Assembly (NCBI RefSeq): GCF_011250635.1
Contig: NZ_JAANNP010000001.1
Location: 514,523-578,522, forward strand
Reading direction: 5' to 3'
Source: Motilibacter deserti
Lineage (GTDB): Bacteria; Actinomycetota; Actinomycetes; Motilibacterales; Motilibacteraceae
DNA length: 64,000 bases
The notes beneath the pieces were generated by a model, which saw nothing but the letters and a program-made list of their open reading frames with translations, ran no database searches and had not been told where the DNA came from. This document shows, in pieces, positions 1-64,000 of the stretch; the stretch's first letter is position 1, and each line of letters starts with the position of its first letter. Position numbers and translations under genes: made by a program.

Positions 1-13
1 GGGGCGGGCCGCC

Positions 14-469
14 TCAGGGAGTGACGCCCCCCAGGCCCATGGAGACCGGACGCACGAGGAACCCGCGGCTCCAGTGCTCCTTCGACTCGCCGTCGATCTC
101 GAGCTGCCACGTGTAGCGCTCGCCGGGGGTCAGCGGCAGCCCCGGCCCGTAGTTCACGACAAAGCTGGCGTCGATGGGCGTGCCGTCGGGGGTCGCCGCG
201 GGACGGCCCACCTGGACCGTGTTGGGGATGCGCAGCGGCACGTCCCCCTCGGGCCCGGGGACCAGGACGACGTGCCCGTCCGCGTCGAGCAGGGACAGCA
301 CGACTTCGTGGGGCTCGTTCGTCTGGTCCCACGGGATCCAGAGGAAGACCACGACCGCTCCGGCCGCGACCGCCGGGCCGGTGACCGACCAGCCGGCGCC
401 GAGGATGTGCACCTTGCCGCCCGGCTCGGACTGCTGGGCCGAGTCGGCGAGGATGAGCACTGCGTCCAT
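14..469 (-). CDS. Small conserved hypothetical protein (DUF6941-like)
   Basis: About 151 aa if started at the ATG at 469, where the conserved-looking N-terminus (MDAVLILADSAQ) begins and a GGAGG-like stretch lies upstream. An upstream in-frame start would add 23 residues of poor quality. The protein is a compact mix of beta strands with a PGERYTWQLEIDG segment near the C-terminus and no signal peptide or membrane segment. It resembles small actinobacterial proteins grouped as DUF6941, recognised by pattern only. No function can be given. It lies downstream of comEC on the same strand, separated by a strong inverted repeat, so it is probably transcribed separately. Confidence 0.6.
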   Translation of the reverse strand: MDAVLILADSAQQSEPGGKVHILGAGWSVTGPAVAAGAVVVFLWIPWDQTNEPHEVVLSLLDADGHVVLVPGPEGDVPLRIPNTVQVGRPAATPDGTPIDASFVVNYGPGLPLTPGERYTWQLEIDGESKEHWSRGFLVRPVSMGLGGVTP

Positions 470-796
470 GCGCCGCACGCTAGTGCCTCCGCCACGGGCC
501 GTGTCCCCGGGCTCCGCCTGCACCAGATGTGCAGCCACCGGTGATCGGGAGCGCTCCTGTCTCGCGGGTTCCCGGTGCGGACCGCCGGTTACCTCACGGC
601 GCCGCAGTCCCTGCGGTGGCAGGCACGGCGGCAGCGGCCTCGGGAGTCGGAGTCGGATCGGAGTCGGCCAGCGTTCGTGGCCGCGAGCACGACCTCGAAC
701 GCTGGCTGACTCGCCCGCCGTCCACTTGGAAGCCTGCGGGCAGCTGACCGTCAGCAGCGGCCCGGGCCTCGATGCATCTGAGAGCCGACGCGGCGG
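470..796. other. Intergenic stretch with a long inverted repeat
   Basis: No convincing gene lies here; long open frames across it are GC-driven shadows. It contains three GGAGTCGG-type direct repeats (about 641-667) and a 17-bp inverted repeat with one mismatch (661-677 against 696-712, 18-nt loop). The second is placed to act as the terminator of the comEA-comEC transcript. Confidence 0.6.
661..712 (-). terminator. Inverted repeat after comEC, probable terminator
   Basis: Arms of 17 bp (core GCCAGCGTTCG / CGAACGCTGGC) flank an 18-nt loop, with one mismatch between GAGTC/GACTC and the core. It lies 85 bp past the comEC stop. There is no T-run, as is common in actinobacteria. The symmetry would also fit a protein-binding site. 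Confidence 0.5.
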
Positions 797-3235
797 TCAC
801 CGCTCCCGCCGCCCCGGGCCACGGCGTACGAGCGCGAGCTCCCCCTCCCCCGTCGTCACGACGGCCACGTCCCCGTCGGTGTCCGTCCGCCCGATCTCGA
901 CGCCCTGGCGCTGCAGCGCCGCGAGCGTCGTCATCGCCGGGTGCCCGTAGTCGTTGTCCACCCCCGCGGACACCAGAGCGGCGCGGGCGTGCAGCGACTC
1001 GAGGAACGCGAAGTCCTGGTGGGCCGAGCCGTGGTGCGGCACCTTGAGCACGTCGACCACGCCCGGCGCCGCGTCGCGCAGCGCCGCCTGGCCCGCCGGC
1101 TCCACGTCCCCGGTCAGCAGCATCCGGAGGCCGCGCGCCTCGAACAGCAGCACGACACTGGCGTCGTTCGCGTTCTCCCCGGCATAGGTCCGCGCGGGAG
1201 CGACGACCTGCCACCGCAGCTTCCCGGCAGAGCGCTGGTCGCCCGTCCCGACCGGCAGCGGCACGATGCCTGCGTCGGCCGCCCAGGCGGCGACCCGGTC
1301 CGCCTCCCCGGGCGGCTCCTCCAGCGGGCTCACTTCGAGCGCGGCGACGCTCCGGCCGCGGAGGACGCCGGGCAGCCCCTCGACGTGGTCGGCATGGAAG
1401 TGCGTGAGCACCACGAGGGCGACGCGCTCCACCCCGAGATCGGTGAGGCACCGGTCGGCGGCCTCCGGATCCGGCCCCGCGTCCACGACGACGGCGCCAC
1501 CGGGGCCACCGTCGAGGACGAGGGCGTCCCCCTGGCCGACGTCGCAGGCGACGAGCAGCCAGCCGGGCGGTGGCCAGCGCGGGTTGACCGCAGGCTGCAG
1601 CAGCAGCGTCATGAGCCCGGCGAGCGCCGCCACCCGCATCGGGCGCACCCGCCACAGGGCCGGCCCGAGCAGCGCGCCGGCGCCCAGCACCGCGGCGAGC
1701 AGCGCCGCGCCGCCCCACCCCGCCGGCCACGGCACGGTCGCCGCCGGGAGCCCTGCGCTCACGGCCGCCACCTGCACGATCCACCACAGCGGCACCGCCG
1801 CGACGTGCGCGCACCCGGCCGCCGCGGCGGGAGACACCGGCGCGACGACCGCGGCGAGCACCCCGAGGACCGTGGCCGGCGCAACGGCGGGCGCGACGAG
1901 GAGGTTCGCCACGACCGAGACGAGGCTCACGGAGCTCGAGAGCAGGACGATCACGGGGGCCGTGAGCGCAGAGGCGGCGAGCGGCACGGCGAGCGCCTGA
2001 GCGACAACGAGCGGCAGCCGCCGTCGGTGCAGCGCGGTCACCAACGGCGGCGCGAGGACGAGCAAGGCGCCGGTGGCGAGGACCGACAGCGCGAAGCCGA
2101 ACGAGCGGGCCTGCCAGGGGTCGAGCAGCAGCAGGACGATCACCGCAGCCGCCAGGGCCGGCACGCCGCGCCGTCGACGCCCTGTCGCGAGGGCTGCCAA
2201 CGTGACGAGGCCCATGGCCGCGGCGCGCAGGACGCTGGGTTGCGGCCGCGCCAGGACCACGAAGCCCAGCAACGCCAGGGTGCCCAGGAGCGGGAGCCAG
2301 CGACCGCGCACGCCCACGCGTACGGCCACGAAGAGCACCGCACCGACGACGATCGCGACGTTCGCCCCGCTCACCGCAGTCAGATGCGTGAGTCCAGCTT
2401 CCTTGAAGTCGTCTTCGGTCTCGGAGGGCAGTCGGGACGTGTCTCCCACGACGAGCCCGGGCAGCAGCCCACGCTCGGCGGGGGCCAGGCCGTCCGCCGC
2501 GTCCCGGAGGCCCGCGCGGAGCACGCCGGCCACGCGTTGCAGCAGCCCCGGATCGCCGAGCAACGTCGGCCCGCCGTGCACCGAGATGGTCGCGGCCACT
2601 GCGTCGCCCGGCCGCGGCGTCGCCAACCGACCCGACGCACGGGCCCGTTGACCGGGGAGCAAGGGCAGCCAGGCCTCCTCGGACGTGAGGACTGTGATCG
2701 GTACCCGGAGCTCGAGACGTACGCCGCGCGCCGTCACCACTTCGGCCCGGGCGGGCACGACGACGAGGACCTCGCTGCGCCGCATGCCCTTGACCTTCGG
2801 CTCGTGCCGCTGCGGGTCTCCGGTGACGACGAGCTCGACCTCGGCACTCGCGCTCCGGGCCGCCAGCTCGGGCAGCGGCCCGGAGCGCAACGGAGCCGCT
2901 CGCAGCGCGGCTACCGCAGTCGCCGCGGCAGCGACGAGCAAGGCCGCGGCTGCCACCGTCGGCCACACCCGCCGCCGGTGCCCGCGCCACGCGAGCACGG
3001 CGCAGCCCGTCGCCGCCACCCCGGCTCCCACGGCGACGATGACGGCACCGGCCGCGGGCAGGACGAGGCCGAGCGCAGCGGAGCCCCATCCGGCCGCGGC
3101 CGCCGGGATGAGCCGGAAGTCCGGCCGCTGCTCCGTCTCATCCCCCGAACCGCTTCCGTTGCGGCGCCCGTCGCCGCCAGGACGAGTGCCTCCCGCGTGG
3201 GCGGCGGCGGCCACCGGGACGTCGGGGGCGGTCAC
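797..3235 (-). CDS. comEC: ComEC/Rec2 DNA-uptake channel protein
   Basis: Predicted inner-membrane channel that passes single-stranded DNA into the cytoplasm during transformation. The 812-aa protein has N-terminal hydrophobic segments, a DUF4131/OB-like region, a competence domain with many transmembrane helices (roughly residues 215-520), and a C-terminal metallo-beta-lactamase domain with the motif THFHADH near residue 610. Length and order match full ComEC. The start overlaps the comEA stop by 4 bp, so the two are translationally coupled. Most actinobacteria carrying comEA/comEC are not known to be competent, so the physiological role here is inferred from the family. Confidence 0.93.
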   Translation of the reverse strand: MTAPDVPVAAAAHAGGTRPGGDGRRNGSGSGDETEQRPDFRLIPAAAAGWGSAALGLVLPAAGAVIVAVGAGVAATGCAVLAWRGHRRRVWPTVAAAALLVAAAATAVAALRAAPLRSGPLPELAARSASAEVELVVTGDPQRHEPKVKGMRRSEVLVVVPARAEVVTARGVRLELRVPITVLTSEEAWLPLLPGQRARASGRLATPRPGDAVAATISVHGGPTLLGDPGLLQRVAGVLRAGLRDAADGLAPAERGLLPGLVVGDTSRLPSETEDDFKEAGLTHLTAVSGANVAIVVGAVLFVAVRVGVRGRWLPLLGTLALLGFVVLARPQPSVLRAAAMGLVTLAALATGRRRRGVPALAAAVIVLLLLDPWQARSFGFALSVLATGALLVLAPPLVTALHRRRLPLVVAQALAVPLAASALTAPVIVLLSSSVSLVSVVANLLVAPAVAPATVLGVLAAVVAPVSPAAAAGCAHVAAVPLWWIVQVAAVSAGLPAATVPWPAGWGGAALLAAVLGAGALLGPALWRVRPMRVAALAGLMTLLLQPAVNPRWPPPGWLLVACDVGQGDALVLDGGPGGAVVVDAGPDPEAADRCLTDLGVERVALVVLTHFHADHVEGLPGVLRGRSVAALEVSPLEEPPGEADRVAAWAADAGIVPLPVGTGDQRSAGKLRWQVVAPARTYAGENANDASVVLLFEARGLRMLLTGDVEPAGQAALRDAAPGVVDVLKVPHHGSAHQDFAFLESLHARAALVSAGVDNDYGHPAMTTLAALQRQGVEIGRTDTDGDVAVVTTGEGELALVRRGPGRRER

Positions 3236-4575
3236 ACCCGGACGAGGTCGCGCAGATCGGCGAAGCGGGATTCACCGATCCCGTCGACCTCGCGGAGCTC
3301 GTCCACGCTGGAGAACCTGCCGTGCTCGGTGCGCCAGTCCACGATCCGCTGCGCGAGCACCGGGCCGACCCCGGGCAAGGTGTCGAACTGGTCGACGGTC
3401 GCGGCGTTCAGGTCCATCTGCCCCCCAGAGGCGGAGCCGCCGGCGGTGGCGGCACCGGGGCCGCCGGCTCCGGGCGCGGCACCGGCAGCCCCCGGGCCGC
3501 CACTCGACACGAGGCCGGCACCGGGCGGCGGGGTCTCGCCCTCCCCAAGCACCAGCACCTGCTCACCGTCCACGAGCCGGCGCGCGAGGTTCAGGGACCG
3601 CAGGTCGGCGCCCGCCGTGACACCACCGGCCGCCTCGAGCGCGTCCGCCACCCGCGCCCCGTCCGGCAGCTCGACGATGCCCGGGCGGCGCACCCGACCG
3701 GTGACGTCCACGACCAGGACCGCGGCTGGCCCGGCAGCGGCGCCGGACGCCTCCGCCGCTGGCTGCGCCAGAGGGCCCGACGCGGGGGTCGAGGTCGCCA
3801 GCTCGGCGCGCGGCGGGACCGCGACGGCGTTCGGCCGCGACGTGGCCCAGAGCAGCCCGACCACGACCACCGCGACGACCGCGACCGCGCCAAGGGCCAG
3901 CACCGCCGGGGGTGACAGCGCGAGAGCTCCGGAGCGCAGGGTGGGCGGCAGCCGGTCCGCGACCGCGCCCCGCCAAGCCTCGCCTCCGGTCGGCGCCCGC
4001 CGCCGACCTTGGCGCGCCGATGACGCCGTGCCCGGCTCGGGAGCCGCGACCGGGAGCGGTTGCTGCAGTGGCTGCGGCAGCGGCGTAGGGGGACTCGCCG
4101 GCTCGCCGGTCATCAGCCCCGGCATCCAGCCGCCCGACGTCGCGCCGCCGAGCTGCGGGCCGGCCAGCCGCGGGCCCTCGAACTCGGCGCCCCCGTACTG
4201 GGCGCTCCCGGACCCGGAGCCTTCGAATTCACCGTCCCCGAACCCGCCGCCTTCGAACTCACCGTCCCCGTACCCGGCGCGTCGGAACTCGGCGCGCTCG
4301 TACGGAATGCCTCGGAGCCCCCCATGCCCGAGCCCTCCGCCCAGCCCTGCATCCGCGGCCCCCGGGCCCTCGAGCTTCCCGTGCCCCCGCTCGCCGCCCG
4401 CAGCGAACGTCTCCCACTGCCCGAACCCCTCTTCACCGAAGCTGGGATCCCCCGCAGTGGCGGGATCGCCTGCAGTGGCGGGATCACCTGCTGCGGCGGG
4501 GTGCGACAGCGGCGGCGGCACCACAGAACGCAGGCGCAGGGCGGCCGGCGGCTCGTTCCGGCGAGGACGGGGCAT
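3232..4575 (-). CDS. comEA: ComEA-like DNA receptor with an unusually long low-complexity N-terminus
   Basis: Membrane-anchored DNA-binding protein that hands DNA to ComEC. At 447 aa it is longer than usual. Residues 1-215 are low-complexity, with repeated GDPATA and xGDGEFEG units; a single transmembrane helix lies near 220-245; a Pro/Ala linker leads to an SLBB domain (about 285-350); a Gly/Ala linker leads to a C-terminal helix-hairpin-helix pair (about 385-447, LPGVGPVLAQRI and VDGIGESRF). The anchor and HhH pair are typical. The N-terminal half would be cytoplasmic and has no recognised domain. The start codon may lie further in, but the repeats stay in frame and open. Confidence 0.88.
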   Translation of the reverse strand: MPRPRRNEPPAALRLRSVVPPPLSHPAAAGDPATAGDPATAGDPSFGEEGFGQWETFAAGGERGHGKLEGPGAADAGLGGGLGHGGLRGIPYERAEFRRAGYGDGEFEGGGFGDGEFEGSGSGSAQYGGAEFEGPRLAGPQLGGATSGGWMPGLMTGEPASPPTPLPQPLQQPLPVAAPEPGTASSARQGRRRAPTGGEAWRGAVADRLPPTLRSGALALSPPAVLALGAVAVVAVVVVGLLWATSRPNAVAVPPRAELATSTPASGPLAQPAAEASGAAAGPAAVLVVDVTGRVRRPGIVELPDGARVADALEAAGGVTAGADLRSLNLARRLVDGEQVLVLGEGETPPPGAGLVSSGGPGAAGAAPGAGGPGAATAGGSASGGQMDLNAATVDQFDTLPGVGPVLAQRIVDWRTEHGRFSSVDELREVDGIGESRFADLRDLVRV

Positions 4576-4732
4576 GCGTCGACGCTAGGGCGGCCGAGCG
4601 CCGCTGGGTTGCCGCCGAACGCGAGCTGTGGACACCGCGCACAGCGCCTTCGCCCTGTGGACGAGGACCGGTGCTGCCGCCGGCCACGACCCGGAAGCCG
4701 CCAGCACGGCACGGCCACGACCCCGATGCCCG

Positions 4733-5596
4733 CTAGTGCGGCGCGACCACGATCCCGAGGACTCCCGGCCCGACGTGCGCGCCGATGACCGCGCCCACCT
4801 CGGTGACCACCAGCCGGCGCAGGCCGGGCATCAGCGCGGGCAGCCGGCCGGCCAGGTCGTGCGCGGTGTCCTCGTCCCCGAGGTGGTGCACGGCGACGTC
4901 CACCTCGTCGTCGCCCGCGTGCGAGACCGCGGCGGCGACCATGCGCTCGAGCGCCCGCGGCCGGGTTCGTACCTTCTCGAACGGCTCGACCTGCCCGTCG
5001 ACCACACGCAGCAGCGGCTTGATGGCCAGCGCCGAGCCGAGCAGGGCCTGCGCGGCGCCGATGCGGCCGCCCCGCCGCAGATGCTCCAGCGTCGGCACCA
5101 TGAACCAGATGCCGGACCGCTCGACCCGCTTGCGCGCGGCCGCTTCCACGTCCCCGAGGGCCGCGCCGGCAGCCGCGGCCTCGGCAGCGGACAGGACCGC
5201 GTAGCCCATGGCCATCCCGAGGGTCCGCGCGTCCAGGACGTGCACGTCGAGCGGTGCGTCCCGCGCGGCGATGCGGGCGGCCTCGAACGTCCCGGACCAG
5301 GTGGAGGAGAGGTGGATGGAGAGGCAGGCGGTGGCGCCCGCGCGCTCGGCCGCCGCGTACGCGGTGCGGAACGCGCGGGGCGTCGGGCTCGACGTGGTCA
5401 CCGACGCCCTGCGCCGCAGCGCGTCCGCCACCTCGCCCGGAGCCACGTCGGGCTCGAAGGACTCGTCGCCGTCGAGGATGACGTGCAGCGGGACGACCGT
5501 GACCCCGGCGGAGGCCACGAGCTCCGCGGGCAGGCAGGCGGTGGAGTCGGTCACGATCGCGACCGACCCGCCCCTTCCGCCCGCCCGGGGAGCCAC
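4733..5596 (-). CDS. DegV family fatty-acid-binding protein
   Basis: 287 aa with the DegV fold: N-terminal VAIVTDSTACLP, the SIHLSSTWSGT segment that contacts the carboxylate of a bound fatty acid, and a C-terminal GAVIGAHVGPGVLG motif. Family members bind long-chain fatty acids; FakB-type members present them to a FakA kinase, which is not in this window. It is the usual actinobacterial neighbour of comEA/comEC and leuS. The gap to leuS is only 7 bp, so co-transcription is likely. Confidence 0.9.
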   Translation of the reverse strand: MAPRAGGRGGSVAIVTDSTACLPAELVASAGVTVVPLHVILDGDESFEPDVAPGEVADALRRRASVTTSSPTPRAFRTAYAAAERAGATACLSIHLSSTWSGTFEAARIAARDAPLDVHVLDARTLGMAMGYAVLSAAEAAAAGAALGDVEAAARKRVERSGIWFMVPTLEHLRRGGRIGAAQALLGSALAIKPLLRVVDGQVEPFEKVRTRPRALERMVAAAVSHAGDDEVDVAVHHLGDEDTAHDLAGRLPALMPGLRRLVVTEVGAVIGAHVGPGVLGIVVAPH

Positions 5597-5603
5597 GAGG
5601 ACG

Positions 5604-8462
5604 TCAGGCGGGGACGACGTTGACCAGCTTGGGCGCCCGGACGATGACCGTGCGGACGCCGCGCTCGCCGAGGGTGCGGCGCACTCCCTCCGTGGCCAGC
5701 GCCAGCTCGCGCAGCTCGTCCTCGGTGATCGACGGTGGCACTTCCAGCCGGTCGCGCACCTTGCCCGCCACCTGGACGACGCACGTCACGGTCTCCTCGA
5801 CCAGCAGCGCGGGGTCGGCCTCCGGGAAGGGCTCGTAGGCGAGCGTCCCCTCGTGCCCGAGCCGCGCCCACAGCTCCTCCGCGACGTGCGGAGCGAGCGG
5901 GGCCAGCATGAGCACGAGCGGCTCGACCACGTCACGGGGAGCCGGGCCACCGCGCTTGGTGAGTGCGTTGTTGAGCTCGATCAGCTTCGCGCCGGCGGTG
6001 TTGAAGCGCAGCGCGGCGTAGTCCGCACGCACCCCGTCGATGACTCGGTGGAGCAGGCGCCGCAGCTCCTCGTCGGCCGGCTCTTCGCTGACGACCGTCG
6101 TGCCGCTGGCCTCGTCGACGACGTTGCGCCACAGGCGCTGCAGGAAGCGGAACGACCCGACGACCGCGCGCGTCTCCCAGGGCCGCGACACCTCCAGCGG
6201 CCCCATCGACATCTCGTAGAGCCGCAGCGTGTCCGCGCCGTAGGTCTCGGCCATCTCGTCGGGCGTGACGCTGTTCTTCAGCGACTTGCCCATCTTTCCG
6301 TACTCACGGTTGACGACCGAACCGTGATACAGGAACTTGCCGTCCTGCTCCTCGACCTCGGCCGCGGGCACGTAGACGCCACGCTCGTCGGTGTAGGCGT
6401 AGGCCTGGATGTAGCCCTGGTTGAAGAGCTTGTGGTACGGCTCGGAGCTGGACACGTAGCCCAGGTCGTGCAGCACCTTGTGCCAGAAGCGCGAGTAGAG
6501 CAGGTGCAGCACCGCGTGCTCGACGCCACCGACGTAGAGGTCGACACCGCCGACCGTGTCGTCCCCGCCCCGCGGCGCCATCCAGTAGCGCTCGTTCTCC
6601 GGGCCGACGACCTGCTCGGTGTTGACCGGGTCGACGTAGCGCAGGTGGTACCAGCACGAGCCCGCCCAGTTCGGCATCGTGTTGGTGTCCCGGCGGTACG
6701 TCTTCGGCCCGTCGCCCAGGTCGAGCTCGACCTCCAGCCACTCGGCGGCGCGCGACAGCGGCGCCTCCGGCATCGACTCCGCGTCGTCGGGGTCGTAGGT
6801 CCGCGGCGAGTAGTCCGAGACCTCGGGCAGCGTCACCGGCAGCATGGAGTCCGGCAGCGGCACGACCCGCCCGTCCTCGTCGTAGACGACCGGGAACGGC
6901 TCGCCCCAGTAGCGCTGCCGGCTGAAGAGCCAGTCGCGCAGCTTGTACGTCGTGGTGCCCGAGCCGGAGCCGAGCTCCTCCAGCCGCGCGATGGCCCGCT
7001 CCTTGGCCTCGACCCGCGACAGCCCGTTCAGGAACTCGGAGTTGATCGTCGCGCCGTCACCGGTGTAGGCGCCGCCCTCGAAGCCCTCCGGCGGCTGCAC
7101 GGTGCGCACGATCGGCAGCCCGAACTTCTCGGCGAAGTCGTAGTCGCGCGTGTCCTCGGCCGGCACCGCCATGATCGCGCCGGTGCCGTAGCCCATGAGC
7201 ACGTAGTCCGCGATGAACACCGGAAGCGGCTTTCCGTTCATCGGGTTGACGGCGTACGTGCCGGTGAACACGCCGGTCTTCTCGCGCGTGTCGGACGTGC
7301 GCTCCTCCTCGGTCTCGCGCGCCGCCCGCGTCCGGTACGCCTCGACCGCCTCGCGCGGCGTGCCGGCCCCGCCGGTCCAGCGCTCGTCGACCCCCTCGGG
7401 CCACGCCCCGGCGACGACCCGCTCGACCAGCGGGTGCTCGGGCGCGAGCACGACGTAGGTCGCGCCGAACAGGGTGTCGGGTCGGGTGGTGAAGACGCGG
7501 ACCGAGGCGCCCTCGACGCCGGAGACGGCGAAGTCGACGTGGGCGCCGTGGGAGCGGCCGATCCAGTTGCGCTGCATCAGCTTGACCGGCTCCGGCCAGT
7601 CCAGCAGCTCGAGGTCGTCCAGCAGGCGGTCGGCGTACGCCGTGATCCGCATCATCCACTGGCGCAGGTTGCGCTTGAAGACGGGGAAGTTGCCGCGCTC
7701 GCTGCGGCCGTCGGCGGTGACCTCCTCGTTGGCAAGCACCGTCCCCAGGCCCGGGCACCAGTTGACCGGCGCCTCGGCGACGTAGGCCAGCCGCTTCGCG
7801 TCCAGCAGCTCGGCGCGCTCGACCCCGGACAGCGCCGACCACGCGCGCCCGTCCGGCGTGGGCCGCTGGCCAGACGCGTACTCCGCCTCCAGCTCGGACA
7901 GTCGACGCGCCTTTCCGGCGTCCTCGTCGTACCACGCGTTGTAGATCTGCAGGAAGATCCACTGGGTCCAGCGGTAGTAGTCCGGGTCGATCGTGGAGAT
8001 CGAGCGGCGCGGGTCGTGGCCCAGCCCGAGCTTGCGCAGCTGCTGGCGCATGGTGGCGATGTTCGACTCGGTCGTGACCCGCGGGTGCTGTCCGGTCTGC
8101 ACCGCGTACTGCTCGGCGGGAAGGCCGAAGGCGTCGTAGCCGAGGGTGTGCAGGACGTTGGCGCCCGCCATGCGCGAGAAGCGGCCGAAGACGTCGGTCG
8201 CGATGTAGCCCAGCGGGTGGCCGACGTGGAGCCCCGAGCCCGAGGGGTAGGGGAACATGTCCATCACGAAGACGCGCGGCCGGTCGTCGACGGGGCCGGC
8301 GAGCGGCCCGACGGGGTTCGGCGCGTGGAAGGTGCCCTCGGACTCCCAGCGGTCCTGCCAGCGCCGCTCGATGTCGGCGGCCAGCGTGGCGGTGTAGCGG
8401 AACGCCGGCAGCGCCTCCTCGACGTCCGCCGTCGTGCCCGGCTGGGTGCTGCTCTGCGTCAT
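5604..8462 (-). CDS. leuS: Leucyl-tRNA synthetase
   Basis: Class Ia synthetase charging tRNA-Leu. The 952-aa protein starts at the ATG at 8462 (MTQSST); the frame is open upstream but that stretch is not protein-like. The HIGH-type motif reads HVGH near residue 77, the KMSKS-type motif reads KMGKS near residue 721, and between them lies the CP1 editing domain with a [12 protein letters not shown] segment. The C-terminal anticodon-binding and LeuS-specific regions are complete. It heads a probable leuS-degV unit. Confidence 0.97.
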
Positions 8463-8577
8463 TCGTCCCGCTCCGTCGCTGCCGTCGTTCGCACACCCCG
8501 CGGGCGCCGTCGCCCCTGCTGTCCTGCGGCCGCGGCCCCGCCCGCCCGTCGAGGGCGTGACCTGCCCTGACAACGCG

Positions 8578-8612
8578 AGAGCCCCCCGGGACACCGAGGG
8601 GCTCGCCGCGTC
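8578..8612 (-). terminator. Hairpin between the GGDEF gene and leuS
   Basis: GAGCCCC/GGGGCTC arms with extending GCGA/TCGC pairs enclose a 12-nt loop. It lies 121 bp past the GGDEF-gene stop and 116 bp before leuS. It is best read as a terminator for the former; leader attenuation of leuS cannot be excluded, but I see no Leu-rich leader peptide. Confidence 0.5.
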
Positions 8613-8733
8613 GGCCGGGCGGTCCGGGCTAGCGCGGCTGGACGAGGAGGAGCGGCTGCGCTCGCATGCCGTCAACGGTAGCGCAGGACGCGAGCGGGGC
8701 GGGCGGCGAGGCGCGGCTCCCCGCGCCCGCCGG

Positions 8734-9798
8734 TCAGCGCGTCGCGTCCCGCCGCGACAGCGGGCCGGGCGCGTCCTGCAGCAGCGTGCAGCGGGCGAGC
8801 AGCTCCTGGCGCCCCCGCTCGAGCAGCGTGTCGAGGGTGCCCGCGTCCCAGGGGGCCAGCATCGCGCCGCCCGCGACGATCGACGCGGCGACGCGGTCGG
8901 CGTCGAGGGAGATCGCCCCCGAGCTCACCGCGGGGTCGGCGGCGAGGCGCCGGCTCACCCGGCGCTCGAGCTCGGCCGGCGGCATGCCCGGGCCGGGGCC
9001 GAGCACCCAGAACTCCGCGGCCTCCCAGTGGGCGACGACATCGGTGGTGCGGGTGGCGCCGCGCAGCGCCTCGGCGACGGCGACGAGGAACTCGTCGCGG
9101 GCCTCGCGCGGCAGGCCGGCCACGAGCCCGGCGCCGTCGGCCTGGACGATCACGCAGTGGACGGCGTCGCCCTGCCGGCGGGCCGTCTCGACGATCTGCG
9201 TGCCGAGCAGGTCGACTCCCTGCCGGTTCGCCAGCCCGGTCAGCGGGTCGCGGACGAGGCTCGCCTCGGCCGCCTCGAGCGCGGCCTGCAGGGCCTCCGC
9301 GTCGAAGCGGCGCTGCACTCCGATGCCGAGCGCGAGCAGGGTCGCCGGGAGGCAGCCGAGCACGAGGGCGAGGAGGTGGTCGAGGACCGAGGGCGACGCG
9401 AGCGCCGCGGCCAGTCCCACGGCCCACGCGCCGCCGAGAAGGCCCCACAGCACGCGCCCCGGCCGCAGGACCAGCCCCAGGGCGGCGACGGGCACCGCAC
9501 CGGCGGCCGCCGCGGCGACGGTCCCCGTGAGCGCCGAGGCCGCCCCTGCGTACGCGGTGAGCAGCAGCAGCCCGGCGGCGGCGAGCAGGCCCGCCCGCCC
9601 CGGCTGCTTCCACCCCAGGGCCCCAACGGCACCCAGGGCGACTGCCACGACCGCGCCGACACAGAGCACGACCGCGCCGTGCCGCACGTCCGCAAGGGCT
9701 GCCGCCGCGCCGGCGAGCAGCACGAGGACCGCTGCCGCCGGCGCCGCCAGCGGCAGCGCACGGACGAGGGCAGCGGATGGTCCGGACGCCTGCGACAT
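8734..9798 (-). CDS. Membrane protein with a degenerate GGDEF domain
   Basis: About 354 aa from the ATG at 9798. It has six to eight hydrophobic helices up to about residue 175, then a diguanylate-cyclase-like domain opening with [12 protein letters not shown]. The signature that should read GGDEF reads WEAAEF, so the substrate-binding loop is lost and cyclase activity is unlikely. Such domains can serve as GTP or c-di-GMP sensors or as scaffolds. It is divergent from recQ with about 160 bp between. Confidence 0.8.
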
Positions 9799-9957
9799 CG
9801 TCACGACCGCCCATCGGCAGGAGCTGGCATGTGCTTGAGGCTTCCACACGAGGTGCGCGGACGGAACCGACGCGGCGCTGATCACTCGTCAGATCCACAC
9901 CTCTGGAGCAGAGGTTGCCCGGTTGACGGCATCTCCACCCGGGCAGGACGCCTCCCC

Positions 9958-11616
9958 GTGGACACGTACGCCGAGGGCCAGCACGCCGACGAGCAGCCGA
10001 CCGCCGCCACGGACGGGCACGACGAGCACGACGAGCTCGACCGGATCCGCGAGACCGCCCGTGACGTGTTCGGCTGGGACGAGCTGCGCCCCGGCCAGGC
10101 CCAGGCCATCAGCGCCGTGATGCATGGGCGCGACGCGCTCGTGGTCATGCCGACCGGTGCCGGCAAGTCCGCGACCTACCAGCTGCCGGCCCTGCACCTG
10201 GACGGGCCGACCCTCGTCGTCTCCCCGCTGCTCGCCCTGCAGCGCGACCAGGCCGAGTCCCTGGGCCGCCGCGGAGAGGGCGCCGAGGCCGTCCGGGTCA
10301 GCTCGGACGTGGGGGCGCGCGAGCGGCGCGAGGCGTTCGAGGCGGTGCAGGACGGTGAAGCCGAGTTCCTCTTCATGTCGCCGGAGCAGCTGGCCAACGA
10401 GGAGGTCCTGGAGCAGGTACGCGCCGCCGCCCCGTCGCTGATCGCGGTGGACGAGGCGCACGTCGTCTCCGCGTGGGGTCACGACTTCCGTCCCGACTAC
10501 CTCGGCCTCGGCGACGTCATCGACAGCCTGGGGCATCCCCCTGTCATCGCCCTGACGGCCACCGCCGCCCCGCCGGTGCGCGACGACATCGCCGCGCGCC
10601 TGCACCTGCGCGACCCGTTCGTGCTCGTGACTGGTTTCGCGCGGCCCAACATCAGCCTCGAGGTCGTCCGCCTCCGCACCGCTGAGGAGAAGCGCGACCA
10701 GGTCGTCCTGCGCGCGGCGTCGGAGCAGAAGCCGGAGATCGTGTACGTCGCGACCCGGCGCAGCGCGGAGGAGATCGGAGCGGCCCTCGCCGAGCTCGGC
10801 CTGTCGGCCGCCGCCTACCACGCAGGCATGCGCAAGGCCGACCGCGAGCGCGTGCAGGCCGAGTTCATGGACGGCACGCTCGACGTGATCGTCGCGACGA
10901 GCGCGTTCGGCATGGGGATCGACAAGCCCGACGTCCGGACGGTGATCCACGAGGCGATGCCGGACTCGCTGGACAGCTACTACCAGGAGATCGGCCGCGC
11001 CGGGCGCGACGGGGAGCCCTCGCAGGCGGTCCTCTACTACCGGCCGGAGGACCTCGGCCTGCGGCGCTTCTTCGCCTCGGGCAGCCTCAAGCGCGAGGAC
11101 CTCGTCGCCGTCGCCCGTCTGCTGGCCGAGGGCCTGGACCGGGACGCCATCGCGGAGCGGACAGGGCTCGGGCCGCGCAAACTGGTCCGGCTCCTCAACG
11201 CGCTCGACGAGACGGAGGCGGCCGACCCGCGCGAGCGGGCGGACGAGGCGGTCGAGGCCGAGGAGGCGCGCCGCCGGCTGGACCGGTCGCGCATCGAGAT
11301 GCTGCGCGGCTACGCGGAGACGGACGGATGTCGACGCCAGTTCGTGCTCGGCTACTTCGGCGAGGACCTCGCCGAGCCCTGCGGCAACTGCGACACGTGC
11401 CGGGCAGGAACGGCACAGGAGGCGGCCGAGGAGGTCCCGGAGGACGCGCCCTTCCCGCTCCAGTCGTCGGTCACCCACGACACGTTCGGCGAGGGCATCG
11501 TGATGCGCTACGAGGAGGACCGCGTCGTCGTCCTCTTCGAGCAGGAGGGCTACAAGGTGCTCGCCCTCGACGCCGTCACGAGCAACGGGCTCCTCGAGGC
11601 GACGAGCGAGGCCTGA
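9958..11616 (+). CDS. recQ: RecQ family ATP-dependent DNA helicase
   Basis: 3'-5' superfamily II helicase for recombination and fork repair. 552 aa from the GTG at 9958. Walker A (PTGAGKS) lies near residue 64, the DEAH box (VDEAHVVSAWGHDFRPDY) near 164, helicase motif VI (QEIGRAGRDG) near 345, and a zinc-binding cysteine set (C-x-RRQF ... EPCGNCDTC) near 458-482. The HRDC domain is missing and is replaced by a short beta-rich tail (about 495-545), as in the shorter actinobacterial RecQ proteins. No clear Shine-Dalgarno sequence precedes the GTG. Confidence 0.93.
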   Translation: MDTYAEGQHADEQPTAATDGHDEHDELDRIRETARDVFGWDELRPGQAQAISAVMHGRDALVVMPTGAGKSATYQLPALHLDGPTLVVSPLLALQRDQAESLGRRGEGAEAVRVSSDVGARERREAFEAVQDGEAEFLFMSPEQLANEEVLEQVRAAAPSLIAVDEAHVVSAWGHDFRPDYLGLGDVIDSLGHPPVIALTATAAPPVRDDIAARLHLRDPFVLVTGFARPNISLEVVRLRTAEEKRDQVVLRAASEQKPEIVYVATRRSAEEIGAALAELGLSAAAYHAGMRKADRERVQAEFMDGTLDVIVATSAFGMGIDKPDVRTVIHEAMPDSLDSYYQEIGRAGRDGEPSQAVLYYRPEDLGLRRFFASGSLKREDLVAVARLLAEGLDRDAIAERTGLGPRKLVRLLNALDETEAADPRERADEAVEAEEARRRLDRSRIEMLRGYAETDGCRRQFVLGYFGEDLAEPCGNCDTCRAGTAQEAAEEVPEDAPFPLQSSVTHDTFGEGIVMRYEEDRVVVLFEQEGYKVLALDAVTSNGLLEATSEA

Positions 11617-11689
11617 CACGCGTTCCGTGTCCCGGCTGAGGCCCCATCACGGACCGACGCCGTTGCCTCAAGATCACACCGACAACATC

Positions 11690-11768
11690 ATTGACACTGC
11701 GTAGTCACGAGGTTGCAACAATCTTTGCATTCTGCAACGAGATTTCGGCCAAGTCGTTGCAAAGCGGC
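11690..11768. promoter_or_regulatory. TTGCA-repeat cluster upstream of the M36 peptidase gene
   Basis: Four TTGCA/TGCAA elements occur in about 45 bp: GTTGCAAC, the perfect palindrome TTGCATTCTGCAA, and TCGTTGCAAAG. A TTGACA hexamer at 11690-11695 could be a -35 box. The region is AT-rich compared with its surroundings. It is a plausible promoter/operator for the secreted peptidase; the regulator is unknown. Confidence 0.4.
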
Positions 11769-11857
11769 GGTTTCGATGGTTGCCTACGGCGCGCGCCCGG
11801 ACCGTGGCGCAGGGGAACGCGAGGCTGCCGAGAGCCTCGCTCATTCTGGAGGCATGT

Positions 11858-14800
11858 GTGCCTACAACGAGAAGCAAGATGGCTTCTGCCGGGGGTGTGG
11901 GCGTCACCGCGTTGATCAGCATCGCGCTGATGAGCCCGCCCTCGTCGGCCGTGGCGGCAGGTAGCTCCACGGCTTCCGTGCCGCCGGTGCCCGTCGGTGT
12001 GATGGGCGAAGGGCTGCCGGACAAGTCGATCGACGTGCGCGCCGGATCACTGGCCCCGACCGCCGCCCAGCGCGAGGCGATCGACGGGCGCGCGGTCCGG
12101 TGGAACAAGTTCGGCACGCCGGCCAGCATCGTCGAGGCGGGCGACGGGGCGGAGGTCAAGCTCTCCAAGGCGCAGCGCGCTTCGGTGAAGCGCGCTGCGG
12201 TCGGCGCCACCGCTGCCGACCCGGTCGTCGTGGCTCGGCAGTACCTCATCGACAACGTCGCGCTCTACGGCCTGAGCGCCGCGGCGGTCGACAAGCTCAC
12301 CCTCGTCACGACGACGCCGATCGGCAAGGGCACGGTCGTCGTGTTCCGACAGACGCTGGGTGCGCTGCCGGTCACCACCGACGGGATCGCGAGCATCGGG
12401 GTCCTCGAGGACGCCGTGCTCTGGGTCTCCTCCAACCTGACGCGCGACGTGACTGCGCCCGCGCCGGCGACGCTCAGCGCGGACGAAGCGAAGGCGATCG
12501 CGCTGCGCGAGTCCGGCCTGGTCGAGGGTGAGCTCACCCAGGAGCGCGTCCTGCTCACCGCGGTGCCCACCGCGACCGAGAACCGCGCCGCGTACGAGGT
12601 CACGCTGTTCGGCCCGACCGACGTGGCGAACCCGATCGGCACGCAGAGCTGGGTCGACGCGCGGACCGGCGAGATCCTCGTCCGCGACGACCTCTTCGAC
12701 TACGCGAGCGACAAGAACAACACCAACCCCGACTGGCTGGTCTTCCCGGCCAACCCGCCGGCGGACTACTCCAGCAACGACACCCGCATGCGGGTCTGCT
12801 GGAACAAGGAGACCGACTGCGAGCTCAACGTCAACTGGGGGATCTCCGCCCTTCCCTGGGACGTCGACCCGACCACTGGCCTCTCCACCTTCACCACCGC
12901 GGGCAACAACACGCTCGACGTGGAGAAGTGGAACACGACGAACGGCAACACGTTCGGCACCAACTACGCGACGCCGAGCCCGACCCGGCAGTACTTCTAC
13001 CCCTGGACGAACCAGTGGCAGGAGTCGAAGTGCTCGCCCGACGTCTTCACCTCCCCGCAGCGCAACGACATCGACGCGGCCATCACGAACCTCTTCGTCC
13101 AGCACAACCGCATGCACGACTTCGCCTACAACCTCGGCTTCACCGAGGCGACGTGGAACATGCAGCGTGACAACCTGGGCAAGGGCCAGCTGGGCAACGA
13201 CCCCGAGCGCGGCAACGCCCAGGCGGGCGGCGTCGTCGGCGGCCCGCCGAGCTTCGGCGCCCGCAACAACGCCAACCAGGGCACCGGCCCGGACGGCATG
13301 AACAACATCACGAACATGTACCTGTGGCAGCCCAACGCGGCGAGCTTCTACGCTCCCTGCGTCGACGGCGACTACGACATGAGCATCATCGGCCACGAGT
13401 ACACCCACGCGATCAGCAACCGCATGGTCGCCGGCCCGAGCCGCGGCCTGGGCGGGGCCGCCGGCGGCGCGATGGGCGAGTCGTGGTCCGACCTGGTCGC
13501 CGGTGAGTACCTCTACGAGATGGGCTACACCCCGGCCGGCAACAGCCCCTGGGTCACGGGCGCGTACGCCACGGGCGACCCGGTGACGGGCATCCGCAAC
13601 TACGACATCAGCAACAGCCCGCTGAACTACAGCGACGTGGCGTACGACCTGCCCGGCGCCGAGGTCCACTCGGACGGCGAGATCTGGAACGCGATCCAGT
13701 TCTCCGTCCGCTCGGCCCTCGTGGACGAGTACGGCGACGGCACCCCGTCGAAGAACGAGAAGTGCGCCAACGGCCGCTTCTCCTACGAGAACTGCCCGGG
13801 CAACCGGATGTGGATCCAGCTCATGTTCGACTCGATGGTCATGACGGCACTGCCGCAGCCGACCTTCATCGACCTGCGCAACGCGATGCTGGCCGCCGAC
13901 AAGCTCCGCTTCGGCGGCGCCAACCAGGCCATCCTCTGGGAGGGCTTCGCCCGGGCCGGCCTCGGCCAGGACGCCTCGACGACCGGCCCGGCCGACGCCG
14001 ACCCGGTCGCGTCGTTCTCCGCGCCCGGCGGGCAGAACAGCGTCGTCACCTTCGCCCCCACCGGGGACGCGGCGGGCAAGGCGGTCAAGCTCTTCATCGG
14101 TGACTACGAGGCGCGTGCCACGCCGGTCGCCGACACCGACCCGGCCACCGCCCGCGGCAACACCTTCTCCATGGTGCCGGGCACGTACAGCGCCGTCGCG
14201 CAGGGTGCCGGGCTCGGCCTGCAGCGCCTGACGATCACGGTGGCCAAGGGCCGTCCGGTCACCGTCGCTCCCGACATGGCCCTCAACGTGGCCTCCGCAG
14301 CCAACGGCGCCACCGCATCCGGTGACGGCGTCTACACCAACTCCCTGATCGACGACACCGAAGCCACGAACTGGGCTTCGCTGAACTCGCCGGTTGCCGG
14401 GAAGGCGGTGACGGTCAAGCTCTCCGGCACCGGCGCTCAGAAGGTCGAGAAGCTGAACGTCAGCGCTCATCTCCACGGCGCCACCCCGGCGAACACGCTC
14501 GACCCGCAGACGCAGAACCGCTACACGGCCCTGCGCCAGTTCGCGGTCTACGCCTGCAACACCGACACCGGCACCGACTGCTCGAACAGCGCCAACTTCA
14601 CGCTGGCCTACACCAGCCCGGCCGACGCGTTCCCGGGCCGTACGCCGCGGCCGCGGGCGCCCGAGCTGATCTTCCGCTCGTTCGACATCCCGACGACGAC
14701 GGCGACCCACCTGCAGCTCCGCGTGGTCCACACGCAGTGCACCGGCGGGCCGGACTACAACGGGCAGCAGGACAACGACCCGCGCGCGAACGAGGAGTGC

Positions 14801-14863
14801 GCGACGGGCAGCCCGCAGGCGCTCAACGTCCGCGCGGCCGAGTTCCAGGCGTTCACGCGCTGA
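11858..14863 (+). CDS. Secreted M36 (fungalysin-type) metallopeptidase
   Basis: About 1001 aa. The GTG at 11858 is chosen because GGAGG lies 6 nt upstream and a signal peptide (TTRSK then a hydrophobic stretch ending SAVAAG) follows at once. An FTP-type propeptide region precedes the catalytic domain, which has the zinc motif HEYTH near residue 513 and a downstream GESWSDLVAGEY glutamate ligand. The last 250 residues form a beta-rich, discoidin-like module. The predicted role is extracellular protein degradation. The flanking strong hairpin at the 3' end isolates it from the convergent amidase gene. Confidence 0.88.
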   Translation: MPTTRSKMASAGGVGVTALISIALMSPPSSAVAAGSSTASVPPVPVGVMGEGLPDKSIDVRAGSLAPTAAQREAIDGRAVRWNKFGTPASIVEAGDGAEVKLSKAQRASVKRAAVGATAADPVVVARQYLIDNVALYGLSAAAVDKLTLVTTTPIGKGTVVVFRQTLGALPVTTDGIASIGVLEDAVLWVSSNLTRDVTAPAPATLSADEAKAIALRESGLVEGELTQERVLLTAVPTATENRAAYEVTLFGPTDVANPIGTQSWVDARTGEILVRDDLFDYASDKNNTNPDWLVFPANPPADYSSNDTRMRVCWNKETDCELNVNWGISALPWDVDPTTGLSTFTTAGNNTLDVEKWNTTNGNTFGTNYATPSPTRQYFYPWTNQWQESKCSPDVFTSPQRNDIDAAITNLFVQHNRMHDFAYNLGFTEATWNMQRDNLGKGQLGNDPERGNAQAGGVVGGPPSFGARNNANQGTGPDGMNNITNMYLWQPNAASFYAPCVDGDYDMSIIGHEYTHAISNRMVAGPSRGLGGAAGGAMGESWSDLVAGEYLYEMGYTPAGNSPWVTGAYATGDPVTGIRNYDISNSPLNYSDVAYDLPGAEVHSDGEIWNAIQFSVRSALVDEYGDGTPSKNEKCANGRFSYENCPGNRMWIQLMFDSMVMTALPQPTFIDLRNAMLAADKLRFGGANQAILWEGFARAGLGQDASTTGPADADPVASFSAPGGQNSVVTFAPTGDAAGKAVKLFIGDYEARATPVADTDPATARGNTFSMVPGTYSAVAQGAGLGLQRLTITVAKGRPVTVAPDMALNVASAANGATASGDGVYTNSLIDDTEATNWASLNSPVAGKAVTVKLSGTGAQKVEKLNVSAHLHGATPANTLDPQTQNRYTALRQFAVYACNTDTGTDCSNSANFTLAYTSPADAFPGRTPRPRAPELIFRSFDIPTTTATHLQLRVVHTQCTGGPDYNGQQDNDPRANEECATGSPQALNVRAAEFQAFTR

Positions 14864-14892
14864 CGCTCCCCGGCTGAGGCCTGACCGCACAA

Positions 14893-14940
14893 CAGAAAGC
14901 GGCGTCCGGTGTCGTCTGACGACACCGGACGCCGCTTCTG
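14893..14940. terminator. Bidirectional terminator between peptidase and amidase genes
   Basis: A near-perfect inverted repeat of about 21 bp per arm (one bulged A) with a 5-nt TCTGA loop and short A/T flanks on both sides. It sits between the convergent stops at 14863 and 14957. Confidence 0.9.
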
Positions 14941-14956
14941 TTGTTGCGGGCGCGTG

Positions 14957-16753
14957 CTACGACAGCGTCGAGACCGCCCGCAGCTGCGCGATCAGCGTCT
15001 CTGCGTCGTCGACGAGTACCGTGCGCACCGAGGGGGCGCCGACCCGGCGCTCCGCGTGCTCGACGAACTGGGTCAGCGCGCGTACGGCCTGCGCCGCGTC
15101 ACCGTCGGCCATCGCGTCCTGCGCCAGGTCGAGCTTGTTGCGCAGGTTCGTCGCGACGCCGCTGCCCAGCGAGGTGCGGAGTCCGGCGACGGCCGCGTCG
15201 AGGTCGGCGACCGCCGGCAGCTGCGGGGTGAGGATGGTGTCGGTCGCGCGGGCGTGCGTGGCCTGCTCGTAGGCGTAGGCGTAGCCGAGCATCTGCGGCT
15301 CGGTGAACGCCTTGCCTAGGAAGGACAGCCCGACGGAGATGCCCGAGGCGTTCTTCCCCGCGGGCACCATGACCTCCGGATAGCCGGACAGGCTGGCGAG
15401 CGCGCTGCCGCTGCCCGTGGCGAAGACGAGGGCGTCGACCCCGTTCGCGTCGATCAGCGCGTCGATGCCGGCGCGCATGGCCGCGGGGCCCTCGGCCACC
15501 GCCTTGAGGTAGTCCGCGTCCTGCAGAGTGCCCCGCGTCGCCTCGCTGCGCAGCCGGTTCAGCACCGACGGCGCCATCCCGAAGCCGGGCTGCTCGCTAG
15601 CCGCGAGCACGTCGGCGTGCGACGTCACCGCGGCGTTCGGGCGACGGCTCTGGAGGTACTCCCCCAGCTGCGTCTTGAACTCGGTCTCGGAGATGAAGGT
15701 GTAGTACTGCCCCTGCAGGGACGACACGGACGAGGGGATCGTGATCCCGTCGACGACCGTGGCACCGAGCCCCTTCAGGGTCTCGAGCGCGGCGTTGATC
15801 GGGGCCGCGTTGGAGCCGGTGACGTACGACCGGACGACCCCGATGCGCTTGCCCTGCAGGGCGTCCGTCCTGAGGAACGTCGTGTAGTCGGCGGGGATCT
15901 TGCCGGCTGCCGCGGCGGTCCGCGGGTCCTCGAGGTCGACGCCGGCGATCGCGTTCAGCGTCAGGGCGCTGTCGGTGACGGTGCGGGTCATCGGCCCGGC
16001 GACGTCGAAGGTGAGCGAGAACGGCACCACGCCCGCGCCGCTGACCAGGCCCATGGTCGGCTTGACCCCGGCCAGCGACTCCGCGCTCACCGGGCCGCGG
16101 ATCGAGCCCAGGGTGTCGCTGCCGACGCTGAGGACGGCGAAGTTGGCGGCGACGGCGGCCGCCGGGCCACCGCTCGAACCCGCCGGCGAGAGGCCGCGGC
16201 CGTACGGGTTGCGCGTCTGGCCGTTGGCCGAGCTGTAGCCGGCCATGCCGCCGTGCGCCCACTCGTCGAGGTTGCCCTTGCCGAGGACGAGCGCGCCGTC
16301 GGCCTTGAGGCCGGCCGTGATCGCCGCGTCCCGCTCCGGCACGGAGCCGAGAAGGGCCTTCGAGCCGGCGGTCGTCTGGATGCCGGCGGTGTCGATGTTG
16401 TCCTTGAGCACGACCGGGATGCAGTGCAGCGGCCCGACCTTGCCCTTGGCCTTCTTGTACTGCTTGTCGAGCGCCTTTGCCTGCTTCATCAGGCCGGGTG
16501 CCAGCGTGACGAGCGAGTTGATCGCCGGGCCGGCGTTCTCGTACGCGGCGATGCGCTGCTGGTAGGCCAGGACAAGGCCCTGGCAGGTGAGCGAGCCGTC
16601 CGCGAACGCAGCGTGGATGTCGGCGACCGTCGTCTCCTCGACCCGGAAGGGCGCGGGAGCGGCCTGGGCGATGCCCGGGACTGCGGCGACGAGAAGGAGC
16701 GGGGTGGCGACGGAGGCGAGCAGGGCGTGCGGAATTCGGCGGGATGGTCTCAA
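14957..16753 (-). CDS. Secreted amidase-signature hydrolase with C-terminal FIMAH-like tail
   Basis: 598 aa with a signal peptide ending at AQAA. The Ser-cisSer-Lys machinery is visible: Lys in VVLKDNID near residue 115, the GSSGG motif near 190, and GSDTLGSIRGP, which departs from the usual GG before the nucleophile-bearing stretch. The catalytic domain runs to about residue 500. The last 75 residues are a helical module (LRTSLGSGVATNLRNKL, then ALTQFVEHAERRVG) like FIMAH domains of secreted actinobacterial enzymes. The substrate is unknown. The gene is preceded by a short 5' region and divergent from the M1 peptidase gene. Confidence 0.88.
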   Translation of the reverse strand: MRPSRRIPHALLASVATPLLLVAAVPGIAQAAPAPFRVEETTVADIHAAFADGSLTCQGLVLAYQQRIAAYENAGPAINSLVTLAPGLMKQAKALDKQYKKAKGKVGPLHCIPVVLKDNIDTAGIQTTAGSKALLGSVPERDAAITAGLKADGALVLGKGNLDEWAHGGMAGYSSANGQTRNPYGRGLSPAGSSGGPAAAVAANFAVLSVGSDTLGSIRGPVSAESLAGVKPTMGLVSGAGVVPFSLTFDVAGPMTRTVTDSALTLNAIAGVDLEDPRTAAAAGKIPADYTTFLRTDALQGKRIGVVRSYVTGSNAAPINAALETLKGLGATVVDGITIPSSVSSLQGQYYTFISETEFKTQLGEYLQSRRPNAAVTSHADVLAASEQPGFGMAPSVLNRLRSEATRGTLQDADYLKAVAEGPAAMRAGIDALIDANGVDALVFATGSGSALASLSGYPEVMVPAGKNASGISVGLSFLGKAFTEPQMLGYAYAYEQATHARATDTILTPQLPAVADLDAAVAGLRTSLGSGVATNLRNKLDLAQDAMADGDAAQAVRALTQFVEHAERRVGAPSVRTVLVDDAETLIAQLRAVSTLS

Positions 16754-16931
16754 CGGGTCTCCCGGGAGGTGCTTGGCGGAGCGAGGTCCCGGCGGACGGT
16801 AGGAAGCGTCGGTGTCGCACGTGTTACGCCTTCGTCACGGCTCTGCGAAAGCGGGGACGGACCGGGCATCCAGGGAGCGCCTGCCCCGGCAACAGGGGGA
16901 CGTCGCGCCGTTCCCGGCTTAGGGTCTCGGC

Positions 16932-18359
16932 ATGAAGCGACGCTACTACTCCACACTCGCTGTGGCCGGTGCCGCGGTGATGTTCGGCACCACCCCGGCC
17001 CTCACGTCCGAGTACAGCCCGGGCTCGACGACCGGCCCCGACGCCTACTTCGAGCAGGCGGGCAACGGCGGCTACGACGCTCAGCACTACGACCTCAAGC
17101 TGAAGTACGACACCGCCACCAAGCTGCTGACCGCGACGGCGGACATCACCGTCAAGACGACGCAGGCGCTGGAGTCGCTCAGCCTCGACCTGCGCGATCT
17201 CTCGGTCTCGGCGGTCCGGGTCAACGGAATGCCTGCGAAGTTCGTCAAGACGCCTCCGATCACGACCCACGGCTACCGGGAAGGTGGCGAGCTGATCGTC
17301 ACGCTGCCCTCGCCCGTGCGCCGCCACAAGACGATCGAGCTGAGCATCGACTACGGCGGCACGATGGGTCAGCCGCGGGACAACACCAACACGCGCTACG
17401 GGTTCGTCGCCTTCGCCGACGGCGCCTTCGTGGCGAACGAGGCCGAGGGCGCAGCGACCTGGTACCCGGTGAACGACGTCATCGCGGACAAGGCGACGTA
17501 CGACTTCGAGATCACGGTCCCCGAGGGCAAGACCGCCGTCGCGAACGGGCTGCTCGAGTCCCAGTCCACCGCGAACGGCTGGACCACCTTCACGTGGGTG
17601 GCGAAGGACCCGATGACGGCGTACCTCACCACGGCCTCGATCGGCGACTACGACCTCACGACGCAGACCGGGCCGGACGGTCTGCCGATCATCAACGCCG
17701 TGGACCGCAAGCTCACGGCGGCCGCGCGCAACACGACGAACGCGAGCCTCGCCCGGCAGCCGGAGATCATCGAGTTCCTCAGCTCGAAGTTCGGCCCCTA
17801 CCCACTCGAGGCAGCCGGCGCGATCGTCGACAACGACTCCGTCGGCTACGCGTTGGAGACCCAGACCCGCCCGATCTACTCGGGCTCCGCGGGCCTCGGC
17901 ACCGTCGTCCACGAGCTCGCTCACCAGTGGTACGGCAACAGCGTCTCCCCGACCAACTGGTCCGACATCTGGCTGAACGAGGGCTTCGCCGTCTACGCGA
18001 CCTGGATGTGGACCGAGCACACCGGCGGCCGCAGCACCCAGGCCTCCTTCGACGCCGCCTACGCCGCTGGGCCGACCAGCGCTCGCTGGGCCGTCCCGGT
18101 GGCGGCGCCCGGCGCGACCGAGATCTTCGGTGATGCGGTCTACCAGAAGGGGGCGATGACCCTGCAGGCCCTCCGGGTCAAGATCGGCGAGAAGGACTTC
18201 TGGCAGCTCATGCGCCGCTGGCACCAGCAGAACCGCTACGAGGACGCCACCACGGCGAGCTTCATCGCGATGGCCGAGAAGCTGTCCAAGCAGAATCTCG
18301 ACAACTTCTTCGACGTGTGGCTCTACACCGCCGGCAAGCCCGCCGCCGGCTCCTGGTAG
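16932..18359 (+). CDS. Secreted short M1-family metallopeptidase
   Basis: 475 aa with an N-terminal export signal. The M1 zinc site is HELAHQW near residue 326 with the third ligand in NEGFA near 348. The exopeptidase loop, GAMEN in aminopeptidase N, reads YALETQ, as in short actinobacterial M1 proteins. The C-terminal helical domain of full-length aminopeptidases is absent. A TAGGGT box ends 6 nt before the ATG and there is no Shine-Dalgarno, so a leaderless transcript is likely. It shares a secreted-protease neighbourhood with the M36 peptidase. Confidence 0.9.
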   Translation: MKRRYYSTLAVAGAAVMFGTTPALTSEYSPGSTTGPDAYFEQAGNGGYDAQHYDLKLKYDTATKLLTATADITVKTTQALESLSLDLRDLSVSAVRVNGMPAKFVKTPPITTHGYREGGELIVTLPSPVRRHKTIELSIDYGGTMGQPRDNTNTRYGFVAFADGAFVANEAEGAATWYPVNDVIADKATYDFEITVPEGKTAVANGLLESQSTANGWTTFTWVAKDPMTAYLTTASIGDYDLTTQTGPDGLPIINAVDRKLTAAARNTTNASLARQPEIIEFLSSKFGPYPLEAAGAIVDNDSVGYALETQTRPIYSGSAGLGTVVHELAHQWYGNSVSPTNWSDIWLNEGFAVYATWMWTEHTGGRSTQASFDAAYAAGPTSARWAVPVAAPGATEIFGDAVYQKGAMTLQALRVKIGEKDFWQLMRRWHQQNRYEDATTASFIAMAEKLSKQNLDNFFDVWLYTAGKPAAGSW

Positions 18360-18378
18360 TCCCTGAACCGCAGATCCT

Positions 18379-18415
18379 GCGACGCCCGGCCGGGAGCCTC
18401 CCGGCCGGGCGTCGC
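18379..18415. terminator. Bidirectional terminator
   Basis: A perfect 17-bp inverted repeat with a 3-nt loop lies between the M1 peptidase stop and the convergent ABC transporter stop. Confidence 0.92.
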
Positions 18416-18425
18416 CGTCCTCGGG

Positions 18426-20204
18426 TCAGACCGCGACGGGCGCCATCCTCAGCGCCTCGACGAAGCCGCGGTAGAGCTCGTCCTCGACCAACAGCTGCGC
18501 ATGCGTGCCCCGCGCCCGGACCCGCCCCCGTTCGAGCACGACGATCTCGTCCGCGTCGACCACCGTCGAGAGCCGGTGTGCGATGGTCACCACAGCACCT
18601 CGCTCGGCCGCGAGCCGGATGCCGCGGGCGATCGCGGCTTCGGTGAGCGGGTCGACCTGCGCGGTCGCCTCGTCCAGCAGCAGCACGTCGGGGAGGCGCA
18701 GCAGGGCACGGGCCACGGCGACCCGCTGCCGCTCCCCGCCCGACAGCGACGTCGGGCTCACGAGCGTGTCCAGGCCGTGCTCGAGCGCCGCGACCGTCCC
18801 GTCCAGCTGCACCGCGCGCAGCGCCGCGTCGATCTCGGCCTCGGTCGCGTCCGGCGCCGACAGCAGCAGGTTGTCGCGCACGGTCCCGGGCACGAGCGGT
18901 GCGTCCTGCTCCACGTACGCGAACCGCGACCGCACCTCCCCCACCGAGAGGCTGCGATAGGGCCGGCCGTCGAGCATCACCTCGCCACCGGACGGCTCGA
19001 GGAAGCGCATGAGCAGCGAGATGAGCGTCGTCTTGCCGGCCCCGGACGGGCCGACGACAGCGAGGTGGCCGCGCCGTGGGACGACGAGGTCGATGCCCGA
19101 GAGGACCTCGCCGCCCTCGTCGTAGCGTGCGTGCAGGCCGCGCAGCTCGAGCACCGGCCCGTTCCTCGGGCGATCCCACGAAGCTGAGGTTGCGAACCGG
19201 CGTTCGGGCTTCTGCTCCAGCTCCATCGCGTCGGCCTCGCGGATCCGCTCGGCGGCAGCGAGCCCGGACTGCAGGGCGGTGACGTTCTGCGAGAGCTCGG
19301 TGATGGGCCCCATCAGCTGGAAGGCGTAGAGCAGGAACGCGATGAGGCTGGACACCGCGAGCGCTCCGTTCGACACGCGCGCCGCGCCCACGGCCAGGAT
19401 CACGATGACGGCCAGCTGCACGCCGGACCAGCTGATCGACCAGGCGAACGCCGAAGCCCGGACCGAACGGAGGCTGTGCCGGGCCGACTCCTGCGCCAGG
19501 CCGACGATGCGCTCGGCCTGACGGTCCTCGGCGCGGCTCGCCTTGACCGTGCGCAGGGCCCGGACGGCGCCCTCGAGCTCGGCTCCCAGCCGGCCGAGCG
19601 CCTCCTGCGAGGCCTGCTCGGCGCGCGCGATCGTGGGCATGAGGAGCGCGAACAGCACCACGACGACGACGACGGTCGCGAGCGTGACGCCGAGCAGCAC
19701 CAGGTCGAGCACGGCCATGAGCACGAACGTCCCCACGAGGCCGACGACGGCGTTGATCAGCCCGACCACCGCGGACGAAGCCGCCTCGCGCAGCAGCACG
19801 GTGTCGGAGGTCACGCGCGTGACGAGCTCGCCGGGCGCGTGCCGCGTGACGTCGCGGACCGTCGCACCGAGGAAGCGACGGACCAGCGACGTACGCGCCG
19901 CCAGCACGACCCGCTCGGCCACGGTCCCGAGCAGGATCCACTGGGCCAGGGCGATCGAGGTGCCCGCGACCAGCAGCGCCAGCAGCCCGAGGACCGGCCC
20001 GGTGAGCCCGGCCCGGGAGTCGATCGAGTCGAGCACCCCCTTGGTGACCATCGGCGTGGCCAGTGCCGTCGACGTCGAGAGCAGGCCGAGGCCGAGGCCG
20101 ATCGCGAGCGCGCGGCGGTGCGGGCGTACGACGTCGCGGAGCACGAGGAGCCGGGGGAAGCGCGGGAGGAGGGGCACCGCCCCAGTGGAACACTTGTGTT
20201 CCAT
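18426..20204 (-). CDS. ABC exporter, fused membrane and ATPase domains
   Basis: 592 aa. Residues 1-310 form a six-helix type I exporter domain; the ATPase follows with Walker A GPSGAGKTT near 386, Q-loop, signature LSGGERQR near 486 and Walker B VLLLDEAT near 505. This is the MdlB/LmrA-type half-transporter layout, acting as a homodimer. The start codon at 20204 lies inside an operator palindrome and a divergent TetR gene follows, which implies control by that repressor and a role in export of a drug or metabolite. The substrate cannot be inferred. Confidence 0.93.
   Translation of the reverse strand: MEHKCSTGAVPLLPRFPRLLVLRDVVRPHRRALAIGLGLGLLSTSTALATPMVTKGVLDSIDSRAGLTGPVLGLLALLVAGTSIALAQWILLGTVAERVVLAARTSLVRRFLGATVRDVTRHAPGELVTRVTSDTVLLREAASSAVVGLINAVVGLVGTFVLMAVLDLVLLGVTLATVVVVVVLFALLMPTIARAEQASQEALGRLGAELEGAVRALRTVKASRAEDRQAERIVGLAQESARHSLRSVRASAFAWSISWSGVQLAVIVILAVGAARVSNGALAVSSLIAFLLYAFQLMGPITELSQNVTALQSGLAAAERIREADAMELEQKPERRFATSASWDRPRNGPVLELRGLHARYDEGGEVLSGIDLVVPRRGHLAVVGPSGAGKTTLISLLMRFLEPSGGEVMLDGRPYRSLSVGEVRSRFAYVEQDAPLVPGTVRDNLLLSAPDATEAEIDAALRAVQLDGTVAALEHGLDTLVSPTSLSGGERQRVAVARALLRLPDVLLLDEATAQVDPLTEAAIARGIRLAAERGAVVTIAHRLSTVVDADEIVVLERGRVRARGTHAQLLVEDELYRGFVEALRMAPVAV
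20186..20203. promoter_or_regulatory. TetR operator palindrome
   Basis: TGGAACAC-TT-GTGTTCCA, a perfect 8+2+8 palindrome, overlaps the start codon of the ABC exporter gene. A second pair of GTTCC/GGAAC half-sites lies at 20219-20233, near the divergent TetR start. Position and symmetry fit repression of both genes by the adjacent TetR. Confidence 0.75.
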
Positions 20205-20252
20205 TCTGAGCAAGCATGGTTCCGGCGTGGAACAGCCTCGTACGATGCGGCC

Positions 20253-20822
20253 GTGACGTCGTCCCCGCCCGCCTCCGGCGCTCGCAGCCGCACCCGGCAG
20301 GCGATCCTGGACGCGGCGATCCGCGTCCTCGGGCGCCGGCCCAACGCGTCGCTCTCGGAGGTCGCGACCGCGGCGCAGGTCGGCCGGACGACGCTGCACC
20401 GCTACTTCGCGAGCCGGCAGGAGCTGCTCGACGCCGTCTCCGCCGAAGCCCTCGCGGCGGTCGGGTCGGCGTTCGGGCGGGCCGGCCTGACGGAGGGCAA
20501 CGGCCGGGACACGCTGCTTCGCGCCCTGAGGGAGCTGCTCGACCTGCGCGACGTGCTGACGCTGGTGTTCACCGGGATCTTCCTGGACCGCCCGGAGTGG
20601 CAGGAAGGCACGGAGCCGTCCGGGGAGCTCGTCGAGGTCGTGCGCCGCGGGCACGTGGACGGCAGCATCTCCCCTGAGCTGAGTGCGCTGTGGGTCGAGA
20701 ACCTCCTGTGGTGTCTGCTCTACGCCGCAGACAGCTACGCGACCGTCAGCGGCGGCTCCCGGCACGACGCGCTCGCGATGGCCGTCCGCTCACTCGACGG
20801 AGCCCTGCGCCCCGCTCGATGA
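20253..20822 (+). CDS. TetR/AcrR family repressor
   Basis: 189 aa from the GTG at 20253; the upstream ATG at 20245 is out of frame. The N-terminal helix-turn-helix (LSEVATAAQVGRTTLHRYFA) is typical and the C-terminal part is the family-specific ligand/dimer domain. It is divergent from the ABC exporter with 48 bp between starts, containing the operator. Predicted to repress the exporter and itself until ligand binds. Confidence 0.92.
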   Translation: MTSSPPASGARSRTRQAILDAAIRVLGRRPNASLSEVATAAQVGRTTLHRYFASRQELLDAVSAEALAAVGSAFGRAGLTEGNGRDTLLRALRELLDLRDVLTLVFTGIFLDRPEWQEGTEPSGELVEVVRRGHVDGSISPELSALWVENLLWCLLYAADSYATVSGGSRHDALAMAVRSLDGALRPAR

Positions 20823-20832
20823 CTGCACGACG

Positions 20833-20875
20833 GCGCAGGCCCCGCCCCCTCGGTCCGAGGGGACGGGGCCTGCGC
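20833..20875. terminator. Bidirectional terminator
   Basis: A long GC-rich hairpin with 12-bp outer arms (GCGCAGGCCCCG / CGGGGCCTGCGC) and an inner CCCCTCGG/CCGAGGGG stem. It lies between the TetR stop and the convergent asparaginase stop. Confidence 0.9.
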
Positions 20876-20889
20876 CTGTGCGGGAACGG

Positions 20890-22452
20890 TCAGCCGGTGA
20901 CGGTCTTGGCCGCCGGTGAGGCCGCCGAGATCTCGTTCTTCAGCGACGTCGCGAGGTCGACGAGGGCCGTGCGGGCGGCCTCGTCGTCCACGCGCTGCTT
21001 GGCCCGGTCGATGAAGTTCTGCAGGTACGTCCCGGCACCCGCGAAGTCCGCCGACTCGTACGCCGACTTGGCGCGAGCGAGCCGGTCCGTCAGCAGCTCG
21101 GTCGTCGAGCCGTTGATCGTGCCGGCGGTCGACAGCTCGGCGATCCGGGTCGCCAGGTCGGCGAAGCCCGTCTCGATCGCCGACGGCGGCGTGACCTTCC
21201 ACTCGGCCTGGCCGATGGTGTCCATCCAGCCGCGGATCTTGGCCGCGTCACCCGGCGCGAACGTGAGGCCGAGCAGCAGGAAGAGCCGCGCCTTCTGGGC
21301 GAGCAGGTCGTCGCCGGCGATGATGTTGCCGCTGCCGCCGGTCACCGAGCCGGAGCCGACGCGCGAGGTGCTGATGAAGACGACCCCCGCGTTGGCCGCC
21401 GCCGAGCGCGCGGCGCTCTGCGCGGAGGAGATCCCACCGGCGCCGGTGCCCGCCGTGACGATGCCCTTGACCCCGGCGTTCGCGAAAGCCGTGATCGCCT
21501 CGCCGCCCGCCTGCTGGTAGTTGTAGACGATCTCGACGCGCGGCAGGGCCGAAGCCGGCTTCGTGGAAAGGTTGAACGGCGTCAGCCACTCCGAAGGCGT
21601 GTCGCACTTGGCCACACGCGCGGGGGCGCGGCCCACCTTGATGTAGTCCCCGTCGATCCAGCCGAGGCTGCCCATGCGGCGCGTCTCGAAGGTGTCCATG
21701 CGCGTGGTGTTGCCCTTGGTGACGTCACGCGCGGCGTGGAACTCGTCGTTCAGCATCAGGACGGTGCCGAAGCAGTACGTCGTCTGGCTCGCGGCGAGAG
21801 TGATGGCGTTGTAGAGGTTCGCCGGGCCGTCGGCACCGATGACCTGCGGGCCGTCGATGGTGCCCGCCGCCCACGGGCGCATCGCGCCGGTGAGGACGAC
21901 CGGCTTGCGGCTCTGCACCGTGAGGTCGAGCCAGTAGGCGAACTCCTCCATCGTGTCTGTGCCGGTCGTGACCACGACGCCGTCGGCCGTCTTGAGCGCG
22001 TTCTCGACCGCGAGCGTGAGCGCGTGGAACTGCGCGATCGTGTAGCCGCCGGAGCCGGCGTTGCCGAACTGCACGGTCGAGACGTCCGCGACGTTGCCGA
22101 TCTCCGGCTGCAGCTGCTGGACCATGCTGGCGATCGGGATGCGGCCCGCGGAGTAGTTCGTGAAGCTGCTGCGCGACTGCGCGACGCCGGCGATCGTGCC
22201 GCCGGTGCCGATGACCGCGACCTTCGGCTTGGCCGCAGCGGCGGCGGCGACCGCCGTGTTGTAGGCGACGCTCTCGACCTGGACCGCCGAGCTGACGCCC
22301 GAGACGCTGGAGAAGGACTCCTGCACGACGGGCGTGGCGCCGCCGTTCAGGGTGCCGACGAGGACAGCGGCGAGACCGGCGGAGACGAGCGGAACAGCGG
22401 TGGCACGGGCGCGACGCGCCCAGGGGTTGGCGAACAGAGAGGGGGACGACAC
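20890..22452 (-). CDS. Secreted type II asparaginase with C-terminal FIMAH-like tail
   Basis: Hydrolyses asparagine, possibly glutamine, outside the membrane. 520 aa from a GTG at 22452 with GGAGG 5 nt upstream. An export signal covers residues 1-40. Both asparaginase threonine motifs are present: GTGGTIAG near residue 83 and TTGTDTMEE near 160, plus the VVLTGAMRP segment. The enzyme domain ends near residue 420. The remaining 95 residues are a helical module (GTINGSTTELLTDRL, then AGTYLQNFIDRAKQRV) that matches the tail of the amidase at 14957 and the nuclease at 28513. Confidence 0.92.
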   Translation of the reverse strand: MSSPSLFANPWARRARATAVPLVSAGLAAVLVGTLNGGATPVVQESFSSVSGVSSAVQVESVAYNTAVAAAAAAKPKVAVIGTGGTIAGVAQSRSSFTNYSAGRIPIASMVQQLQPEIGNVADVSTVQFGNAGSGGYTIAQFHALTLAVENALKTADGVVVTTGTDTMEEFAYWLDLTVQSRKPVVLTGAMRPWAAGTIDGPQVIGADGPANLYNAITLAASQTTYCFGTVLMLNDEFHAARDVTKGNTTRMDTFETRRMGSLGWIDGDYIKVGRAPARVAKCDTPSEWLTPFNLSTKPASALPRVEIVYNYQQAGGEAITAFANAGVKGIVTAGTGAGGISSAQSAARSAAANAGVVFISTSRVGSGSVTGGSGNIIAGDDLLAQKARLFLLLGLTFAPGDAAKIRGWMDTIGQAEWKVTPPSAIETGFADLATRIAELSTAGTINGSTTELLTDRLARAKSAYESADFAGAGTYLQNFIDRAKQRVDDEAARTALVDLATSLKNEISAASPAAKTVTG

Positions 22453-22728
22453 ACGAACCTCCGGGATCGGATTGAGGTTGCGCGCAGCTTCGTCGGGCGA
22501 CATTGCCGGTCGATTGCCTACTGTTTCGGCTTCGTATCGTTCTGCCGCTCCGGGCCCCGCTTCTGTGTCCGGCGCGAGAAGCCCTGCCTGGGGCAACCAC
22601 TGGCAACCGGGCTCTGTCGGGCGTACCCCTCGCAAACCGACACCGCACGATGCCCGCCGGCACTCCCCGGTTCGCCGGTCGCACCCCGCTCGGAACAGCG
22701 CCGCGCCGGGGCGGCAAGCTGGGGCGCG

Positions 22729-23067
22729 ATGGACGAGCAGGAGCCGGACTACCGCTTCACCCTGGCCAACGAGCGCACCCTGCTGGCGTGGATGCGCACC
22801 GCGTTGGCCCTGCTGGCGGCGGGCGTCGGCGCCGTGGAGTTCCTCCCGCAGCCCGACGCCGGCTGGCTGCGCACCGCCGCCGGCGTCGCCCTCGGGCTGC
22901 TCAGCGTGGTGGCCTCGGTCGGAGGCGTGCTGCGCTGGCACGCCGTCCAGCGAGCGATGCGGCGCGGCCAGCCGCTGCCGGTCTTCCGGCTCGCGTGGGT
23001 CTTCGCCGCCGCGCTCGCCGCGGTCGGCCTGGCGGTCAGCGCCATGCTGCTGCTCACCGACGCCTGA
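22729..23067 (+). CDS. DUF202 membrane protein, first of a pair
   Basis: 112 aa with the DUF202 signature (RFTLANERTLLAWMRTALALLAAGVG) and three transmembrane helices. Family members are small membrane proteins of unknown function, related to yeast VTC and bacterial YidH. The stop overlaps the start of the next DUF202 gene by an ATGA-type overlap, so the two are coupled and may form a heteromer. Confidence 0.9.
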   Translation: MDEQEPDYRFTLANERTLLAWMRTALALLAAGVGAVEFLPQPDAGWLRTAAGVALGLLSVVASVGGVLRWHAVQRAMRRGQPLPVFRLAWVFAAALAAVGLAVSAMLLLTDA

Positions 23068-23393
23068 TGCCGCCGCGCGACGCACCGACGGGCGCGCAGC
23101 TCGAGCGGACCGCGCTCGCCTGGGCGCGGACGTCGCTGGCCCTGCAGGGCAACGGCGCCATCCTGCTGCTGCGCCACCCGCCCTCCCTCGACCAGCCGCT
23201 GCACACCGTGCTGCCGGCGTACGCGCTGCTCCTCTCGCTCGTCGCGGCGGTCGTGGGGCGGCGGCGGAGCGGGCGACTGCTGCGCGAGCGACCCGAGTCG
23301 CTGAGCTCGGGGCGCGCCGAGGCGCTCGTCGTGGGCATCGGCGTCGCCGTGCTCGCCGTCCTGACCACGGCCAGCCTGCTCCTCGACGGCTGA
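23067..23393 (+). CDS. DUF202 membrane protein, second of a pair
   Basis: 108 aa, three predicted transmembrane helices. It opens with LERTALAWARTSLALQGNG, a diverged form of the DUF202 motif. It is translationally coupled to the preceding DUF202 gene. Tandem divergent DUF202 pairs are common in actinobacteria; the function is unknown. Confidence 0.85.
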   Translation: MPPRDAPTGAQLERTALAWARTSLALQGNGAILLLRHPPSLDQPLHTVLPAYALLLSLVAAVVGRRRSGRLLRERPESLSSGRAEALVVGIGVAVLAVLTTASLLLDG

Positions 23394-23397
23394 CTCA

Positions 23398-23466
23398 CTA
23401 CTCAGGGGCGCGCGGCCTACCCAGGCCAGGCCCGGGGCTACTCAAGCCCGCCTCCTCGCCTACTCA
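23398..23466. repeat. Phased CTACTCA repeats
   Basis: CTACTCA occurs at 23398, 23438 and 23460, with CTACCCA at 23417. The starts are spaced 19, 21 and 22 bp, about two helical turns, on one face of the DNA. They lie 108-176 bp upstream of a secreted-protein gene and directly after the DUF202 pair. Confidence 0.6.
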
Positions 23467-23573
23467 CCCGCGCTCCCGGCCGTATCGACCGCGGCGCGGG
23501 GCTCTCGTTAACCCCCGGAAGGGCGGACAGCCCGCCCGAACGAACGAGAACCCCCGACCCGAAAGGCACTCCG

Positions 23574-24431
23574 ATGCGCTCCCTCCGCAACCGCCTCGCC
23601 CGCACCGCCTTCGCGACCCTGGCCCTCGGCGCCGCCGGCGCCGCCACCCTGACGACGACCGCTGCGCCGGCCTCCGCCGACGTCAACTGCGCCGCCGACT
23701 GCATTCTCAACGACATCAACCCCCACTCGATCCGCGGCGTCGAGATCGCCACCTCCGCGCAGACCACGGTCCCCACGACGGTCACGGTCAAGATCTCCAA
23801 GAACCTCTGGGACCTCGACGCCCAGCCGATCGCCTACACGAGCGGCGCGGGGGCCGGCAAGAAGACCAACCACTACCTGCCGATCAGCGGCTTGACCCCC
23901 GGCACGAACTACTTCTTCCGCGTCTTCGCCACGGACGCCGCGGGCAACGTGCGCAAGGAGCTCGGCTTCGTCCACACCGCCGACCGTGAGGTCACGATCA
24001 ACATCAACAAGATCACCGTGATCGACGACAGCGACTCCAGCGGCGCCGGCGAGTTCGCCGTCGACCTGCGGGTCGGCGAGCAGGTCGCGGTCAACTTCCA
24101 CGACGACATCTCGATCTCGTCCGGCGAGAGCATCAACCCCAACTGGACCCGGACCGAGATGGGCGGCTCCGTGCCGGCCATGGTCGAGCTGACCGACGAC
24201 GACGACGACTGCTGGGTCGTGTGCCTCGACACCTCCGGCACGCTGCCCAGCTGGGGCCAGGGCTCGAACTCCGACGCGGACTGGGCGACGGCGAAGTACT
24301 ACTCGAACGCCTACGCCGGGGAGCCGGAGTTCAGCAACAAGGTCGTCGAGTTCTCCACCCCCGCCAACGCCCCGGTGAAGTTCAAGGTCCTGGCCGCGGT
24401 GAAGGTCAAGTACTACGGCTACAAGGGCTGA
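23574..24431 (+). CDS. Secreted fibronectin-III-like protein of unknown function
   Basis: 285 aa. A signal peptide ends near APASA (residues 1-35). A beta-rich domain follows with LPISGLTPGTNYFFRVFATDAAGNVR, the typical end of a fibronectin type III domain. The second half holds an acidic DDDDDCWVVCLD segment and many aromatic residues. There is no catalytic motif. It ends with a hydrophobic/lysine tail (KVKYYGYKG) and no anchor. GAAAGG precedes the ATG. The phased CTACTCA repeats upstream suggest dedicated regulation. Confidence 0.78.
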   Translation: MRSLRNRLARTAFATLALGAAGAATLTTTAAPASADVNCAADCILNDINPHSIRGVEIATSAQTTVPTTVTVKISKNLWDLDAQPIAYTSGAGAGKKTNHYLPISGLTPGTNYFFRVFATDAAGNVRKELGFVHTADREVTININKITVIDDSDSSGAGEFAVDLRVGEQVAVNFHDDISISSGESINPNWTRTEMGGSVPAMVELTDDDDDCWVVCLDTSGTLPSWGQGSNSDADWATAKYYSNAYAGEPEFSNKVVEFSTPANAPVKFKVLAAVKVKYYGYKG

Positions 24432-24493
24432 CACCCGGCGCGCGACGCGATGCGACCGTCGTCGACCGCGCGCCCGAACCCCCGCAACGTGAT

Positions 24494-24548
24494 GATCACG
24501 GGCTTTGGCACGCGACACGCCGGTGTCGCCGCGCCGAAGCCCGTGATC
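24494..24548. terminator. Nested hairpin between convergent genes
   Basis: Outer arms of 15 bp (24494-24508 and 24534-24548, one G-T wobble) enclose a second hairpin CGACAC-GCCG-GTGTCG. It lies between the secreted protein gene and the convergent argP-like gene and probably terminates both. Confidence 0.8.
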
Positions 24549-24589
24549 GTCGTCGTGCGAGGCGCTCACGACCGCCGGGCGGGCGGTGG

Positions 24590-25483
24590 TCACCTGCGCC
24601 GCGCGGGAGGCCGGGCGAGGCTGGCCGCGGCCGCCTCCGTCACTGCGGCTGCGAGCCGGTCCAGGGCCGGCGAGGCGAGCCGCCACTGCTGCCAGTGCAG
24701 CGTCACGTCCACGGCGCCGCGCGGGTCGAGGTCCACCAGCGGCTCCGCGAGCCCGGCGGCCTGCAGCTCGGGGACCATCCCCCACCCCAGGCCGAGGCGC
24801 ACGGCATGCACGAAGTCGGCGGAGGCGGGGACGTAGTGCATGGGCGGACGGGCACGCCCCCGCGTCCGCCGTCGCAGATAGGCGTGCTGCAGGTCGTCCC
24901 GCCGGTCGAAGACCACGACCGGAGCAGACCCCAGCGCTGTGGCGGTCACTCCTTCAGGGAACCAACGTTCAGCAAACCTCGGTGCAGCCATCGGCCGGTA
25001 CCTCATGCTCCCCAGCCTTCGCACCGTGCAGCCGGGGACGGCTTCGGCCTCGCTCGTGACCGCGGCCACCACCGTCCCGTCCCGCAGCAGCCGGCTCGTG
25101 TGGGCCTGGTCCTCGCGGAACACGTCGAAGGTGATCCCCTCGTCCGCGAGCGGTGCGAGCGCCGGCAGCACCCACGTCGCCAGCGAGTCCGCGTTGACCG
25201 CGACGGGGACCGTGCCGCGGGCCGGGATGCCGGCGAGCTCCGCGGCGGCGTCGGACACGAGCAGGTCGACCTGGCGCGCCAGCCGGAGCAAGGCCTGCCC
25301 GGCGGGAGTGACCTGGACCGGGCGGCTGCGCACCAGAAGGACGCTCCCCGCGGCCCGCTCGAGCGCCTTGAGCCGCTGGCTGATCGCCGACGGCGTGACG
25401 TGCAGCGCACGGGCGGCGCCCTCGAAGGACCCTTCCGCGGCGACCGCGCTCAGCGCCCGCAGCTGGCCGAGGTCGGGCTCCAC
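24590..25483 (-). CDS. ArgP-type LysR regulator
   Basis: 297 aa from the GTG at 25483, which gives the usual ArgP N-terminus (V-E-P-D-L-G-Q-L-R-A-L). An upstream ATG at 25528 would add 15 residues. The winged helix (GSFEGAARALHVTPSAISQRLKALE) and LysR ligand domain are complete. ArgP/LysG proteins sense lysine and arginine and activate a divergent lysE/argO exporter; here lysE begins 73 bp away on the other strand, the classic arrangement. Confidence 0.92.
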   Translation of the reverse strand: MEPDLGQLRALSAVAAEGSFEGAARALHVTPSAISQRLKALERAAGSVLLVRSRPVQVTPAGQALLRLARQVDLLVSDAAAELAGIPARGTVPVAVNADSLATWVLPALAPLADEGITFDVFREDQAHTSRLLRDGTVVAAVTSEAEAVPGCTVRRLGSMRYRPMAAPRFAERWFPEGVTATALGSAPVVVFDRRDDLQHAYLRRRTRGRARPPMHYVPASADFVHAVRLGLGWGMVPELQAAGLAEPLVDLDPRGAVDVTLHWQQWRLASPALDRLAAAVTEAAAASLARPPARRR

Positions 25484-25555
25484 GTAAGCAACTCTAATCG
25501 AGCTGCAGAATTCCTCGTTCGACTTCATCTGTGCCCCGACCGTAGCGTCGTCCAG
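25484..25555. promoter_or_regulatory. Divergent argP-lysE control region
   Basis: 72-bp intergenic region, clearly more AT-rich than both genes. Family knowledge places the ArgP/LysG binding site and both promoters here. No exact operator is assigned. Confidence 0.5.
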
Positions 25556-26176
25556 GTGGCCCTCTCCCCCGAACTGCTCGCCGCCGCCTCCGGGCTCGGC
25601 CTCGGCCTGTCGCTGATCGTCGCGATCGGCGCGCAGAACGCCTTCGTCCTCCGGCAGGGCCTGCAGGGCAGCCACATCACGGTCGTCATCGCGCTCTGCG
25701 TGCTGTCCGACGCGGTCCTCATCGGGCTCGGCGTCGGCGGCGCGGGAGCGGCGCTGTCCCGCGCCCCGCAGTTGATGGACGCCGTGCGCCTCGCGGGCGC
25801 GGCCTTCCTCCTCGGGTACGCGGTGCTCGCCGCCCGGCGCGCACTGCGCCCGGGGAGCCTGCGGGCGCACGAGCAAGGGGCGAGCACGCCGCTGCTCGCG
25901 ACCGTGACGACGTGCCTGGCCCTCACCTGGCTCAACCCGCACGTCTACCTCGACACCGTGCTCCTGCTGGGCACGATCGCGAACACCCACCCCGGCCGGC
26001 AGTGGGCGTTCGCAGCCGGCGCGATCGTGGCCAGCACCGCCTGGTTCGTCGCGCTGGGGCTCGGCGCCCGGGCACTGCGCCCGGTGTTCGCCAAGCCGGT
26101 CGCCTGGCGCACACTCGACGGCGCGATCGCGGCCGTCATGGCGGCGCTCGGCGCATCCCTCGCCCTCAGCGCCTGA
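25556..26176 (+). CDS. lysE: LysE/ArgO amino-acid exporter
   Basis: 206 aa integral membrane protein with five to six helices and the family signature GLSLIVAIGAQNAFVLRQGLQG. It exports excess basic amino acids. Start GTG at 25556. It is divergent from its expected activator ArgP/LysG. Confidence 0.92.
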   Translation: MALSPELLAAASGLGLGLSLIVAIGAQNAFVLRQGLQGSHITVVIALCVLSDAVLIGLGVGGAGAALSRAPQLMDAVRLAGAAFLLGYAVLAARRALRPGSLRAHEQGASTPLLATVTTCLALTWLNPHVYLDTVLLLGTIANTHPGRQWAFAAGAIVASTAWFVALGLGARALRPVFAKPVAWRTLDGAIAAVMAALGASLALSA

Positions 26177-26363
26177 TTTTGGCCAGATCCAGCCGAACCA
26201 CACCGCTCTTGACCCTTTCGCCGCCCACTGCTCTACTCCTGCGTGTCGGGGCTTCCTTCTGGTCGCAACGAGGCGGCACGGAGCCGGCGGCGCTGCCGCG
26301 CTTCGGGCCCTGCCCTGCCGCGACGGGAGGGCCCGCACCACCGCGGACCACGAGGAGCAACCA

Positions 26364-28379
26364 ATGGCGGTTGACGTTCCCGGGCCGGCCGGCTCGACGG
26401 CCTCCCACCACTCGAGCCCCGGCGGCGCATGCTGCGGCTCGGGCCACCCGTCGGGTCAGCTGAGCCGGCGTGCGGTGCTCGCCGTCGCGGCCGCGCTCGC
26501 CGCCGCCCCGCTGGGCGCGCGGGCCGCCGACGCCGCGTCCGTCCGGCCCCGGCGCATCACCCGGACCGGCCCCGTCCGCTACGACGACGTGGTGCCGGGC
26601 TTCCCCCGGGTCGCCGTCACCGCCAGCGGGACCCCGGCGGGCAGCGGGTTCGAGGGCCCGAACCCCTGGGGGTCCTACACGGCGTACCTCGTCTCGGTCA
26701 GCACGCTCGGCCACCGCACCTGGCGCATCGAGAACATGCTCGTGTCACCGACCTTCACGCAGGGGTCGACGATGTGGCTGTTCGAGGGCTCGTCGAAGGC
26801 CCTGCTGGTGGACACCGCGCAGAACACCCCGGACGTCGTCGGAGTCAACGACCTCAAGACCGTCGTGCGTCACCTGCTGAGCCACGACGACGACGGCACC
26901 CCACGCGCGGACCCGGTCGACTTCGACGTGGCCATCACGCACAACCACGGCGACCACACCGGCAAGAACTACTTGATGAGCGACCGCACGGTCTACTTCC
27001 CCGAGGGCGACTGGCCGGCCAACGCCCCGGCGTACTACGTGCCGACCAAGGAGGGCGGCGGCGTCTCGCCGCGCGGGAACGGGCGCGCGGTCGGCACGTT
27101 CGACCTCGGCGGCCGCACGATCCTCGCCGTCGACCTGCACGGGCACACCCCCGGCTCGACCGGGTATCTCGACCCGGACAACCTGATGCTGGCGACCGGT
27201 GACGCGCTCGGCTCGGCGTACGTCTGGATGCACTTCGCGTCGGGGACGACCGAGCCCTTCCGCAGGATGGTGCGCGGGCTGCGCAACTTCCTGCGGCGCT
27301 TCCCCGGGATCGCACTGCTGCCGGCGCACTTCTACCAGGTCGCCCAGGCGCCGCGGAACCTTCCGCCGGTCAACGGGCGGCCGCTGGACGCGGAGTACGT
27401 CAGCGACATGTTCGAGGCGGCGAGCGGGCTGCTCGACGGCTCGATCGCCGCGGAGCCCTACCGGACGGTCGGCCGGGAGGTCGGCTGGATCGGGTACGCC
27501 TCGGCGCGCATGACGTTCACGTTCGCCAACCTCTACCCGGGCGGGCCGGCCGGAGGGCAGGCGCCCGACGACGACTACCACGTCATGGCGATCCCCGGAA
27601 CCTACGGCGTCCCGGCGACACCGTCCGGCCCGTACGCCGCGATCGACAACATCAAGACCGGCCTGCTCCTCATCCGAGACTCGGCGAACGAGTCGATGTA
27701 CCTCGTCCGCGGCTCCGAGCGGGCGCTGCTCATCGGCTCGGGCCGCGGCACCCCGGGCATCATGCACTTCGCCCGCCGCTGGTCGCGTGGTCTCGACCTC
27801 GAGCTGGTCGTGACGAGCGACGACCCCGGGCAGATCGGCGGCCTCGCGCAGTTCCGGCACAACCATGTCCACCTCCCCCGGGGTGCGTCGATCTCCACGG
27901 CAGGGCTGAAGTCCTATTCCTACGTCGGGCAGGGCGACTCGATCCCGCTCGGCACCGACTCCGCCGGGCGTTCGGTCGCGCTGGAGGTGCACGCGCTGCC
28001 CGGGCACTCGCCCACCGGCATCACGCTGCTCGACCCGGTCTCACGGGTGCTGTTCTCCGGCGACGCCCTGGGCGAGCAGGGCCCCGGCGGGCTGGTCCTC
28101 AACTCCTCGCTGCAGAGCTTCGCCGACGCCCTGGCCGCGTGGCGCGCGCGCACCGACGGGCGCTACGGCGTCGTCTACACCGCACACAACTACCAGTGGC
28201 TCACCAGCCCGGCCTACGTCGACTCGGTCCAGGCGGCGGTGCTGGACGGCATCGCGCGCGGGCCGGCGGCGTACGTCCCGGGGCGGCCCGGCTACAACAC
28301 CCTCCGCTCACCCGGCGCCGCAGACGTCGTGGCCTACGTGCTGCTGCCGACCGGGGGCGGGGCGCGCACCCGGCGCTGA
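26364..28379 (+). CDS. Tat-exported protein with one active and one degenerate metallo-beta-lactamase domain
   Basis: 671 aa. A twin-arginine signal (SRRAVLAVAAALA) lies near residues 34-55. The first MBL domain (about 80-370) keeps THNHGDH near residue 191 and a later LHGHTPGST and TGDA, so it should bind two metals. The second (about 400-671) is homologous in layout but has TSDDPGQIGG in place of HxHxDH, while keeping LPGHSPTG and SGDA, so it is probably non-catalytic. GAGGAG lies upstream of the ATG. The substrate is unknown; sequence layout resembles secreted MBL hydrolases. Confidence 0.85.
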   Translation: MAVDVPGPAGSTASHHSSPGGACCGSGHPSGQLSRRAVLAVAAALAAAPLGARAADAASVRPRRITRTGPVRYDDVVPGFPRVAVTASGTPAGSGFEGPNPWGSYTAYLVSVSTLGHRTWRIENMLVSPTFTQGSTMWLFEGSSKALLVDTAQNTPDVVGVNDLKTVVRHLLSHDDDGTPRADPVDFDVAITHNHGDHTGKNYLMSDRTVYFPEGDWPANAPAYYVPTKEGGGVSPRGNGRAVGTFDLGGRTILAVDLHGHTPGSTGYLDPDNLMLATGDALGSAYVWMHFASGTTEPFRRMVRGLRNFLRRFPGIALLPAHFYQVAQAPRNLPPVNGRPLDAEYVSDMFEAASGLLDGSIAAEPYRTVGREVGWIGYASARMTFTFANLYPGGPAGGQAPDDDYHVMAIPGTYGVPATPSGPYAAIDNIKTGLLLIRDSANESMYLVRGSERALLIGSGRGTPGIMHFARRWSRGLDLELVVTSDDPGQIGGLAQFRHNHVHLPRGASISTAGLKSYSYVGQGDSIPLGTDSAGRSVALEVHALPGHSPTGITLLDPVSRVLFSGDALGEQGPGGLVLNSSLQSFADALAAWRARTDGRYGVVYTAHNYQWLTSPAYVDSVQAAVLDGIARGPAAYVPGRPGYNTLRSPGAADVVAYVLLPTGGGARTRR

Positions 28380-28388
28380 CGCTGTTGC

Positions 28389-28429
28389 GCGGTGGGGACG
28401 GCGTGCTGCTCGTACGCCGCCCCCACCGC
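28389..28429 (+). terminator. Terminator after the tandem MBL gene
   Basis: A 16-bp inverted repeat (GCGGTGGGG... / ...CCCCACCGC, one mismatch) with a 9-nt loop, 10 bp past the stop codon. Confidence 0.85.
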
Positions 28430-28512
28430 GTCCCGCGGCGCACAGCCGGTGTCGACGGAGCGTTCATGCGGCGTTCGACTGCGCGTCAGGCTCCGCCCCT
28501 AGCTTGCGCCGC

Positions 28513-29817
28513 ATGCGAACCCGTCTCCTTGCCCTGGTGGGGCTGCTGCTGGCCCTCGTGCTCGCCGCGCCCCAGTCCGCGGCCTCCGCGGCCGGCACGT
28601 CCCGCGCGGACGCCGCGACCCCCACCGTCACCCCGTACTCCCTGCTGCAGATGAACCTCTGCCTGTCGGGCCTCGCCGGCTGCTTCGGCCGCACGCAGTA
28701 CCCGAAGGTCGTCGACGAGGCGATCGCGAAGGTCGCCGCGACGCAGCCCGACGTCGTGACCCTCAACGAGGCGTGCAGCGGTGACGTCGAGCGCATCGCG
28801 CGCGAGACCGGCATGGACTTCCGCTTCTCGACCGTGATCTACAACCGCGCCGAGCTGCCCTGCCGCAACCCCGGTGAGCGCGGCGTGTTCGGCAACGGCG
28901 TCCTCACCAAGCGCGCCATCACCGCCGTCGAGGACCGCGCCTTCACCGCACAGCTCGGCGCCGAGGAGCGCCGCTACATCTGTGTGACGACCGAGGACGG
29001 CGTCCGCGTCTGCGCCACGCACCTGGCCGTGGGCGGGAACGCCGCCAACGCGGCCAACAACGCCGCGCAGTGCGCGGAGCTGAGCGCCGTGCTCGCGGCC
29101 GGCGCCCCCGCGAGCCCCCTCGGCCTCGCGCCCACGATCCTGTCCGGCGACGTGAACCGCCAGGGGTCGTGCGCCTCCCCCGGCTACTGGACCGAGCGCG
29201 ACTCCGCCGCGACCCAGCAGGTCGGGATCCAGCATGCGTACGGGACGGCCGCCCGGCTGCTGCTGCCGGCCGCGTCGGTGATCCCGATGGTCTACACCGA
29301 TCACGACGCGCTCCTCGTGCGCGCGGTGTTCGCGCCGTCGCTGGCGGCGGGCATTGCGTACGTCTCCTCGGTCGCCGACGAGCTTGCTGCCTCGGGCGAC
29401 GTGCAGCCGAGCGCGGCGCGCAACATCGCCGACCTCGTCGAGGCCGCGGCCGTCTCGGCCGACGCCGCCGACTACGCCGGGACGCTGACCGCCCTGACCC
29501 GGCTGGACGCCTACGTCACCGCTGCCCGTACGGCGAAGGTCAGCGCGGACGCGAAGTCCTCGCTGCTGGCGCTGCTCGGCAGCTGGCTCGGCGCGCCGAC
29601 GGGCGTGCGGGCGTTCACCGTCCAGCTCGCCGCGCAGGCCGACGCCGGCGCGGTCAAGGCCAGCACCGCCCGGCAGCTGCGCGTGCTCGCCGCGGGCGGG
29701 GCGTACGGCGAGCTGCGCACCGCTGTCGCGTCCGCGAAGCCGACGAAGGTGAGCGCCGCAGCGAAGCAGGCGCTGCTGCCCCTGGTCGGCGCGCTGGTGC
29801 TCGCGCCGAAGGCCTGA
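28513..29817 (+). CDS. Secreted EEP-fold nuclease/phosphatase with helical FIMAH-like tail
   Basis: 434 aa from the ATG at 28513; a TTG three codons earlier is also possible. A signal peptide is followed by an endonuclease/exonuclease/phosphatase domain (about 40-280) with the expected LQMN, TLNEAC (metal-binding Glu), SGDVN and YTDHDALLV (His) motifs and several cysteines that suggest secretion. The last 150 residues hold two helical repeats similar to FIMAH tails. No Shine-Dalgarno is visible, so the message may be leaderless. The substrate could be nucleic acid or a phosphoester. Confidence 0.85.
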   Translation: MRTRLLALVGLLLALVLAAPQSAASAAGTSRADAATPTVTPYSLLQMNLCLSGLAGCFGRTQYPKVVDEAIAKVAATQPDVVTLNEACSGDVERIARETGMDFRFSTVIYNRAELPCRNPGERGVFGNGVLTKRAITAVEDRAFTAQLGAEERRYICVTTEDGVRVCATHLAVGGNAANAANNAAQCAELSAVLAAGAPASPLGLAPTILSGDVNRQGSCASPGYWTERDSAATQQVGIQHAYGTAARLLLPAASVIPMVYTDHDALLVRAVFAPSLAAGIAYVSSVADELAASGDVQPSAARNIADLVEAAAVSADAADYAGTLTALTRLDAYVTAARTAKVSADAKSSLLALLGSWLGAPTGVRAFTVQLAAQADAGAVKASTARQLRVLAAGGAYGELRTAVASAKPTKVSAAAKQALLPLVGALVLAPKA

Positions 29818-29832
29818 CGCCCGTCACCAGGC

Positions 29833-29866
29833 ACGGCCGCCGTCCCCCGTGGGGGACGGCGGCCGT
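29833..29866 (+). terminator. Terminator after the EEP gene
   Basis: Perfect 16-bp arms (ACGGCCGCCGTCCCCC and its complement) around a 2-nt loop, 16 bp past the stop. Confidence 0.92.
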
Positions 29867-30149
29867 CGTGCTTCCGCGGACAATGCGTCGTACGAAGCGA
29901 GCTTCCGCCTCGCGTGGCGTCCGCATCGCCCCTTCGACGATGTCGGCCCGCTCCCGTCCGGCCATGCGGGAAGCACCGCCCGCGCGTGGGCCCGGGGGCA
30001 CTGCCGACGAGAACACCCGGGCACAGCCGCGCGATGCGACACTGCCGCTCCTTCGCCGTCCCCGCCCGTTAACGCCGGGAGCACGCTGCCCGCAACATGC
30101 GTCTGATGTGGTCCGAGCGCCCCGACCGCTCCAGCCTCAGCGAGGACGC

Positions 30150-30413
30150 ATGCCTGAGCCCGTGACACCCCCGCCGCCGACCGACGCCGAGCTCGACACG
30201 TACATCCGGACCCGCTACGCCCTGCTGGGCATCGACATCTCCGTGCTTCCCGCGAGCGACCCTGCCGCGGTCATGGACCAGCAGCGCCTGCTCAGCAACG
30301 CCCGCGGGATCCTGCGCACCGAGGTCGCCATCGCGAACGCAGAGATCGACTCCCAGTTCCACCCGCCCGCGCTCTACCCCTCCGCGCTCAGCGCCTGGAC
30401 GCGGGAGGACTAG
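30150..30413 (+). CDS. Small acidic protein, possible GatC/AtzG-like amidase partner
   Basis: 87 aa from an ATG with GAGGA upstream. It starts with a Pro/Thr-rich stretch, has a helical centre and ends with a PPALYPSALSAW tail. It is 2 bp upstream of an amidase-signature gene. Small helical subunits with an extended C-terminus (GatC, and AtzG beside AtzE) wrap around amidase-signature enzymes, so a partner role is a reasonable inference from size, order and coupling. I cannot prove homology by reading. The amidase has a Tat signal and this protein has none, which allows hitch-hiker export. Confidence 0.65.
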   Translation: MPEPVTPPPPTDAELDTYIRTRYALLGIDISVLPASDPAAVMDQQRLLSNARGILRTEVAIANAEIDSQFHPPALYPSALSAWTRED

Positions 30414-30415
30414 CG

Positions 30416-32086
30416 ATGACCGACACCTACCCCGTGATCGCTTCCGAGGCTGCGCCCGTCGACGAGCAGCCGCAGGACGCCACCATCTCCCGCCGTCAGG
30501 TCCTCAACCGGTTCGCCTGGCTCTCGGCCGCCGCGACGGGCGGCGTCGCGCTCGTCGGCCCCGCCGTGACCAGCGCCGCCGCGGCCGCGGCTCCGCGGCC
30601 CCCGATCGTCGACCGGGTACGCCCCGAGGCGCTCGCCGACCCCACCGAGCTGACCATCGCCGAGGCGGTGACGCTGATCCTGCAGGGCCGGCTCCGGCCC
30701 GTCGCCCTCGCCGCGGCGTACCTCGACCGGATCGAGGAGTTCGACGGCGTCTACCAGGCGTACGCGGCCCGGCCCTCGCGCGCCGACGTGCTCGCCGCCG
30801 CAGCGGCCGTCCGCATCGACAGCCGCAACCTGCTGACCGGTGTGGGCCTGGCGCCGAAGGACAACTACTACACCAAGGGGCTCCTCACCGAGGCCGGGTC
30901 CCTCGTCTTCGAGGGGTTCGTGCCCGAGTACGACGCGACCGCGGTGGCCCGCATGAAGCAGCAGGGCGGCGTTGTGCTGGGCAAGGCCCAGATGGGCAAC
31001 CTGGCCGGCGGCCGGGCCACCGTCCCCGGGACCCTGATCCCCACCACCCGCAACGCGTGGACGCCCGACGACGTGAGGTACAGCCCCAGCGGCTCCTCGT
31101 CCGGGACCGCGACGGCGGTGGCCGCCCGGCTGGCGACGAGCGGCATCGGGACCCAGACCGGCGGCTCGATCACCGGTCCCGGCCAGGCCCAGGGGCTGAC
31201 CGCCCTGAAGCCGACCTTCGGCCGGGTCTCGCTGCACGGCGTGGTCCCGCTGACCTTCGTCCGCGACCACCCCGGGCCACTGGCGCGCGACGCCATGGAC
31301 GCCGCGATCATGCTGCAGGCGCTCGCCGGCCCGGACCCGAACGACCCGCGCAGCCAGGGGCTGCCCGAGCCGCCGGACTACATCCGCGCGGCGACGCCGC
31401 AAGGCAGCAAGCGTCCGCGGATGCGCTTCGCCTCGCGCATCGGGGTCTGGCCGGGCTACCTCACCTCCGGCGCGGCCGATGTCCGCGCCCGTCGCGGGGC
31501 GATGGCGCGGGTGCTCGAGGACGTCGGCGGCCGCATGGTCGGCGAGCTCGCGCTGCCCGACGACTGGTCGGTGCTGTCCGGGGTGCTGAACGGCTCGACC
31601 GGCGACCCGACGGCGCCGTTCGTCGAGCACCTGCGCCGGGACGTGCGGCTGTTCGCGGACCGGCTCCCGCGCTTCCTCAACGGGATGCTGCAGAGCGCCG
31701 ACAGCTACCTCAAGGTGCAGCAGGGGCGGCTCCTGCTGCTGCAGCGCTTCCTCGACCAGGTCTTCGACAAGTGCGACCTGGTCCTGGGAGCGCCGAGCGA
31801 CGCGTTCGACGGCACCGGCATGCCGCTGCTGACCTTCCCGATCGGCCTGGTCACGGAGACGACCACGGGGCTGCAGGTGCCGACCGGCGGCATCCTCGGC
31901 GCCCGGCCGTACGGCGAGGAGCGGCTGCTGTCGGCCGTGTCGGCGTACCAAGCGGTGACGGGCTTCCACCTGCAGCGGCCGCCGGACCCGCGGACCGGCG
32001 TCGCTCGTGTCGCACGGGCGGCCGTGGGCCCTCGCGCCGTCACGACCATCGCACCGGTCGGGCTGGAGGCCATCGCGCAGCAGTAG
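30416..32086 (+). CDS. Tat-exported amidase-signature enzyme
   Basis: 556 aa. A twin-arginine motif (SRRQVLNRFAWLS) near residue 26 and a hydrophobic stretch direct export by Tat. The amidase-signature Lys (LAPKDNYYTKG) is near residue 148, and the Ser-cisSer region (YSPSGSSSGTATAVAA, then GIGTQTGGSITGP) near 222-255, so the catalytic triad is intact. Tat export implies folding in the cytoplasm, possibly with the small protein encoded just upstream. The substrate is unknown. Confidence 0.9.
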   Translation: MTDTYPVIASEAAPVDEQPQDATISRRQVLNRFAWLSAAATGGVALVGPAVTSAAAAAAPRPPIVDRVRPEALADPTELTIAEAVTLILQGRLRPVALAAAYLDRIEEFDGVYQAYAARPSRADVLAAAAAVRIDSRNLLTGVGLAPKDNYYTKGLLTEAGSLVFEGFVPEYDATAVARMKQQGGVVLGKAQMGNLAGGRATVPGTLIPTTRNAWTPDDVRYSPSGSSSGTATAVAARLATSGIGTQTGGSITGPGQAQGLTALKPTFGRVSLHGVVPLTFVRDHPGPLARDAMDAAIMLQALAGPDPNDPRSQGLPEPPDYIRAATPQGSKRPRMRFASRIGVWPGYLTSGAADVRARRGAMARVLEDVGGRMVGELALPDDWSVLSGVLNGSTGDPTAPFVEHLRRDVRLFADRLPRFLNGMLQSADSYLKVQQGRLLLLQRFLDQVFDKCDLVLGAPSDAFDGTGMPLLTFPIGLVTETTTGLQVPTGGILGARPYGEERLLSAVSAYQAVTGFHLQRPPDPRTGVARVARAAVGPRAVTTIAPVGLEAIAQQ

Positions 32087-32106
32087 GCGTCCCTCGGCGG
32101 TCGGCG

Positions 32107-32132
32107 CCGGTGGCCGTCAGGGCAGCCACCGG
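32107..32132 (+). terminator. Probable terminator after the amidase gene
   Basis: CCGGTGGC/GCCACCGG arms with a 10-nt loop, 20 bp past the stop. Confidence 0.6.
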
Positions 32133-32269
32133 GGCCGGCCGCTCAGGGCTCCCGTCCGACGCAACGTCGAGCCCCGCGCTCGACAAGGGCGCTCGGCCCT
32201 CGCAACTGGATGCAGCTCAGTCCCCTGATCTTCACGTTGGGTCTTGCCCCGACGACGGCCTGCCCGCGT

Positions 32270-33109
32270 TTAGGACATCGCCTGCGCTCCGATGACCGAG
32301 AGCAGTTGCAGCTTGTCGTAGCTCTCGGTGCCCGGGACCGCGGTGTAGACGAGCAGGTAGTGCGACTGGTCCGGGTCGAGCAGCGTTTGGCACTCCAGGT
32401 CCAGCGCGCCGACCTCGGGGTGGACGTACCGCTTGACCCCGTCCGGGCGCACGCCGACCTCGTGCGCGCCCCACACCTCCCGGAACTCCTCGCTCTGCGC
32501 GAGCAGGAGGTCGACGTAGTGGGCCGCACGTGACCCCGCGCCGCGCAGCGTGGCGATCTCACGCAGGCCGGCGGCGAACACGCGCGAGTAGAACGCGTGG
32601 CACTCGGGTGCGTAGAGCTGCCGGGTGGCCGGGTCGGTGAACCACCGGTAGCCCAGGCTGCGCGCGGGCCCGGTGTGGCGCGTGGTGTCGCCGGTCAGCG
32701 CGACCCCCAGCGGGGTCTGCCGCAGGGTCTCCCCGAGCTCGGTCACGATCTCGGCGGGAGTGTCCTGCAGGCGGTCGAGGATGCGCAGCAGGCCGGGCCC
32801 GACGTAGTCGCTCAGGGCGCCGCGCGCGGGCGGGTTGTGCCCCGCCAGTCGGAACAGGTGGTCGCGCTCGTCGAGCGACAGATGCAGCCCCTGCGCGATC
32901 GACGCCACCATCTGCTCGGACGGGTGGGGCCCGCGCTCCCGCTCCAGCCGCGCGTAGTAGTCGATCGACATGTGGCACAGCATCGCGACCTCCTCGCGGC
33001 GCAGGCCGTTCGTCCGTCGGCGCTGTCCGCGCGGCAGCCCGACGTCCTCGGGCTGCAACGCCTCCCGCCGTCGCCGGAGGAACGCCGCCAAGCCGGGTCG
33101 ATCGATCAC
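32270..33109 (-). CDS. XRE-family regulator with MmyB-like ligand-binding domain
   Basis: 279 aa from a GTG with GGAGAGG upstream. An N-terminal helix-turn-helix ([29 protein letters not shown]) is followed by the PAS-like MmyB domain, typical of a large actinobacterial regulator family. These often sit divergent from a short-chain dehydrogenase gene and regulate it; an SDR gene starts 208 bp away here. The ligand is unknown, with fatty-acid-like molecules suggested for some members. Confidence 0.92.
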
Positions 33110-33317
33110 GGTGCCTCTCCTGCCTCGTCACGGGTGGCCTCTGTCTACCGCCCGTGGCCCGGCGCAGCCACGGCCCGCCGATCCCCCTCTACGCAGGCCC
33201 CGCCACCCGTCGCGCGGCTCGCGCGCCACGGCGCGGCCATCAGCGGATCACCAGGCCCTGCCTGGCGGGCGCGGGCCAGGCCACCGTGGTGCCACACCAC
33301 GACCGCAGGAGGAGCGC
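33110..33317. promoter_or_regulatory. Divergent control region between MmyB-type regulator and SDR
   Basis: 208-bp intergenic region expected to carry both promoters and the regulator site. AGGAGG lies just before the SDR start. No single operator stands out. Confidence 0.4.
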
Positions 33318-34247
33318 ATGCCCCACACCCCGACCGCCCCCGTCCCCGACCTGTCCGGCCGGCGAGCCGTGCTCACCGGCGGCAGCGACGGACTGGGCCT
33401 CGCCCTCGCCGGCAAGCTGGCTGCGGCGGGGGCGGAGGTCGTCCTGCCCGTGCGCAACGTGACGAAGGGCGAGGCGGCGATCGCCGCGATCCGCCGGCGC
33501 ACCCCCGGCGCGGACGTCTCCCTGCGCGCCCTCGACCTGTCGTCCCTCGACTCCGTCGCCGCCCTGGGGAGGACGCTGCTCGCGGAGGACCGCCCGATCT
33601 CCGTCCTCGTCAACAACGCGGGCGTCATGACGCCGCCCGAGCGGCAGACGACCGCCGACGGGTTCGAGCTCCAGTTCGGCACCAACCTCGGCCACGTCGC
33701 GCTCGTGACCCATCTGCTGCCACTGCTGCGAGCTGGCCGTGCCCGCGTCACCTCGCAGCTCAGCATCGCCGCGAGCCGCCACGGCATCAGGTGGGACGAC
33801 CTCAACTGGGAGCGCGGCTACCACGGGATGCGGGCCTACAGCCAGTCGAAGATCGCGCTCGGGCTCTTCGGCCTCGAGCTCGCACGGCGCAGCGAGGACG
33901 CGGGCTGGGGCATCACCAGCAACCTGTGCCACCCGGGGGTCGCGCCCACGAGCCTGCTGGCGGCGCGCCCGGAGGTCGGGCGCGCCGAGGACACGCGGGA
34001 CGTACGGCTCATCCGCGCGCTGTCCGCGCGGGGCTTCCTCGTCGGCACCGTCGAGTCCGCGCACCTGCCCGCCCTCCACGCCGCGACCTCGTCGAGTGCC
34101 CGGTCCGGCGGCTTCTACGGGCCCAAGGGCCTCGGGCACCTCAGCGGGCCGCCGGCGGAGCAGAGGCTCTACCGCACGCTGCGCAACGACGACGACGCGC
34201 GGCGGATGTGGGACCTGTCCGCGGACCTGGTGGGCGCCACGAGGTGA
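33318..34247 (+). CDS. Short-chain dehydrogenase/reductase
   Basis: 309 aa from the ATG with AGGAGG 6 nt upstream. The Rossmann cofactor motif TGGSDGLG lies near residue 20, the NNAG motif near 100, and the catalytic Ser and Tyr-x-x-x-Lys (YSQSK) near 150-178. An acidic residue after the second strand is replaced by VRN, which favours NADP(H). It resembles the retinol-dehydrogenase-like group of classical SDRs. The substrate is unknown. Confidence 0.92.
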
Positions 34248-34293
34248 GCAGCCGTGACAAGGCAGCCACGTCGGCCGAAACCACGGAGAAAAA

Positions 34294-34322
34294 ACGAGGA
34301 CGTGCAGTCTGCACGTCCTCGT
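34294..34322. terminator. Bidirectional terminator at the host/island junction
   Basis: Perfect 13-bp arms (ACGAGGACGTGCA and its complement) with a GTC loop. A run of six A's on the left makes it a canonical intrinsic terminator for minus-strand transcripts, and it also ends the SDR transcript. Base composition drops soon after it. Confidence 0.92.
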
Positions 34323-34338
34323 CGTTCGGTGGTCCTGT

Positions 34339-34345
34339 TGGAGCT
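34339..34345. other. Candidate left attachment-site core (TGGAGCT)
   Basis: TGGAGCT here matches the 3' end of the tRNA-Ala gene (58673-58679) in the same orientation. The two copies bracket the compositionally distinct island. A 7-bp match is short, but serine integrases use very short crossover cores. This is a hypothesis only. Confidence 0.25.
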
Positions 34346-34419
34346 CTTCTCCAACCCAAGTTCACGCTACAAGCGAATTACTCGCTGCGTCGGCTCGACT
34401 CCGATCGGGTGACCCACGG

Positions 34420-34635
34420 GTGTGTAGGAAGGTTCACCACCACTCCCCGGCACGTTCCGCCGTGCGGGTCGCCGACCGACTGACGCCTGGGCAGGTCGCT
34501 CGGCTGATCGCCGACTACCACGCTGGCAAGCTTGGCATGGAACTGGCTGAGGAGTACGGGATCAGCTTGAGCAGCGTCAAGCGGCTGCTGCGTCGGCACC
34601 GGGCTCGGCTGAAGGATCGGCCGGCGGGAGCTTGA
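34420..34635 (+). pseudogene. C-terminal helix-turn-helix remnant of a recombinase
   Basis: 71-codon open frame with a clear helix-turn-helix (LTPGQVARLIADYHAGKLGMELAEEYG, then SLSSVKRLLRRH, written here in two parts). This block is usual at the C-terminus of actinobacterial resolvase/recombinase proteins, while the catalytic domain is missing. I read it as the tail of a decayed recombinase at the left edge of the island. It could instead be a free-standing small DNA-binding protein. Confidence 0.55.
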
Positions 34636-34850
34636 TCTCCCCTCAGCCATCTGCCCCCGGCCAGAAGGACGGTCGCCCGGGCGATGAGTTTGGCGTTGGG
34701 CTCAGGCTGGACCGCGCCGTGGACGTCGTGTTGGGGGCCAGGCACACCGCGAGACGACGTTCGCCCACATCATGAGCCGGCACGGCGTGACCGAGCCGCT
34801 TCAGGAGCGACCACGCCAGCAACCTGCACGACGGTAGCCCCCGCGCACGA
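34636..34850. other. Gene-free stretch, degraded sequence
   Basis: No open frame here resembles a protein. High-GC segments with broken frames suggest debris from earlier insertions. Confidence 0.5.
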
Positions 34851-35438
34851 TTACCAGCGTTTGGTGATACGCCTCCTGACTCGTTGAAACCGCGACTCGC
34901 GGACCACCGCAAGGGGGCGGTACTTTCTCAGTCTCAGCTCCCTTGACTTTAGATCGCTCTGCCAGTATCGCCCAGCGCCATCGTAGAACAAGAGGCTCAA
35001 TGAGTAGAACATAGGCGGGAAGGGCAACTCGATTCGAATCTCCCGCTCCTCGCCGGGCTTTACGATCTCCGTGACACGATCTCCCAAGTCATTTGTCTCC
35101 GCGTCACTTAGGACCATGTGAAGCTTTTCGATTGTGACGCCAGCCTCTTTCAGCAGGAAAGGCTTGAACTGTCGTCTCAGTTCACGTAACGTGCGGGGCC
35201 GCCCCTCTACCTCGGGATTGATGATTGGCGCGTTTGACATATTTTGTAGGCGCAGCACGATAAGGGTGACATCCTCAGGCATGGACTCATCCCAAACGTC
35301 TTCCCACCAGTATGCTACCTGCCTTGCCTGCTCTTGCTCGGCGTTTCTCCGGTCTCGCAAGAGAATGTAGAACCCAAGCAGCAGAGATGCGCCCGTAAGC
35401 ACACTTCCTACCCAGGCTGGGACAGTTCCCCAATCCAC
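34851..35438 (-). CDS. Membrane-anchored hypothetical protein
   Basis: 195 aa if started at the GTG at 35438, which has AGAGGGGG 5 nt upstream; an upstream ATG at 35549 would add 37 unlikely residues. One N-terminal transmembrane helix (WVGSVLTGASLLLGFYILL) is followed by a positively charged RDRR stop-transfer and a cytoplasmic beta-rich domain of about 160 residues. There is no known domain. GC content is much lower than in the host genes. It shares strand and block with the DUF3644 gene about 200 bp upstream, so a functional link is possible. Confidence 0.75.
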   Translation of the reverse strand: MDWGTVPAWVGSVLTGASLLLGFYILLRDRRNAEQEQARQVAYWWEDVWDESMPEDVTLIVLRLQNMSNAPIINPEVEGRPRTLRELRRQFKPFLLKEAGVTIEKLHMVLSDAETNDLGDRVTEIVKPGEEREIRIELPFPPMFYSLSLLFYDGAGRYWQSDLKSRELRLRKYRPLAVVRESRFQRVRRRITKRW

Positions 35439-35635
35439 GTTGCCCCCTCTGCCGAGTTCGGGCGTGCGAACGAACACTGTTCCACGCTTTGTTTGAAAGT
35501 TGACATTGAACCGCGTGCCCAGGCGTTGCAATACAGGGCTGGGTCGCATGTTCGGCCGGGCGGGTACAGCAACCGGGGAGTATCTCTGTTCAGGCCCGGT
35601 TATGGTCCTCCTACTTTGGACTTAGTTGAGGGGGA

Positions 35636-36697
35636 TCATCCATTCGCACTTTTTAGCTGCGCTTCTCTTCCAACCTCGTCTCGGTATTGCTCCTTTGTGC
35701 TGACCGCTGCCACTATTCGATCAACGAGCTCCGGCCGGTAAACGAATTGCGAGAACGCGGGTGAGTACACGCAATAACCGTCGGACTTGGGCAGCTGATC
35801 CTTGGATCCGGCCTTGACCGGTCCGATTTGCCACTTCTTTCGAAGCCGGGTGAAGTCGTTGACGCCGAACTTGAACGGGATTTGAGCTTCAACTGCCGCC
35901 GCGACGGCCTTCGGCAGCACTTCATTGCCATGCACGGCTTCCCGGAACTTCTCGGCAATGATGACGCTGCCTTGTTGTCCCAGCAGCTCTTGGAGCTCCT
36001 TCTCACTGAGGTCGTCTTGACGCACGAAGTTCAGTGCCATATCCGCTTCGGTCTTCGGACCCTTCATGGGAAGTAGGAGAAGCCGGTAGGCGAATCGCTC
36101 GTCACTCCGCACATCATCGGGGACACTGGTCCGGAAATCGGTAATAAACGACGAAACCGCTGCGGGCAACCCCCGGCGAAGGTCGAGCTGCTCCTGGTAC
36201 CGCACCGGGCTGAGCGACTGAACGAAGACAGGGAATTTAAGCTCGTTTCCCAGGCTCTCATCTGCGCCGAACCGGCGAAGCAACTCCGCCTCGAAGTTAA
36301 TGATGCAGGCGTGTGCTTCGGCAGCCGTAACTACCAACACCGAGTCCTGGAAACGGTGCTCCACGTGATTCCGGAGACCGACGAAGAATTCTATGTTGGC
36401 ACGGACCGGATCATTGTCCTTGAACTCATGCTTCAAGCATTGCATCAAGTCCCACGTCTTCTTGGATCCGTCGGGATTCCGCTTGAATAGGCGACGTCCA
36501 CCAGTCTCGCGATAGAAGATCTCCGCCTTCCGGCGCATTCGGTCGGCGTGTAGGAGATTCTGCCACGCGAGATGCATATGCACGATGAAGTCGCTGAAGC
36601 TGCGGCGGTCCCCCGGTCTGTTGTAGAAATCGATCGCGACAAGCGCTTGTCGCCGAGCCTCGTCGAGTGTGTGGCGCCAGGCCGGTGGTCGTGCCAT
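35636..36697 (-). CDS. DUF3644 protein with HEPN-type RNase motif
   Basis: 353 aa from the ATG at 36697, with GGAGG 4 nt before it. The N-terminal helical half contains GLRNHVEHRF near residue 135, which fits the HEPN nuclease signature R-N-x3-H. DUF3644 proteins are found in defence islands and are thought to be HEPN-related. Predicted role: RNA-cutting toxin or abortive-infection effector. The C-terminal half has no motif I recognise. Lower GC than the host and flanked by recombination scars. Confidence 0.8.
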   Translation of the reverse strand: MARPPAWRHTLDEARRQALVAIDFYNRPGDRRSFSDFIVHMHLAWQNLLHADRMRRKAEIFYRETGGRRLFKRNPDGSKKTWDLMQCLKHEFKDNDPVRANIEFFVGLRNHVEHRFQDSVLVVTAAEAHACIINFEAELLRRFGADESLGNELKFPVFVQSLSPVRYQEQLDLRRGLPAAVSSFITDFRTSVPDDVRSDERFAYRLLLLPMKGPKTEADMALNFVRQDDLSEKELQELLGQQGSVIIAEKFREAVHGNEVLPKAVAAAVEAQIPFKFGVNDFTRLRKKWQIGPVKAGSKDQLPKSDGYCVYSPAFSQFVYRPELVDRIVAAVSTKEQYRDEVGREAQLKSANG

Positions 36698-36825
36698 GAT
36701 TCCTCCGGCCCTCTTCTCCATGTCGCGTCCCGAAAGTGCTAGCCTAGTCAAGGGGGCCGAGCGAGGCCGCCCCCAGCCTTGCGATTCTGGGCGGCTCGCC
36801 CATGCGGCCACGGCTGACCGTGTCC

Positions 36826-37251
36826 TCAATTGTCAAGCAGCGGCAGCGCCAGCAAGGCTGTGGCGCAAGGCCACGGCCGCCCGTCCTCGGCGCAGATCGG
36901 AGCTCCGCCAGGGAACGGCTCGGCCGGCCGGTGCACCGTCCGCAGGGCCTCCAGCAGCCCCCGCAGCGCAGGTGGCTTCAGGTGCGGCAGCGCGGCCTGC
37001 AGCGCCGCACGCGCCAGATAGTGAGCGTTCTCCGGCGGCACCCGCTCGGGCAGCAGGAGGGCCAACGCCTCGACCGCTTCACCCGGCAGCGCGTTGGCAG
37101 TCGCGGTAGGGGGGACGGGCGGCACAGGGGGCGCGCCGTCCGAGTGCGAAGGCGCGAGCCCGACATCTAGGCCGACCTCCTGGAACAGGATGGGCCGCAG
37201 CACCGCAGTGCGTTCCGACCTCAGCGGGGGACATACCGACGAGCTACGCAC
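36826..37251 (-). CDS. Small hypothetical protein with a CAEDGRPWPC motif
   Basis: Up to 141 aa; the true start is uncertain and probably internal, because the first 45 codons are Pro-rich and run antisense to the lsr2 remnant. The helical second half ends with ICAEDGRPWPCATALLAL, a motif style seen in many small actinobacterial proteins of unknown function. Coding status is uncertain. Confidence 0.45.
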   Translation of the reverse strand: MRSSSVCPPLRSERTAVLRPILFQEVGLDVGLAPSHSDGAPPVPPVPPTATANALPGEAVEALALLLPERVPPENAHYLARAALQAALPHLKPPALRGLLEALRTVHRPAEPFPGGAPICAEDGRPWPCATALLALPLLDN

Positions 37252-37483
37252 GCTGCTGTAAGGCTACTCGCAGCACGCCCGCGAGGTTGGCGGAGGCAGG
37301 AGCCGGCGGACCGGGCGTCGACCCGCTGCGCCGCCTACGGTGCAGCGTTCGGAAGCCGCGACGAGCGCGGAGAACGTCGATCCCAAGGCCGTCCGTCGAT
37401 GGGCTCAGGAGCAGGGCTACGAGGTGAGCGCCCGGGGGCGGGTCAGCAAGGCCCGGTCGAGGGAGTATCTGGCGCAGGTGTAG
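37217..37483 (+). pseudogene. lsr2: Truncated lsr2 with an in-frame stop
   Basis: One reading frame carries the end of the Lsr2 dimerisation domain (SDLSGGHTDELRTLL), a TAA at 37259-37261, then YSQHAREVGG, a basic linker (RSRRTGRRPAA) and the DNA-binding domain (DPKAVRRWAQEQGYEVSARG, then RVSKARSREYL). The order matches Lsr2, the actinobacterial nucleoid silencer. The first 35 or so residues are missing and the frame is interrupted, so it is a pseudogene. A restart after the stop could give a DNA-binding-domain-only protein. Confidence 0.75.
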
Positions 37484-37610
37484 GAGTCATTGGTCACGGA
37501 GGTACGGGAGCGGTAGCGCGAAAGCCGTGTTCGCCCGCAGAAGGGACAGGTTCCTCACCCGATGACACCGCACACTTTTCGATCACCGTTCACTCGAAAG
37601 GCAAGGTCAC

Positions 37611-38786
37611 CTAGGAAGCCTGTGTCTCAGCCCATTTCATATAGGCCTCCCGGTCATATCTGGCCGCCACTAGAAGATCCGCCGCGTCCTGAATAAGACG
37701 CTCTCGAAGGTTCACGTCCTCCCTTACAACTCCATCGATATCACGGCCACCCGCCACGCGATCGATATATCTCTCCAAGGCGGCGCAAACATCAGCAGCT
37801 GGATTCCCGTCGACTTCTTCCTTCCTCAGCGGGTCCTTCAAGACGATGCCTTGTCGATCAAATCGGATCACCAAACTGGCCATGTCGATCGCTCCGCCTG
37901 TGGTGAAACTCGTGTAGTAGAAGCAAGACGTGACCTTAGGGCGGCTCTTTACAGTAGTATTCACCATGGTAAGGGAATAGATCCACTGAAGCATCGCGAC
38001 GAGAGTCAGTATGCGGAAGTCCTTGGGTGAGCAAGTGGGAAAGCAACTAAGATCGAAAGGCTCGTCGCACACCTCAGCCAGCCGTTCACCCAGTGAATCA
38101 CACTCGTCGAGCTTCCCGTTTAGTAGCGCAACCACTTCGTCCGCCGCGGGCGAGGCGGTGCCCCTGTCTACTTTGGTTGTTACGAGTAGCACCCACGGAT
38201 TGGGGTTGGCAACTTGCAGGGCCAATAGCTCCCGGAGCGCGTTCGGGTACGACAAGGATGCAGCCGGGGCGTCCGTGTAGAAGTTGTCGGTCAGGTCCAA
38301 GTTCACGACGTCCACTGGTGCTAATGTCCGCACGGCGCGCCAAGCAGTTGTATTTTTTCTGGCAACGTGGCGAAGGTCGTCCGGCCGGATGCCAGACGTC
38401 AAGTGGACGAGGTGATGTGCTTTGAGCTCGGTCTCCGATACGTTCAGCTCGGTGGCATCGGGTCCGGCGGTCCCGGCGGCTGTGTCGAAGCCGATGAACT
38501 CAAGACCTCGGTCCGTGGGCTCGCACACAGTCTTGAGCAGGTGTCGAAGATCGAGCAGATCAATACCCGGCAGTCCAAGGTACTTGAGGCGGTCTGCCGA
38601 GTCCCTTCCCGCGAGGATTTCTGCAACCGCACGAGTCCATTGCTTCTCGCGGACGTATTGTTTCCTAGGGCGGTGCCAAGGCGAGAATGAGTCGCGCGGG
38701 GCCTTCTCCTGGCGTTCGTAACCGCCCTCCGGAAGATCCTCGAGCGGTTCAGGCAACCCAATGTCGTTCGTAGTCTCGTCGCTCAT
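37611..38786 (-). CDS. Partner protein of the GHKL ATPase, function unknown
   Basis: 391 aa. The start overlaps the stop of the GHKL ATPase gene by 4 bp, so the two are co-translated. The middle part (LKYLGLPGIDLLDLRHL ... LEFIGFD ... VDVVNLDLTDNF) has alternating strands and helices like a Rossmann or methyltransferase-like fold, but the classical SAM glycine motif is not evident. Proteins of this type are repeatedly paired with HATPase proteins near restriction systems. GC content is low. I can give no biochemical role; it may be the effector or the sensor of a two-gene defence system. Confidence 0.75.
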   Translation of the reverse strand: MSDETTNDIGLPEPLEDLPEGGYERQEKAPRDSFSPWHRPRKQYVREKQWTRAVAEILAGRDSADRLKYLGLPGIDLLDLRHLLKTVCEPTDRGLEFIGFDTAAGTAGPDATELNVSETELKAHHLVHLTSGIRPDDLRHVARKNTTAWRAVRTLAPVDVVNLDLTDNFYTDAPAASLSYPNALRELLALQVANPNPWVLLVTTKVDRGTASPAADEVVALLNGKLDECDSLGERLAEVCDEPFDLSCFPTCSPKDFRILTLVAMLQWIYSLTMVNTTVKSRPKVTSCFYYTSFTTGGAIDMASLVIRFDRQGIVLKDPLRKEEVDGNPAADVCAALERYIDRVAGGRDIDGVVREDVNLRERLIQDAADLLVAARYDREAYMKWAETQAS

Positions 38787-40711
38787 CCTTGAGCCTCCGG
38801 ACGTACCGCGCGGGCAATGTACGACATCAATAGTTGAATCTCGCTCGCGCTTAGATCGTCGAGCATTTGAAAGGCCGAAAGCATCTGCGCGATGGCCGCC
38901 ACCTGGGCTTCCGTTCGAACGGCCTTGGCCGATGAGCGCTGAGAGCCCAACACTTTCTGACGAGACAGAAGAATCTCGTCGGCTAGCCCGCCAGGTTCGC
39001 CAGGTTCACGCCTTATCCCGCTCGTCCACCTGACAGGCGGGATGGGAGTGTCGGCATCGGACCCTAAGACTTCGCTCCACAGCTCGTCGACAAGACGCTC
39101 GAGCTCGCCTTCAGTGTCTCGGGATGACTGCGCGCGCAACTCGCGGCGCAAGGCGTTGCCGTAACTTTTCTGGGTGCCTATGGAGCGGCTCAAAGCCATG
39201 TGGAGCCAATTCGTGAGCCTACCGACGTGCGGGTGTCCGAAGTTGTAGTTCTCGCGATCGATATTCAGGGCAGCTTCTAGACCCTGCACGACGAAGATCT
39301 CACAAGTGATTTGTCGCAGGCGTGTTGTCTCCGCTACTTGGTATTTGAAGAAGGTCTCATCGAAACCGGAGCCTGAGGCGCCGTGAATCCGCACCAGGGA
39401 ACCGACTTCATCGGTAGGAACGATTTTCGGTACCCAAAGTAGGTACGCATAGAACTCCAGCGCACCGCCGCTTCGAGCCGGATCCGCGCCATTGAAGTCG
39501 TCCAGCAGGTGGCCGACGAACATCATAGGCGTCTTCACTTGATTTGACGTCTCAGGCAGGTCTTTGAACTTCAGAGGCCGCTTGAGCTCCAGCTCATCCA
39601 AGAACACGTGGAAATCACTGGCTACGCCTAAGCCGGCGGGCCATTCCCATCGTGTCGCGACCGGTAAATCGCTCTTGGCGCGGACCACGCTGTCCGGCCC
39701 TGACCCTACGAGGTCGTGCACTACCACGTTCTCCAGGACATCGTCGAACGGGTGTTGATGAACGTAGGGTAGCGGGGCTGCAAGGCTAAGCCTCCAGACC
39801 ATCTGCAGATAGTAGTCAAGAAGGTCAGATATCTTTGGGTTTCGAGATGTTTCGCTCTCCGGGTAGGTGACGGCGTCCACGAATCGAGCAAATGCGACGT
39901 CGGGGCTATCATTCATTGCCCACGGCAGGCGAGGAGACCCTGCCGCGCCTGCCGCGAACTCATGCTCGGAACCCGGTTGAACTGCACCGACATGGTATTT
40001 CGGAGCGTCTTGGATACCTCGCCTGACACGAAGCCAAGTATCTGAGCTGCGAAGCATCTTCCTCGCCGTGGGCTTGAGCCCATTGAGGACGACCGTTGTG
40101 CCTTGGCTTGACGTGTCCTGAGCGGGCTCTCTCCAAACAGCGACAAGTCCGGCCTCGAACGGCTCGTCGCTATCCGGCCGCTGCTCGTTCTCCGAGTACT
40201 GTCGCAACGTAACGGAAACGACCGTTCGCCACGCCTCATCTTTGCGCTTGGTTATCACCTGGAAGCTCTGCGTCAGCTGACTGACGCTAAATAGCCCGAT
40301 TCCGATCTTCCCAATCAGGCGTCGGCCGCCCGGGCTTAGGAATGCGCTCCCGGGTTTAGTGACCCCCAGCCCTGCCCCCGCTTCGGTGCGCTTTGCGCTA
40401 CCTCCGATGTGCTCAATGAGATGAGCCACGGCGTCGGGTCCCATGCCATGGCCGTCATCGCTGACGGTAATCCGCTGGAATCTCGGCCTGTCGGTCGTTA
40501 TAACCACGCGCTTGGCGTCGGCATCGTAGGAATTCGAAATAAGTTCACGAAAAGCGGAAGCCGGCTCGCTATAGATCCCGTCGGTCACCCGCGCTATCAC
40601 TTGGGCGTCGGTCTTCAAGACAGTTTCCACGACAGAGCCGTCTTGCTCAGTCCTGCGGATTCGCTCTCCCAGTTCGAGCGATTCCGCGCCGGGTGCGGTT
40701 GTCACTTCCAC
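38783..40711 (-). CDS. GHKL (MutL/MORC/Hsp90-like) ATPase
   Basis: 642 aa. The Bergerat ATP-binding fold is complete at the N-terminus: N-box ELISNSYDADA near residue 57, G1 box SDDGHGMG near 85, G2 box GKIGIGLFS near 138. It lacks the kinase phospho-acceptor domain, so it is not a histidine kinase. MutL/MORC-like ATPases were described in bacterial restriction loci (Iyer and Aravind), where they are thought to act as ATP-driven DNA clamps. It lies 27 bp from the Vsr gene on the same strand and is coupled to the 391-aa partner. Confidence 0.88.
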   Translation of the reverse strand: MEVTTAPGAESLELGERIRRTEQDGSVVETVLKTDAQVIARVTDGIYSEPASAFRELISNSYDADAKRVVITTDRPRFQRITVSDDGHGMGPDAVAHLIEHIGGSAKRTEAGAGLGVTKPGSAFLSPGGRRLIGKIGIGLFSVSQLTQSFQVITKRKDEAWRTVVSVTLRQYSENEQRPDSDEPFEAGLVAVWREPAQDTSSQGTTVVLNGLKPTARKMLRSSDTWLRVRRGIQDAPKYHVGAVQPGSEHEFAAGAAGSPRLPWAMNDSPDVAFARFVDAVTYPESETSRNPKISDLLDYYLQMVWRLSLAAPLPYVHQHPFDDVLENVVVHDLVGSGPDSVVRAKSDLPVATRWEWPAGLGVASDFHVFLDELELKRPLKFKDLPETSNQVKTPMMFVGHLLDDFNGADPARSGGALEFYAYLLWVPKIVPTDEVGSLVRIHGASGSGFDETFFKYQVAETTRLRQITCEIFVVQGLEAALNIDRENYNFGHPHVGRLTNWLHMALSRSIGTQKSYGNALRRELRAQSSRDTEGELERLVDELWSEVLGSDADTPIPPVRWTSGIRREPGEPGGLADEILLSRQKVLGSQRSSAKAVRTEAQVAAIAQMLSAFQMLDDLSASEIQLLMSYIARAVRPEAQG

Positions 40712-40738
40712 CTACCTGTCGACGGGGGCGCGGCAAGG

Positions 40739-41266
40739 CTAGCGAACTGCGGCTGTTCGGTGGCGAGGATGAGCGAGTTCCGCGTACCGCTCCGCCAGCA
40801 CGGCGGAGGTTCGCTCGACAACCTCAACAAGTGCCTCGTGCTCCCAGAAGCGGAGCACGAGCCAGCCGTGGGCTTGGAGCGTGCCTGTCACGAGCTCGTC
40901 GCGGTTCTGATTCCTGCGGAGCTTCGGGTTCCAGTACCACGTGTTCGTGGTTGGCGGACGCCCGTGCTCAGGGCAGGCGTGCCAGAAGCACCCGTCCACG
41001 AAGATCGCGACCTTGACGCGAGGGAAGACGACGTCAGGCCGTACCCGCAGGTCACCAAGGTCCAGGCGGTAGTCCACCCGGAACCGGTAGCCTGCGGCGT
41101 GTAGCGCCCGCCGTAGACCCTGCTCTGGTCTGGTGTCCCGGCGTCGATTCGCCTGCATGTTCCGCGAGCGGCCAGGGGACTGAGGCGCGGGGTACACCCC
41201 CCGTTCGTAAGCGCGCTGCCGTGCGCGAGCGCGGCGGTCAGCGCCAGACGACACGCTGTCGTTCAC
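40739..41266 (-). CDS. vsr: Very short patch repair (Vsr) endonuclease
   Basis: Nicks next to T:G mismatches that arise when 5-methylcytosine deaminates. About 175 aa from the GTG at 41266; other starts are possible. The family core is present: MQANRRRDTRPEQGLRRAL, then RPDVVFPRVKVAIFVDGCFWHACPEHG with the catalytic Asp and zinc-binding His/Cys residues, then WVLRFWEHE-like LVLRFWEHEAL. It is divergent from the C5 methyltransferase gene, whose mutagenic side-effects it should counter. Confidence 0.92.
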   Translation of the reverse strand: MNDSVSSGADRRARARQRAYERGVYPAPQSPGRSRNMQANRRRDTRPEQGLRRALHAAGYRFRVDYRLDLGDLRVRPDVVFPRVKVAIFVDGCFWHACPEHGRPPTTNTWYWNPKLRRNQNRDELVTGTLQAHGWLVLRFWEHEALVEVVERTSAVLAERYAELAHPRHRTAAVR

Positions 41267-41387
41267 GGTCACGAAGGTCCTCGCACATGCTCGCGTCGTC
41301 TGGCAGGATGACGACGAGCGGACGAACACCTGTTCGACCCGCCGGCGTCTGTGGCGCATCAGACTGTACGACTGTGGGAGTGACAGC
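41267..41387. promoter_or_regulatory. Divergent vsr-methyltransferase control region with a GCCGGC site
   Basis: 121 bp between divergent starts. The predicted recognition sequence of the system, GCCGGC, lies at 41341-41346, 42 bp before the methyltransferase start. A repeated GACTGT pair lies just before the Shine-Dalgarno (GGGAG). Confidence 0.4.
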
Positions 41388-42365
41388 GTGTCCGAGTTGA
41401 CCTGCCTAGAGATCTGTGCAGGCGCCGGCGGGCAAGCTCTGGGACTTGAACAGGCAGGATTCGGCCATGCTGCGGTCGTCGAGATCGACATGGACGCGTG
41501 CGAGACGCTGCGGTTGAACCGGCCCGAGTGGAACGTGGTCGAGAAGGACGTCCACCACTTCGACGGGAGGCCGTTCAAAGGCCAGGTCGACCTCGTTGCA
41601 GGTGGTGTACCCTGCCCCCCGTTTTCAATCGCTGGCAAGCAGCTCGGAGCCGACGATGAGCGCGACCTGTTTCCTCAGGCGCTGCGGCTTGTGCGCGAGA
41701 TCGAACCCCAGGCGGTCATGCTCGAGAACGTCCGGGGTCTCTCGGGCCCCCGCTTCGATGGCTACCGCCAACAGGTGCTCGACGAGCTGACAGACCTCGG
41801 CTACCAGCACGACTGGAAGCTGCTGAACGCGTCGGACTACGGGGTGTCTCAGCTCCGGCCCCGGTTCATCCTGGTAGCGCTGCGTGCCGACGCCTTTCAG
41901 CACTTCTCCTGGCCCGAGCCGCAGCCCGCTCCCCCGACCGTTGGCGAGCTGCTGAAGGACCTGATGGGCGTCTACGGCTGGGCGGGGGCAGACGACTGGG
42001 CTCGCCGCGCGAGCGGGATCGCTCCTACCCTCGTCGGTGGCTCGCGCAAGCACGGAGGACCCGATCTTGGCCCAACGCGGGCACGGGCTGCATGGCTAGC
42101 CCTTGGCGTTAACGGCAAGATCGTGGGCAACGACGCGCCTGCGGCGGATGCGCCGCCAGACCACCTGCCTGCTCTGACGCTCCCGATGGTGTCCCGAGTG
42201 CAGGGGTTTCCTGACGACTGGCGCCTCTACGGTAAGAAGACCGCCGCGTATCGGCAAGTCGGTAATGCTTTCCCGCCGCCAGTCGCAAAGGCCGTCGGAC
42301 AGCAGATTCGTCAGGCTCTCGAGGCCGCCCGAATTGGCAATGGCGAGCTACGGGCGGCGGTCTAG
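41388..42365 (+). CDS. DNA (cytosine-5-)methyltransferase, M.NaeI-like
   Basis: 325 aa from a GTG. C5-methyltransferase motifs are in order: I (LEICAGAGGQALGLEQAG), IV with the catalytic cysteine (GGVPCPPFS) near residue 78, VI (ENV), VIII (QLRPRF) and X (YRQVGNAFPPPVAKAVG). The target-recognition domain between VIII and IX is fairly short. Its neighbour is an R.NaeI-like endonuclease, so the expected target is GCCGGC. The Vsr gene is divergent. Moderately lower GC than the host. Confidence 0.93.
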   Translation: MSELTCLEICAGAGGQALGLEQAGFGHAAVVEIDMDACETLRLNRPEWNVVEKDVHHFDGRPFKGQVDLVAGGVPCPPFSIAGKQLGADDERDLFPQALRLVREIEPQAVMLENVRGLSGPRFDGYRQQVLDELTDLGYQHDWKLLNASDYGVSQLRPRFILVALRADAFQHFSWPEPQPAPPTVGELLKDLMGVYGWAGADDWARRASGIAPTLVGGSRKHGGPDLGPTRARAAWLALGVNGKIVGNDAPAADAPPDHLPALTLPMVSRVQGFPDDWRLYGKKTAAYRQVGNAFPPPVAKAVGQQIRQALEAARIGNGELRAAV

Positions 42366-43207
42366 CCTCTGCGCTTTGCTTTGCGGAGAGCCTCCTCGTC
42401 CTTGATGGCCTGCGGGATGTTCGCCGGCCACGGAGCGGACTTGGTGAGTCGGTAGTAGGACCAAACTCTGACGCCCTCTTGCCCCGTCTTCTGCACTTCA
42501 TAGTCCCAGCCGAGGAAGCGTAGGTCACGTAAGCGCCTCTGCCAGTCCTCCTGGTACTCCTTTGCGCTGGCGACGACCCCCAGCACGTCAGACCGAATCC
42601 ACTTCGGATGAACCGTGCGCAGCAGTTCTCCGATCCGGCGTTGCGGCTCGTCGTATGTCACAGCGACGCGGATGGCGTCGGCGTGCGCCGCAAACGTCTC
42701 AAGATACTGCCACCGGCCGACGGCGCACTCCTCGCAGAGCGCGTGCAGATTCTCTATGTTCGCGGAACCGCCCCATGAGATCGGCAGCATCCTCTCAACC
42801 GACAAGACGACTCCGTGATCGTCGGGAGTACGGCCGCACTGAGAACACCGCTTCGACTCGAGAACCTGCGCCCTGACGCGCAAGCTGATCGGCTGTACGT
42901 CAAGTGCATCAGTCTGCGTCGTCCGAGGCCGCTGAGCCCAACCAACGAGTGCGACGGTGCTTTCACTCGCTTGAGGGTCGCCCCTCCACTCCAGGCGAAA
43001 CACACGCTCAAGATCTTCGAGCAGATTCTCCAGCGGGGGCTGCCCGTCGACCGCGTTGCGATGCCACAGGTCGAGCTGCGCGCGGCTGAGACGTCCTGTG
43101 GAGCACTCCCGTCGGTGCAGAGACTTGTAAAGCAAGCGCGCCTCATCACGCGCCAGTAACTCGCGCAGCTCGGAGCTCCCGGGCGCGGGCAGCGGGTGGC
43201 CTGCCAT
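42362..43207 (-). CDS. HNH-like protein with an altered active site
   Basis: 281 aa from the ATG at 43207; a start at 43252 would overlap the endonuclease gene. The centre has a zinc-ribbon/HNH layout: CSQCGR, then ISWGGSANIENLHALCEEC. The first catalytic histidine, usually in a DHI-type motif, is replaced by VERM. The gene lies between the methyltransferase (4-bp convergent overlap) and the endonuclease (20 bp, divergent), so it belongs to the locus. It could be an inactive DNA-binding helper, a diverged nuclease, or a controller of the system. Confidence 0.8.
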   Translation of the reverse strand: MAGHPLPAPGSSELRELLARDEARLLYKSLHRRECSTGRLSRAQLDLWHRNAVDGQPPLENLLEDLERVFRLEWRGDPQASESTVALVGWAQRPRTTQTDALDVQPISLRVRAQVLESKRCSQCGRTPDDHGVVLSVERMLPISWGGSANIENLHALCEECAVGRWQYLETFAAHADAIRVAVTYDEPQRRIGELLRTVHPKWIRSDVLGVVASAKEYQEDWQRRLRDLRFLGWDYEVQKTGQEGVRVWSYYRLTKSAPWPANIPQAIKDEEALRKAKRRG

Positions 43208-43227
43208 GCTGCCGACGGTAGCCGGCC

Positions 43228-44244
43228 ATGATCTCCCCGTTAGGTCCGACACACTACGGGGAGCGGCAAGTGCAGCTGGGGACGCACCAGAGTCTGGGTG
43301 GAGACGGCGACGACGAGTTGGAGTCCGTCATCTCGGCGCTGTACGAGCTCGACCGGGGCGGCGGCCGCTTCGCGACCGTGCTGCGAGACACGCTCGACCA
43401 GCTCTACGACGGGCAGCACACGGGTCGTTGGAACTTCCACCAGCTGCACCGGACCGAGAAGACCCATATGGGCACGTTGGTCGAGATCAACCTGCACCGT
43501 GCCTTCAACTTCGATGATGGAGACGCCACCGACTACCGGATCGCGGGCGTCGAGGTGGACTGCAAGTACTCGATGACAGGACAGTGGATGCTGCCCCCGG
43601 AGGTCATCGGGCACCTGGCACTTGTAGTTACGGCTGTCGACGAGCAGGCGAGCTGGCGGGCGGGCTTGGTACGCGTCACGCCGGAGCGGATGAACCGCGG
43701 CACGAATCGTGATGTAAAGGGCACTCTCTCCGCTGAGGGGCGGTCGCACATCCGCTGGCTCTGGGGTGGCCAACGCCAGCTTCCACCGAACCTCTTCCTC
43801 ACGCTGGACCCGACAGTGCGCCAGCGCATCTTCGCCGCCAAGTCGAAGCGCGGCTCGCAACACGGGCAGGCCCGCGTCAATGAGTTGTTCCGGTCAGTCC
43901 AGCGCCGGATCGTCCGCCGCGCTGAGCTCGCTACCGTTGCGCAGCAGGACGACTTCATGAAGCGCGCTCGCGGCAACGGCGGCGCTCGCGACCGGCTCCG
44001 ACCCGAGGGCATCGTCGTGCTAGGACATCAGGACAACGATCCGCTAGTCGCTGAGGCACTCGGTCTGCCGAGACCGAGTAAGGGCGAACTGGTTTCAGCC
44101 CGGGTCGTACCAGGAAGCTGGCATCCCCAGCAGCGGTACGCGCTAATCGAGGGAACCTCGTGGACGCTCGCCGCGCCCGCCGATCCGGTACGCGAAGCGC
44201 CTGTGGTGCCCCGTACGCAGCGCACCACCGGCGATACCGCATGA
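43228..44244 (+). CDS. NaeI-family type IIE restriction endonuclease
   Basis: 338 aa. Many segments match R.NaeI as I remember it, including TLDQLYDGQHTGRWNF, KTHMGTLVEINLHRAF, AGVEVDCKYSM and QQDDFMKRARGNGGAR. The Asp/Cys/Lys of EVDCKYS forms the metal site, and the leucine of TLDQLYDG, whose change to lysine turns NaeI into a topoisomerase, is conserved. Predicted to cut GCCGGC after binding two sites, using the C-terminal CAP-like effector domain. A GCCGGC site ends 1 nt before the ATG (43221-43226). Confidence 0.93.
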   Translation: MISPLGPTHYGERQVQLGTHQSLGGDGDDELESVISALYELDRGGGRFATVLRDTLDQLYDGQHTGRWNFHQLHRTEKTHMGTLVEINLHRAFNFDDGDATDYRIAGVEVDCKYSMTGQWMLPPEVIGHLALVVTAVDEQASWRAGLVRVTPERMNRGTNRDVKGTLSAEGRSHIRWLWGGQRQLPPNLFLTLDPTVRQRIFAAKSKRGSQHGQARVNELFRSVQRRIVRRAELATVAQQDDFMKRARGNGGARDRLRPEGIVVLGHQDNDPLVAEALGLPRPSKGELVSARVVPGSWHPQQRYALIEGTSWTLAAPADPVREAPVVPRTQRTTGDTA

Positions 44245-44579
44245 CGTCGTAGGCCACGGAACGAGAAGCAATGTGAGAGAGTGCTTGCCATGTCCAACAT
44301 GTTCACGGTCGTGGCAATCGTCGATGACGACTCCGGAGTGAACGGAGGGGGCGGGATCTGCGTCGCCCAGTTTCCCACGCCTCTAGGCAGCCGGGCGATG
44401 AGTCGTTCGTTGTGACTGCGCTTCAGGCCCGAAGACCACCACCGACGCCACCGGCGTGGACCCGCATCGGAGTCCTTGACCTCAGCCCCGGGGCCATCGC
44501 AACCGCGGAGCGTTCCAGACCCACAGTCGTGACTTGAGCGCAAGTTGCGTCCGGAGATAGAGAGGCCCCAGGCAATCTA
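44245..44579. other. Intergenic stretch before the lipase block
   Basis: No supported gene. A 41-codon frame (44290-44415) is too short and has no family resemblance. It marks the switch from the restriction block to a lower-GC block. Confidence 0.5.
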
Positions 44580-45524
44580 TTGGATGTCGACCCGATCCCG
44601 CCGAGCCTAGCTGGCGGCCACGATGCACAACCTGTGGCGAATCGCCGGACCCACGAACTGCGCGACATCTTGCACGCACGCATCGCCGGAAGGACTGATC
44701 ATCACAGACTTGCGCTCGCCGTCCCGGGTGGCGCGATGCGCGGGATTGTCACTGCCGGAATGCTACTCGCGCTGCGAGATGCCGGAGCGCTACGCGTGTT
44801 CGACAGTGTCTACGGTGTCTCCTCGGGCGCAATCAACGTTGTTCGCGTCGCAACCGGCGGCGCGTGGGATGATCTCAAAGGCTATCTAGACTTTGCACGG
44901 CGGCCCTTCTCCACGAGTAGCCTGATTTCACTCGTAGAGGGTCTCCGGTTCACTGACGAGTCTCTAGCTGTCTTACCATATTCACTGAACGTTGTCGTGA
45001 CAGACGTTGACGGGATCTTGCCCGTCTGGTGGGATACGCGCGGCAGACACGCTACCGACGTCCGTCAACTATTGTGCGCTTCGTGCTGGCTTCCCATCCT
45101 CGCACCCCACCCATTCGAATACGCGAATAAGCGGTACGCTGACGGCGCATTGCTGTTGACGCACCCGGCCGAGGCGGCTCAAGCCGACGGGGCGACTCAC
45201 GTACTGGCCCTTCTGTCGGGCGCTGAAGTACCTGCACGACCCCACGTCCTGTCATTCGGACGACGCGTCCTCGCTCGGGGGCTTGACCTGTGGGCTCCGG
45301 AACTCGGCTCTGCGTACCTGCGGAGCCGCGGCTCGTTCCAGCACAACACGGGAACGGCAACAGAATCTGGCGCCGCACCTCACATCGACTTCCTGTCCCC
45401 GACTAGCGACGGAATCCGCGTCACGTATTGGACTCGTGATCCGGCAGCACTCCTAGCCGGCGCTGAGGCCGGCTACAGCGCGGTCACCTCCATGCTGAAG
45501 GCAAGACCAGAGGGGGCGAAGTGA
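44580..45524 (+). CDS. Patatin-like phospholipase
   Basis: 314 aa from TTG at 44580, or 296 aa from GTG at 44634; the start is uncertain. The patatin elements are present: oxyanion-hole loop VPGGAMRGI, nucleophile elbow GVSSG, and catalytic Asp in DGALL. The glycine-rich loop is VPGGAMRG rather than GGGxRG. It has no signal or membrane segment, so it acts from the cytoplasm on membrane lipids. Patatins serve as membrane-damaging effectors in several defence systems, yet no cyclic-nucleotide synthase or kinase sensor is near. The stop overlaps the next gene by 4 bp. Confidence 0.85.
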   Translation: MDVDPIPPSLAGGHDAQPVANRRTHELRDILHARIAGRTDHHRLALAVPGGAMRGIVTAGMLLALRDAGALRVFDSVYGVSSGAINVVRVATGGAWDDLKGYLDFARRPFSTSSLISLVEGLRFTDESLAVLPYSLNVVVTDVDGILPVWWDTRGRHATDVRQLLCASCWLPILAPHPFEYANKRYADGALLLTHPAEAAQADGATHVLALLSGAEVPARPHVLSFGRRVLARGLDLWAPELGSAYLRSRGSFQHNTGTATESGAAPHIDFLSPTSDGIRVTYWTRDPAALLAGAEAGYSAVTSMLKARPEGAK

Positions 45525-46021
45525 ACAGTCCGGGCGCATCGGCATCGGCTATTCTGATGGTCGCGGCGGTGACTGGAACAGAAGGAACAGCTTGCTATAT
45601 CGCCAGCGGCCCATCGGAGGCATCCGTACTTGAGGCGTTGGCAGTCGAGGTCCCACCGGACTCTCGTCTTGAGGTACACGCCCTCGTGTCGAATCCCAAG
45701 GTCACCGACGAGATTGGTCCCATGAGCGACGGAAGCATCGTCATCAATCCGGGACCGGAGCGACAGGTAGTGATCGCAAAACTAGATGATCACACCAAGC
45801 AACGAGCGACAATCCACCCGTTCGCAGAAATTGTGTGGGGCAGGTGGCCCTCACGATCAGCCTTCCTTGCGTTCGTCCTTTCACAGGACACGTGGGCTTT
45901 CGCTGCAGGGCTAGGAGACCGAGAAGCTGCTTTTCGGGAAGTCAGTCACGGCCTGCTCCTCGTGAACGACAACAGCGGCGTATGGGTGATTGACTTGCCT
46001 AAAGCGCGTAACATCCATTAG
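45521..46021 (+). CDS. Unknown protein coupled to the patatin gene
   Basis: 166 aa. Its GTG overlaps the patatin stop (GTGA), so the two are co-translated. A soluble alpha/beta protein with no known motif; it contains WGRWPSRSAFLAFVLSQDTW and ends with VWVIDLPKARN. It could be a sensor or immunity partner for the lipase. This is inferred from coupling only. Confidence 0.7.
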   Translation: MNSPGASASAILMVAAVTGTEGTACYIASGPSEASVLEALAVEVPPDSRLEVHALVSNPKVTDEIGPMSDGSIVINPGPERQVVIAKLDDHTKQRATIHPFAEIVWGRWPSRSAFLAFVLSQDTWAFAAGLGDREAAFREVSHGLLLVNDNSGVWVIDLPKARNIH

Positions 46022-46034
46022 CATGGACCTTGTT

Positions 46035-46907
46035 TCAGTGTGGGCCAGAGACGCGTAGCCCGTCTATAGCCTCGCCAACCAGGCCAGCAACGACCGCCGC
46101 GGTCTCAACGGGTGCCACGTGCCCTATTCCTGAAATGCTTCGCAGGTGAGCGTCGGGCAACATTGAGGCCATGATCCGGGTGTCCGCCTCGTTGCTCATG
46201 GGATCGAGCTCTCCTACGACGAAGATGGCGTGAGCTTCAATCAAGTGCGCGTACGCGCGGAACTCTTGCCAATGGTGACGATTCGTCCAAAGAGCGCGCA
46301 GCACGTCCGTGCTCCCTCCGTGCTCAATAAGAGAAGCACGTTGCTTCTGCGACGCCACGGTGTCCTCGCTCGCCAGCTTACCTAGTAGTAACCGAGTCAA
46401 GCGAGGGGACGACGCTATAACACGCTTTACGCCTGGGGGTGTCGGGGACCCGGCGAGGGCGAAAAGGCGAATGGCGTTGAGACACCTAATCGGTTCGTGA
46501 CTCATCTCTACCACTGGTCGATCCAGGAAGCGCGCGACCGTGGTGAGACCCCCGTTTAGCAGGATCGCCGTCTGTACCCTATCGGGTAGCAGCCGACATA
46601 GCGCGAAGGCTACGAAAGCCCCAACCGAGTGAGCAACGACAACCGCAGAGGAGTACGAGCGGGAGTCCAACTCCGCTTTCATCCTGGCGGCAAGTTCTGT
46701 TACCGTTGGCTGCTTGCCATCGAAAGCAGGATGTGGGCGAATAGGTGCACCGTAGGCGATAGAAAGCTCCCTGCTCGCCAAGCGTTCCACGACGGGGTCC
46801 CATTGACTATTGTTCCCCGTCAATCCGGGTAGGAACAGCACGAGAGGCGCGTTCGGCCCGCCCTCACGCACCATGCGAATCGTGGGCGCCTCCGGCATCG
46901 GTTTCAT
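46035..46907 (-). CDS. Alpha/beta-fold hydrolase
   Basis: 290 aa. The catalytic set is visible: oxyanion LPGLTGNNSQW, nucleophile AHSVG near residue 93, Asp in VGELDPMSN near 233, and His in GIGHVAP near 262. It resembles esterases/lipases of the MenH-BioH type with no specific family. It starts at an ATG with GGAAGG upstream and an AT-rich promoter region beyond. Convergent with the patatin pair. Low GC. Confidence 0.85.
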   Translation of the reverse strand: MKPMPEAPTIRMVREGGPNAPLVLFLPGLTGNNSQWDPVVERLASRELSIAYGAPIRPHPAFDGKQPTVTELAARMKAELDSRSYSSAVVVAHSVGAFVAFALCRLLPDRVQTAILLNGGLTTVARFLDRPVVEMSHEPIRCLNAIRLFALAGSPTPPGVKRVIASSPRLTRLLLGKLASEDTVASQKQRASLIEHGGSTDVLRALWTNRHHWQEFRAYAHLIEAHAIFVVGELDPMSNEADTRIMASMLPDAHLRSISGIGHVAPVETAAVVAGLVGEAIDGLRVSGPH

Positions 46908-47014
46908 CCTTCCACTTCGATTAACGAACTAATAATACCAATAGTACTGTAATGGGCACTTTGCCGCAAGGGCGTAATCGTGCACGTGTAGCGCGGCCTA
47001 AACTCACTTTCCCC
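46908..47014 (-). promoter_or_regulatory. AT-rich promoter region of the hydrolase gene
   Basis: A markedly AT-rich stretch (TATTATTAG-like on the minus strand, about 46930-46945) precedes the hydrolase. No confident -35/-10 pair. Confidence 0.35.
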
Positions 47015-48169
47015 TCACTTTAGGAGAGCTGACACCAACGCGAGCAAGGTGGGTAGCAGCAGATAAATTGTGATGACGCTCAAGGCGCTGCGGAGGCGGA
47101 ATGGGATGGAGGGAGCCGCCCAAACGCGCGTGACCTGCTTCTCCAGTTCGTCCCCGGTAGACGAGTTGGCGAGCATCCGGACGAAGTGCTTCTTCTCCAG
47201 CAGCGCGCCGCCGATCGCGACGGATGTCGGGTATAGGACCGTCAGCACGTTTGTGGCCACTACTACGAGGAGCATGAACACAGTTAGAACGTTGAAGGGC
47301 AGCCACACGACGAGGATCCCCATCATCATAAAGAAGTCGAGTGTAGTTGCAACGTACGTCCATTGCATGAAGTACCTGAGGTCGCGCAAGCCGTGGTAAC
47401 CGTCGGTGTTGAGTTCCAAGTTGGGGGCAACTCCGAAGCCTCGCTTCAAGGCTCGCCCCGCGAACACCGCAAAAATAATGCCCATCGCAAGTTGCTTCGT
47501 TACGTGGTAGGTGAGATACGTCCCGATTACGACGACAGCAGTCGACAGCGCCCTGTTCGACTGGTCGTTCGCCCACCAGCCATTGTATGCCACCTTCCGC
47601 CAATCATCGTCGGTCAAGCGCGACGGATTCCAGCTACTAAGTAGGCCATACTTGTCTATGTTGTTCTTGAAGATGACGGCGTTCCAACAGGACATCATCA
47701 GTATGCCCAGGGAGACCCAGCGAGACCCAACAAAGGAGAACGCTCGGTTGGTCTTTCTTACCAGCTGGTTCAGCTTAGCAAGATCAAGAGAACTAACGCG
47801 GTACTGCATATTGCGTTCGTTCATCTCGTTGAACTTGTTGATGCCGACTACTTGTTGTGCGCACAACAACGGGACCGATAGGGCTGTCAGGATCAGCACT
47901 ATCCCAACCGGATCGAGAAACAGAGGAAGCCGTACGCTCTTAGGCTTGCCGGGATTGTCGCCGAAGAGGGCGAAGGCCCACGGGTGCTCACTTGCTCCTA
48001 GCAAGTCTCCGCTCGCAGCAGTCCAGATAATCAAACCAAGGAGCAGGGCCGTCGAGTAGATGATTATGAGAACCTTCGGCTGGAACGAGCGAAGGATGTG
48101 AGTGGCAAAGACCGAGCCATCTCGGCCGTAGAGTCCAGCTATCTGCTGGGGCAGCAGCGGATCGATCAT
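47015..48169 (-). CDS. Polytopic membrane protein of unknown function
   Basis: 384 aa with six to seven predicted helices: two near residues 32-50 and 85-108, one near 150-165, a pair near 205-235, two strong ones near 285-325, and one at the C-terminus. Hydrophilic loops carry NKFNEMNERNMQYR and DDDWRKVAYNGWW. No family recognised. It is 34 bp upstream of nothing on its own strand but follows the CFA-synthase-like gene by 35 bp, so the two are likely co-transcribed. Confidence 0.8.
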   Translation of the reverse strand: MIDPLLPQQIAGLYGRDGSVFATHILRSFQPKVLIIIYSTALLLGLIIWTAASGDLLGASEHPWAFALFGDNPGKPKSVRLPLFLDPVGIVLILTALSVPLLCAQQVVGINKFNEMNERNMQYRVSSLDLAKLNQLVRKTNRAFSFVGSRWVSLGILMMSCWNAVIFKNNIDKYGLLSSWNPSRLTDDDWRKVAYNGWWANDQSNRALSTAVVVIGTYLTYHVTKQLAMGIIFAVFAGRALKRGFGVAPNLELNTDGYHGLRDLRYFMQWTYVATTLDFFMMMGILVVWLPFNVLTVFMLLVVVATNVLTVLYPTSVAIGGALLEKKHFVRMLANSSTGDELEKQVTRVWAAPSIPFRLRSALSVITIYLLLPTLLALVSALLK

Positions 48170-48203
48170 GGCTCCCCCCGGAGGCTACTTCTATTGGCCT
48201 TGC

Positions 48204-49406
48204 TCAAGGCCGCTGGATCAGGACTTGTGCGAGGTCAGCCACGCCGGTGTCGAATCGATACTTCGCACCTTCCAGGTACATCCTCCAAGCTCGAACGGTC
48301 GGCTCCCCTGCTAGCCGTACACACTCTTTCCAGTTCATCTCGAGGTTCTTACGCCAGTGCGACAGTGTACGCGCATAGTGCTCGCCGAAGGTCTCTACGT
48401 GGAGCACCCTCATGCCAGCCCGTTCGATATCTCGTATCTGCTCGCTCAAGCTGAAGACGTGGCCGTTAGGGAAGATGAACCGCTCGGTGAACCCGTTTCG
48501 TCGGAACTTTTCACTACCGGTGCGACGCACAATGGACTGGTTCAGGAATAGTCCTCGCGGCGGCAGCGTCTGCCGTACTAGTTCGAAGAACTGCAGAGAG
48601 TTTCGCCGACCGACGTGCTCGTACATTCCAATGCTTGTACCGCATGTCACCCCCTCCAGCGGCAAAACCCGACGGTAGTCGCCGAACAGGATTCGGGCGG
48701 ACTCACTGTCTAGTGAACCCTGCAGGTGCCTGTACTGGGTAGCCGATGCCGTTACGCCAGAGCTGGAGCAGTCCACCGTACGTGACACATATTCGAGGAA
48801 TCCGCCCCAACCGCACCCCAGGTCTAGGACGTGAGAAGACGCGTCCAGCTCCAGCTTGGCGGCGACCAAAGAGTGCTTAAAGTCCTGCGCCTGCTCAAGC
48901 GACGCGTCTTCCGTGGGGAATATTGCGCAGGAGTATGTCATTGATGCGCCGAGGACCCGCCGATAGAACTCCGGCGACATACCGTAGTGAAAGTCTAGTT
49001 CACTCGCATCAGCCTCAATTGAGTGAGTCCCAGGGCGAGCTGACTTATATTCATTTGGAGCCGCGCCTGTCGCTCTCAAAACCCCGAGTCCCTCAGCCTT
49101 AACCACGTGCGTGGCGGTTGACACGAGGGCCACTGCTAGCCGCGGGGACCTAAGCACGTGTTCCCTTGGCATAAGCAGGGAGATATCGCCATGGATATCG
49201 ATGCTGCCGGTCACCCAGGCGCGCGCAAGGCCCAGTCCTCTAGGCGCACGCACCACCTGTAGTACAGCCTCCGGAGATTTCAGCTCAATTTCTAAAGGCG
49301 CTGCGTCTGGTCCGACCCAATCGCAGTCAAAAGATCGTACCCGCGCCTCGGGGAGGAGACGGGCAATCTCCTCGACTAGCCCCCTGGTTGAACTATTGCC
49401 CATCAC
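48204..49406 (-). CDS. Cyclopropane-fatty-acid-synthase-like methyltransferase
   Basis: 400 aa. SAM-dependent class I methyltransferase with the CFA layout: N-terminal helical domain, FHYGMSPEFYRRVLGASMTYSCAIF, then SAM motif LDLGCGWGGFLEY near residue 196, later IGMYEHVG with the bicarbonate-binding glutamate, and MNWKECVRLAGEPTVRAWRMYL near the end. It should methylenate or methylate unsaturated acyl chains of membrane lipids. Start GTG at 49406, followed directly by ATG. Adjacent acyltransferase and lipases suggest a lipid-modifying module. Confidence 0.92.
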   Translation of the reverse strand: MMGNSSTRGLVEEIARLLPEARVRSFDCDWVGPDAAPLEIELKSPEAVLQVVRAPRGLGLARAWVTGSIDIHGDISLLMPREHVLRSPRLAVALVSTATHVVKAEGLGVLRATGAAPNEYKSARPGTHSIEADASELDFHYGMSPEFYRRVLGASMTYSCAIFPTEDASLEQAQDFKHSLVAAKLELDASSHVLDLGCGWGGFLEYVSRTVDCSSSGVTASATQYRHLQGSLDSESARILFGDYRRVLPLEGVTCGTSIGMYEHVGRRNSLQFFELVRQTLPPRGLFLNQSIVRRTGSEKFRRNGFTERFIFPNGHVFSLSEQIRDIERAGMRVLHVETFGEHYARTLSHWRKNLEMNWKECVRLAGEPTVRAWRMYLEGAKYRFDTGVADLAQVLIQRP

Positions 49407-49648
49407 GTAGACCCTCCCCGCGCCATTCGCACCACGTGTGATGGAGGACCGTAGCTGAACATGCTGCGCGCCACAAGGAGCGGATACCGTCGGCTATGCT
49501 GCTGGTTCGTTCGTATGTCGCGAAGCACGGCAGCAGGACCGAGGGACCTAACCAGCCCCGTCTTGACAGCGGATGCTAGGGCACGGGGGGCAGGTACGGG
49601 GCATGAGATCACTGGCTGACTACGTCGCGTATGATCCGCGTTACTCAT
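49403..49648 (-). CDS. Short ORF overlapping the CFA-synthase start, doubtful
   Basis: About 81 codons whose stop overlaps the CFA start by 4 bp, the pattern of a real upstream gene. The last 50 residues (VLRDIRTNQQHSRRYPLLVA and RSMFSYGPPSHVVRMARG) look protein-like. It overlaps the divergent acyltransferase start by 46 bp. It may be the end of a truncated gene or chance. Confidence 0.3.
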   Translation of the reverse strand: MSNADHTRRSQPVISCPVPAPRALASAVKTGLVRSLGPAAVLRDIRTNQQHSRRYPLLVARSMFSYGPPSHVVRMARGGST

Positions 49649-50262
49649 CGTCTGCACGGCACCGGCGACGTCCACCCCAGGTTGCAGGCCGCGGACCAGT
49701 AGTCCGGCTCATAGCGAGCCTTATCATTCTCGGTGTCAAGACCCGCTTCCGCCTGAAGTGGTCTGGCGAACTGCCCGCGTCCGCTTTCATCGCCGTCTCA
49801 CGTCACGACAGCTACTGGGACGGGGTCGTTGCTTGCGTATTGGATCCGCGCATTATGCCGGTGGTGAGCCGCTTCTGGAGGCGGGTGCCCTTTGTTGGAT
49901 GGTTCCTCCGCAGCTATGGGGCCATATGGACTAAGGACCAAGCCGTGGCCAATGCGATCGACGCTGTCTTCGCGGGACGATGTCCTTGGATAGCGCCGTT
50001 CGGATTTGAGCGGCGTACGCCTCGGTCAAGCCCCTCGCCTGGAGCAGTACAAATAGCTCGCGGAGCTGACTGCCCCTTGCTAGTGATCCAAATGAAGCGT
50101 ATCCCGGCGACTCCGAGGAGGCTGCTGGGCCGTCCTGAGCTTCACGTAACTGCGTCTGAGCCCTTCCGGCTCTCTGCTGATGAGCCTCTCCGTACGTTAA
50201 CGATTCGCCTTGACGTCCTTCGGGGCGACGTTTCTGCTAATGATGGCTTGTTTGACTACTAG
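49603..50262 (+). CDS. PlsC-like 1-acylglycerol acyltransferase
   Basis: 219 aa from the ATG at 49603. The acyltransferase motif I is RHDSYWDG (H-x4-D) near residue 67, block II is FVGWFLRSYGAIW near 100, and block III (usually FPEGTR) is changed to PFGFERRTPRS. An N-terminal hydrophobic stretch (LIASLIILGVK) suggests membrane association. Role: acyl transfer in phospholipid or wax-like lipid formation. It is divergent from the CFA-synthase-like gene. Confidence 0.8.
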   Translation: MRSLADYVAYDPRYSSSARHRRRPPQVAGRGPVVRLIASLIILGVKTRFRLKWSGELPASAFIAVSRHDSYWDGVVACVLDPRIMPVVSRFWRRVPFVGWFLRSYGAIWTKDQAVANAIDAVFAGRCPWIAPFGFERRTPRSSPSPGAVQIARGADCPLLVIQMKRIPATPRRLLGRPELHVTASEPFRLSADEPLRTLTIRLDVLRGDVSANDGLFDY

Positions 50263-51140
50263 CGAGCCTCGATCTGGAGCTTCCGTCGCTAGGACCCAAA
50301 CGAACGCGACGCCGGAGCGCGGGAAGACCCAGCCGTCGAACTGGACGCTGACGCTCTGCCCCGGCACGCTCTGTGAGGTCTGCGAGACGCGCGTCCGCTG
50401 GCTGCTGGCGATGAAGTCCAGGACGTTCACGTAGGCGACGTCGCAGTCGCTGTAGTCCAGGTCGACGGTCAGCCCGCGGGTCGGTTGGTCAACGCGTAGC
50501 TGCAGCAGGTGCCCGTGGGCCGAGGTCAGTGTCGGCGACCTTGACCGGCTCCCCCGCCTCTAGCGTCTGCCGGGGCAAGCTGACGCTGTACGTCTGGCTG
50601 CCGGCCTTGGCGCTGCGCCGGATTGGCCTGGGTTGTCCGTCGACGATGAACTCCACGAGCTCGAAGGTCTCGGGGGCGCCGGCGTCGAGACCGGACTCGG
50701 GCTTGACGAACCAGGCGGAGGTGGCGGCGGTGTCCTGGTCGAGGTCGCGGTACTCGTCCCAGTCGGACAGGCAGGCGAAGCGCCGCGTGGCGTAGGTCGG
50801 CACGACGGTGAACTCCCAGCGCACCGTGGTGACGAAGACCGGCACGGCGGCGGGCAGGTCAGGCTGCGTGAGCCGGATGGACGTGCGGGCGTCGTGCAGG
50901 CGCTCAGGCATGCCGATGGCCTGCTGGCGGATGTCCCGGTAGATCTCGTCGGCGAAGCTGGCGTCCCCGAGTCGGAGGGCCAGGCCGTCGGTGACGATCT
51001 TGTCGAGCGTCTCCGGCGTCGCCACCCGGGCGAGATCGGCCGGCTCGAAGGCGAAGCCGTCGATGACGGCGTCCCGCATGGCCGGGGTTGCGTCGGCCAA
51101 GACTCGCTTGAGCCGCTCGGTGTCGCGAGCTTCACTGTCC
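50197..51140 (-). pseudogene. Frameshifted gene of unknown function, N-terminally truncated
   Basis: The first frame reads from about 51140 (DTERLKRVLADATPAMRDA...) to a stop at 50489. A second frame continues the protein from about 50520 (AHGHLLQLRVDQP, DLDYSDCDVAYVNVLDFIA) to a stop at 50197. The change occurs near 50490-50530. The 5' end runs into a recombinase remnant on the other strand, so the N-terminus is also lost. No domain recognised. A sequencing error could cause the shift, but the truncation is real. Confidence 0.65.
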
Positions 51141-51145
51141 CGGCT

Positions 51146-51870
51146 GAAGCTCGAAGGACGGGTCGACCGGTTGTTCGACCAAGCTCAGCTAACGGCCGCC
51201 TTCCGGCAGACGGTCGAGGAGTTCCTCCGCGACGAGCTGAGCCGCGCCCTCGCCGAGATCCGTAAGCAAGCTGACGACATTCAGCGCGAGACCCAACGCC
51301 TGGAGGACGAGCGGCGCAAGCTACTGCAGCTGGTCTACGCCGACGCGATCCCGCTCGACCTCGTTAAGTCCGAGCAGCAGCGCATCGGGAAGGCCCTCGA
51401 AGCGCTGGCCGCCAGGCGAAAGACCGTCGTCCAACAGGTCGGAACGGCCGAAGACAACCTCGCTCGGGCGCTCGATCTCGTGCGCGACTGCGCCGAGGCC
51501 TACCGCGCGGCCACGCCGCTGATGCAGCGGCTCTTCGTGCAGGCCTTCTTCACGACGATCCTCGTCGGCGAGGACGGTCAGGTACTGGGTCAGCTCAGCG
51601 AGCCCTTCGGGCTGATCCTCAACGACGACGTGCGCGATACAGCCGTCGTCAGGGTGTCGCCCGTGGAGGTCCAAGGCGGGTCGCAGGGTCCTCGCGTGCA
51701 GGCGCACGTCCCCCGCGTCGATGAGGTCGACTTCGCGGTGTGGGAGGCGATCTGGAACGACAACAGCCACGAGGCAAGCCTCGTGGCTGTCGGTACCTGT
51801 CCTCGTGAGGGTCAGGGTTTGAACAACGACTATTTGGTGGAGTGGGAGAAACGGCTTGCGAACGCCGCGG
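51146..51870 (+). pseudogene. C-terminal remnant of a large serine recombinase
   Basis: The frame encodes the coiled-coil and C-terminal part of a large serine recombinase (EIRKQADDIQRETQRLEDE, then AYRAATPLMQRLFVQAFF near 51500-51550). The catalytic, recombinase and zinc-ribbon domains are missing. It is joined head-on to the frameshifted gene to its left. It marks an older insertion event, distinct from the intact recombinase at 56996. Confidence 0.75.
51763..51790 (+). terminator. Perfect hairpin in the recombinase remnant
   Basis: 13-bp arms (ACAGCCACGAGGC and its complement) around AA. It probably was the terminator near the end of the old recombinase gene. Confidence 0.75.
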
Positions 51871-51903
51871 CCGCACCTCCGCCTGGAGTGTCGGCCCCTG
51901 TCG

Positions 51904-52410
51904 GTGAGCGAGTACGTGCTCGGGCGTCGCGTCCAGCGGCGGCTCACTGTGCGTCCCCGAGCCGCTGTGGCAGCTGTGCTCATGGCGGCTCGCTCACTGG
52001 CAGCAGACGGGGGCACGTTCACGGTGCCCCAGATGCAGGACCAGCTCGAGCTCGCCGGCTGGAGCCGCTACACAGTCCCTGAGGTCCTGCAGGAGCTGGC
52101 GCGGGCTGGTGGTCTGGTCCGGGTTCGTCGCGGGCAGTACCGGCTACCTGCCGAGACGGAGTCGACGACGCAGTCAGCGCCAGCTGGCGCCCAGGCGCAT
52201 GTGCTGCAGGCGCTGCGGGACATGGCGCTGACGGGGAATGCGACGCCGACCGCGCGCGAGGTTGGCGGCGTCCTGACGTCCTCTGGCCGCGTCTACACCG
52301 CGCGCACGGTGCGCCTGGCGCTCCTCGAGCTGCGGACAGGTCCGGATGCCGCTGTCCAGCTGATGGCGGACGGCCGGCGCTACCGGCTCGTGCCCGCCCA
52401 GCGGTCGTAG
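51904..52410 (+). CDS. Winged-helix-like protein of unknown function
   Basis: 168 aa from the GTG at 51904. Two segments look like winged helices: residues 40-80 (FTVPQMQDQLELAGWSRYTV, then LARAGGLVRVRRGQYRL) and 98-165 (TAREVGGVLTSSGRVYTART, then DGRRYRLVP). This fits a DNA-binding regulator, similar in style to AbiEi-type antitoxins. No partner is obvious; a terminator follows and the next gene is convergent. Confidence 0.7.
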   Translation: MSEYVLGRRVQRRLTVRPRAAVAAVLMAARSLAADGGTFTVPQMQDQLELAGWSRYTVPEVLQELARAGGLVRVRRGQYRLPAETESTTQSAPAGAQAHVLQALRDMALTGNATPTAREVGGVLTSSGRVYTARTVRLALLELRTGPDAAVQLMADGRRYRLVPAQRS

Positions 52411-52467
52411 CCGTTGCGGCCTGATCTGTAGCGCGGCCGGCTGCGGGCGACGAAGGGTGAAGACGAC

Positions 52468-52501
52468 GCCGCCCCCTCCGAGAGCTCGAAGGGGGCGGCG
52501 T
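52468..52501. terminator. Bidirectional terminator
   Basis: CGCCGCCCCCT / AGGGGGCGGCG arms with an inner CGAG/CTCG step, between the winged-helix gene and the convergent ATPase gene. Confidence 0.88.
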
Positions 52502-52586
52502 GGTTCTACGTGTCTGGTCAGGCCTGCCCGGGGTGGGCGGGCCCCAGGGGAGTGTGGCTTCGCCGCGTGCACGCCCCCGACTTGAC

Positions 52587-53453
52587 CTACACAGCCCACA
52601 GCAGGTCGTTCTGCGCCTCGAGGCTGCCGTCGGGCGCCTTGAGCGCCGGGTGCAGCGCGATGATCGACGAGGCGTGCTGGAGCTCGAACCTGTCAATGAG
52701 GCAGCTCCAGCCGGGCGCGGGCTGGTCACCGGGCTGGACATCCCAGACCGGCTGCCCGCCGTCCAAGCCCGCGATGAACTGCGAGTACTCGCGTGTTTCC
52801 TCCAGCGAGGCGAAGCTGGGAGCGGTCTCGCAGTCGACGGTCACGCCGAGGGTGGCGAGCATCAGGATCTGGTGACCCACGAGCTGGGCGGGGAAGCCGC
52901 CTGGGAAGTAGTCCTCGTGCCGGGTGCCGCACGCGGCGTCGAGGGCGACCGGGTCGAGCGTGCGCAGGGAACGCAGCGCGCGGCCGAGGGAGCGCCGGCT
53001 CAAGCCGATGTCGAGGTGGTCGGCGTCGTCGATGCACACGACGACCGGAGCGGCTTCGGCGAGCGGGACACCTGCGGCCGCTGCCTCGGTACACGCGCTC
53101 TGCACCGTGCGGTACACGGCGTCTGCGAGCTCGGCCAGCGTCGTCGCCGAGGCGAGGCGCAGCCGGTCGCTCGCGCCTGCAGCCAGGCGCTCCGCGGCGT
53201 CACGCACCGCGTTGTGACCGGAGACGTCGTCGGTGGACAGCATGAGCACGGTGGCGTGAGGCCGCGCCTCTGCGGTCGAGGCCGCTGCGGCTGCCGCCCG
53301 AATGCCCAGGTGCGTGGTCTTGCCGACCCCGACCCGCCCGATGATCAGCTGCGACCAACCTGGCTCCATCGGCGTGACCATGTCCTCGTCGAGCTGGGTG
53401 AAGCCGGTTGGAACGGGGAACAGCGGGAGGCGCGTGAGGGTGGTGGCGAGCAC
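52587..53453 (-). CDS. RecA-fold ATPase, DnaB-like
   Basis: 288 aa from a GTG with AAGGAG upstream. It opens like a DnaB C-terminal domain: PTGFTQLDEDM, then Walker A GRVGVGKTT near residue 42, a LSTDDVSGHN strand and Walker B VVVCIDDADHLD near 140. No N-terminal DnaB domain or primase fusion. Such small ATPases occur on plasmids, phages and integrative elements. Function here is unknown; replication or mobilisation of the element is possible. Confidence 0.75.
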   Translation of the reverse strand: MLATTLTRLPLFPVPTGFTQLDEDMVTPMEPGWSQLIIGRVGVGKTTHLGIRAAAAAASTAEARPHATVLMLSTDDVSGHNAVRDAAERLAAGASDRLRLASATTLAELADAVYRTVQSACTEAAAAGVPLAEAAPVVVCIDDADHLDIGLSRRSLGRALRSLRTLDPVALDAACGTRHEDYFPGGFPAQLVGHQILMLATLGVTVDCETAPSFASLEETREYSQFIAGLDGGQPVWDVQPGDQPAPGWSCLIDRFELQHASSIIALHPALKAPDGSLEAQNDLLWAV

Positions 53454-53564
53454 GGTGGGCTCCTTCGGTCAGTTGTTCTGTCCCCTCCACTGCTCCGCGC
53501 GGTCATGACACGGGCAACGCCGCCCTGGCTCTGGGACCGCATGCCGCGAGCTAGGGTCCGTGCA

Positions 53565-53987
53565 ATGACCGTGACCGTGCCGGGCGTCGCGGACGTCCAC
53601 CTGCGTCTGCGCGCCGACGTTCCACACACGCAGGCGCTCGTAGTGCTCTGGGCGGAGAGGAAGTTGACCTTCGCGGTCACCTCTGCGAACGGTGACGTTC
53701 TCGCACTGCCTGGTTGGTTCGATGCGGAAAGCAGCACCCCGACTCCACGTCCCCTCGACGAGCACCGCTGGGACGAGGAGCGCTTCACGCCGGTGCAGGC
53801 TGTGCATTACACGAACGGGCCATGGCTCGCCGGGGAACTCGGGTCACGGCTCTCGCCGACCTACATCCCCGCGGTCCACGCCGACGAGCTACTCCGGGAG
53901 TATCCGGCAGCAGCGGTCGCGTCGGCGGATCTCGCGCGAGCGGCCGTCGCCCGCGTGGTGGCCTACGTGCCCGTCGTGCGGACCTAG
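53565..53987 (+). CDS. Hypothetical protein
   Basis: 140 aa. A soluble, strand-rich protein (VTVPGVADVHLRLRADVP, TFAVTSANGDVLALPGWFD) ending in an alanine-rich helix. No recognised domain. It is divergent from the ATPase gene. GC is close to host level. Confidence 0.6.
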   Translation: MTVTVPGVADVHLRLRADVPHTQALVVLWAERKLTFAVTSANGDVLALPGWFDAESSTPTPRPLDEHRWDEERFTPVQAVHYTNGPWLAGELGSRLSPTYIPAVHADELLREYPAAAVASADLARAAVARVVAYVPVVRT

Positions 53988-54195
53988 CGTCCCGCGCTGC
54001 GAGGCCGGCTCACCGTAGGACTCCGGTGGCTCCTGCATCCGGCCCCCAGGTACAGGCCTACGGTCAGGGCATGCCGACACACCCTGACTGGAGTGGGTGC
54101 CCTTGACGTGCACCACCCACAGCAGCTTCTCGTCGCCGCATGCGTGCGCGCACCGGCAGCTTCGCGTACCGTGATGCTGGACTCGGGGAGGCAGG

Positions 54196-54927
54196 ATGTC
54201 GCAGCTCAAGACGGCGGGGCGGAAGGCAGCGGCTGGCCGCGCCCGCAGTGCGACGCGCACGCTCTCCGCACGGGACGCTGTGCTCGCCAGCAAGAACCGG
54301 TTCTGGCGACCAGGCGACCTGGCCGGAGCGAACTCGACGGTGCACCACCTGCTCTCGGGCTTGGCTTCCCAGGGCGAGCTCAGACGTGTCCGGCGCGGGC
54401 TCTACTGGCGCGGAACGCGCACCCCGCTGGGGATGAGCCCGCCTCCCGTGGATGCGCTGGTCGACGCGTTGGCCGGGCACGAGGGCGTCGGCCCCGCAGG
54501 GCTCTCGGCCGCGAACCTGCTGCGCCTCTCGACGCAGGTGCCCCGCGCCGCTCAGGTCGCCGTCCCAGCCCGTCCCCCCGGCGGTGTCGGTCCGGTGACG
54601 TTCGTGTCGAGAGCCCGCAGGACCGCACGGCGCACCCAGCGGCTCCAACCGGCCGAGGTGGCTCTGCTGGAGACGCTGGGCGATTGGGACAGGGTGGTGG
54701 AGCTGGCACCCGAGGACGCCAGGCGCCGCCTGGTCGAACTCATCCGCGATCGCGCTGTCCGTCCGGACAAGCTGGTGAAGGCCTCCAGGACTGAGCCTGC
54801 CGCGGTGCGGGCTCGGCTGGCAGCCGCTCTCGAGGACGCCGGTGAGCATGCGCTGGCCACGCAGGTCCCGAAGGTCGACCCTCGAAGCAGGGCGGCACGG
54901 GCCGTGCCGGCGCGCGGGGAAGCATGA
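54196..54927 (+). CDS. AbiEi-like (DUF6088) antitoxin
   Basis: 243 aa from an ATG with GGGAGG upstream. An N-terminal winged helix (FWRPGDLAGANSTVHHLLSG, LASQGELRRVRRGLYW) and a C-terminal domain match type IV antitoxins of the AbiEi group, which repress their operon and counter an AbiEii nucleotidyltransferase. The stop overlaps the toxin start by 4 bp (ATGA). Confidence 0.85.
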   Translation: MSQLKTAGRKAAAGRARSATRTLSARDAVLASKNRFWRPGDLAGANSTVHHLLSGLASQGELRRVRRGLYWRGTRTPLGMSPPPVDALVDALAGHEGVGPAGLSAANLLRLSTQVPRAAQVAVPARPPGGVGPVTFVSRARRTARRTQRLQPAEVALLETLGDWDRVVELAPEDARRRLVELIRDRAVRPDKLVKASRTEPAAVRARLAAALEDAGEHALATQVPKVDPRSRAARAVPARGEA

Positions 54928-55940
54928 GCGCGCCGGCGACCGCTGGGCAGCGACCGCGGTGGCGGGAGGAGGATCCGGAGACCTTCCGGGCCACCCTCGC
55001 CGCCGCGGCCGAGCAGCTCGGCATCCAGCCGCTGGCCGTGCAGAAGGACTACTGGGTCTGCGAGGCGCTGCGCGCCATCGAGGCGGACAAGCCCGACGCG
55101 GTCATCTTCAAGGGCGGGACCAGCTTGGAGAAGCTACGCATCATCCAACGGTTCTCCGAGGACCTCGACCTGCTCGTCGTCGGCTCGTTCGGCCGTGAGG
55201 CAGCGACGAAGACCGCGATGAGGCAGATGATCGGCGCCGCGCACGCTGCGGTCGGAGGCGCTCCGCCCTCTGGGCTCAAGAGCGGCGGCACGCTCGGCAA
55301 CCTGCACCGCCATGCCTACCTGCACCCGCCGCTGGACGCGCCCAGCGAAGCGGCCACAGGGATCGCCGACCCCGGTGCTGTCCTGCTTGAGCTCGGGCAG
55401 TCCGGCGGCCGGCACCCGTCCAGCCGCCAGCCCGTGACCTCACTGCTCACGCGCCAGCTGCAGGAGGCCGGGGGCTTCGACGTCGACGCGTACGCCGACC
55501 TGGTCCCGTTCACGGTGCAGGTGCTGCACCCGGGCCGGACCCTGCTAGAGAAGCTCCTTCGCGTGAACAACTTCATCGTGCACACGGATGACCCTCGCCA
55601 CGGGTGGCCACGGATCGGGCGCCAGTTCTACGACATCTGGGCCCTGCTGGCGCAGCAGGACGTGCTCGCGTTCCTGGCGGACCGGCAGGCCACTGCGGAA
55701 GTGCTCGACGACATCTACCGCGTCTCAGCAGACTTCGGCGGCGACGAGCCGGTTCCCGCAGGCGGGTTCGCGGCTAGCCCAGCCTTCGACCCTGCCGGCC
55801 GCTTCGCCGACCGTCTGCGGGCCGAGCACGACGCCGCAATGAGGGACCTGTACTACGGGTCGGAGCCCAGGGTGCCTTACTACGAGGTGCTGGCTCGGGT
55901 CGCTCAGCACGCTGACCTGCTGGACGTGCGGCCGGCCTAG
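54924..55940 (+). CDS. AbiEii/AbiGii-type nucleotidyltransferase toxin
   Basis: 338 aa. The polymerase-beta-like motif is split as FKGGTSLEK near residue 62 and RFSEDLDLLV near 80, and VQVLHPGRTLLEKLLRVN follows near 195, the standard AbiEii pattern. Members transfer nucleotides, for some to tRNA acceptor ends, and arrest growth. Coupled to its antitoxin. Role: element stabilisation or abortive phage infection. Confidence 0.88.
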   Translation: MSAPATAGQRPRWREEDPETFRATLAAAAEQLGIQPLAVQKDYWVCEALRAIEADKPDAVIFKGGTSLEKLRIIQRFSEDLDLLVVGSFGREAATKTAMRQMIGAAHAAVGGAPPSGLKSGGTLGNLHRHAYLHPPLDAPSEAATGIADPGAVLLELGQSGGRHPSSRQPVTSLLTRQLQEAGGFDVDAYADLVPFTVQVLHPGRTLLEKLLRVNNFIVHTDDPRHGWPRIGRQFYDIWALLAQQDVLAFLADRQATAEVLDDIYRVSADFGGDEPVPAGGFAASPAFDPAGRFADRLRAEHDAAMRDLYYGSEPRVPYYEVLARVAQHADLLDVRPA

Positions 55941-56063
55941 CCACGGCACCTCAGCGCGCGCCGTCCTCACCTTCGGCAGTCTGGGGCACGCAGCGCCCGG
56001 TGACTGCAGGACACCCAGAGGCGGGCACGGTGCCGTCATGACCCAGCGCCCCACGCCGCGTCC

Positions 56064-56594
56064 GTGCTGACCGCGACCCGTCCCCTCGCGGACCTGTGCA
56101 AGCTCGACGAGCTCACGCGCCGCCGACTCGGTCGCCAGATCGAGGCCCGCCTCGGCCCGATCCCGCTGCTCGACCTGCACCTGGACGTGTTCGACCCCCG
56201 CGGCACCCGGTATGCCGAGCTCGCGCTCCCCGCCTGGGACAGCGCGATCCCAGACGCCTTCTTCGGCTTGGTCCGGCACGTCGTCCGCACCCAGCTGTCC
56301 GTGCCCAGCGAGGCGCCGGACCCGGACGTCGAGACCTGGCTCGCCGCCGGCCGACCCGCTGACCCCCACCTCGGGGCCGCCTGGGACCAGCTCGCCGAGC
56401 AGCGCTACGCCGGGGCGACCGCCAGCGGCCCGCACCGGCTGGCCAGCCGGGACGACGGTAGTGGTCCCCGCGTCGCGCGGATGGACCGGATCGTGCGCGC
56501 GTGGCCCGCGGATCAGCTGTTCGTCTTCGCGGTGACCTACGGTGCAGTCGAGCGGCTCGCTGAGCAGAACGCGCTGCCGCCCTGCTTCCCCTGA
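56064..56594 (+). CDS. Hypothetical protein
   Basis: 176 aa from a GTG. Helical start (LADLCKLDELTRRRLGRQIE), a central region with ELALPAWDSAIPDAFFGLVR, and a C-terminal VFAVTYGAVERLAEQ. No recognised domain. Lies downstream of the AbiE pair with 123 bp between. Confidence 0.6.
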   Translation: MLTATRPLADLCKLDELTRRRLGRQIEARLGPIPLLDLHLDVFDPRGTRYAELALPAWDSAIPDAFFGLVRHVVRTQLSVPSEAPDPDVETWLAAGRPADPHLGAAWDQLAEQRYAGATASGPHRLASRDDGSGPRVARMDRIVRAWPADQLFVFAVTYGAVERLAEQNALPPCFP

Positions 56595-56770
56595 CCACAG
56601 TTCACCCGCCCGGGTGACGCGGTTCGCCCGGCATGCCGCTCTTGTCCGGTGGCAGGTGACTGCCACATGCCCGGCAGCAGGCACCTGGCCTCGCCGTGCC
56701 CGCCTCAACCGAACATCACCAGCCCCCGCCCACAACCACCATCAGCCGCCGCGCCCTCCGCCGGCGGCCG

Positions 56771-56935
56771 ATGGCATTGCAGGAGCCGACTGACGCGCCG
56801 ATGACCTGGGAGCAGCACACCGCCGCCGTCCGCGCACTCGCGGCGCTGCTCACCCACGAGCTGTCATCCATAGACCACGAGTCGACCCCGCTGGCCGAGC
56901 GACAGGCCAGCGACTACGAAGACCAGGCGGCCTGA
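56771..56935 (+). CDS. Small acidic protein upstream of the recombinase
   Basis: 54 aa from the ATG at 56771. An acidic helical peptide (MTWEQHTAAVRALAALLTHE) located 60 bp before the recombinase start. Size and place would fit a directionality factor or other accessory protein, but there is no sequence evidence for that. Confidence 0.45.
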   Translation: MALQEPTDAPMTWEQHTAAVRALAALLTHELSSIDHESTPLAERQASDYEDQAA

Positions 56936-56995
56936 CCCTGGCACCCTGACCCGAGCGTTCGCTTCCCTCACCACCGCCGCCAGAAGGACTCTGCC

Positions 56996-58681
56996 TTGGC
57001 TCCTCGCTTCCCGTCCGGCACCACCGACCGCCCGGCAACCAGCGCACCCCTCCCCCGCCGCGTCCCCGGACGTAAGGCCAAGCAGCCCAGGTCCGCGACG
57101 GCTGGCGACCAGACCCAGCCGAAGGTCATCCGCGTCGCCTTCTACCGGCGCGCATCGACCGAGGAAGCCAACCAGCCCTTCTCCCTCGACGCCCAGAAGC
57201 TCAAGCTCGAGAGCTTCGTCCCGCTGCGCGACGGATGGGTCCAGGTCGCCGACTACGTCGAGCGCGCCAGCGGCAAGGACATCGCCGGGCGCCCCGAGAT
57301 GCGCAAGCTGCTCACCCACGCAGCGCAGGACAAGTTCGACCTCGTCCTCGTCGCCCGCGTCGACCGCTGGTCCCGCAGCCTTGCCGACCTGCTCGACACC
57401 GTCGACCTGCTCAAAGAGGACGGCGTCGACTTCGCCTCGGCCACGGAGGAGTTCGAGACCCGCACCGCGATGGGCAACCTCATCCTCGCCATGCTCGGCA
57501 GCTTCGCCCAGTTCGAGCGCAGCATGATCATCGACCGCATCACCCGCGGCATCCACGCCAAGGTCCACCGCGGCATCCCGCTCACCCGCCGTGTCGGCTA
57601 CGGACTCCGCGTCGACGCCGACCACGTCATCGAGGCCGACCCCGACACCATCGGGGTCGTCCGGCGCATCTTCGACGAGTACGTGCACGGCGCCAGAGGC
57701 ACCCGCGCCATTGCCCGCGGGCTGGATGAGGACGGCATCACCGGCCCCGGCACCAAGGGGTGGTCCCCCGAAGCCGTCGCCCGCGTGCTCGGCAACGCGA
57801 GCTTCATCGGCTACGTCCCCTACGGTGACCAGTGGCTCGATGGCCAGCACGACGCCATCATCGACCCCGACCTCTTCCGTGCCGCGGAGGGGCTGCGTGC
57901 CAAGCGAGCCGAGCCGTCGGCGGCGGCCTCGGCGAGCCGCGACTTCCCCTTCAGCGGGACCGTCCGGTGCGGCCGGTGCGGCGGCGCCTACGTCGGCACT
58001 AGCGGCACCGGCAGCAACGGTAGGAAGCACCGCTACTACAGCTGCGTCACCGCGCGACGTCGCGGCGCCGCAGCCTGCGGCGGCCCGAACCTGCCCGCCG
58101 GCGAGTTCGAGGAGCTCATGGTCGAGGCCATCCTCGCCAGCTACAGCGACACCGACGTCTTCAGCGACGCCCTCACCGCGCATCGCGAGCGACGCGACGA
58201 CCGGCAAGGGCCTGCCAGCGAGGAGCTCGCGGCCGTACGCGCCTCCCTGGCCGCCAAGCAGCGCACCCGTCAGCGCTACCAGGACGACTACGAGGCGGGC
58301 CGGCTCAGCGCCGAGCGGTACGAGTCACGCGCTGCCGAGCTCGACGACGAGCTCACCGGGCTCACCAGCCGCACCGCGGCCCTCGAGCTCGAGCTCGCCG
58401 GCAACGAGCTTCCTGTCCTGCCCACGCCCGCCGAGCTCGCAGCCTGGCGCGAAGCCCTCGCGCATGCAGTGCGCACCGGCCCCGTGGCCCTGCGCAAGGA
58501 ACTGTTCAGCGCCCTGGTGGAGTCCGTCACGGTTCACGACAGCGACGACATCCGGCCGGCGCTCCGGCTCTACCACCCCGACGACGCCCCGGCACTGCCC
58601 ACTGACAAGGGCGCAGGTGAAAGCCTGGACATGGCAAACAACGGCGTGCAGTTCGCACGCCGTCGTCCTAGGTGGAGCTGA
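56996..58681 (+). CDS. Large serine recombinase (integrase of the island)
   Basis: 561 aa from a TTG with AGAAGGA upstream. Resolvase domain near residues 42-190, with the nucleophile serine in YRRASTEE near 52 and LVARVDRWSRS; recombinase domain to about 310 (RRIFDEYVHG, GYVPYGDQWLDG); zinc ribbon CGRCGGAY...YYSC...CGGPNL near 322-365; then a coiled coil. The gene ends 9 bp inside the tRNA-Ala 3' end on the opposite strand, the arrangement of integrases that target that tRNA. It should catalyse integration and excision of part or all of the island. Confidence 0.93.
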   Translation: MAPRFPSGTTDRPATSAPLPRRVPGRKAKQPRSATAGDQTQPKVIRVAFYRRASTEEANQPFSLDAQKLKLESFVPLRDGWVQVADYVERASGKDIAGRPEMRKLLTHAAQDKFDLVLVARVDRWSRSLADLLDTVDLLKEDGVDFASATEEFETRTAMGNLILAMLGSFAQFERSMIIDRITRGIHAKVHRGIPLTRRVGYGLRVDADHVIEADPDTIGVVRRIFDEYVHGARGTRAIARGLDEDGITGPGTKGWSPEAVARVLGNASFIGYVPYGDQWLDGQHDAIIDPDLFRAAEGLRAKRAEPSAAASASRDFPFSGTVRCGRCGGAYVGTSGTGSNGRKHRYYSCVTARRRGAAACGGPNLPAGEFEELMVEAILASYSDTDVFSDALTAHRERRDDRQGPASEELAAVRASLAAKQRTRQRYQDDYEAGRLSAERYESRAAELDDELTGLTSRTAALELELAGNELPVLPTPAELAAWREALAHAVRTGPVALRKELFSALVESVTVHDSDDIRPALRLYHPDDAPALPTDKGAGESLDMANNGVQFARRRPRWS

Positions 58682-58745
58682 GGGGACTCGAACCCCTGAC
58701 CCCCTCCATGCCATGGAGGTGCGCTACCAGCTGCGCCACAGCCCC
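58673..58745 (-). tRNA. tRNA-Ala (anticodon GGC)
   Basis: 73 nt. Acceptor stem GGGGCTG/CAGCTCC, D arm with GGCGCAGCTGGTAGCGC, anticodon stem CCTCC/GGAGG with loop ATGGCAT (anticodon GGC), T arm with GGTTCGAGTCC. The CCA end is not fully encoded. Its 3' end overlaps the recombinase 3' end and is the probable bacterial attachment site. Confidence 0.96.
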
Positions 58746-58818
58746 GCACCGCGTTTGCGGCTGGATCAGCATACAGGCACTGCAGACCGTGCTGCCCTGG
58801 CCCCCTAGGGCGACCGGG

Positions 58819-59472
58819 CTACCCCTCCTCGGTCAACACAGGCTCGGGCAGCGATCCGGCGTTGTGCTCCAGCAGGCGCCACAGCCCCGGGCCGCGCTCG
58901 CCGTCCTCACTGAGCACCGACCAGTTGCAGTTGGACAGGCCGCCGAGCGAGCCCCAGACCTCTTGCGGCAGGCCGATCAGCCGGGCCAGCGCCGTACGCG
59001 CCGCTCCCCCGTGCGTGACCGCCACGACGGTCTCCCCCGGGCCGACGTGGGCCACGGCCTTGTCCAGGGCTTCCACGGCCCGCGCAGCGACCTCCAGACG
59101 GCTCTCGCCGCCGCCGGGGCGCACGTCGGCCTCACCGCGGTGCCAGGCGGCCCACTCGTCCGGGAACCGCTCGGCGATCTCGGTGGCCGTCAGGCCCTGC
59201 CAGACGCCCGCGTTGGTCTCGCGCAGCCCCGGGTCGGTCGTGACCTCGAGCCCGGTGACGGCCGCGAGCGCCGCCGCGGTGTCGGCCGCGCGCTGCAGGT
59301 CCGACGCGACGATCAGCGCGGGCTGCAGGGAGGCGAGCATGCGGGCGGCGCGCCGGGCCTGGTCGACGCCGACCTCGTCGAGGGGTACGTCGGTCTGCCC
59401 CTGGAAGCGCAGCTGGGCGTTCCACACCGTCCGCCCGTGCCGCCACAGGATCAGCCTGCGGCGGGCGCTCAC
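58819..59472 (-). CDS. Histidine phosphatase family protein (phosphoglycerate-mutase-like)
   Basis: 217 aa from a GTG. RHG motif (LILWRHGRTVWNAQ) at residue 11, second histidine in VAVTHGGAAR near 150, and glutamate in LRETNAGVWQG near 83. In actinobacteria this gene follows nadD-rsfS; suggested substrates include glucosyl-3-phosphoglycerate or similar small phosphates. It overlaps rsfS by 4 bp. Confidence 0.93.
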   Translation of the reverse strand: MSARRRLILWRHGRTVWNAQLRFQGQTDVPLDEVGVDQARRAARMLASLQPALIVASDLQRAADTAAALAAVTGLEVTTDPGLRETNAGVWQGLTATEIAERFPDEWAAWHRGEADVRPGGGESRLEVAARAVEALDKAVAHVGPGETVVAVTHGGAARTALARLIGLPQEVWGSLGGLSNCNWSVLSEDGERGPGLWRLLEHNAGSLPEPVLTEEG

Positions 59473-59915
59473 GCCTCGGCCAGCCCGTCACCGGTCGTCG
59501 GCGCGTCCGGCCCGGACGCCGCTGCGCCGTCCGTGGCGCCCGAGCGCCCCTGCCGCGCCTCCGCGGGCAGCTGGATCGACGGGCAGTCCCGCCAGAGCCG
59601 CTCGAGCGCGTAGTAGACGCGGTCCTCGGCGTGCTGCACGTGCACGATGATGTCGACGTAGTCGAGCAGCACCCATCGGCCTTCGCGCTCGCCCTCACGG
59701 CGGGCGGGCTTCGCGTCCAGGTCGCGCAGCTTCTCCTCGACGGCGTCGACGATCGCGCGGACCTGGCGGTCGTTCGAACCGGACGCGAGGACGAACGCGT
59801 CCGTGATGACGAGCTGGTCGCTAACATCGACCGCGACGACGTCGTCGGCGAGCTTGTCGGCGGCCGCGACGGCAGCGGCACGGGCGAGCTCGATCGCTCT
59901 CTCACTGGCGGGCAA
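59469..59915 (-). CDS. rsfS: Ribosome silencing factor RsfS
   Basis: 148 aa from a TTG with GGAG upstream. The RsfS core is clear: DVSDQLVITDAFVLASGSND and GREGRWVLLDYVDIIVHV-like WVLLDYVDIIVHVQ. Binds ribosomal protein L14 and blocks subunit joining in starvation. The last 35 residues form a Gly/Ala-rich tail beyond the usual end. Coupled to the phosphatase gene. Confidence 0.94.
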   Translation of the reverse strand: MPASERAIELARAAAVAAADKLADDVVAVDVSDQLVITDAFVLASGSNDRQVRAIVDAVEEKLRDLDAKPARREGEREGRWVLLDYVDIIVHVQHAEDRVYYALERLWRDCPSIQLPAEARQGRSGATDGAAASGPDAPTTGDGLAEA

Positions 59916-60028
59916 GGGGCTCCTCGGGGTGCTCGGAGGCGCCGGCGGGCGCCGGCGTACGCACTCCAGCGTGCCACCTGCCGCGAGCTGCTCGGCGCAG
60001 GCCCGACGCGCGGCCCTGCCCGGGCAGG

Positions 60029-60637
60029 TCAGGCCTGCGGCGGCAGGCAGCCGGCGGAGGTGTAGAGCCGGTGCTTCGCGATGTACTGCACCACCCCGTC
60101 GGGCACGAGGTACCAGACCGGCTCGCCCCGGCAGACCCGCGCCCGGCAGTCGGTCGAGGAGATCGCCAGCGCCGGGATCTCCAGCATCGACACCCGGTCC
60201 TCGGGCAGGCCCTCGACCGTCAGCCGGTGGCCGGGCCGCGTCACACCCACGAACGTCGCCAGCTGGAACAGCTCGTCGGCGTCCTTCCAGGACAGGATCT
60301 GGGCCAGCGCGTCCGCGCCGGTGATGAAGAACAGCTCGGCGCCGGGCCGCTGCGCCGACAGGTCGCGCAGGGTGTCGATCGTGTAGGTCACGCCCGGCCG
60401 GTCGATGTCGACCCGGCTGACGGTGAAGCCGGGGTTGGAGGCCGTCGCGACGACCGTCATCAGGTAGCGGTGCTCGGCCGGTGTCACGGTCTGGTGGGTT
60501 TTCTGCCAGGGTGTGCCTGTCGGCACGAACACGACCTCGTCCAGCCCGAAACGCGACTTCACCTCGCTCGCCGCGACGAGGTGGCCGTGGTGCACGGGAT
60601 CGAAGGTCCCGCCCATGACGCCGATGCGCTCGCCCAC
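60029..60637 (-). CDS. nadD: Nicotinate-nucleotide adenylyltransferase
   Basis: 202 aa from the GTG at 60637 with GGAAGGG upstream; a start at 60670 would add 11 residues. Nucleotidyltransferase motif [12 protein letters not shown] near residue 9 and the ISSTDCR motif near 170 are intact. Forms deamido-NAD in NAD synthesis. Upstream of rsfS in the conserved order. Confidence 0.95.
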
Positions 60638-60742
60638 GTCCCGCCCTTCCCTGGCCGGCCCGGGCCGCACCCCGCGGTGCGCTCAAGCCCCTGCGACGAC
60701 CTGCCGACACAGAACCGTAGCGACCGACGAGGAGGACCTCTC

Positions 60743-62002
60743 GTGACAGCCGTCCACGTAGGCCGGCAGCCGGTGTACGACCGCTCCCTGCAGGTCGTGG
60801 GCTACGAGCTGCTCTTCCGCCCCGAGGGACCGGCCGACACGGGCGCCGAGCGCGCTCTCGTCGCGGCCGCGTACCCGGGCACGGACCCCGCGGACGCCGC
60901 GACCACCCGCGTCATCGTCAGCACGTTCACCGAGTTCGGCCTCGAGCGGCTCGTCGGCCGACGCCGCGCGTTCGTCAACGTCACCCGGGCCTTCATCGTC
61001 GGCACCCTCCCGGTGCCGTTCGCCGCGGACTCGGCGGTGCTGGAGCTGCAGCCGAGCATCCTCGCCGACGACGAGGCCCTGCACGGGGTCAAGCGCCTCG
61101 CCGACCAGGGGTACGCCCTGGCGCTGGACGACTGGCGGGGCGAGCCCGAGCGCGCTCCCCTGCTGCCGTTCTGCCGCTTCGTCAAAATCGACATAGCCCA
61201 CACCAGCCCGGAGGACCTGCCCCGGCTCGTCCGCGAGCTGCGCGCGGACGCGGACGTGCAGCTCATCGCCGAGAGCGTCGAGAAGCTCTCGGACATGGAG
61301 CGCTGTCACGAGCTGGGCTTCGAGCACTTCCAGGGGCGCTTCCTGCTCCGCCCCGACGTCGTCACCGCGCGCACGGTCTCGCCGTCGGAGCTGTCGAGCC
61401 TGCAGCTGCTGGCCAAGCTCGCGGACCCGGAGATCGACCTGGCCGACATCGAGGCGGTCGTGCGGACCGACGTGGGGCTGAACTACCGCGTGCTGCGGGC
61501 CGCGAACGCCGCCGCCTCCGGCCCCGCCCGGCGCATCGAGTCGATCCGGGACGCCCTCGTCCTGCTCGGGATGCAGACGCTGCGCTCGTGGATGCTGCTG
61601 ATGGTCCTCGCCTCGGGCAAGCCGGACGAGGAGAAGCTGCGCACGGCCATGACGCGCGCCCGGGCGTGCGAGATCCTCGCCGGTCGCGTCGGCGGGACGC
61701 GGCCCGAGTCGGCCTTCATCGTCGGGCTGCTCTCGAGCCTGGACATGCTGCTCGGCCTGTCGATGGACGTCGTCGTCGAGCGGCTCCCGCTCGCCGCGGA
61801 CCTGCACCTCGCGCTCGCCCACAAGCAGGGCCGGCTCGGCAAGATTCTCGACGCCGTCCTGGCGCAGGAGGCCAGCGACGAGCGGCGGATCGCGACGCTC
61901 GCCGACGCGCTCCCGGTCGACGTGACCGAGCTGTCGCGCGCCTACCTCGCGGCCGTCACCTGGTCCAACCAGACCTGCGACGAGGTGCTGCCGGCCGCCT
62001 GA
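60743..62002 (+). CDS. EAL-HDOD (YuxH-type) signalling protein
   Basis: 419 aa from a GTG with GAGGAGG upstream. N-terminal EAL-fold domain (about 1-205) opens with GRQPVYDRSLQVVGYELLFR; EAL is replaced by ELL and several metal ligands are missing, so c-di-GMP hydrolysis is unlikely. C-terminal HDOD domain (about 210-400) contains LNYRVLRAANAAASG and LLGMQTLRSWMLLM. The group is implicated in motility and c-di-GMP-related signalling. It is divergent from nadD. Confidence 0.92.
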   Translation: MTAVHVGRQPVYDRSLQVVGYELLFRPEGPADTGAERALVAAAYPGTDPADAATTRVIVSTFTEFGLERLVGRRRAFVNVTRAFIVGTLPVPFAADSAVLELQPSILADDEALHGVKRLADQGYALALDDWRGEPERAPLLPFCRFVKIDIAHTSPEDLPRLVRELRADADVQLIAESVEKLSDMERCHELGFEHFQGRFLLRPDVVTARTVSPSELSSLQLLAKLADPEIDLADIEAVVRTDVGLNYRVLRAANAAASGPARRIESIRDALVLLGMQTLRSWMLLMVLASGKPDEEKLRTAMTRARACEILAGRVGGTRPESAFIVGLLSSLDMLLGLSMDVVVERLPLAADLHLALAHKQGRLGKILDAVLAQEASDERRIATLADALPVDVTELSRAYLAAVTWSNQTCDEVLPAA

Positions 62003-62035
62003 GCCGGGCCGCCGCGGAGCCTGCGCAGGCCCGGC
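62003..62035. terminator. Terminator between EAL-HDOD and small membrane protein genes
   Basis: GCCGGGCC/GGCCCGGC arms around a 17-nt loop, directly after the EAL-HDOD stop and before the convergent small gene. Confidence 0.6.
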
Positions 62036-62041
62036 GCCGGG

Positions 62042-62176
62042 TCAGCGGTCGTGGTTGAAGCTGATCGTGATCAGCAGCGCCACGATGAGGATGCCGAAGG
62101 TGATCAGCCCGATCACCAGCGGGTCGGCGGGCAGCTCGTTCGCGTGCTCCTCGGCGGCCAGCACGGCACTGCGCAT
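62042..62176 (-). CDS. 44-aa single-pass membrane protein
   Basis: Starts at the ATG at 62176 with GAGGAG upstream. A short acidic N-terminus is followed by one transmembrane helix (PLVIGLITFGILIVALLITI) and SFNHDR. Small proteins of this kind lie between proA and nadD in many actinomycetes. Function unknown. Confidence 0.8.
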   Translation of the reverse strand: MRSAVLAAEEHANELPADPLVIGLITFGILIVALLITISFNHDR

Positions 62177-62290
62177 GTCGCGCTCCTCGTCGTCGCTCGT
62201 CGGTTCGGTCGGTCTCGTCGGCGGGCAGCCGCTTCCCACGGGAGGTGAGCGCCGGCTGCGTGCTCCGGCGCCCATCGTGGCACAGCGGGC

Positions 62291-63601
62291 TCAGGCCCTG
62301 ACGGTGCCCTCACCGGTCATGACGAACTTGGTCGACGTCAGCTCGGTCAGCCCCATCGGCCCGCGCGCGTGCAGCTTCTGGGTGGAGATGCCGATCTCGG
62401 CCCCGAAGCCCAGCTCGCCGCCGTCGGTGAACCGGGTCGACGCGTTCACCGCCACGCCGGCCGAGTCCACGGTCGCCACGAACCGGCGCGCCGCCTGCTG
62501 GGACCGGGTCACGATGGCCTCGGTGTGGCCGCTGCCGTAGGTGCGGATGTGCGTGACCGCCTCATCCAGCGAGCCGACGACCTTGGCCGCGAGGTCGAGC
62601 GAGAGGTACTCGGCGTACCAGTCGTCCTCGGTCGCCTCGACCGTCTCGATCCCCGCGTCCGCGGCCGCCTTGGCCACCGCCTCGTCGGCGTGCAGCGTGA
62701 CGCCGGCCTCGCGCAGCGCCGGGAGCGCCACGGGGAGGAACGCGTCGGCGACGTCCTCGTGCACGAGCAGGGTCTCGGCGGAGTTGCAGACGCTGGTGCG
62801 CTGGGTCTTCGCGTTGAGCAGGATCTTCACGGCCATGTCGACGTCGGCCTCGGCGTCGACGTAGACGTGGCAGTTGCCCACGCCCGTCTCGATCACCGGC
62901 ACCGTCGACTCCTCGACGACCGAGCGGATCAGCCCCGCCCCGCCGCGCGGGATGAGCACGTCCACCAGCCCGCGGGCGCGCATGAGGTGCTTGACCGACT
63001 CGCGCGACTCCCCCGGCACGAGCTGGACCGCGTCCCCGGGCAGGCCGGCCGCGACGAGCGCGCGCTGCAGCACCGCGATGAGGGCGGTGTTGGAGGAGTA
63101 CGCCGACGAGGACCCGCGCAGCAGGGCGGCGTTGCCGGACTTCAGGCAGAGCCCGGCGGCGTCGACCGTGACGTTGGGCCGGGCCTCGTAGATGATCCCG
63201 ACGACGCCCATCGGCACGCGCACCTGGCGCACCTCGAGGCCGTTCGGGCGGACGAAGCCACGGACCACCTCACCGACCGGGTCGGGCAGCGCGGCAACGT
63301 CGCGCAGGCCCTGGGCCATGCCCTGCAGCCGCTCGCGGGTCAGCCGCAGCCGGTCGATCATGTTGGCCAGGGTGCCGTTGCCCTCGGCGCGGGCGATGTC
63401 CTCGGCGTTGGCGGCCAGGATCTCGTCGGCGTGCTCGAGCAGCGCGTCGGCCATCGCGAGCAGCGCAGCGTCCTTGGGGCCGCGCGGCAGTGGCGCGAGC
63501 TCGACGCTCGCCTCCTTGGCCCGGCGGGCGGCGGCCAGCACGGCCTCGCGCTCGTCGGTCGAGGTGTCGGGCTGCCCTGCGGTCGAGACGTCGGCGCTCA
63601 C
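62291..63601 (-). CDS. proA: Gamma-glutamyl phosphate reductase
   Basis: 436 aa from the GTG at 63601 (SADVSTAG). Reduces gamma-glutamyl phosphate to glutamate semialdehyde in proline synthesis. Catalytic cysteine in [13 protein letters not shown] near residue 280, cofactor segment [23 protein letters not shown] split around residue 135, and the terminal [12 protein letters not shown]. Conserved neighbour of nadD. Confidence 0.95.
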
Positions 63602-63711
63602 GGGTTCAGGGTACGGCGGCCCCGCGTCCGCTCGCCTCGCCTTTCTCCGCCGCCTCGCCTCTGCCTGCGCGGTTTCCCACCCCGCCGCTGCGCGCCCCGC
63701 CTTCCTCGTCG

Positions 63712-63781
63712 TGATCATGCACATGTGGCAAGTTCTCCACAGCCTCGTGTCTGTGGACAACTCGCCATATGCGCATGATCA
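63712..63781. repeat. REP-like palindrome with paired DnaA-box-like cores
   Basis: 23-bp imperfect arms (20 of 23 match) starting TGATCATGC enclose an inner TCCACAG/CTGTGGA stem. The inner arms read TTCTCCACA and, on the minus strand, TTGTCCACA, which is an exact actinobacterial DnaA box. Located upstream of proA between two genes. Confidence 0.7.
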
Positions 63782-63795
63782 GCGCGAGGGTGGGG

Positions 63796-63999
63796 TCAGA
63801 AGGGGGCGACCTCGCCGGCCGGCACGAGCGCCGGGGCCGGCGGCTGGGCCATCCGCCAGTGGTAGGTCTCGCGGTCCACGACCTCGAGGCCGACGACCTC
63901 CCAGGCCGGGAGCCCGGCGCTCGTCCGGTGCTCGCCCCAGAGCCGCAGGGCGAGGGCGGCCGCGTCGTCCAGGCAGCGCGCCTCCTCCCAATAGCGCAC
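63796..63999 (-). CDS. Partial hypothetical protein, cut by the window end
   Basis: At least 67 codons, ending ALVPAGEVAPF. The frame reaches the window edge, so the apparent GTG start at 63999 may be an internal valine. It contains YWEEARCLDDAAALALRLWG. Small proteins like this are found next to proA in actinomycetes; no function is known. Confidence 0.6.
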   Translation of the reverse strand: MRYWEEARCLDDAAALALRLWGEHRTSAGLPAWEVVGLEVVDRETYHWRMAQPPAPALVPAGEVAPF

Positions 64000-64000
64000 C

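Follow-up and report, generated by a model that had tools for sequence, protein, structure and literature searches.

A conserved actinobacterial gene pair of a putative AtzG relative and a twin-arginine amidase, a candidate for joint export by Tat

INTRODUCTION

Among amidase-signature (AS) enzymes that work with a small subunit, the AtzG-AtzE and GatC-GatA complexes are cytoplasmic. According to PMC6219798, AtzG is non-catalytic and forms an obligate heterotetramer with AtzE, which is insoluble without it; the same source regards AtzG and GatC as related. The Tat system exports folded proteins, and signal-less partners are described as riding with a signal-bearing one (PMC4273604, PMC10924467, PMC6719666). 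Recognizing such hitchhikers from sequence is difficult, a point that PMC10924467 makes for one class of them.

Here we analyzed a 64,000-nucleotide stretch of Motilibacter deserti DNA (the window), in which a first-pass annotation had noted an 87-amino-acid (aa) gene ending 2 bp before the gene for a twin-arginine amidase, with the suggestion that the small protein is GatC/AtzG-like and, if the pair folds together in the cytoplasm, would leave the cell with the amidase.

RESULTS

Layout of the gene pair and selection on it

The small gene occupies positions 30150 to 30413 of the forward strand and the amidase gene (556 aa) positions 30416 to 32086 of the same strand; the former ends with a TAG at 30411-30413 and the latter starts with an ATG at 30416, leaving a gap of 2 bp. 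Coordinates and twin-arginine motif, when re-read, were as first annotated. A probable ribosome-binding site for the small gene, GAGGA, was read at 30142-30146 (+), and that of the amidase, probably GGGAGGA at 30403-30409 (+), is embedded in the 3' end of the small gene. Most of 18 relatives likewise carry a GAGG-type stretch before the small-gene start, with no clear one at loci L012, L015, and L026. Across 49 pairs, in which the start codon closest to the stop of the small gene was taken as the amidase start (a choice biased to short gaps), the two genes overlap by 4 bases in 35 pairs and by 1 base in 13, and the M. deserti window pair is the sole one that is spaced (by 2 bases) and not overlapping. 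We infer that translation of the small gene and the amidase is coupled.

Both genes are under purifying selection, dN being lower than dS in 14 of 14 comparisons for each of them, with small-gene dN/dS values of 0.08 to 0.37. The small family retains 6 invariant residues over 29 sequences. Since sequence and position are kept in relatives and dN is lower than dS, the small open reading frame (ORF) is not a chance one. The single annotated record that was read lists the small gene as "hypothetical protein", and no fusion of the small protein with the amidase occurred in the loci read.

The large protein is an AS-family amidase

The 556-aa protein matched the PF01425 profile with 185.8 bits (cut-off, 27) and an E value of 2e-54 over residues 99 to 392, which places it in the amidase-signature family. 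Residues K148, S227/S228, and S251, which we take to be the Lys-Ser-Ser catalytic triad of this family, are invariant in 13 aligned relatives. The predicted model of the amidase was poor (pLDDT 64.3) and served for family look-up only; among its solved relatives are GatA, peptide amidase, and AtzE as well as 6te4 (Tse8), a secreted effector of the AS family.

The stretch GTQTGGS at residues 245 to 251 is the same in 13 of 13 aligned paired amidases (alignment A2), while two GatA alignments have an aspartate there (GSDTGGS and GTDTGGS) and an arginine two residues after the serine. GTQTGGS is a subfamily signature, perhaps linked to the substrate.

A further PF01425 amidase lies in the window at 15287-16576 (-), inside the ORF 14957-16753 (262 bits; L004); it falls outside the paired subfamily and has no small partner. 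Elsewhere in the host genome, two amidase matches (G000:C193:3638-4297 and 5219-5989) share the same open-frame length of 1174 aa and possibly represent two amidase domains in tandem or result from a frame error.

The export motif is on the amidase and not on the small protein

The amidase carries SRRQVLNRFAW at residues 25 to 35, followed by an Ala-rich stretch, and the whole signal region (residues 25 to 56) maps to 30488-30583 (+). With Tat assignment made by motif scan (RRx[FLVIW] within the first 70 residues), the motif was found in the amidases of all 49 pairs. The window amidase thus has the twin-arginine motif and hydrophobic stretch of a Tat substrate, and TatC is encoded in the host genome.

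The small proteins start near a conserved PPTDAELD-type stretch, with no N-terminal extension that could hold a signal in any of the 49 pairs. The best 15-residue hydropathy means reached up to 1.64 for small proteins and went down to 0.94 for amidases, so that the two sets were not cleanly separated; the claim that the small protein lacks a signal therefore rests on layout, by which it holds in 49/49 pairs. The locus accordingly shows the arrangement of a Tat hitchhiker, in which the gene for a Tat protein adjoins that of a partner lacking a signal. Cysteine was absent from all 49 small proteins, compared with 7 of 26 GatC and 5 of 17 AtzG sequences having it, which would fit an exported small protein, albeit as a weak test among related rows.

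The small gene and its amidase occur together

A search with the 87-aa protein (P0001) gave matches in 6 of 60 relatives and in 23 of 393 genomes of the class. Eighteen of the 24 match rows in the class genomes (L009 to L026) directly precede a twin-arginine amidase; the remaining six (L027 to L032; E values of 0.0026 to 0.0092) were rejected as chance, their loci holding no such amidase. When 84,980 named genomes were scanned with alignment A1, 40 loci were obtained, and the small gene stood directly before such an amidase in 40/40. These loci span 14 named actinobacterial genera (including Micromonospora, Jiangella, Kribbella, Actinoplanes, Phytohabitans, Plantactinospora, Actinopolymorpha, Saccharopolyspora, and Pseudarthrobacter), a Streptosporangiaceae metagenome-assembled genome (MAG), a Bifidobacterium-labelled MAG, and two Gemmatimonadetes MAGs. 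Because the named-genome scan relied on one narrow peptide pattern, the true range may be broader.

The reverse search, from the amidase to the small gene, is the stronger test of pairing. An amidase profile (A2, from 13 paired amidases; E value threshold, 1e-90) identified 19 places in 18 of 387 class genomes, every one at 767 bits or more, and profile A3, built from 29 small proteins, matched directly upstream at 19/19 of them. A3 had no match at seven loci of the host genome that hold other amidases (L001 to L006 and L008; 169 to 214 bits with A2), a comparison that covered 7 of its 11 further amidase matches. Among 396 phylum genomes, the A2 profile gave 5 places in 4 genomes with the small gene present at 5/5, and strong matches of the small-gene profile A1 fell in the same 4 genomes. 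The pairing first noted in the window alone thus extends to close amidase homologues in 19/19 class and 5/5 phylum loci, and small gene and subfamily amidase are one-to-one in the genomes searched, with L077 as a possible exception.

Four weak matches in the phylum sample (L077 to L080; E values of 8e-4 to 0.0089) were dropped as chance, as no subfamily amidase lies beside them. L077 (G567:C57:9698-9805) is a short stretch with 22 bits against A3 and may be a chance match or an eroded or lone relative of the small gene. A Rhizobium plasmid match to P0001 (E value of 0.5) was also dropped, since there is no family-like ORF at that place. Viral contigs held one distant amidase only, and plasmid occurrence was limited to one Streptomyces pair. 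The mirror correlation between small gene and amidase was 0.87 over 49 pairs, much of which linkage alone would yield.

One of the pairs (L038, CAMCUD010000005.1) sits on a contig labelled as a Bifidobacterium breve MAG. Its locus GC content of 71.7% is far above that of B. breve, so the species label is probably wrong.

Copies and neighborhood of the pair

The host genome holds a second pair of small gene and Tat amidase on another contig (G000:C253:69516-71428 [-]; loci L007, L015, and L149), with 49% identity to the window pair for the amidase and 47% for the small protein. Phytohabitans flavus likewise has two pairs (L034 and L059). In the amidase tree, the two copies of each genome are split across a branch of 100/100 support (6 versus 43 rows), and the closest small-protein matches of the four copies for the most part respect this division. 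The small-protein groups overlap in identity (lowest value of 0.53 within the smaller group and highest of 0.55 across), the proteins being short. The window amidase groups with the two Gemmatimonadetes MAGs, a placement that hints at transfer.

Over 27 loci compared, the families common to at least 3 genera were the pair, frames overlying the pair, and one 3-locus set, so that the neighborhood points to no substrate. At the Streptomyces plasmid locus (L151:4883-7522), the pair is immediately preceded by a gene for an M14 metallopeptidase. This neighbor may point to peptide substrates; it was not recurrent among the 27 loci.

The small protein is likely kin to AtzG

Database profiles did not name the small family. 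P0001 had no match in Pfam or NCBIfam up to an E value of 10, and a Pfam scan of 14 family members brought up three families, each with a single chance-level match (E values of 0.07 to 0.2). Neither P0001 nor any of the 14 members matched the AtzG-like profile PF13318 at E values up to 10, and the GatC profile (PF02686) was likewise not matched by any of them. By Pfam's letter, the small protein is therefore outside PF13318. When 60 class genomes were searched with PF13318, neither they nor the controls gave a match, which makes this search uninformative on absence.

For direct comparison of alignments, 17 AtzG sequences were collected from plasmids, starting from pADP-1 (5 of the 17 were unannotated ORFs chosen by place and length), and a GatC alignment was built from 26 of 30 loci, leaving out four short ones. 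With hhalign, the small family (48 rows) scored 25.2 against AtzG, compared with at most 13.4 for 100 column shuffles and at most 16.9 for 61 decoys. The decoys were overlapping windows cut from the amidase and AtzE alignments, together with GatC, the top scorer among them. The probability of the AtzG match was 46% and its confident part covered helix 1 (22 columns); in global mode, the score was 12.5 and the probability 1.2%. AtzG and GatC scored 22.5 against each other, and the small family scored 16.9 against GatC, inside the shuffle range (up to 18.4). For a window-like subset of 8 rows, the AtzG score was 24.6, with shuffles reaching 15.6, and the GatC score was 20.4, with 100 shuffles reaching 17.5; some GatC similarity in this subset is expected if the small family, AtzG, and GatC are all related. 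Mean bits against an AtzG HMM were 7.6 for 48 small proteins and 7.1 for 26 GatC sequences, and none of 40 permuted sets exceeded 1.3. These data indicated that the small family has remote similarity to AtzG sequences and no match to the PF13318 profile.

The AlphaFold2 model of the small protein (pLDDT 81.6) has two helices (residues 12 to 25 and 44 to 62) and a loose tail. Foldseek returned no match for it at an E value under 0.001. When the best 48 Foldseek chains were realigned with VIA-align, the AtzG chain 6c62_C came second (65 of 66 residues; Z score of 4.3, a low value given that the protein is small and helical; rmsd of 5.2), below an unrelated phage chain with a Z score of 4.5. No GatC chain was among these 48, which is not counter-evidence to GatC.

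Each piece of evidence is modest; taken together, they make AtzG the relative with the best support, and the small family is likely kin to it. The GatC-like reading was ranked lower, given its lower profile scores and the host genome's own GatC, which adjoins a GatA-type amidase on another contig. Of the GatC/AtzG-like label in the first-pass annotation, the AtzG half is thus upheld by profile comparison and, more weakly, by fold, and the GatC half, scoring below AtzG, less so.

DISCUSSION

The pair is a real, conserved, and unnamed two-gene module of the AtzG-AtzE kind that is probably placed outside the cell by Tat. It is not described in the titles and abstract openings listed by keyword searches of open-licence literature, a body outside which most subscription papers fall. 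We lean towards the reading that the two genes make one exported two-chain enzyme, in which the AtzG-like subunit would bind the folding amidase and leave through Tat as a hitchhiker. The large chain would be the AS hydrolase bearing the twin-arginine signal, and the small chain a remote relative of AtzG, built of two helices plus a long C-terminal tail and produced immediately ahead of the amidase via coupled translation. The small chain would then bind the amidase in the cytoplasm and aid its folding or solubility, as AtzG does for AtzE; if it supports the amidase in this manner, the complex must predate export. Since proteins cross by Tat in the folded state, the bound small chain, having no signal of its own, would exit with the amidase and remain part of the enzyme outside. 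The computation itself establishes the gene pairing, which is well supported, a signal motif confined to one partner, purifying selection on both genes, and a remote similarity to AtzG. From these we infer binding, a need for the partner in folding, co-export, and permanent association; hitch-hiking through Tat is plausible. That this subfamily forms a secreted heterocomplex in which an AtzG-like signal-less subunit hitch-hikes through Tat, the first in its class and an AtzG-type complex outside the cell, has in our estimate about an even chance.

The main rival is a dedicated cytoplasmic chaperone: the small protein might fold or proofread the amidase, or shield its signal, and be released before export. 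A chaperone that stays inside would fit the gene pairing too, and in all 49 pairs the small protein is signal-less and partners only Tat-signal amidases. Tat chaperones of the TorD/DmsD kind, however, are larger than the small protein and not known to be related to it. AtzG, the closest relative of the small protein, is described in PMC6219798 as a permanent subunit. We regard a released chaperone as rather unlikely, if a serious contender.

An inhibitor, immunity-like, that silences the amidase in the cell until it is exported appears improbable. The small gene comes first in the pair and is the constant partner of an exported hydrolase, and the solved relatives of the amidase include 6te4 (the secreted AS-family effector Tse8); kinship to AtzG, however, argues for a supporting subunit, and there is no sign of the amidase being a toxin.

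Very little weight falls on a stable AtzG-like subunit whose complex works inside the cell, with a twin-arginine stretch that is non-functional for export: the AtzG-AtzE and GatC-GatA complexes are indeed cytoplasmic, but the RR motif is kept in 49/49 amidases and TatC is present. Least probable of all is an inert product of a leader ORF whose translation merely regulates the amidase. The coupling-type layout, with a start codon lying across the stop of the small gene in 48/49 pairs, speaks for it; against it stand dN below dS in 14/14 comparisons, the 6 residues that are invariant in 29 sequences, and a two-helix core predicted with confidence.

An unnamed protein family gains a testable role from the module, which also suggests that AtzG-type subunits reach past triazine and oxalurate breakdown. 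Because the candidate rider is linked one-to-one to its carrier in the actinobacteria sampled, the module is a clean hitchhiker case. A plain-hydrolase Tat cargo with a partner of about 90 to 100 aa would also be a simple system in which to study the complex-completeness check of Tat.

Compared with AtzG-AtzE (1-carboxybiuret hydrolase; 6c62/6c6g), the module is alike in layout, atzG also ending 2 bp before atzE in pADP-1, and in the remote profile similarity and loose fold match of the small protein. It differs in that, by motif scan, RRx[FLVIW] is missing from the N-terminal 70 residues of 11 of 12 AtzE sequences (the remaining one has QRRAV), the small family is longer than AtzG and has no PF13318 match, and no neighbor such as atzH recurs at the pair loci. 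GatC-GatA of GatCAB is likewise a small subunit with an AS enzyme and shows weak profile similarity in the window-like subset, but the similarity is lower than that to AtzG and the GatCA complex is cytoplasmic. The peptide amidase PAM (1m21, 1m22, and 5ac3) is an AS amidase with 27 to 28% identity to the window amidase in the Foldseek alignment, from which a peptide-amidase function was considered as a candidate; in contrast to the module, PAM is a single chain that is not known to have a small partner. In the hitchhiker complexes HybO-HybC, PaoABC, and the gamma and alpha subunits of FAD-GDH, one partner with a Tat signal is described as bringing out a signal-less one, as proposed here (PMC4273604, PMC6719666, and PMC10924467). 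These are cofactor-bearing redox enzymes, and in FAD-GDH it is the small subunit that bears the signal; in the module, by contrast, the carrier would be a hydrolase without a known cofactor and the rider its small chain.
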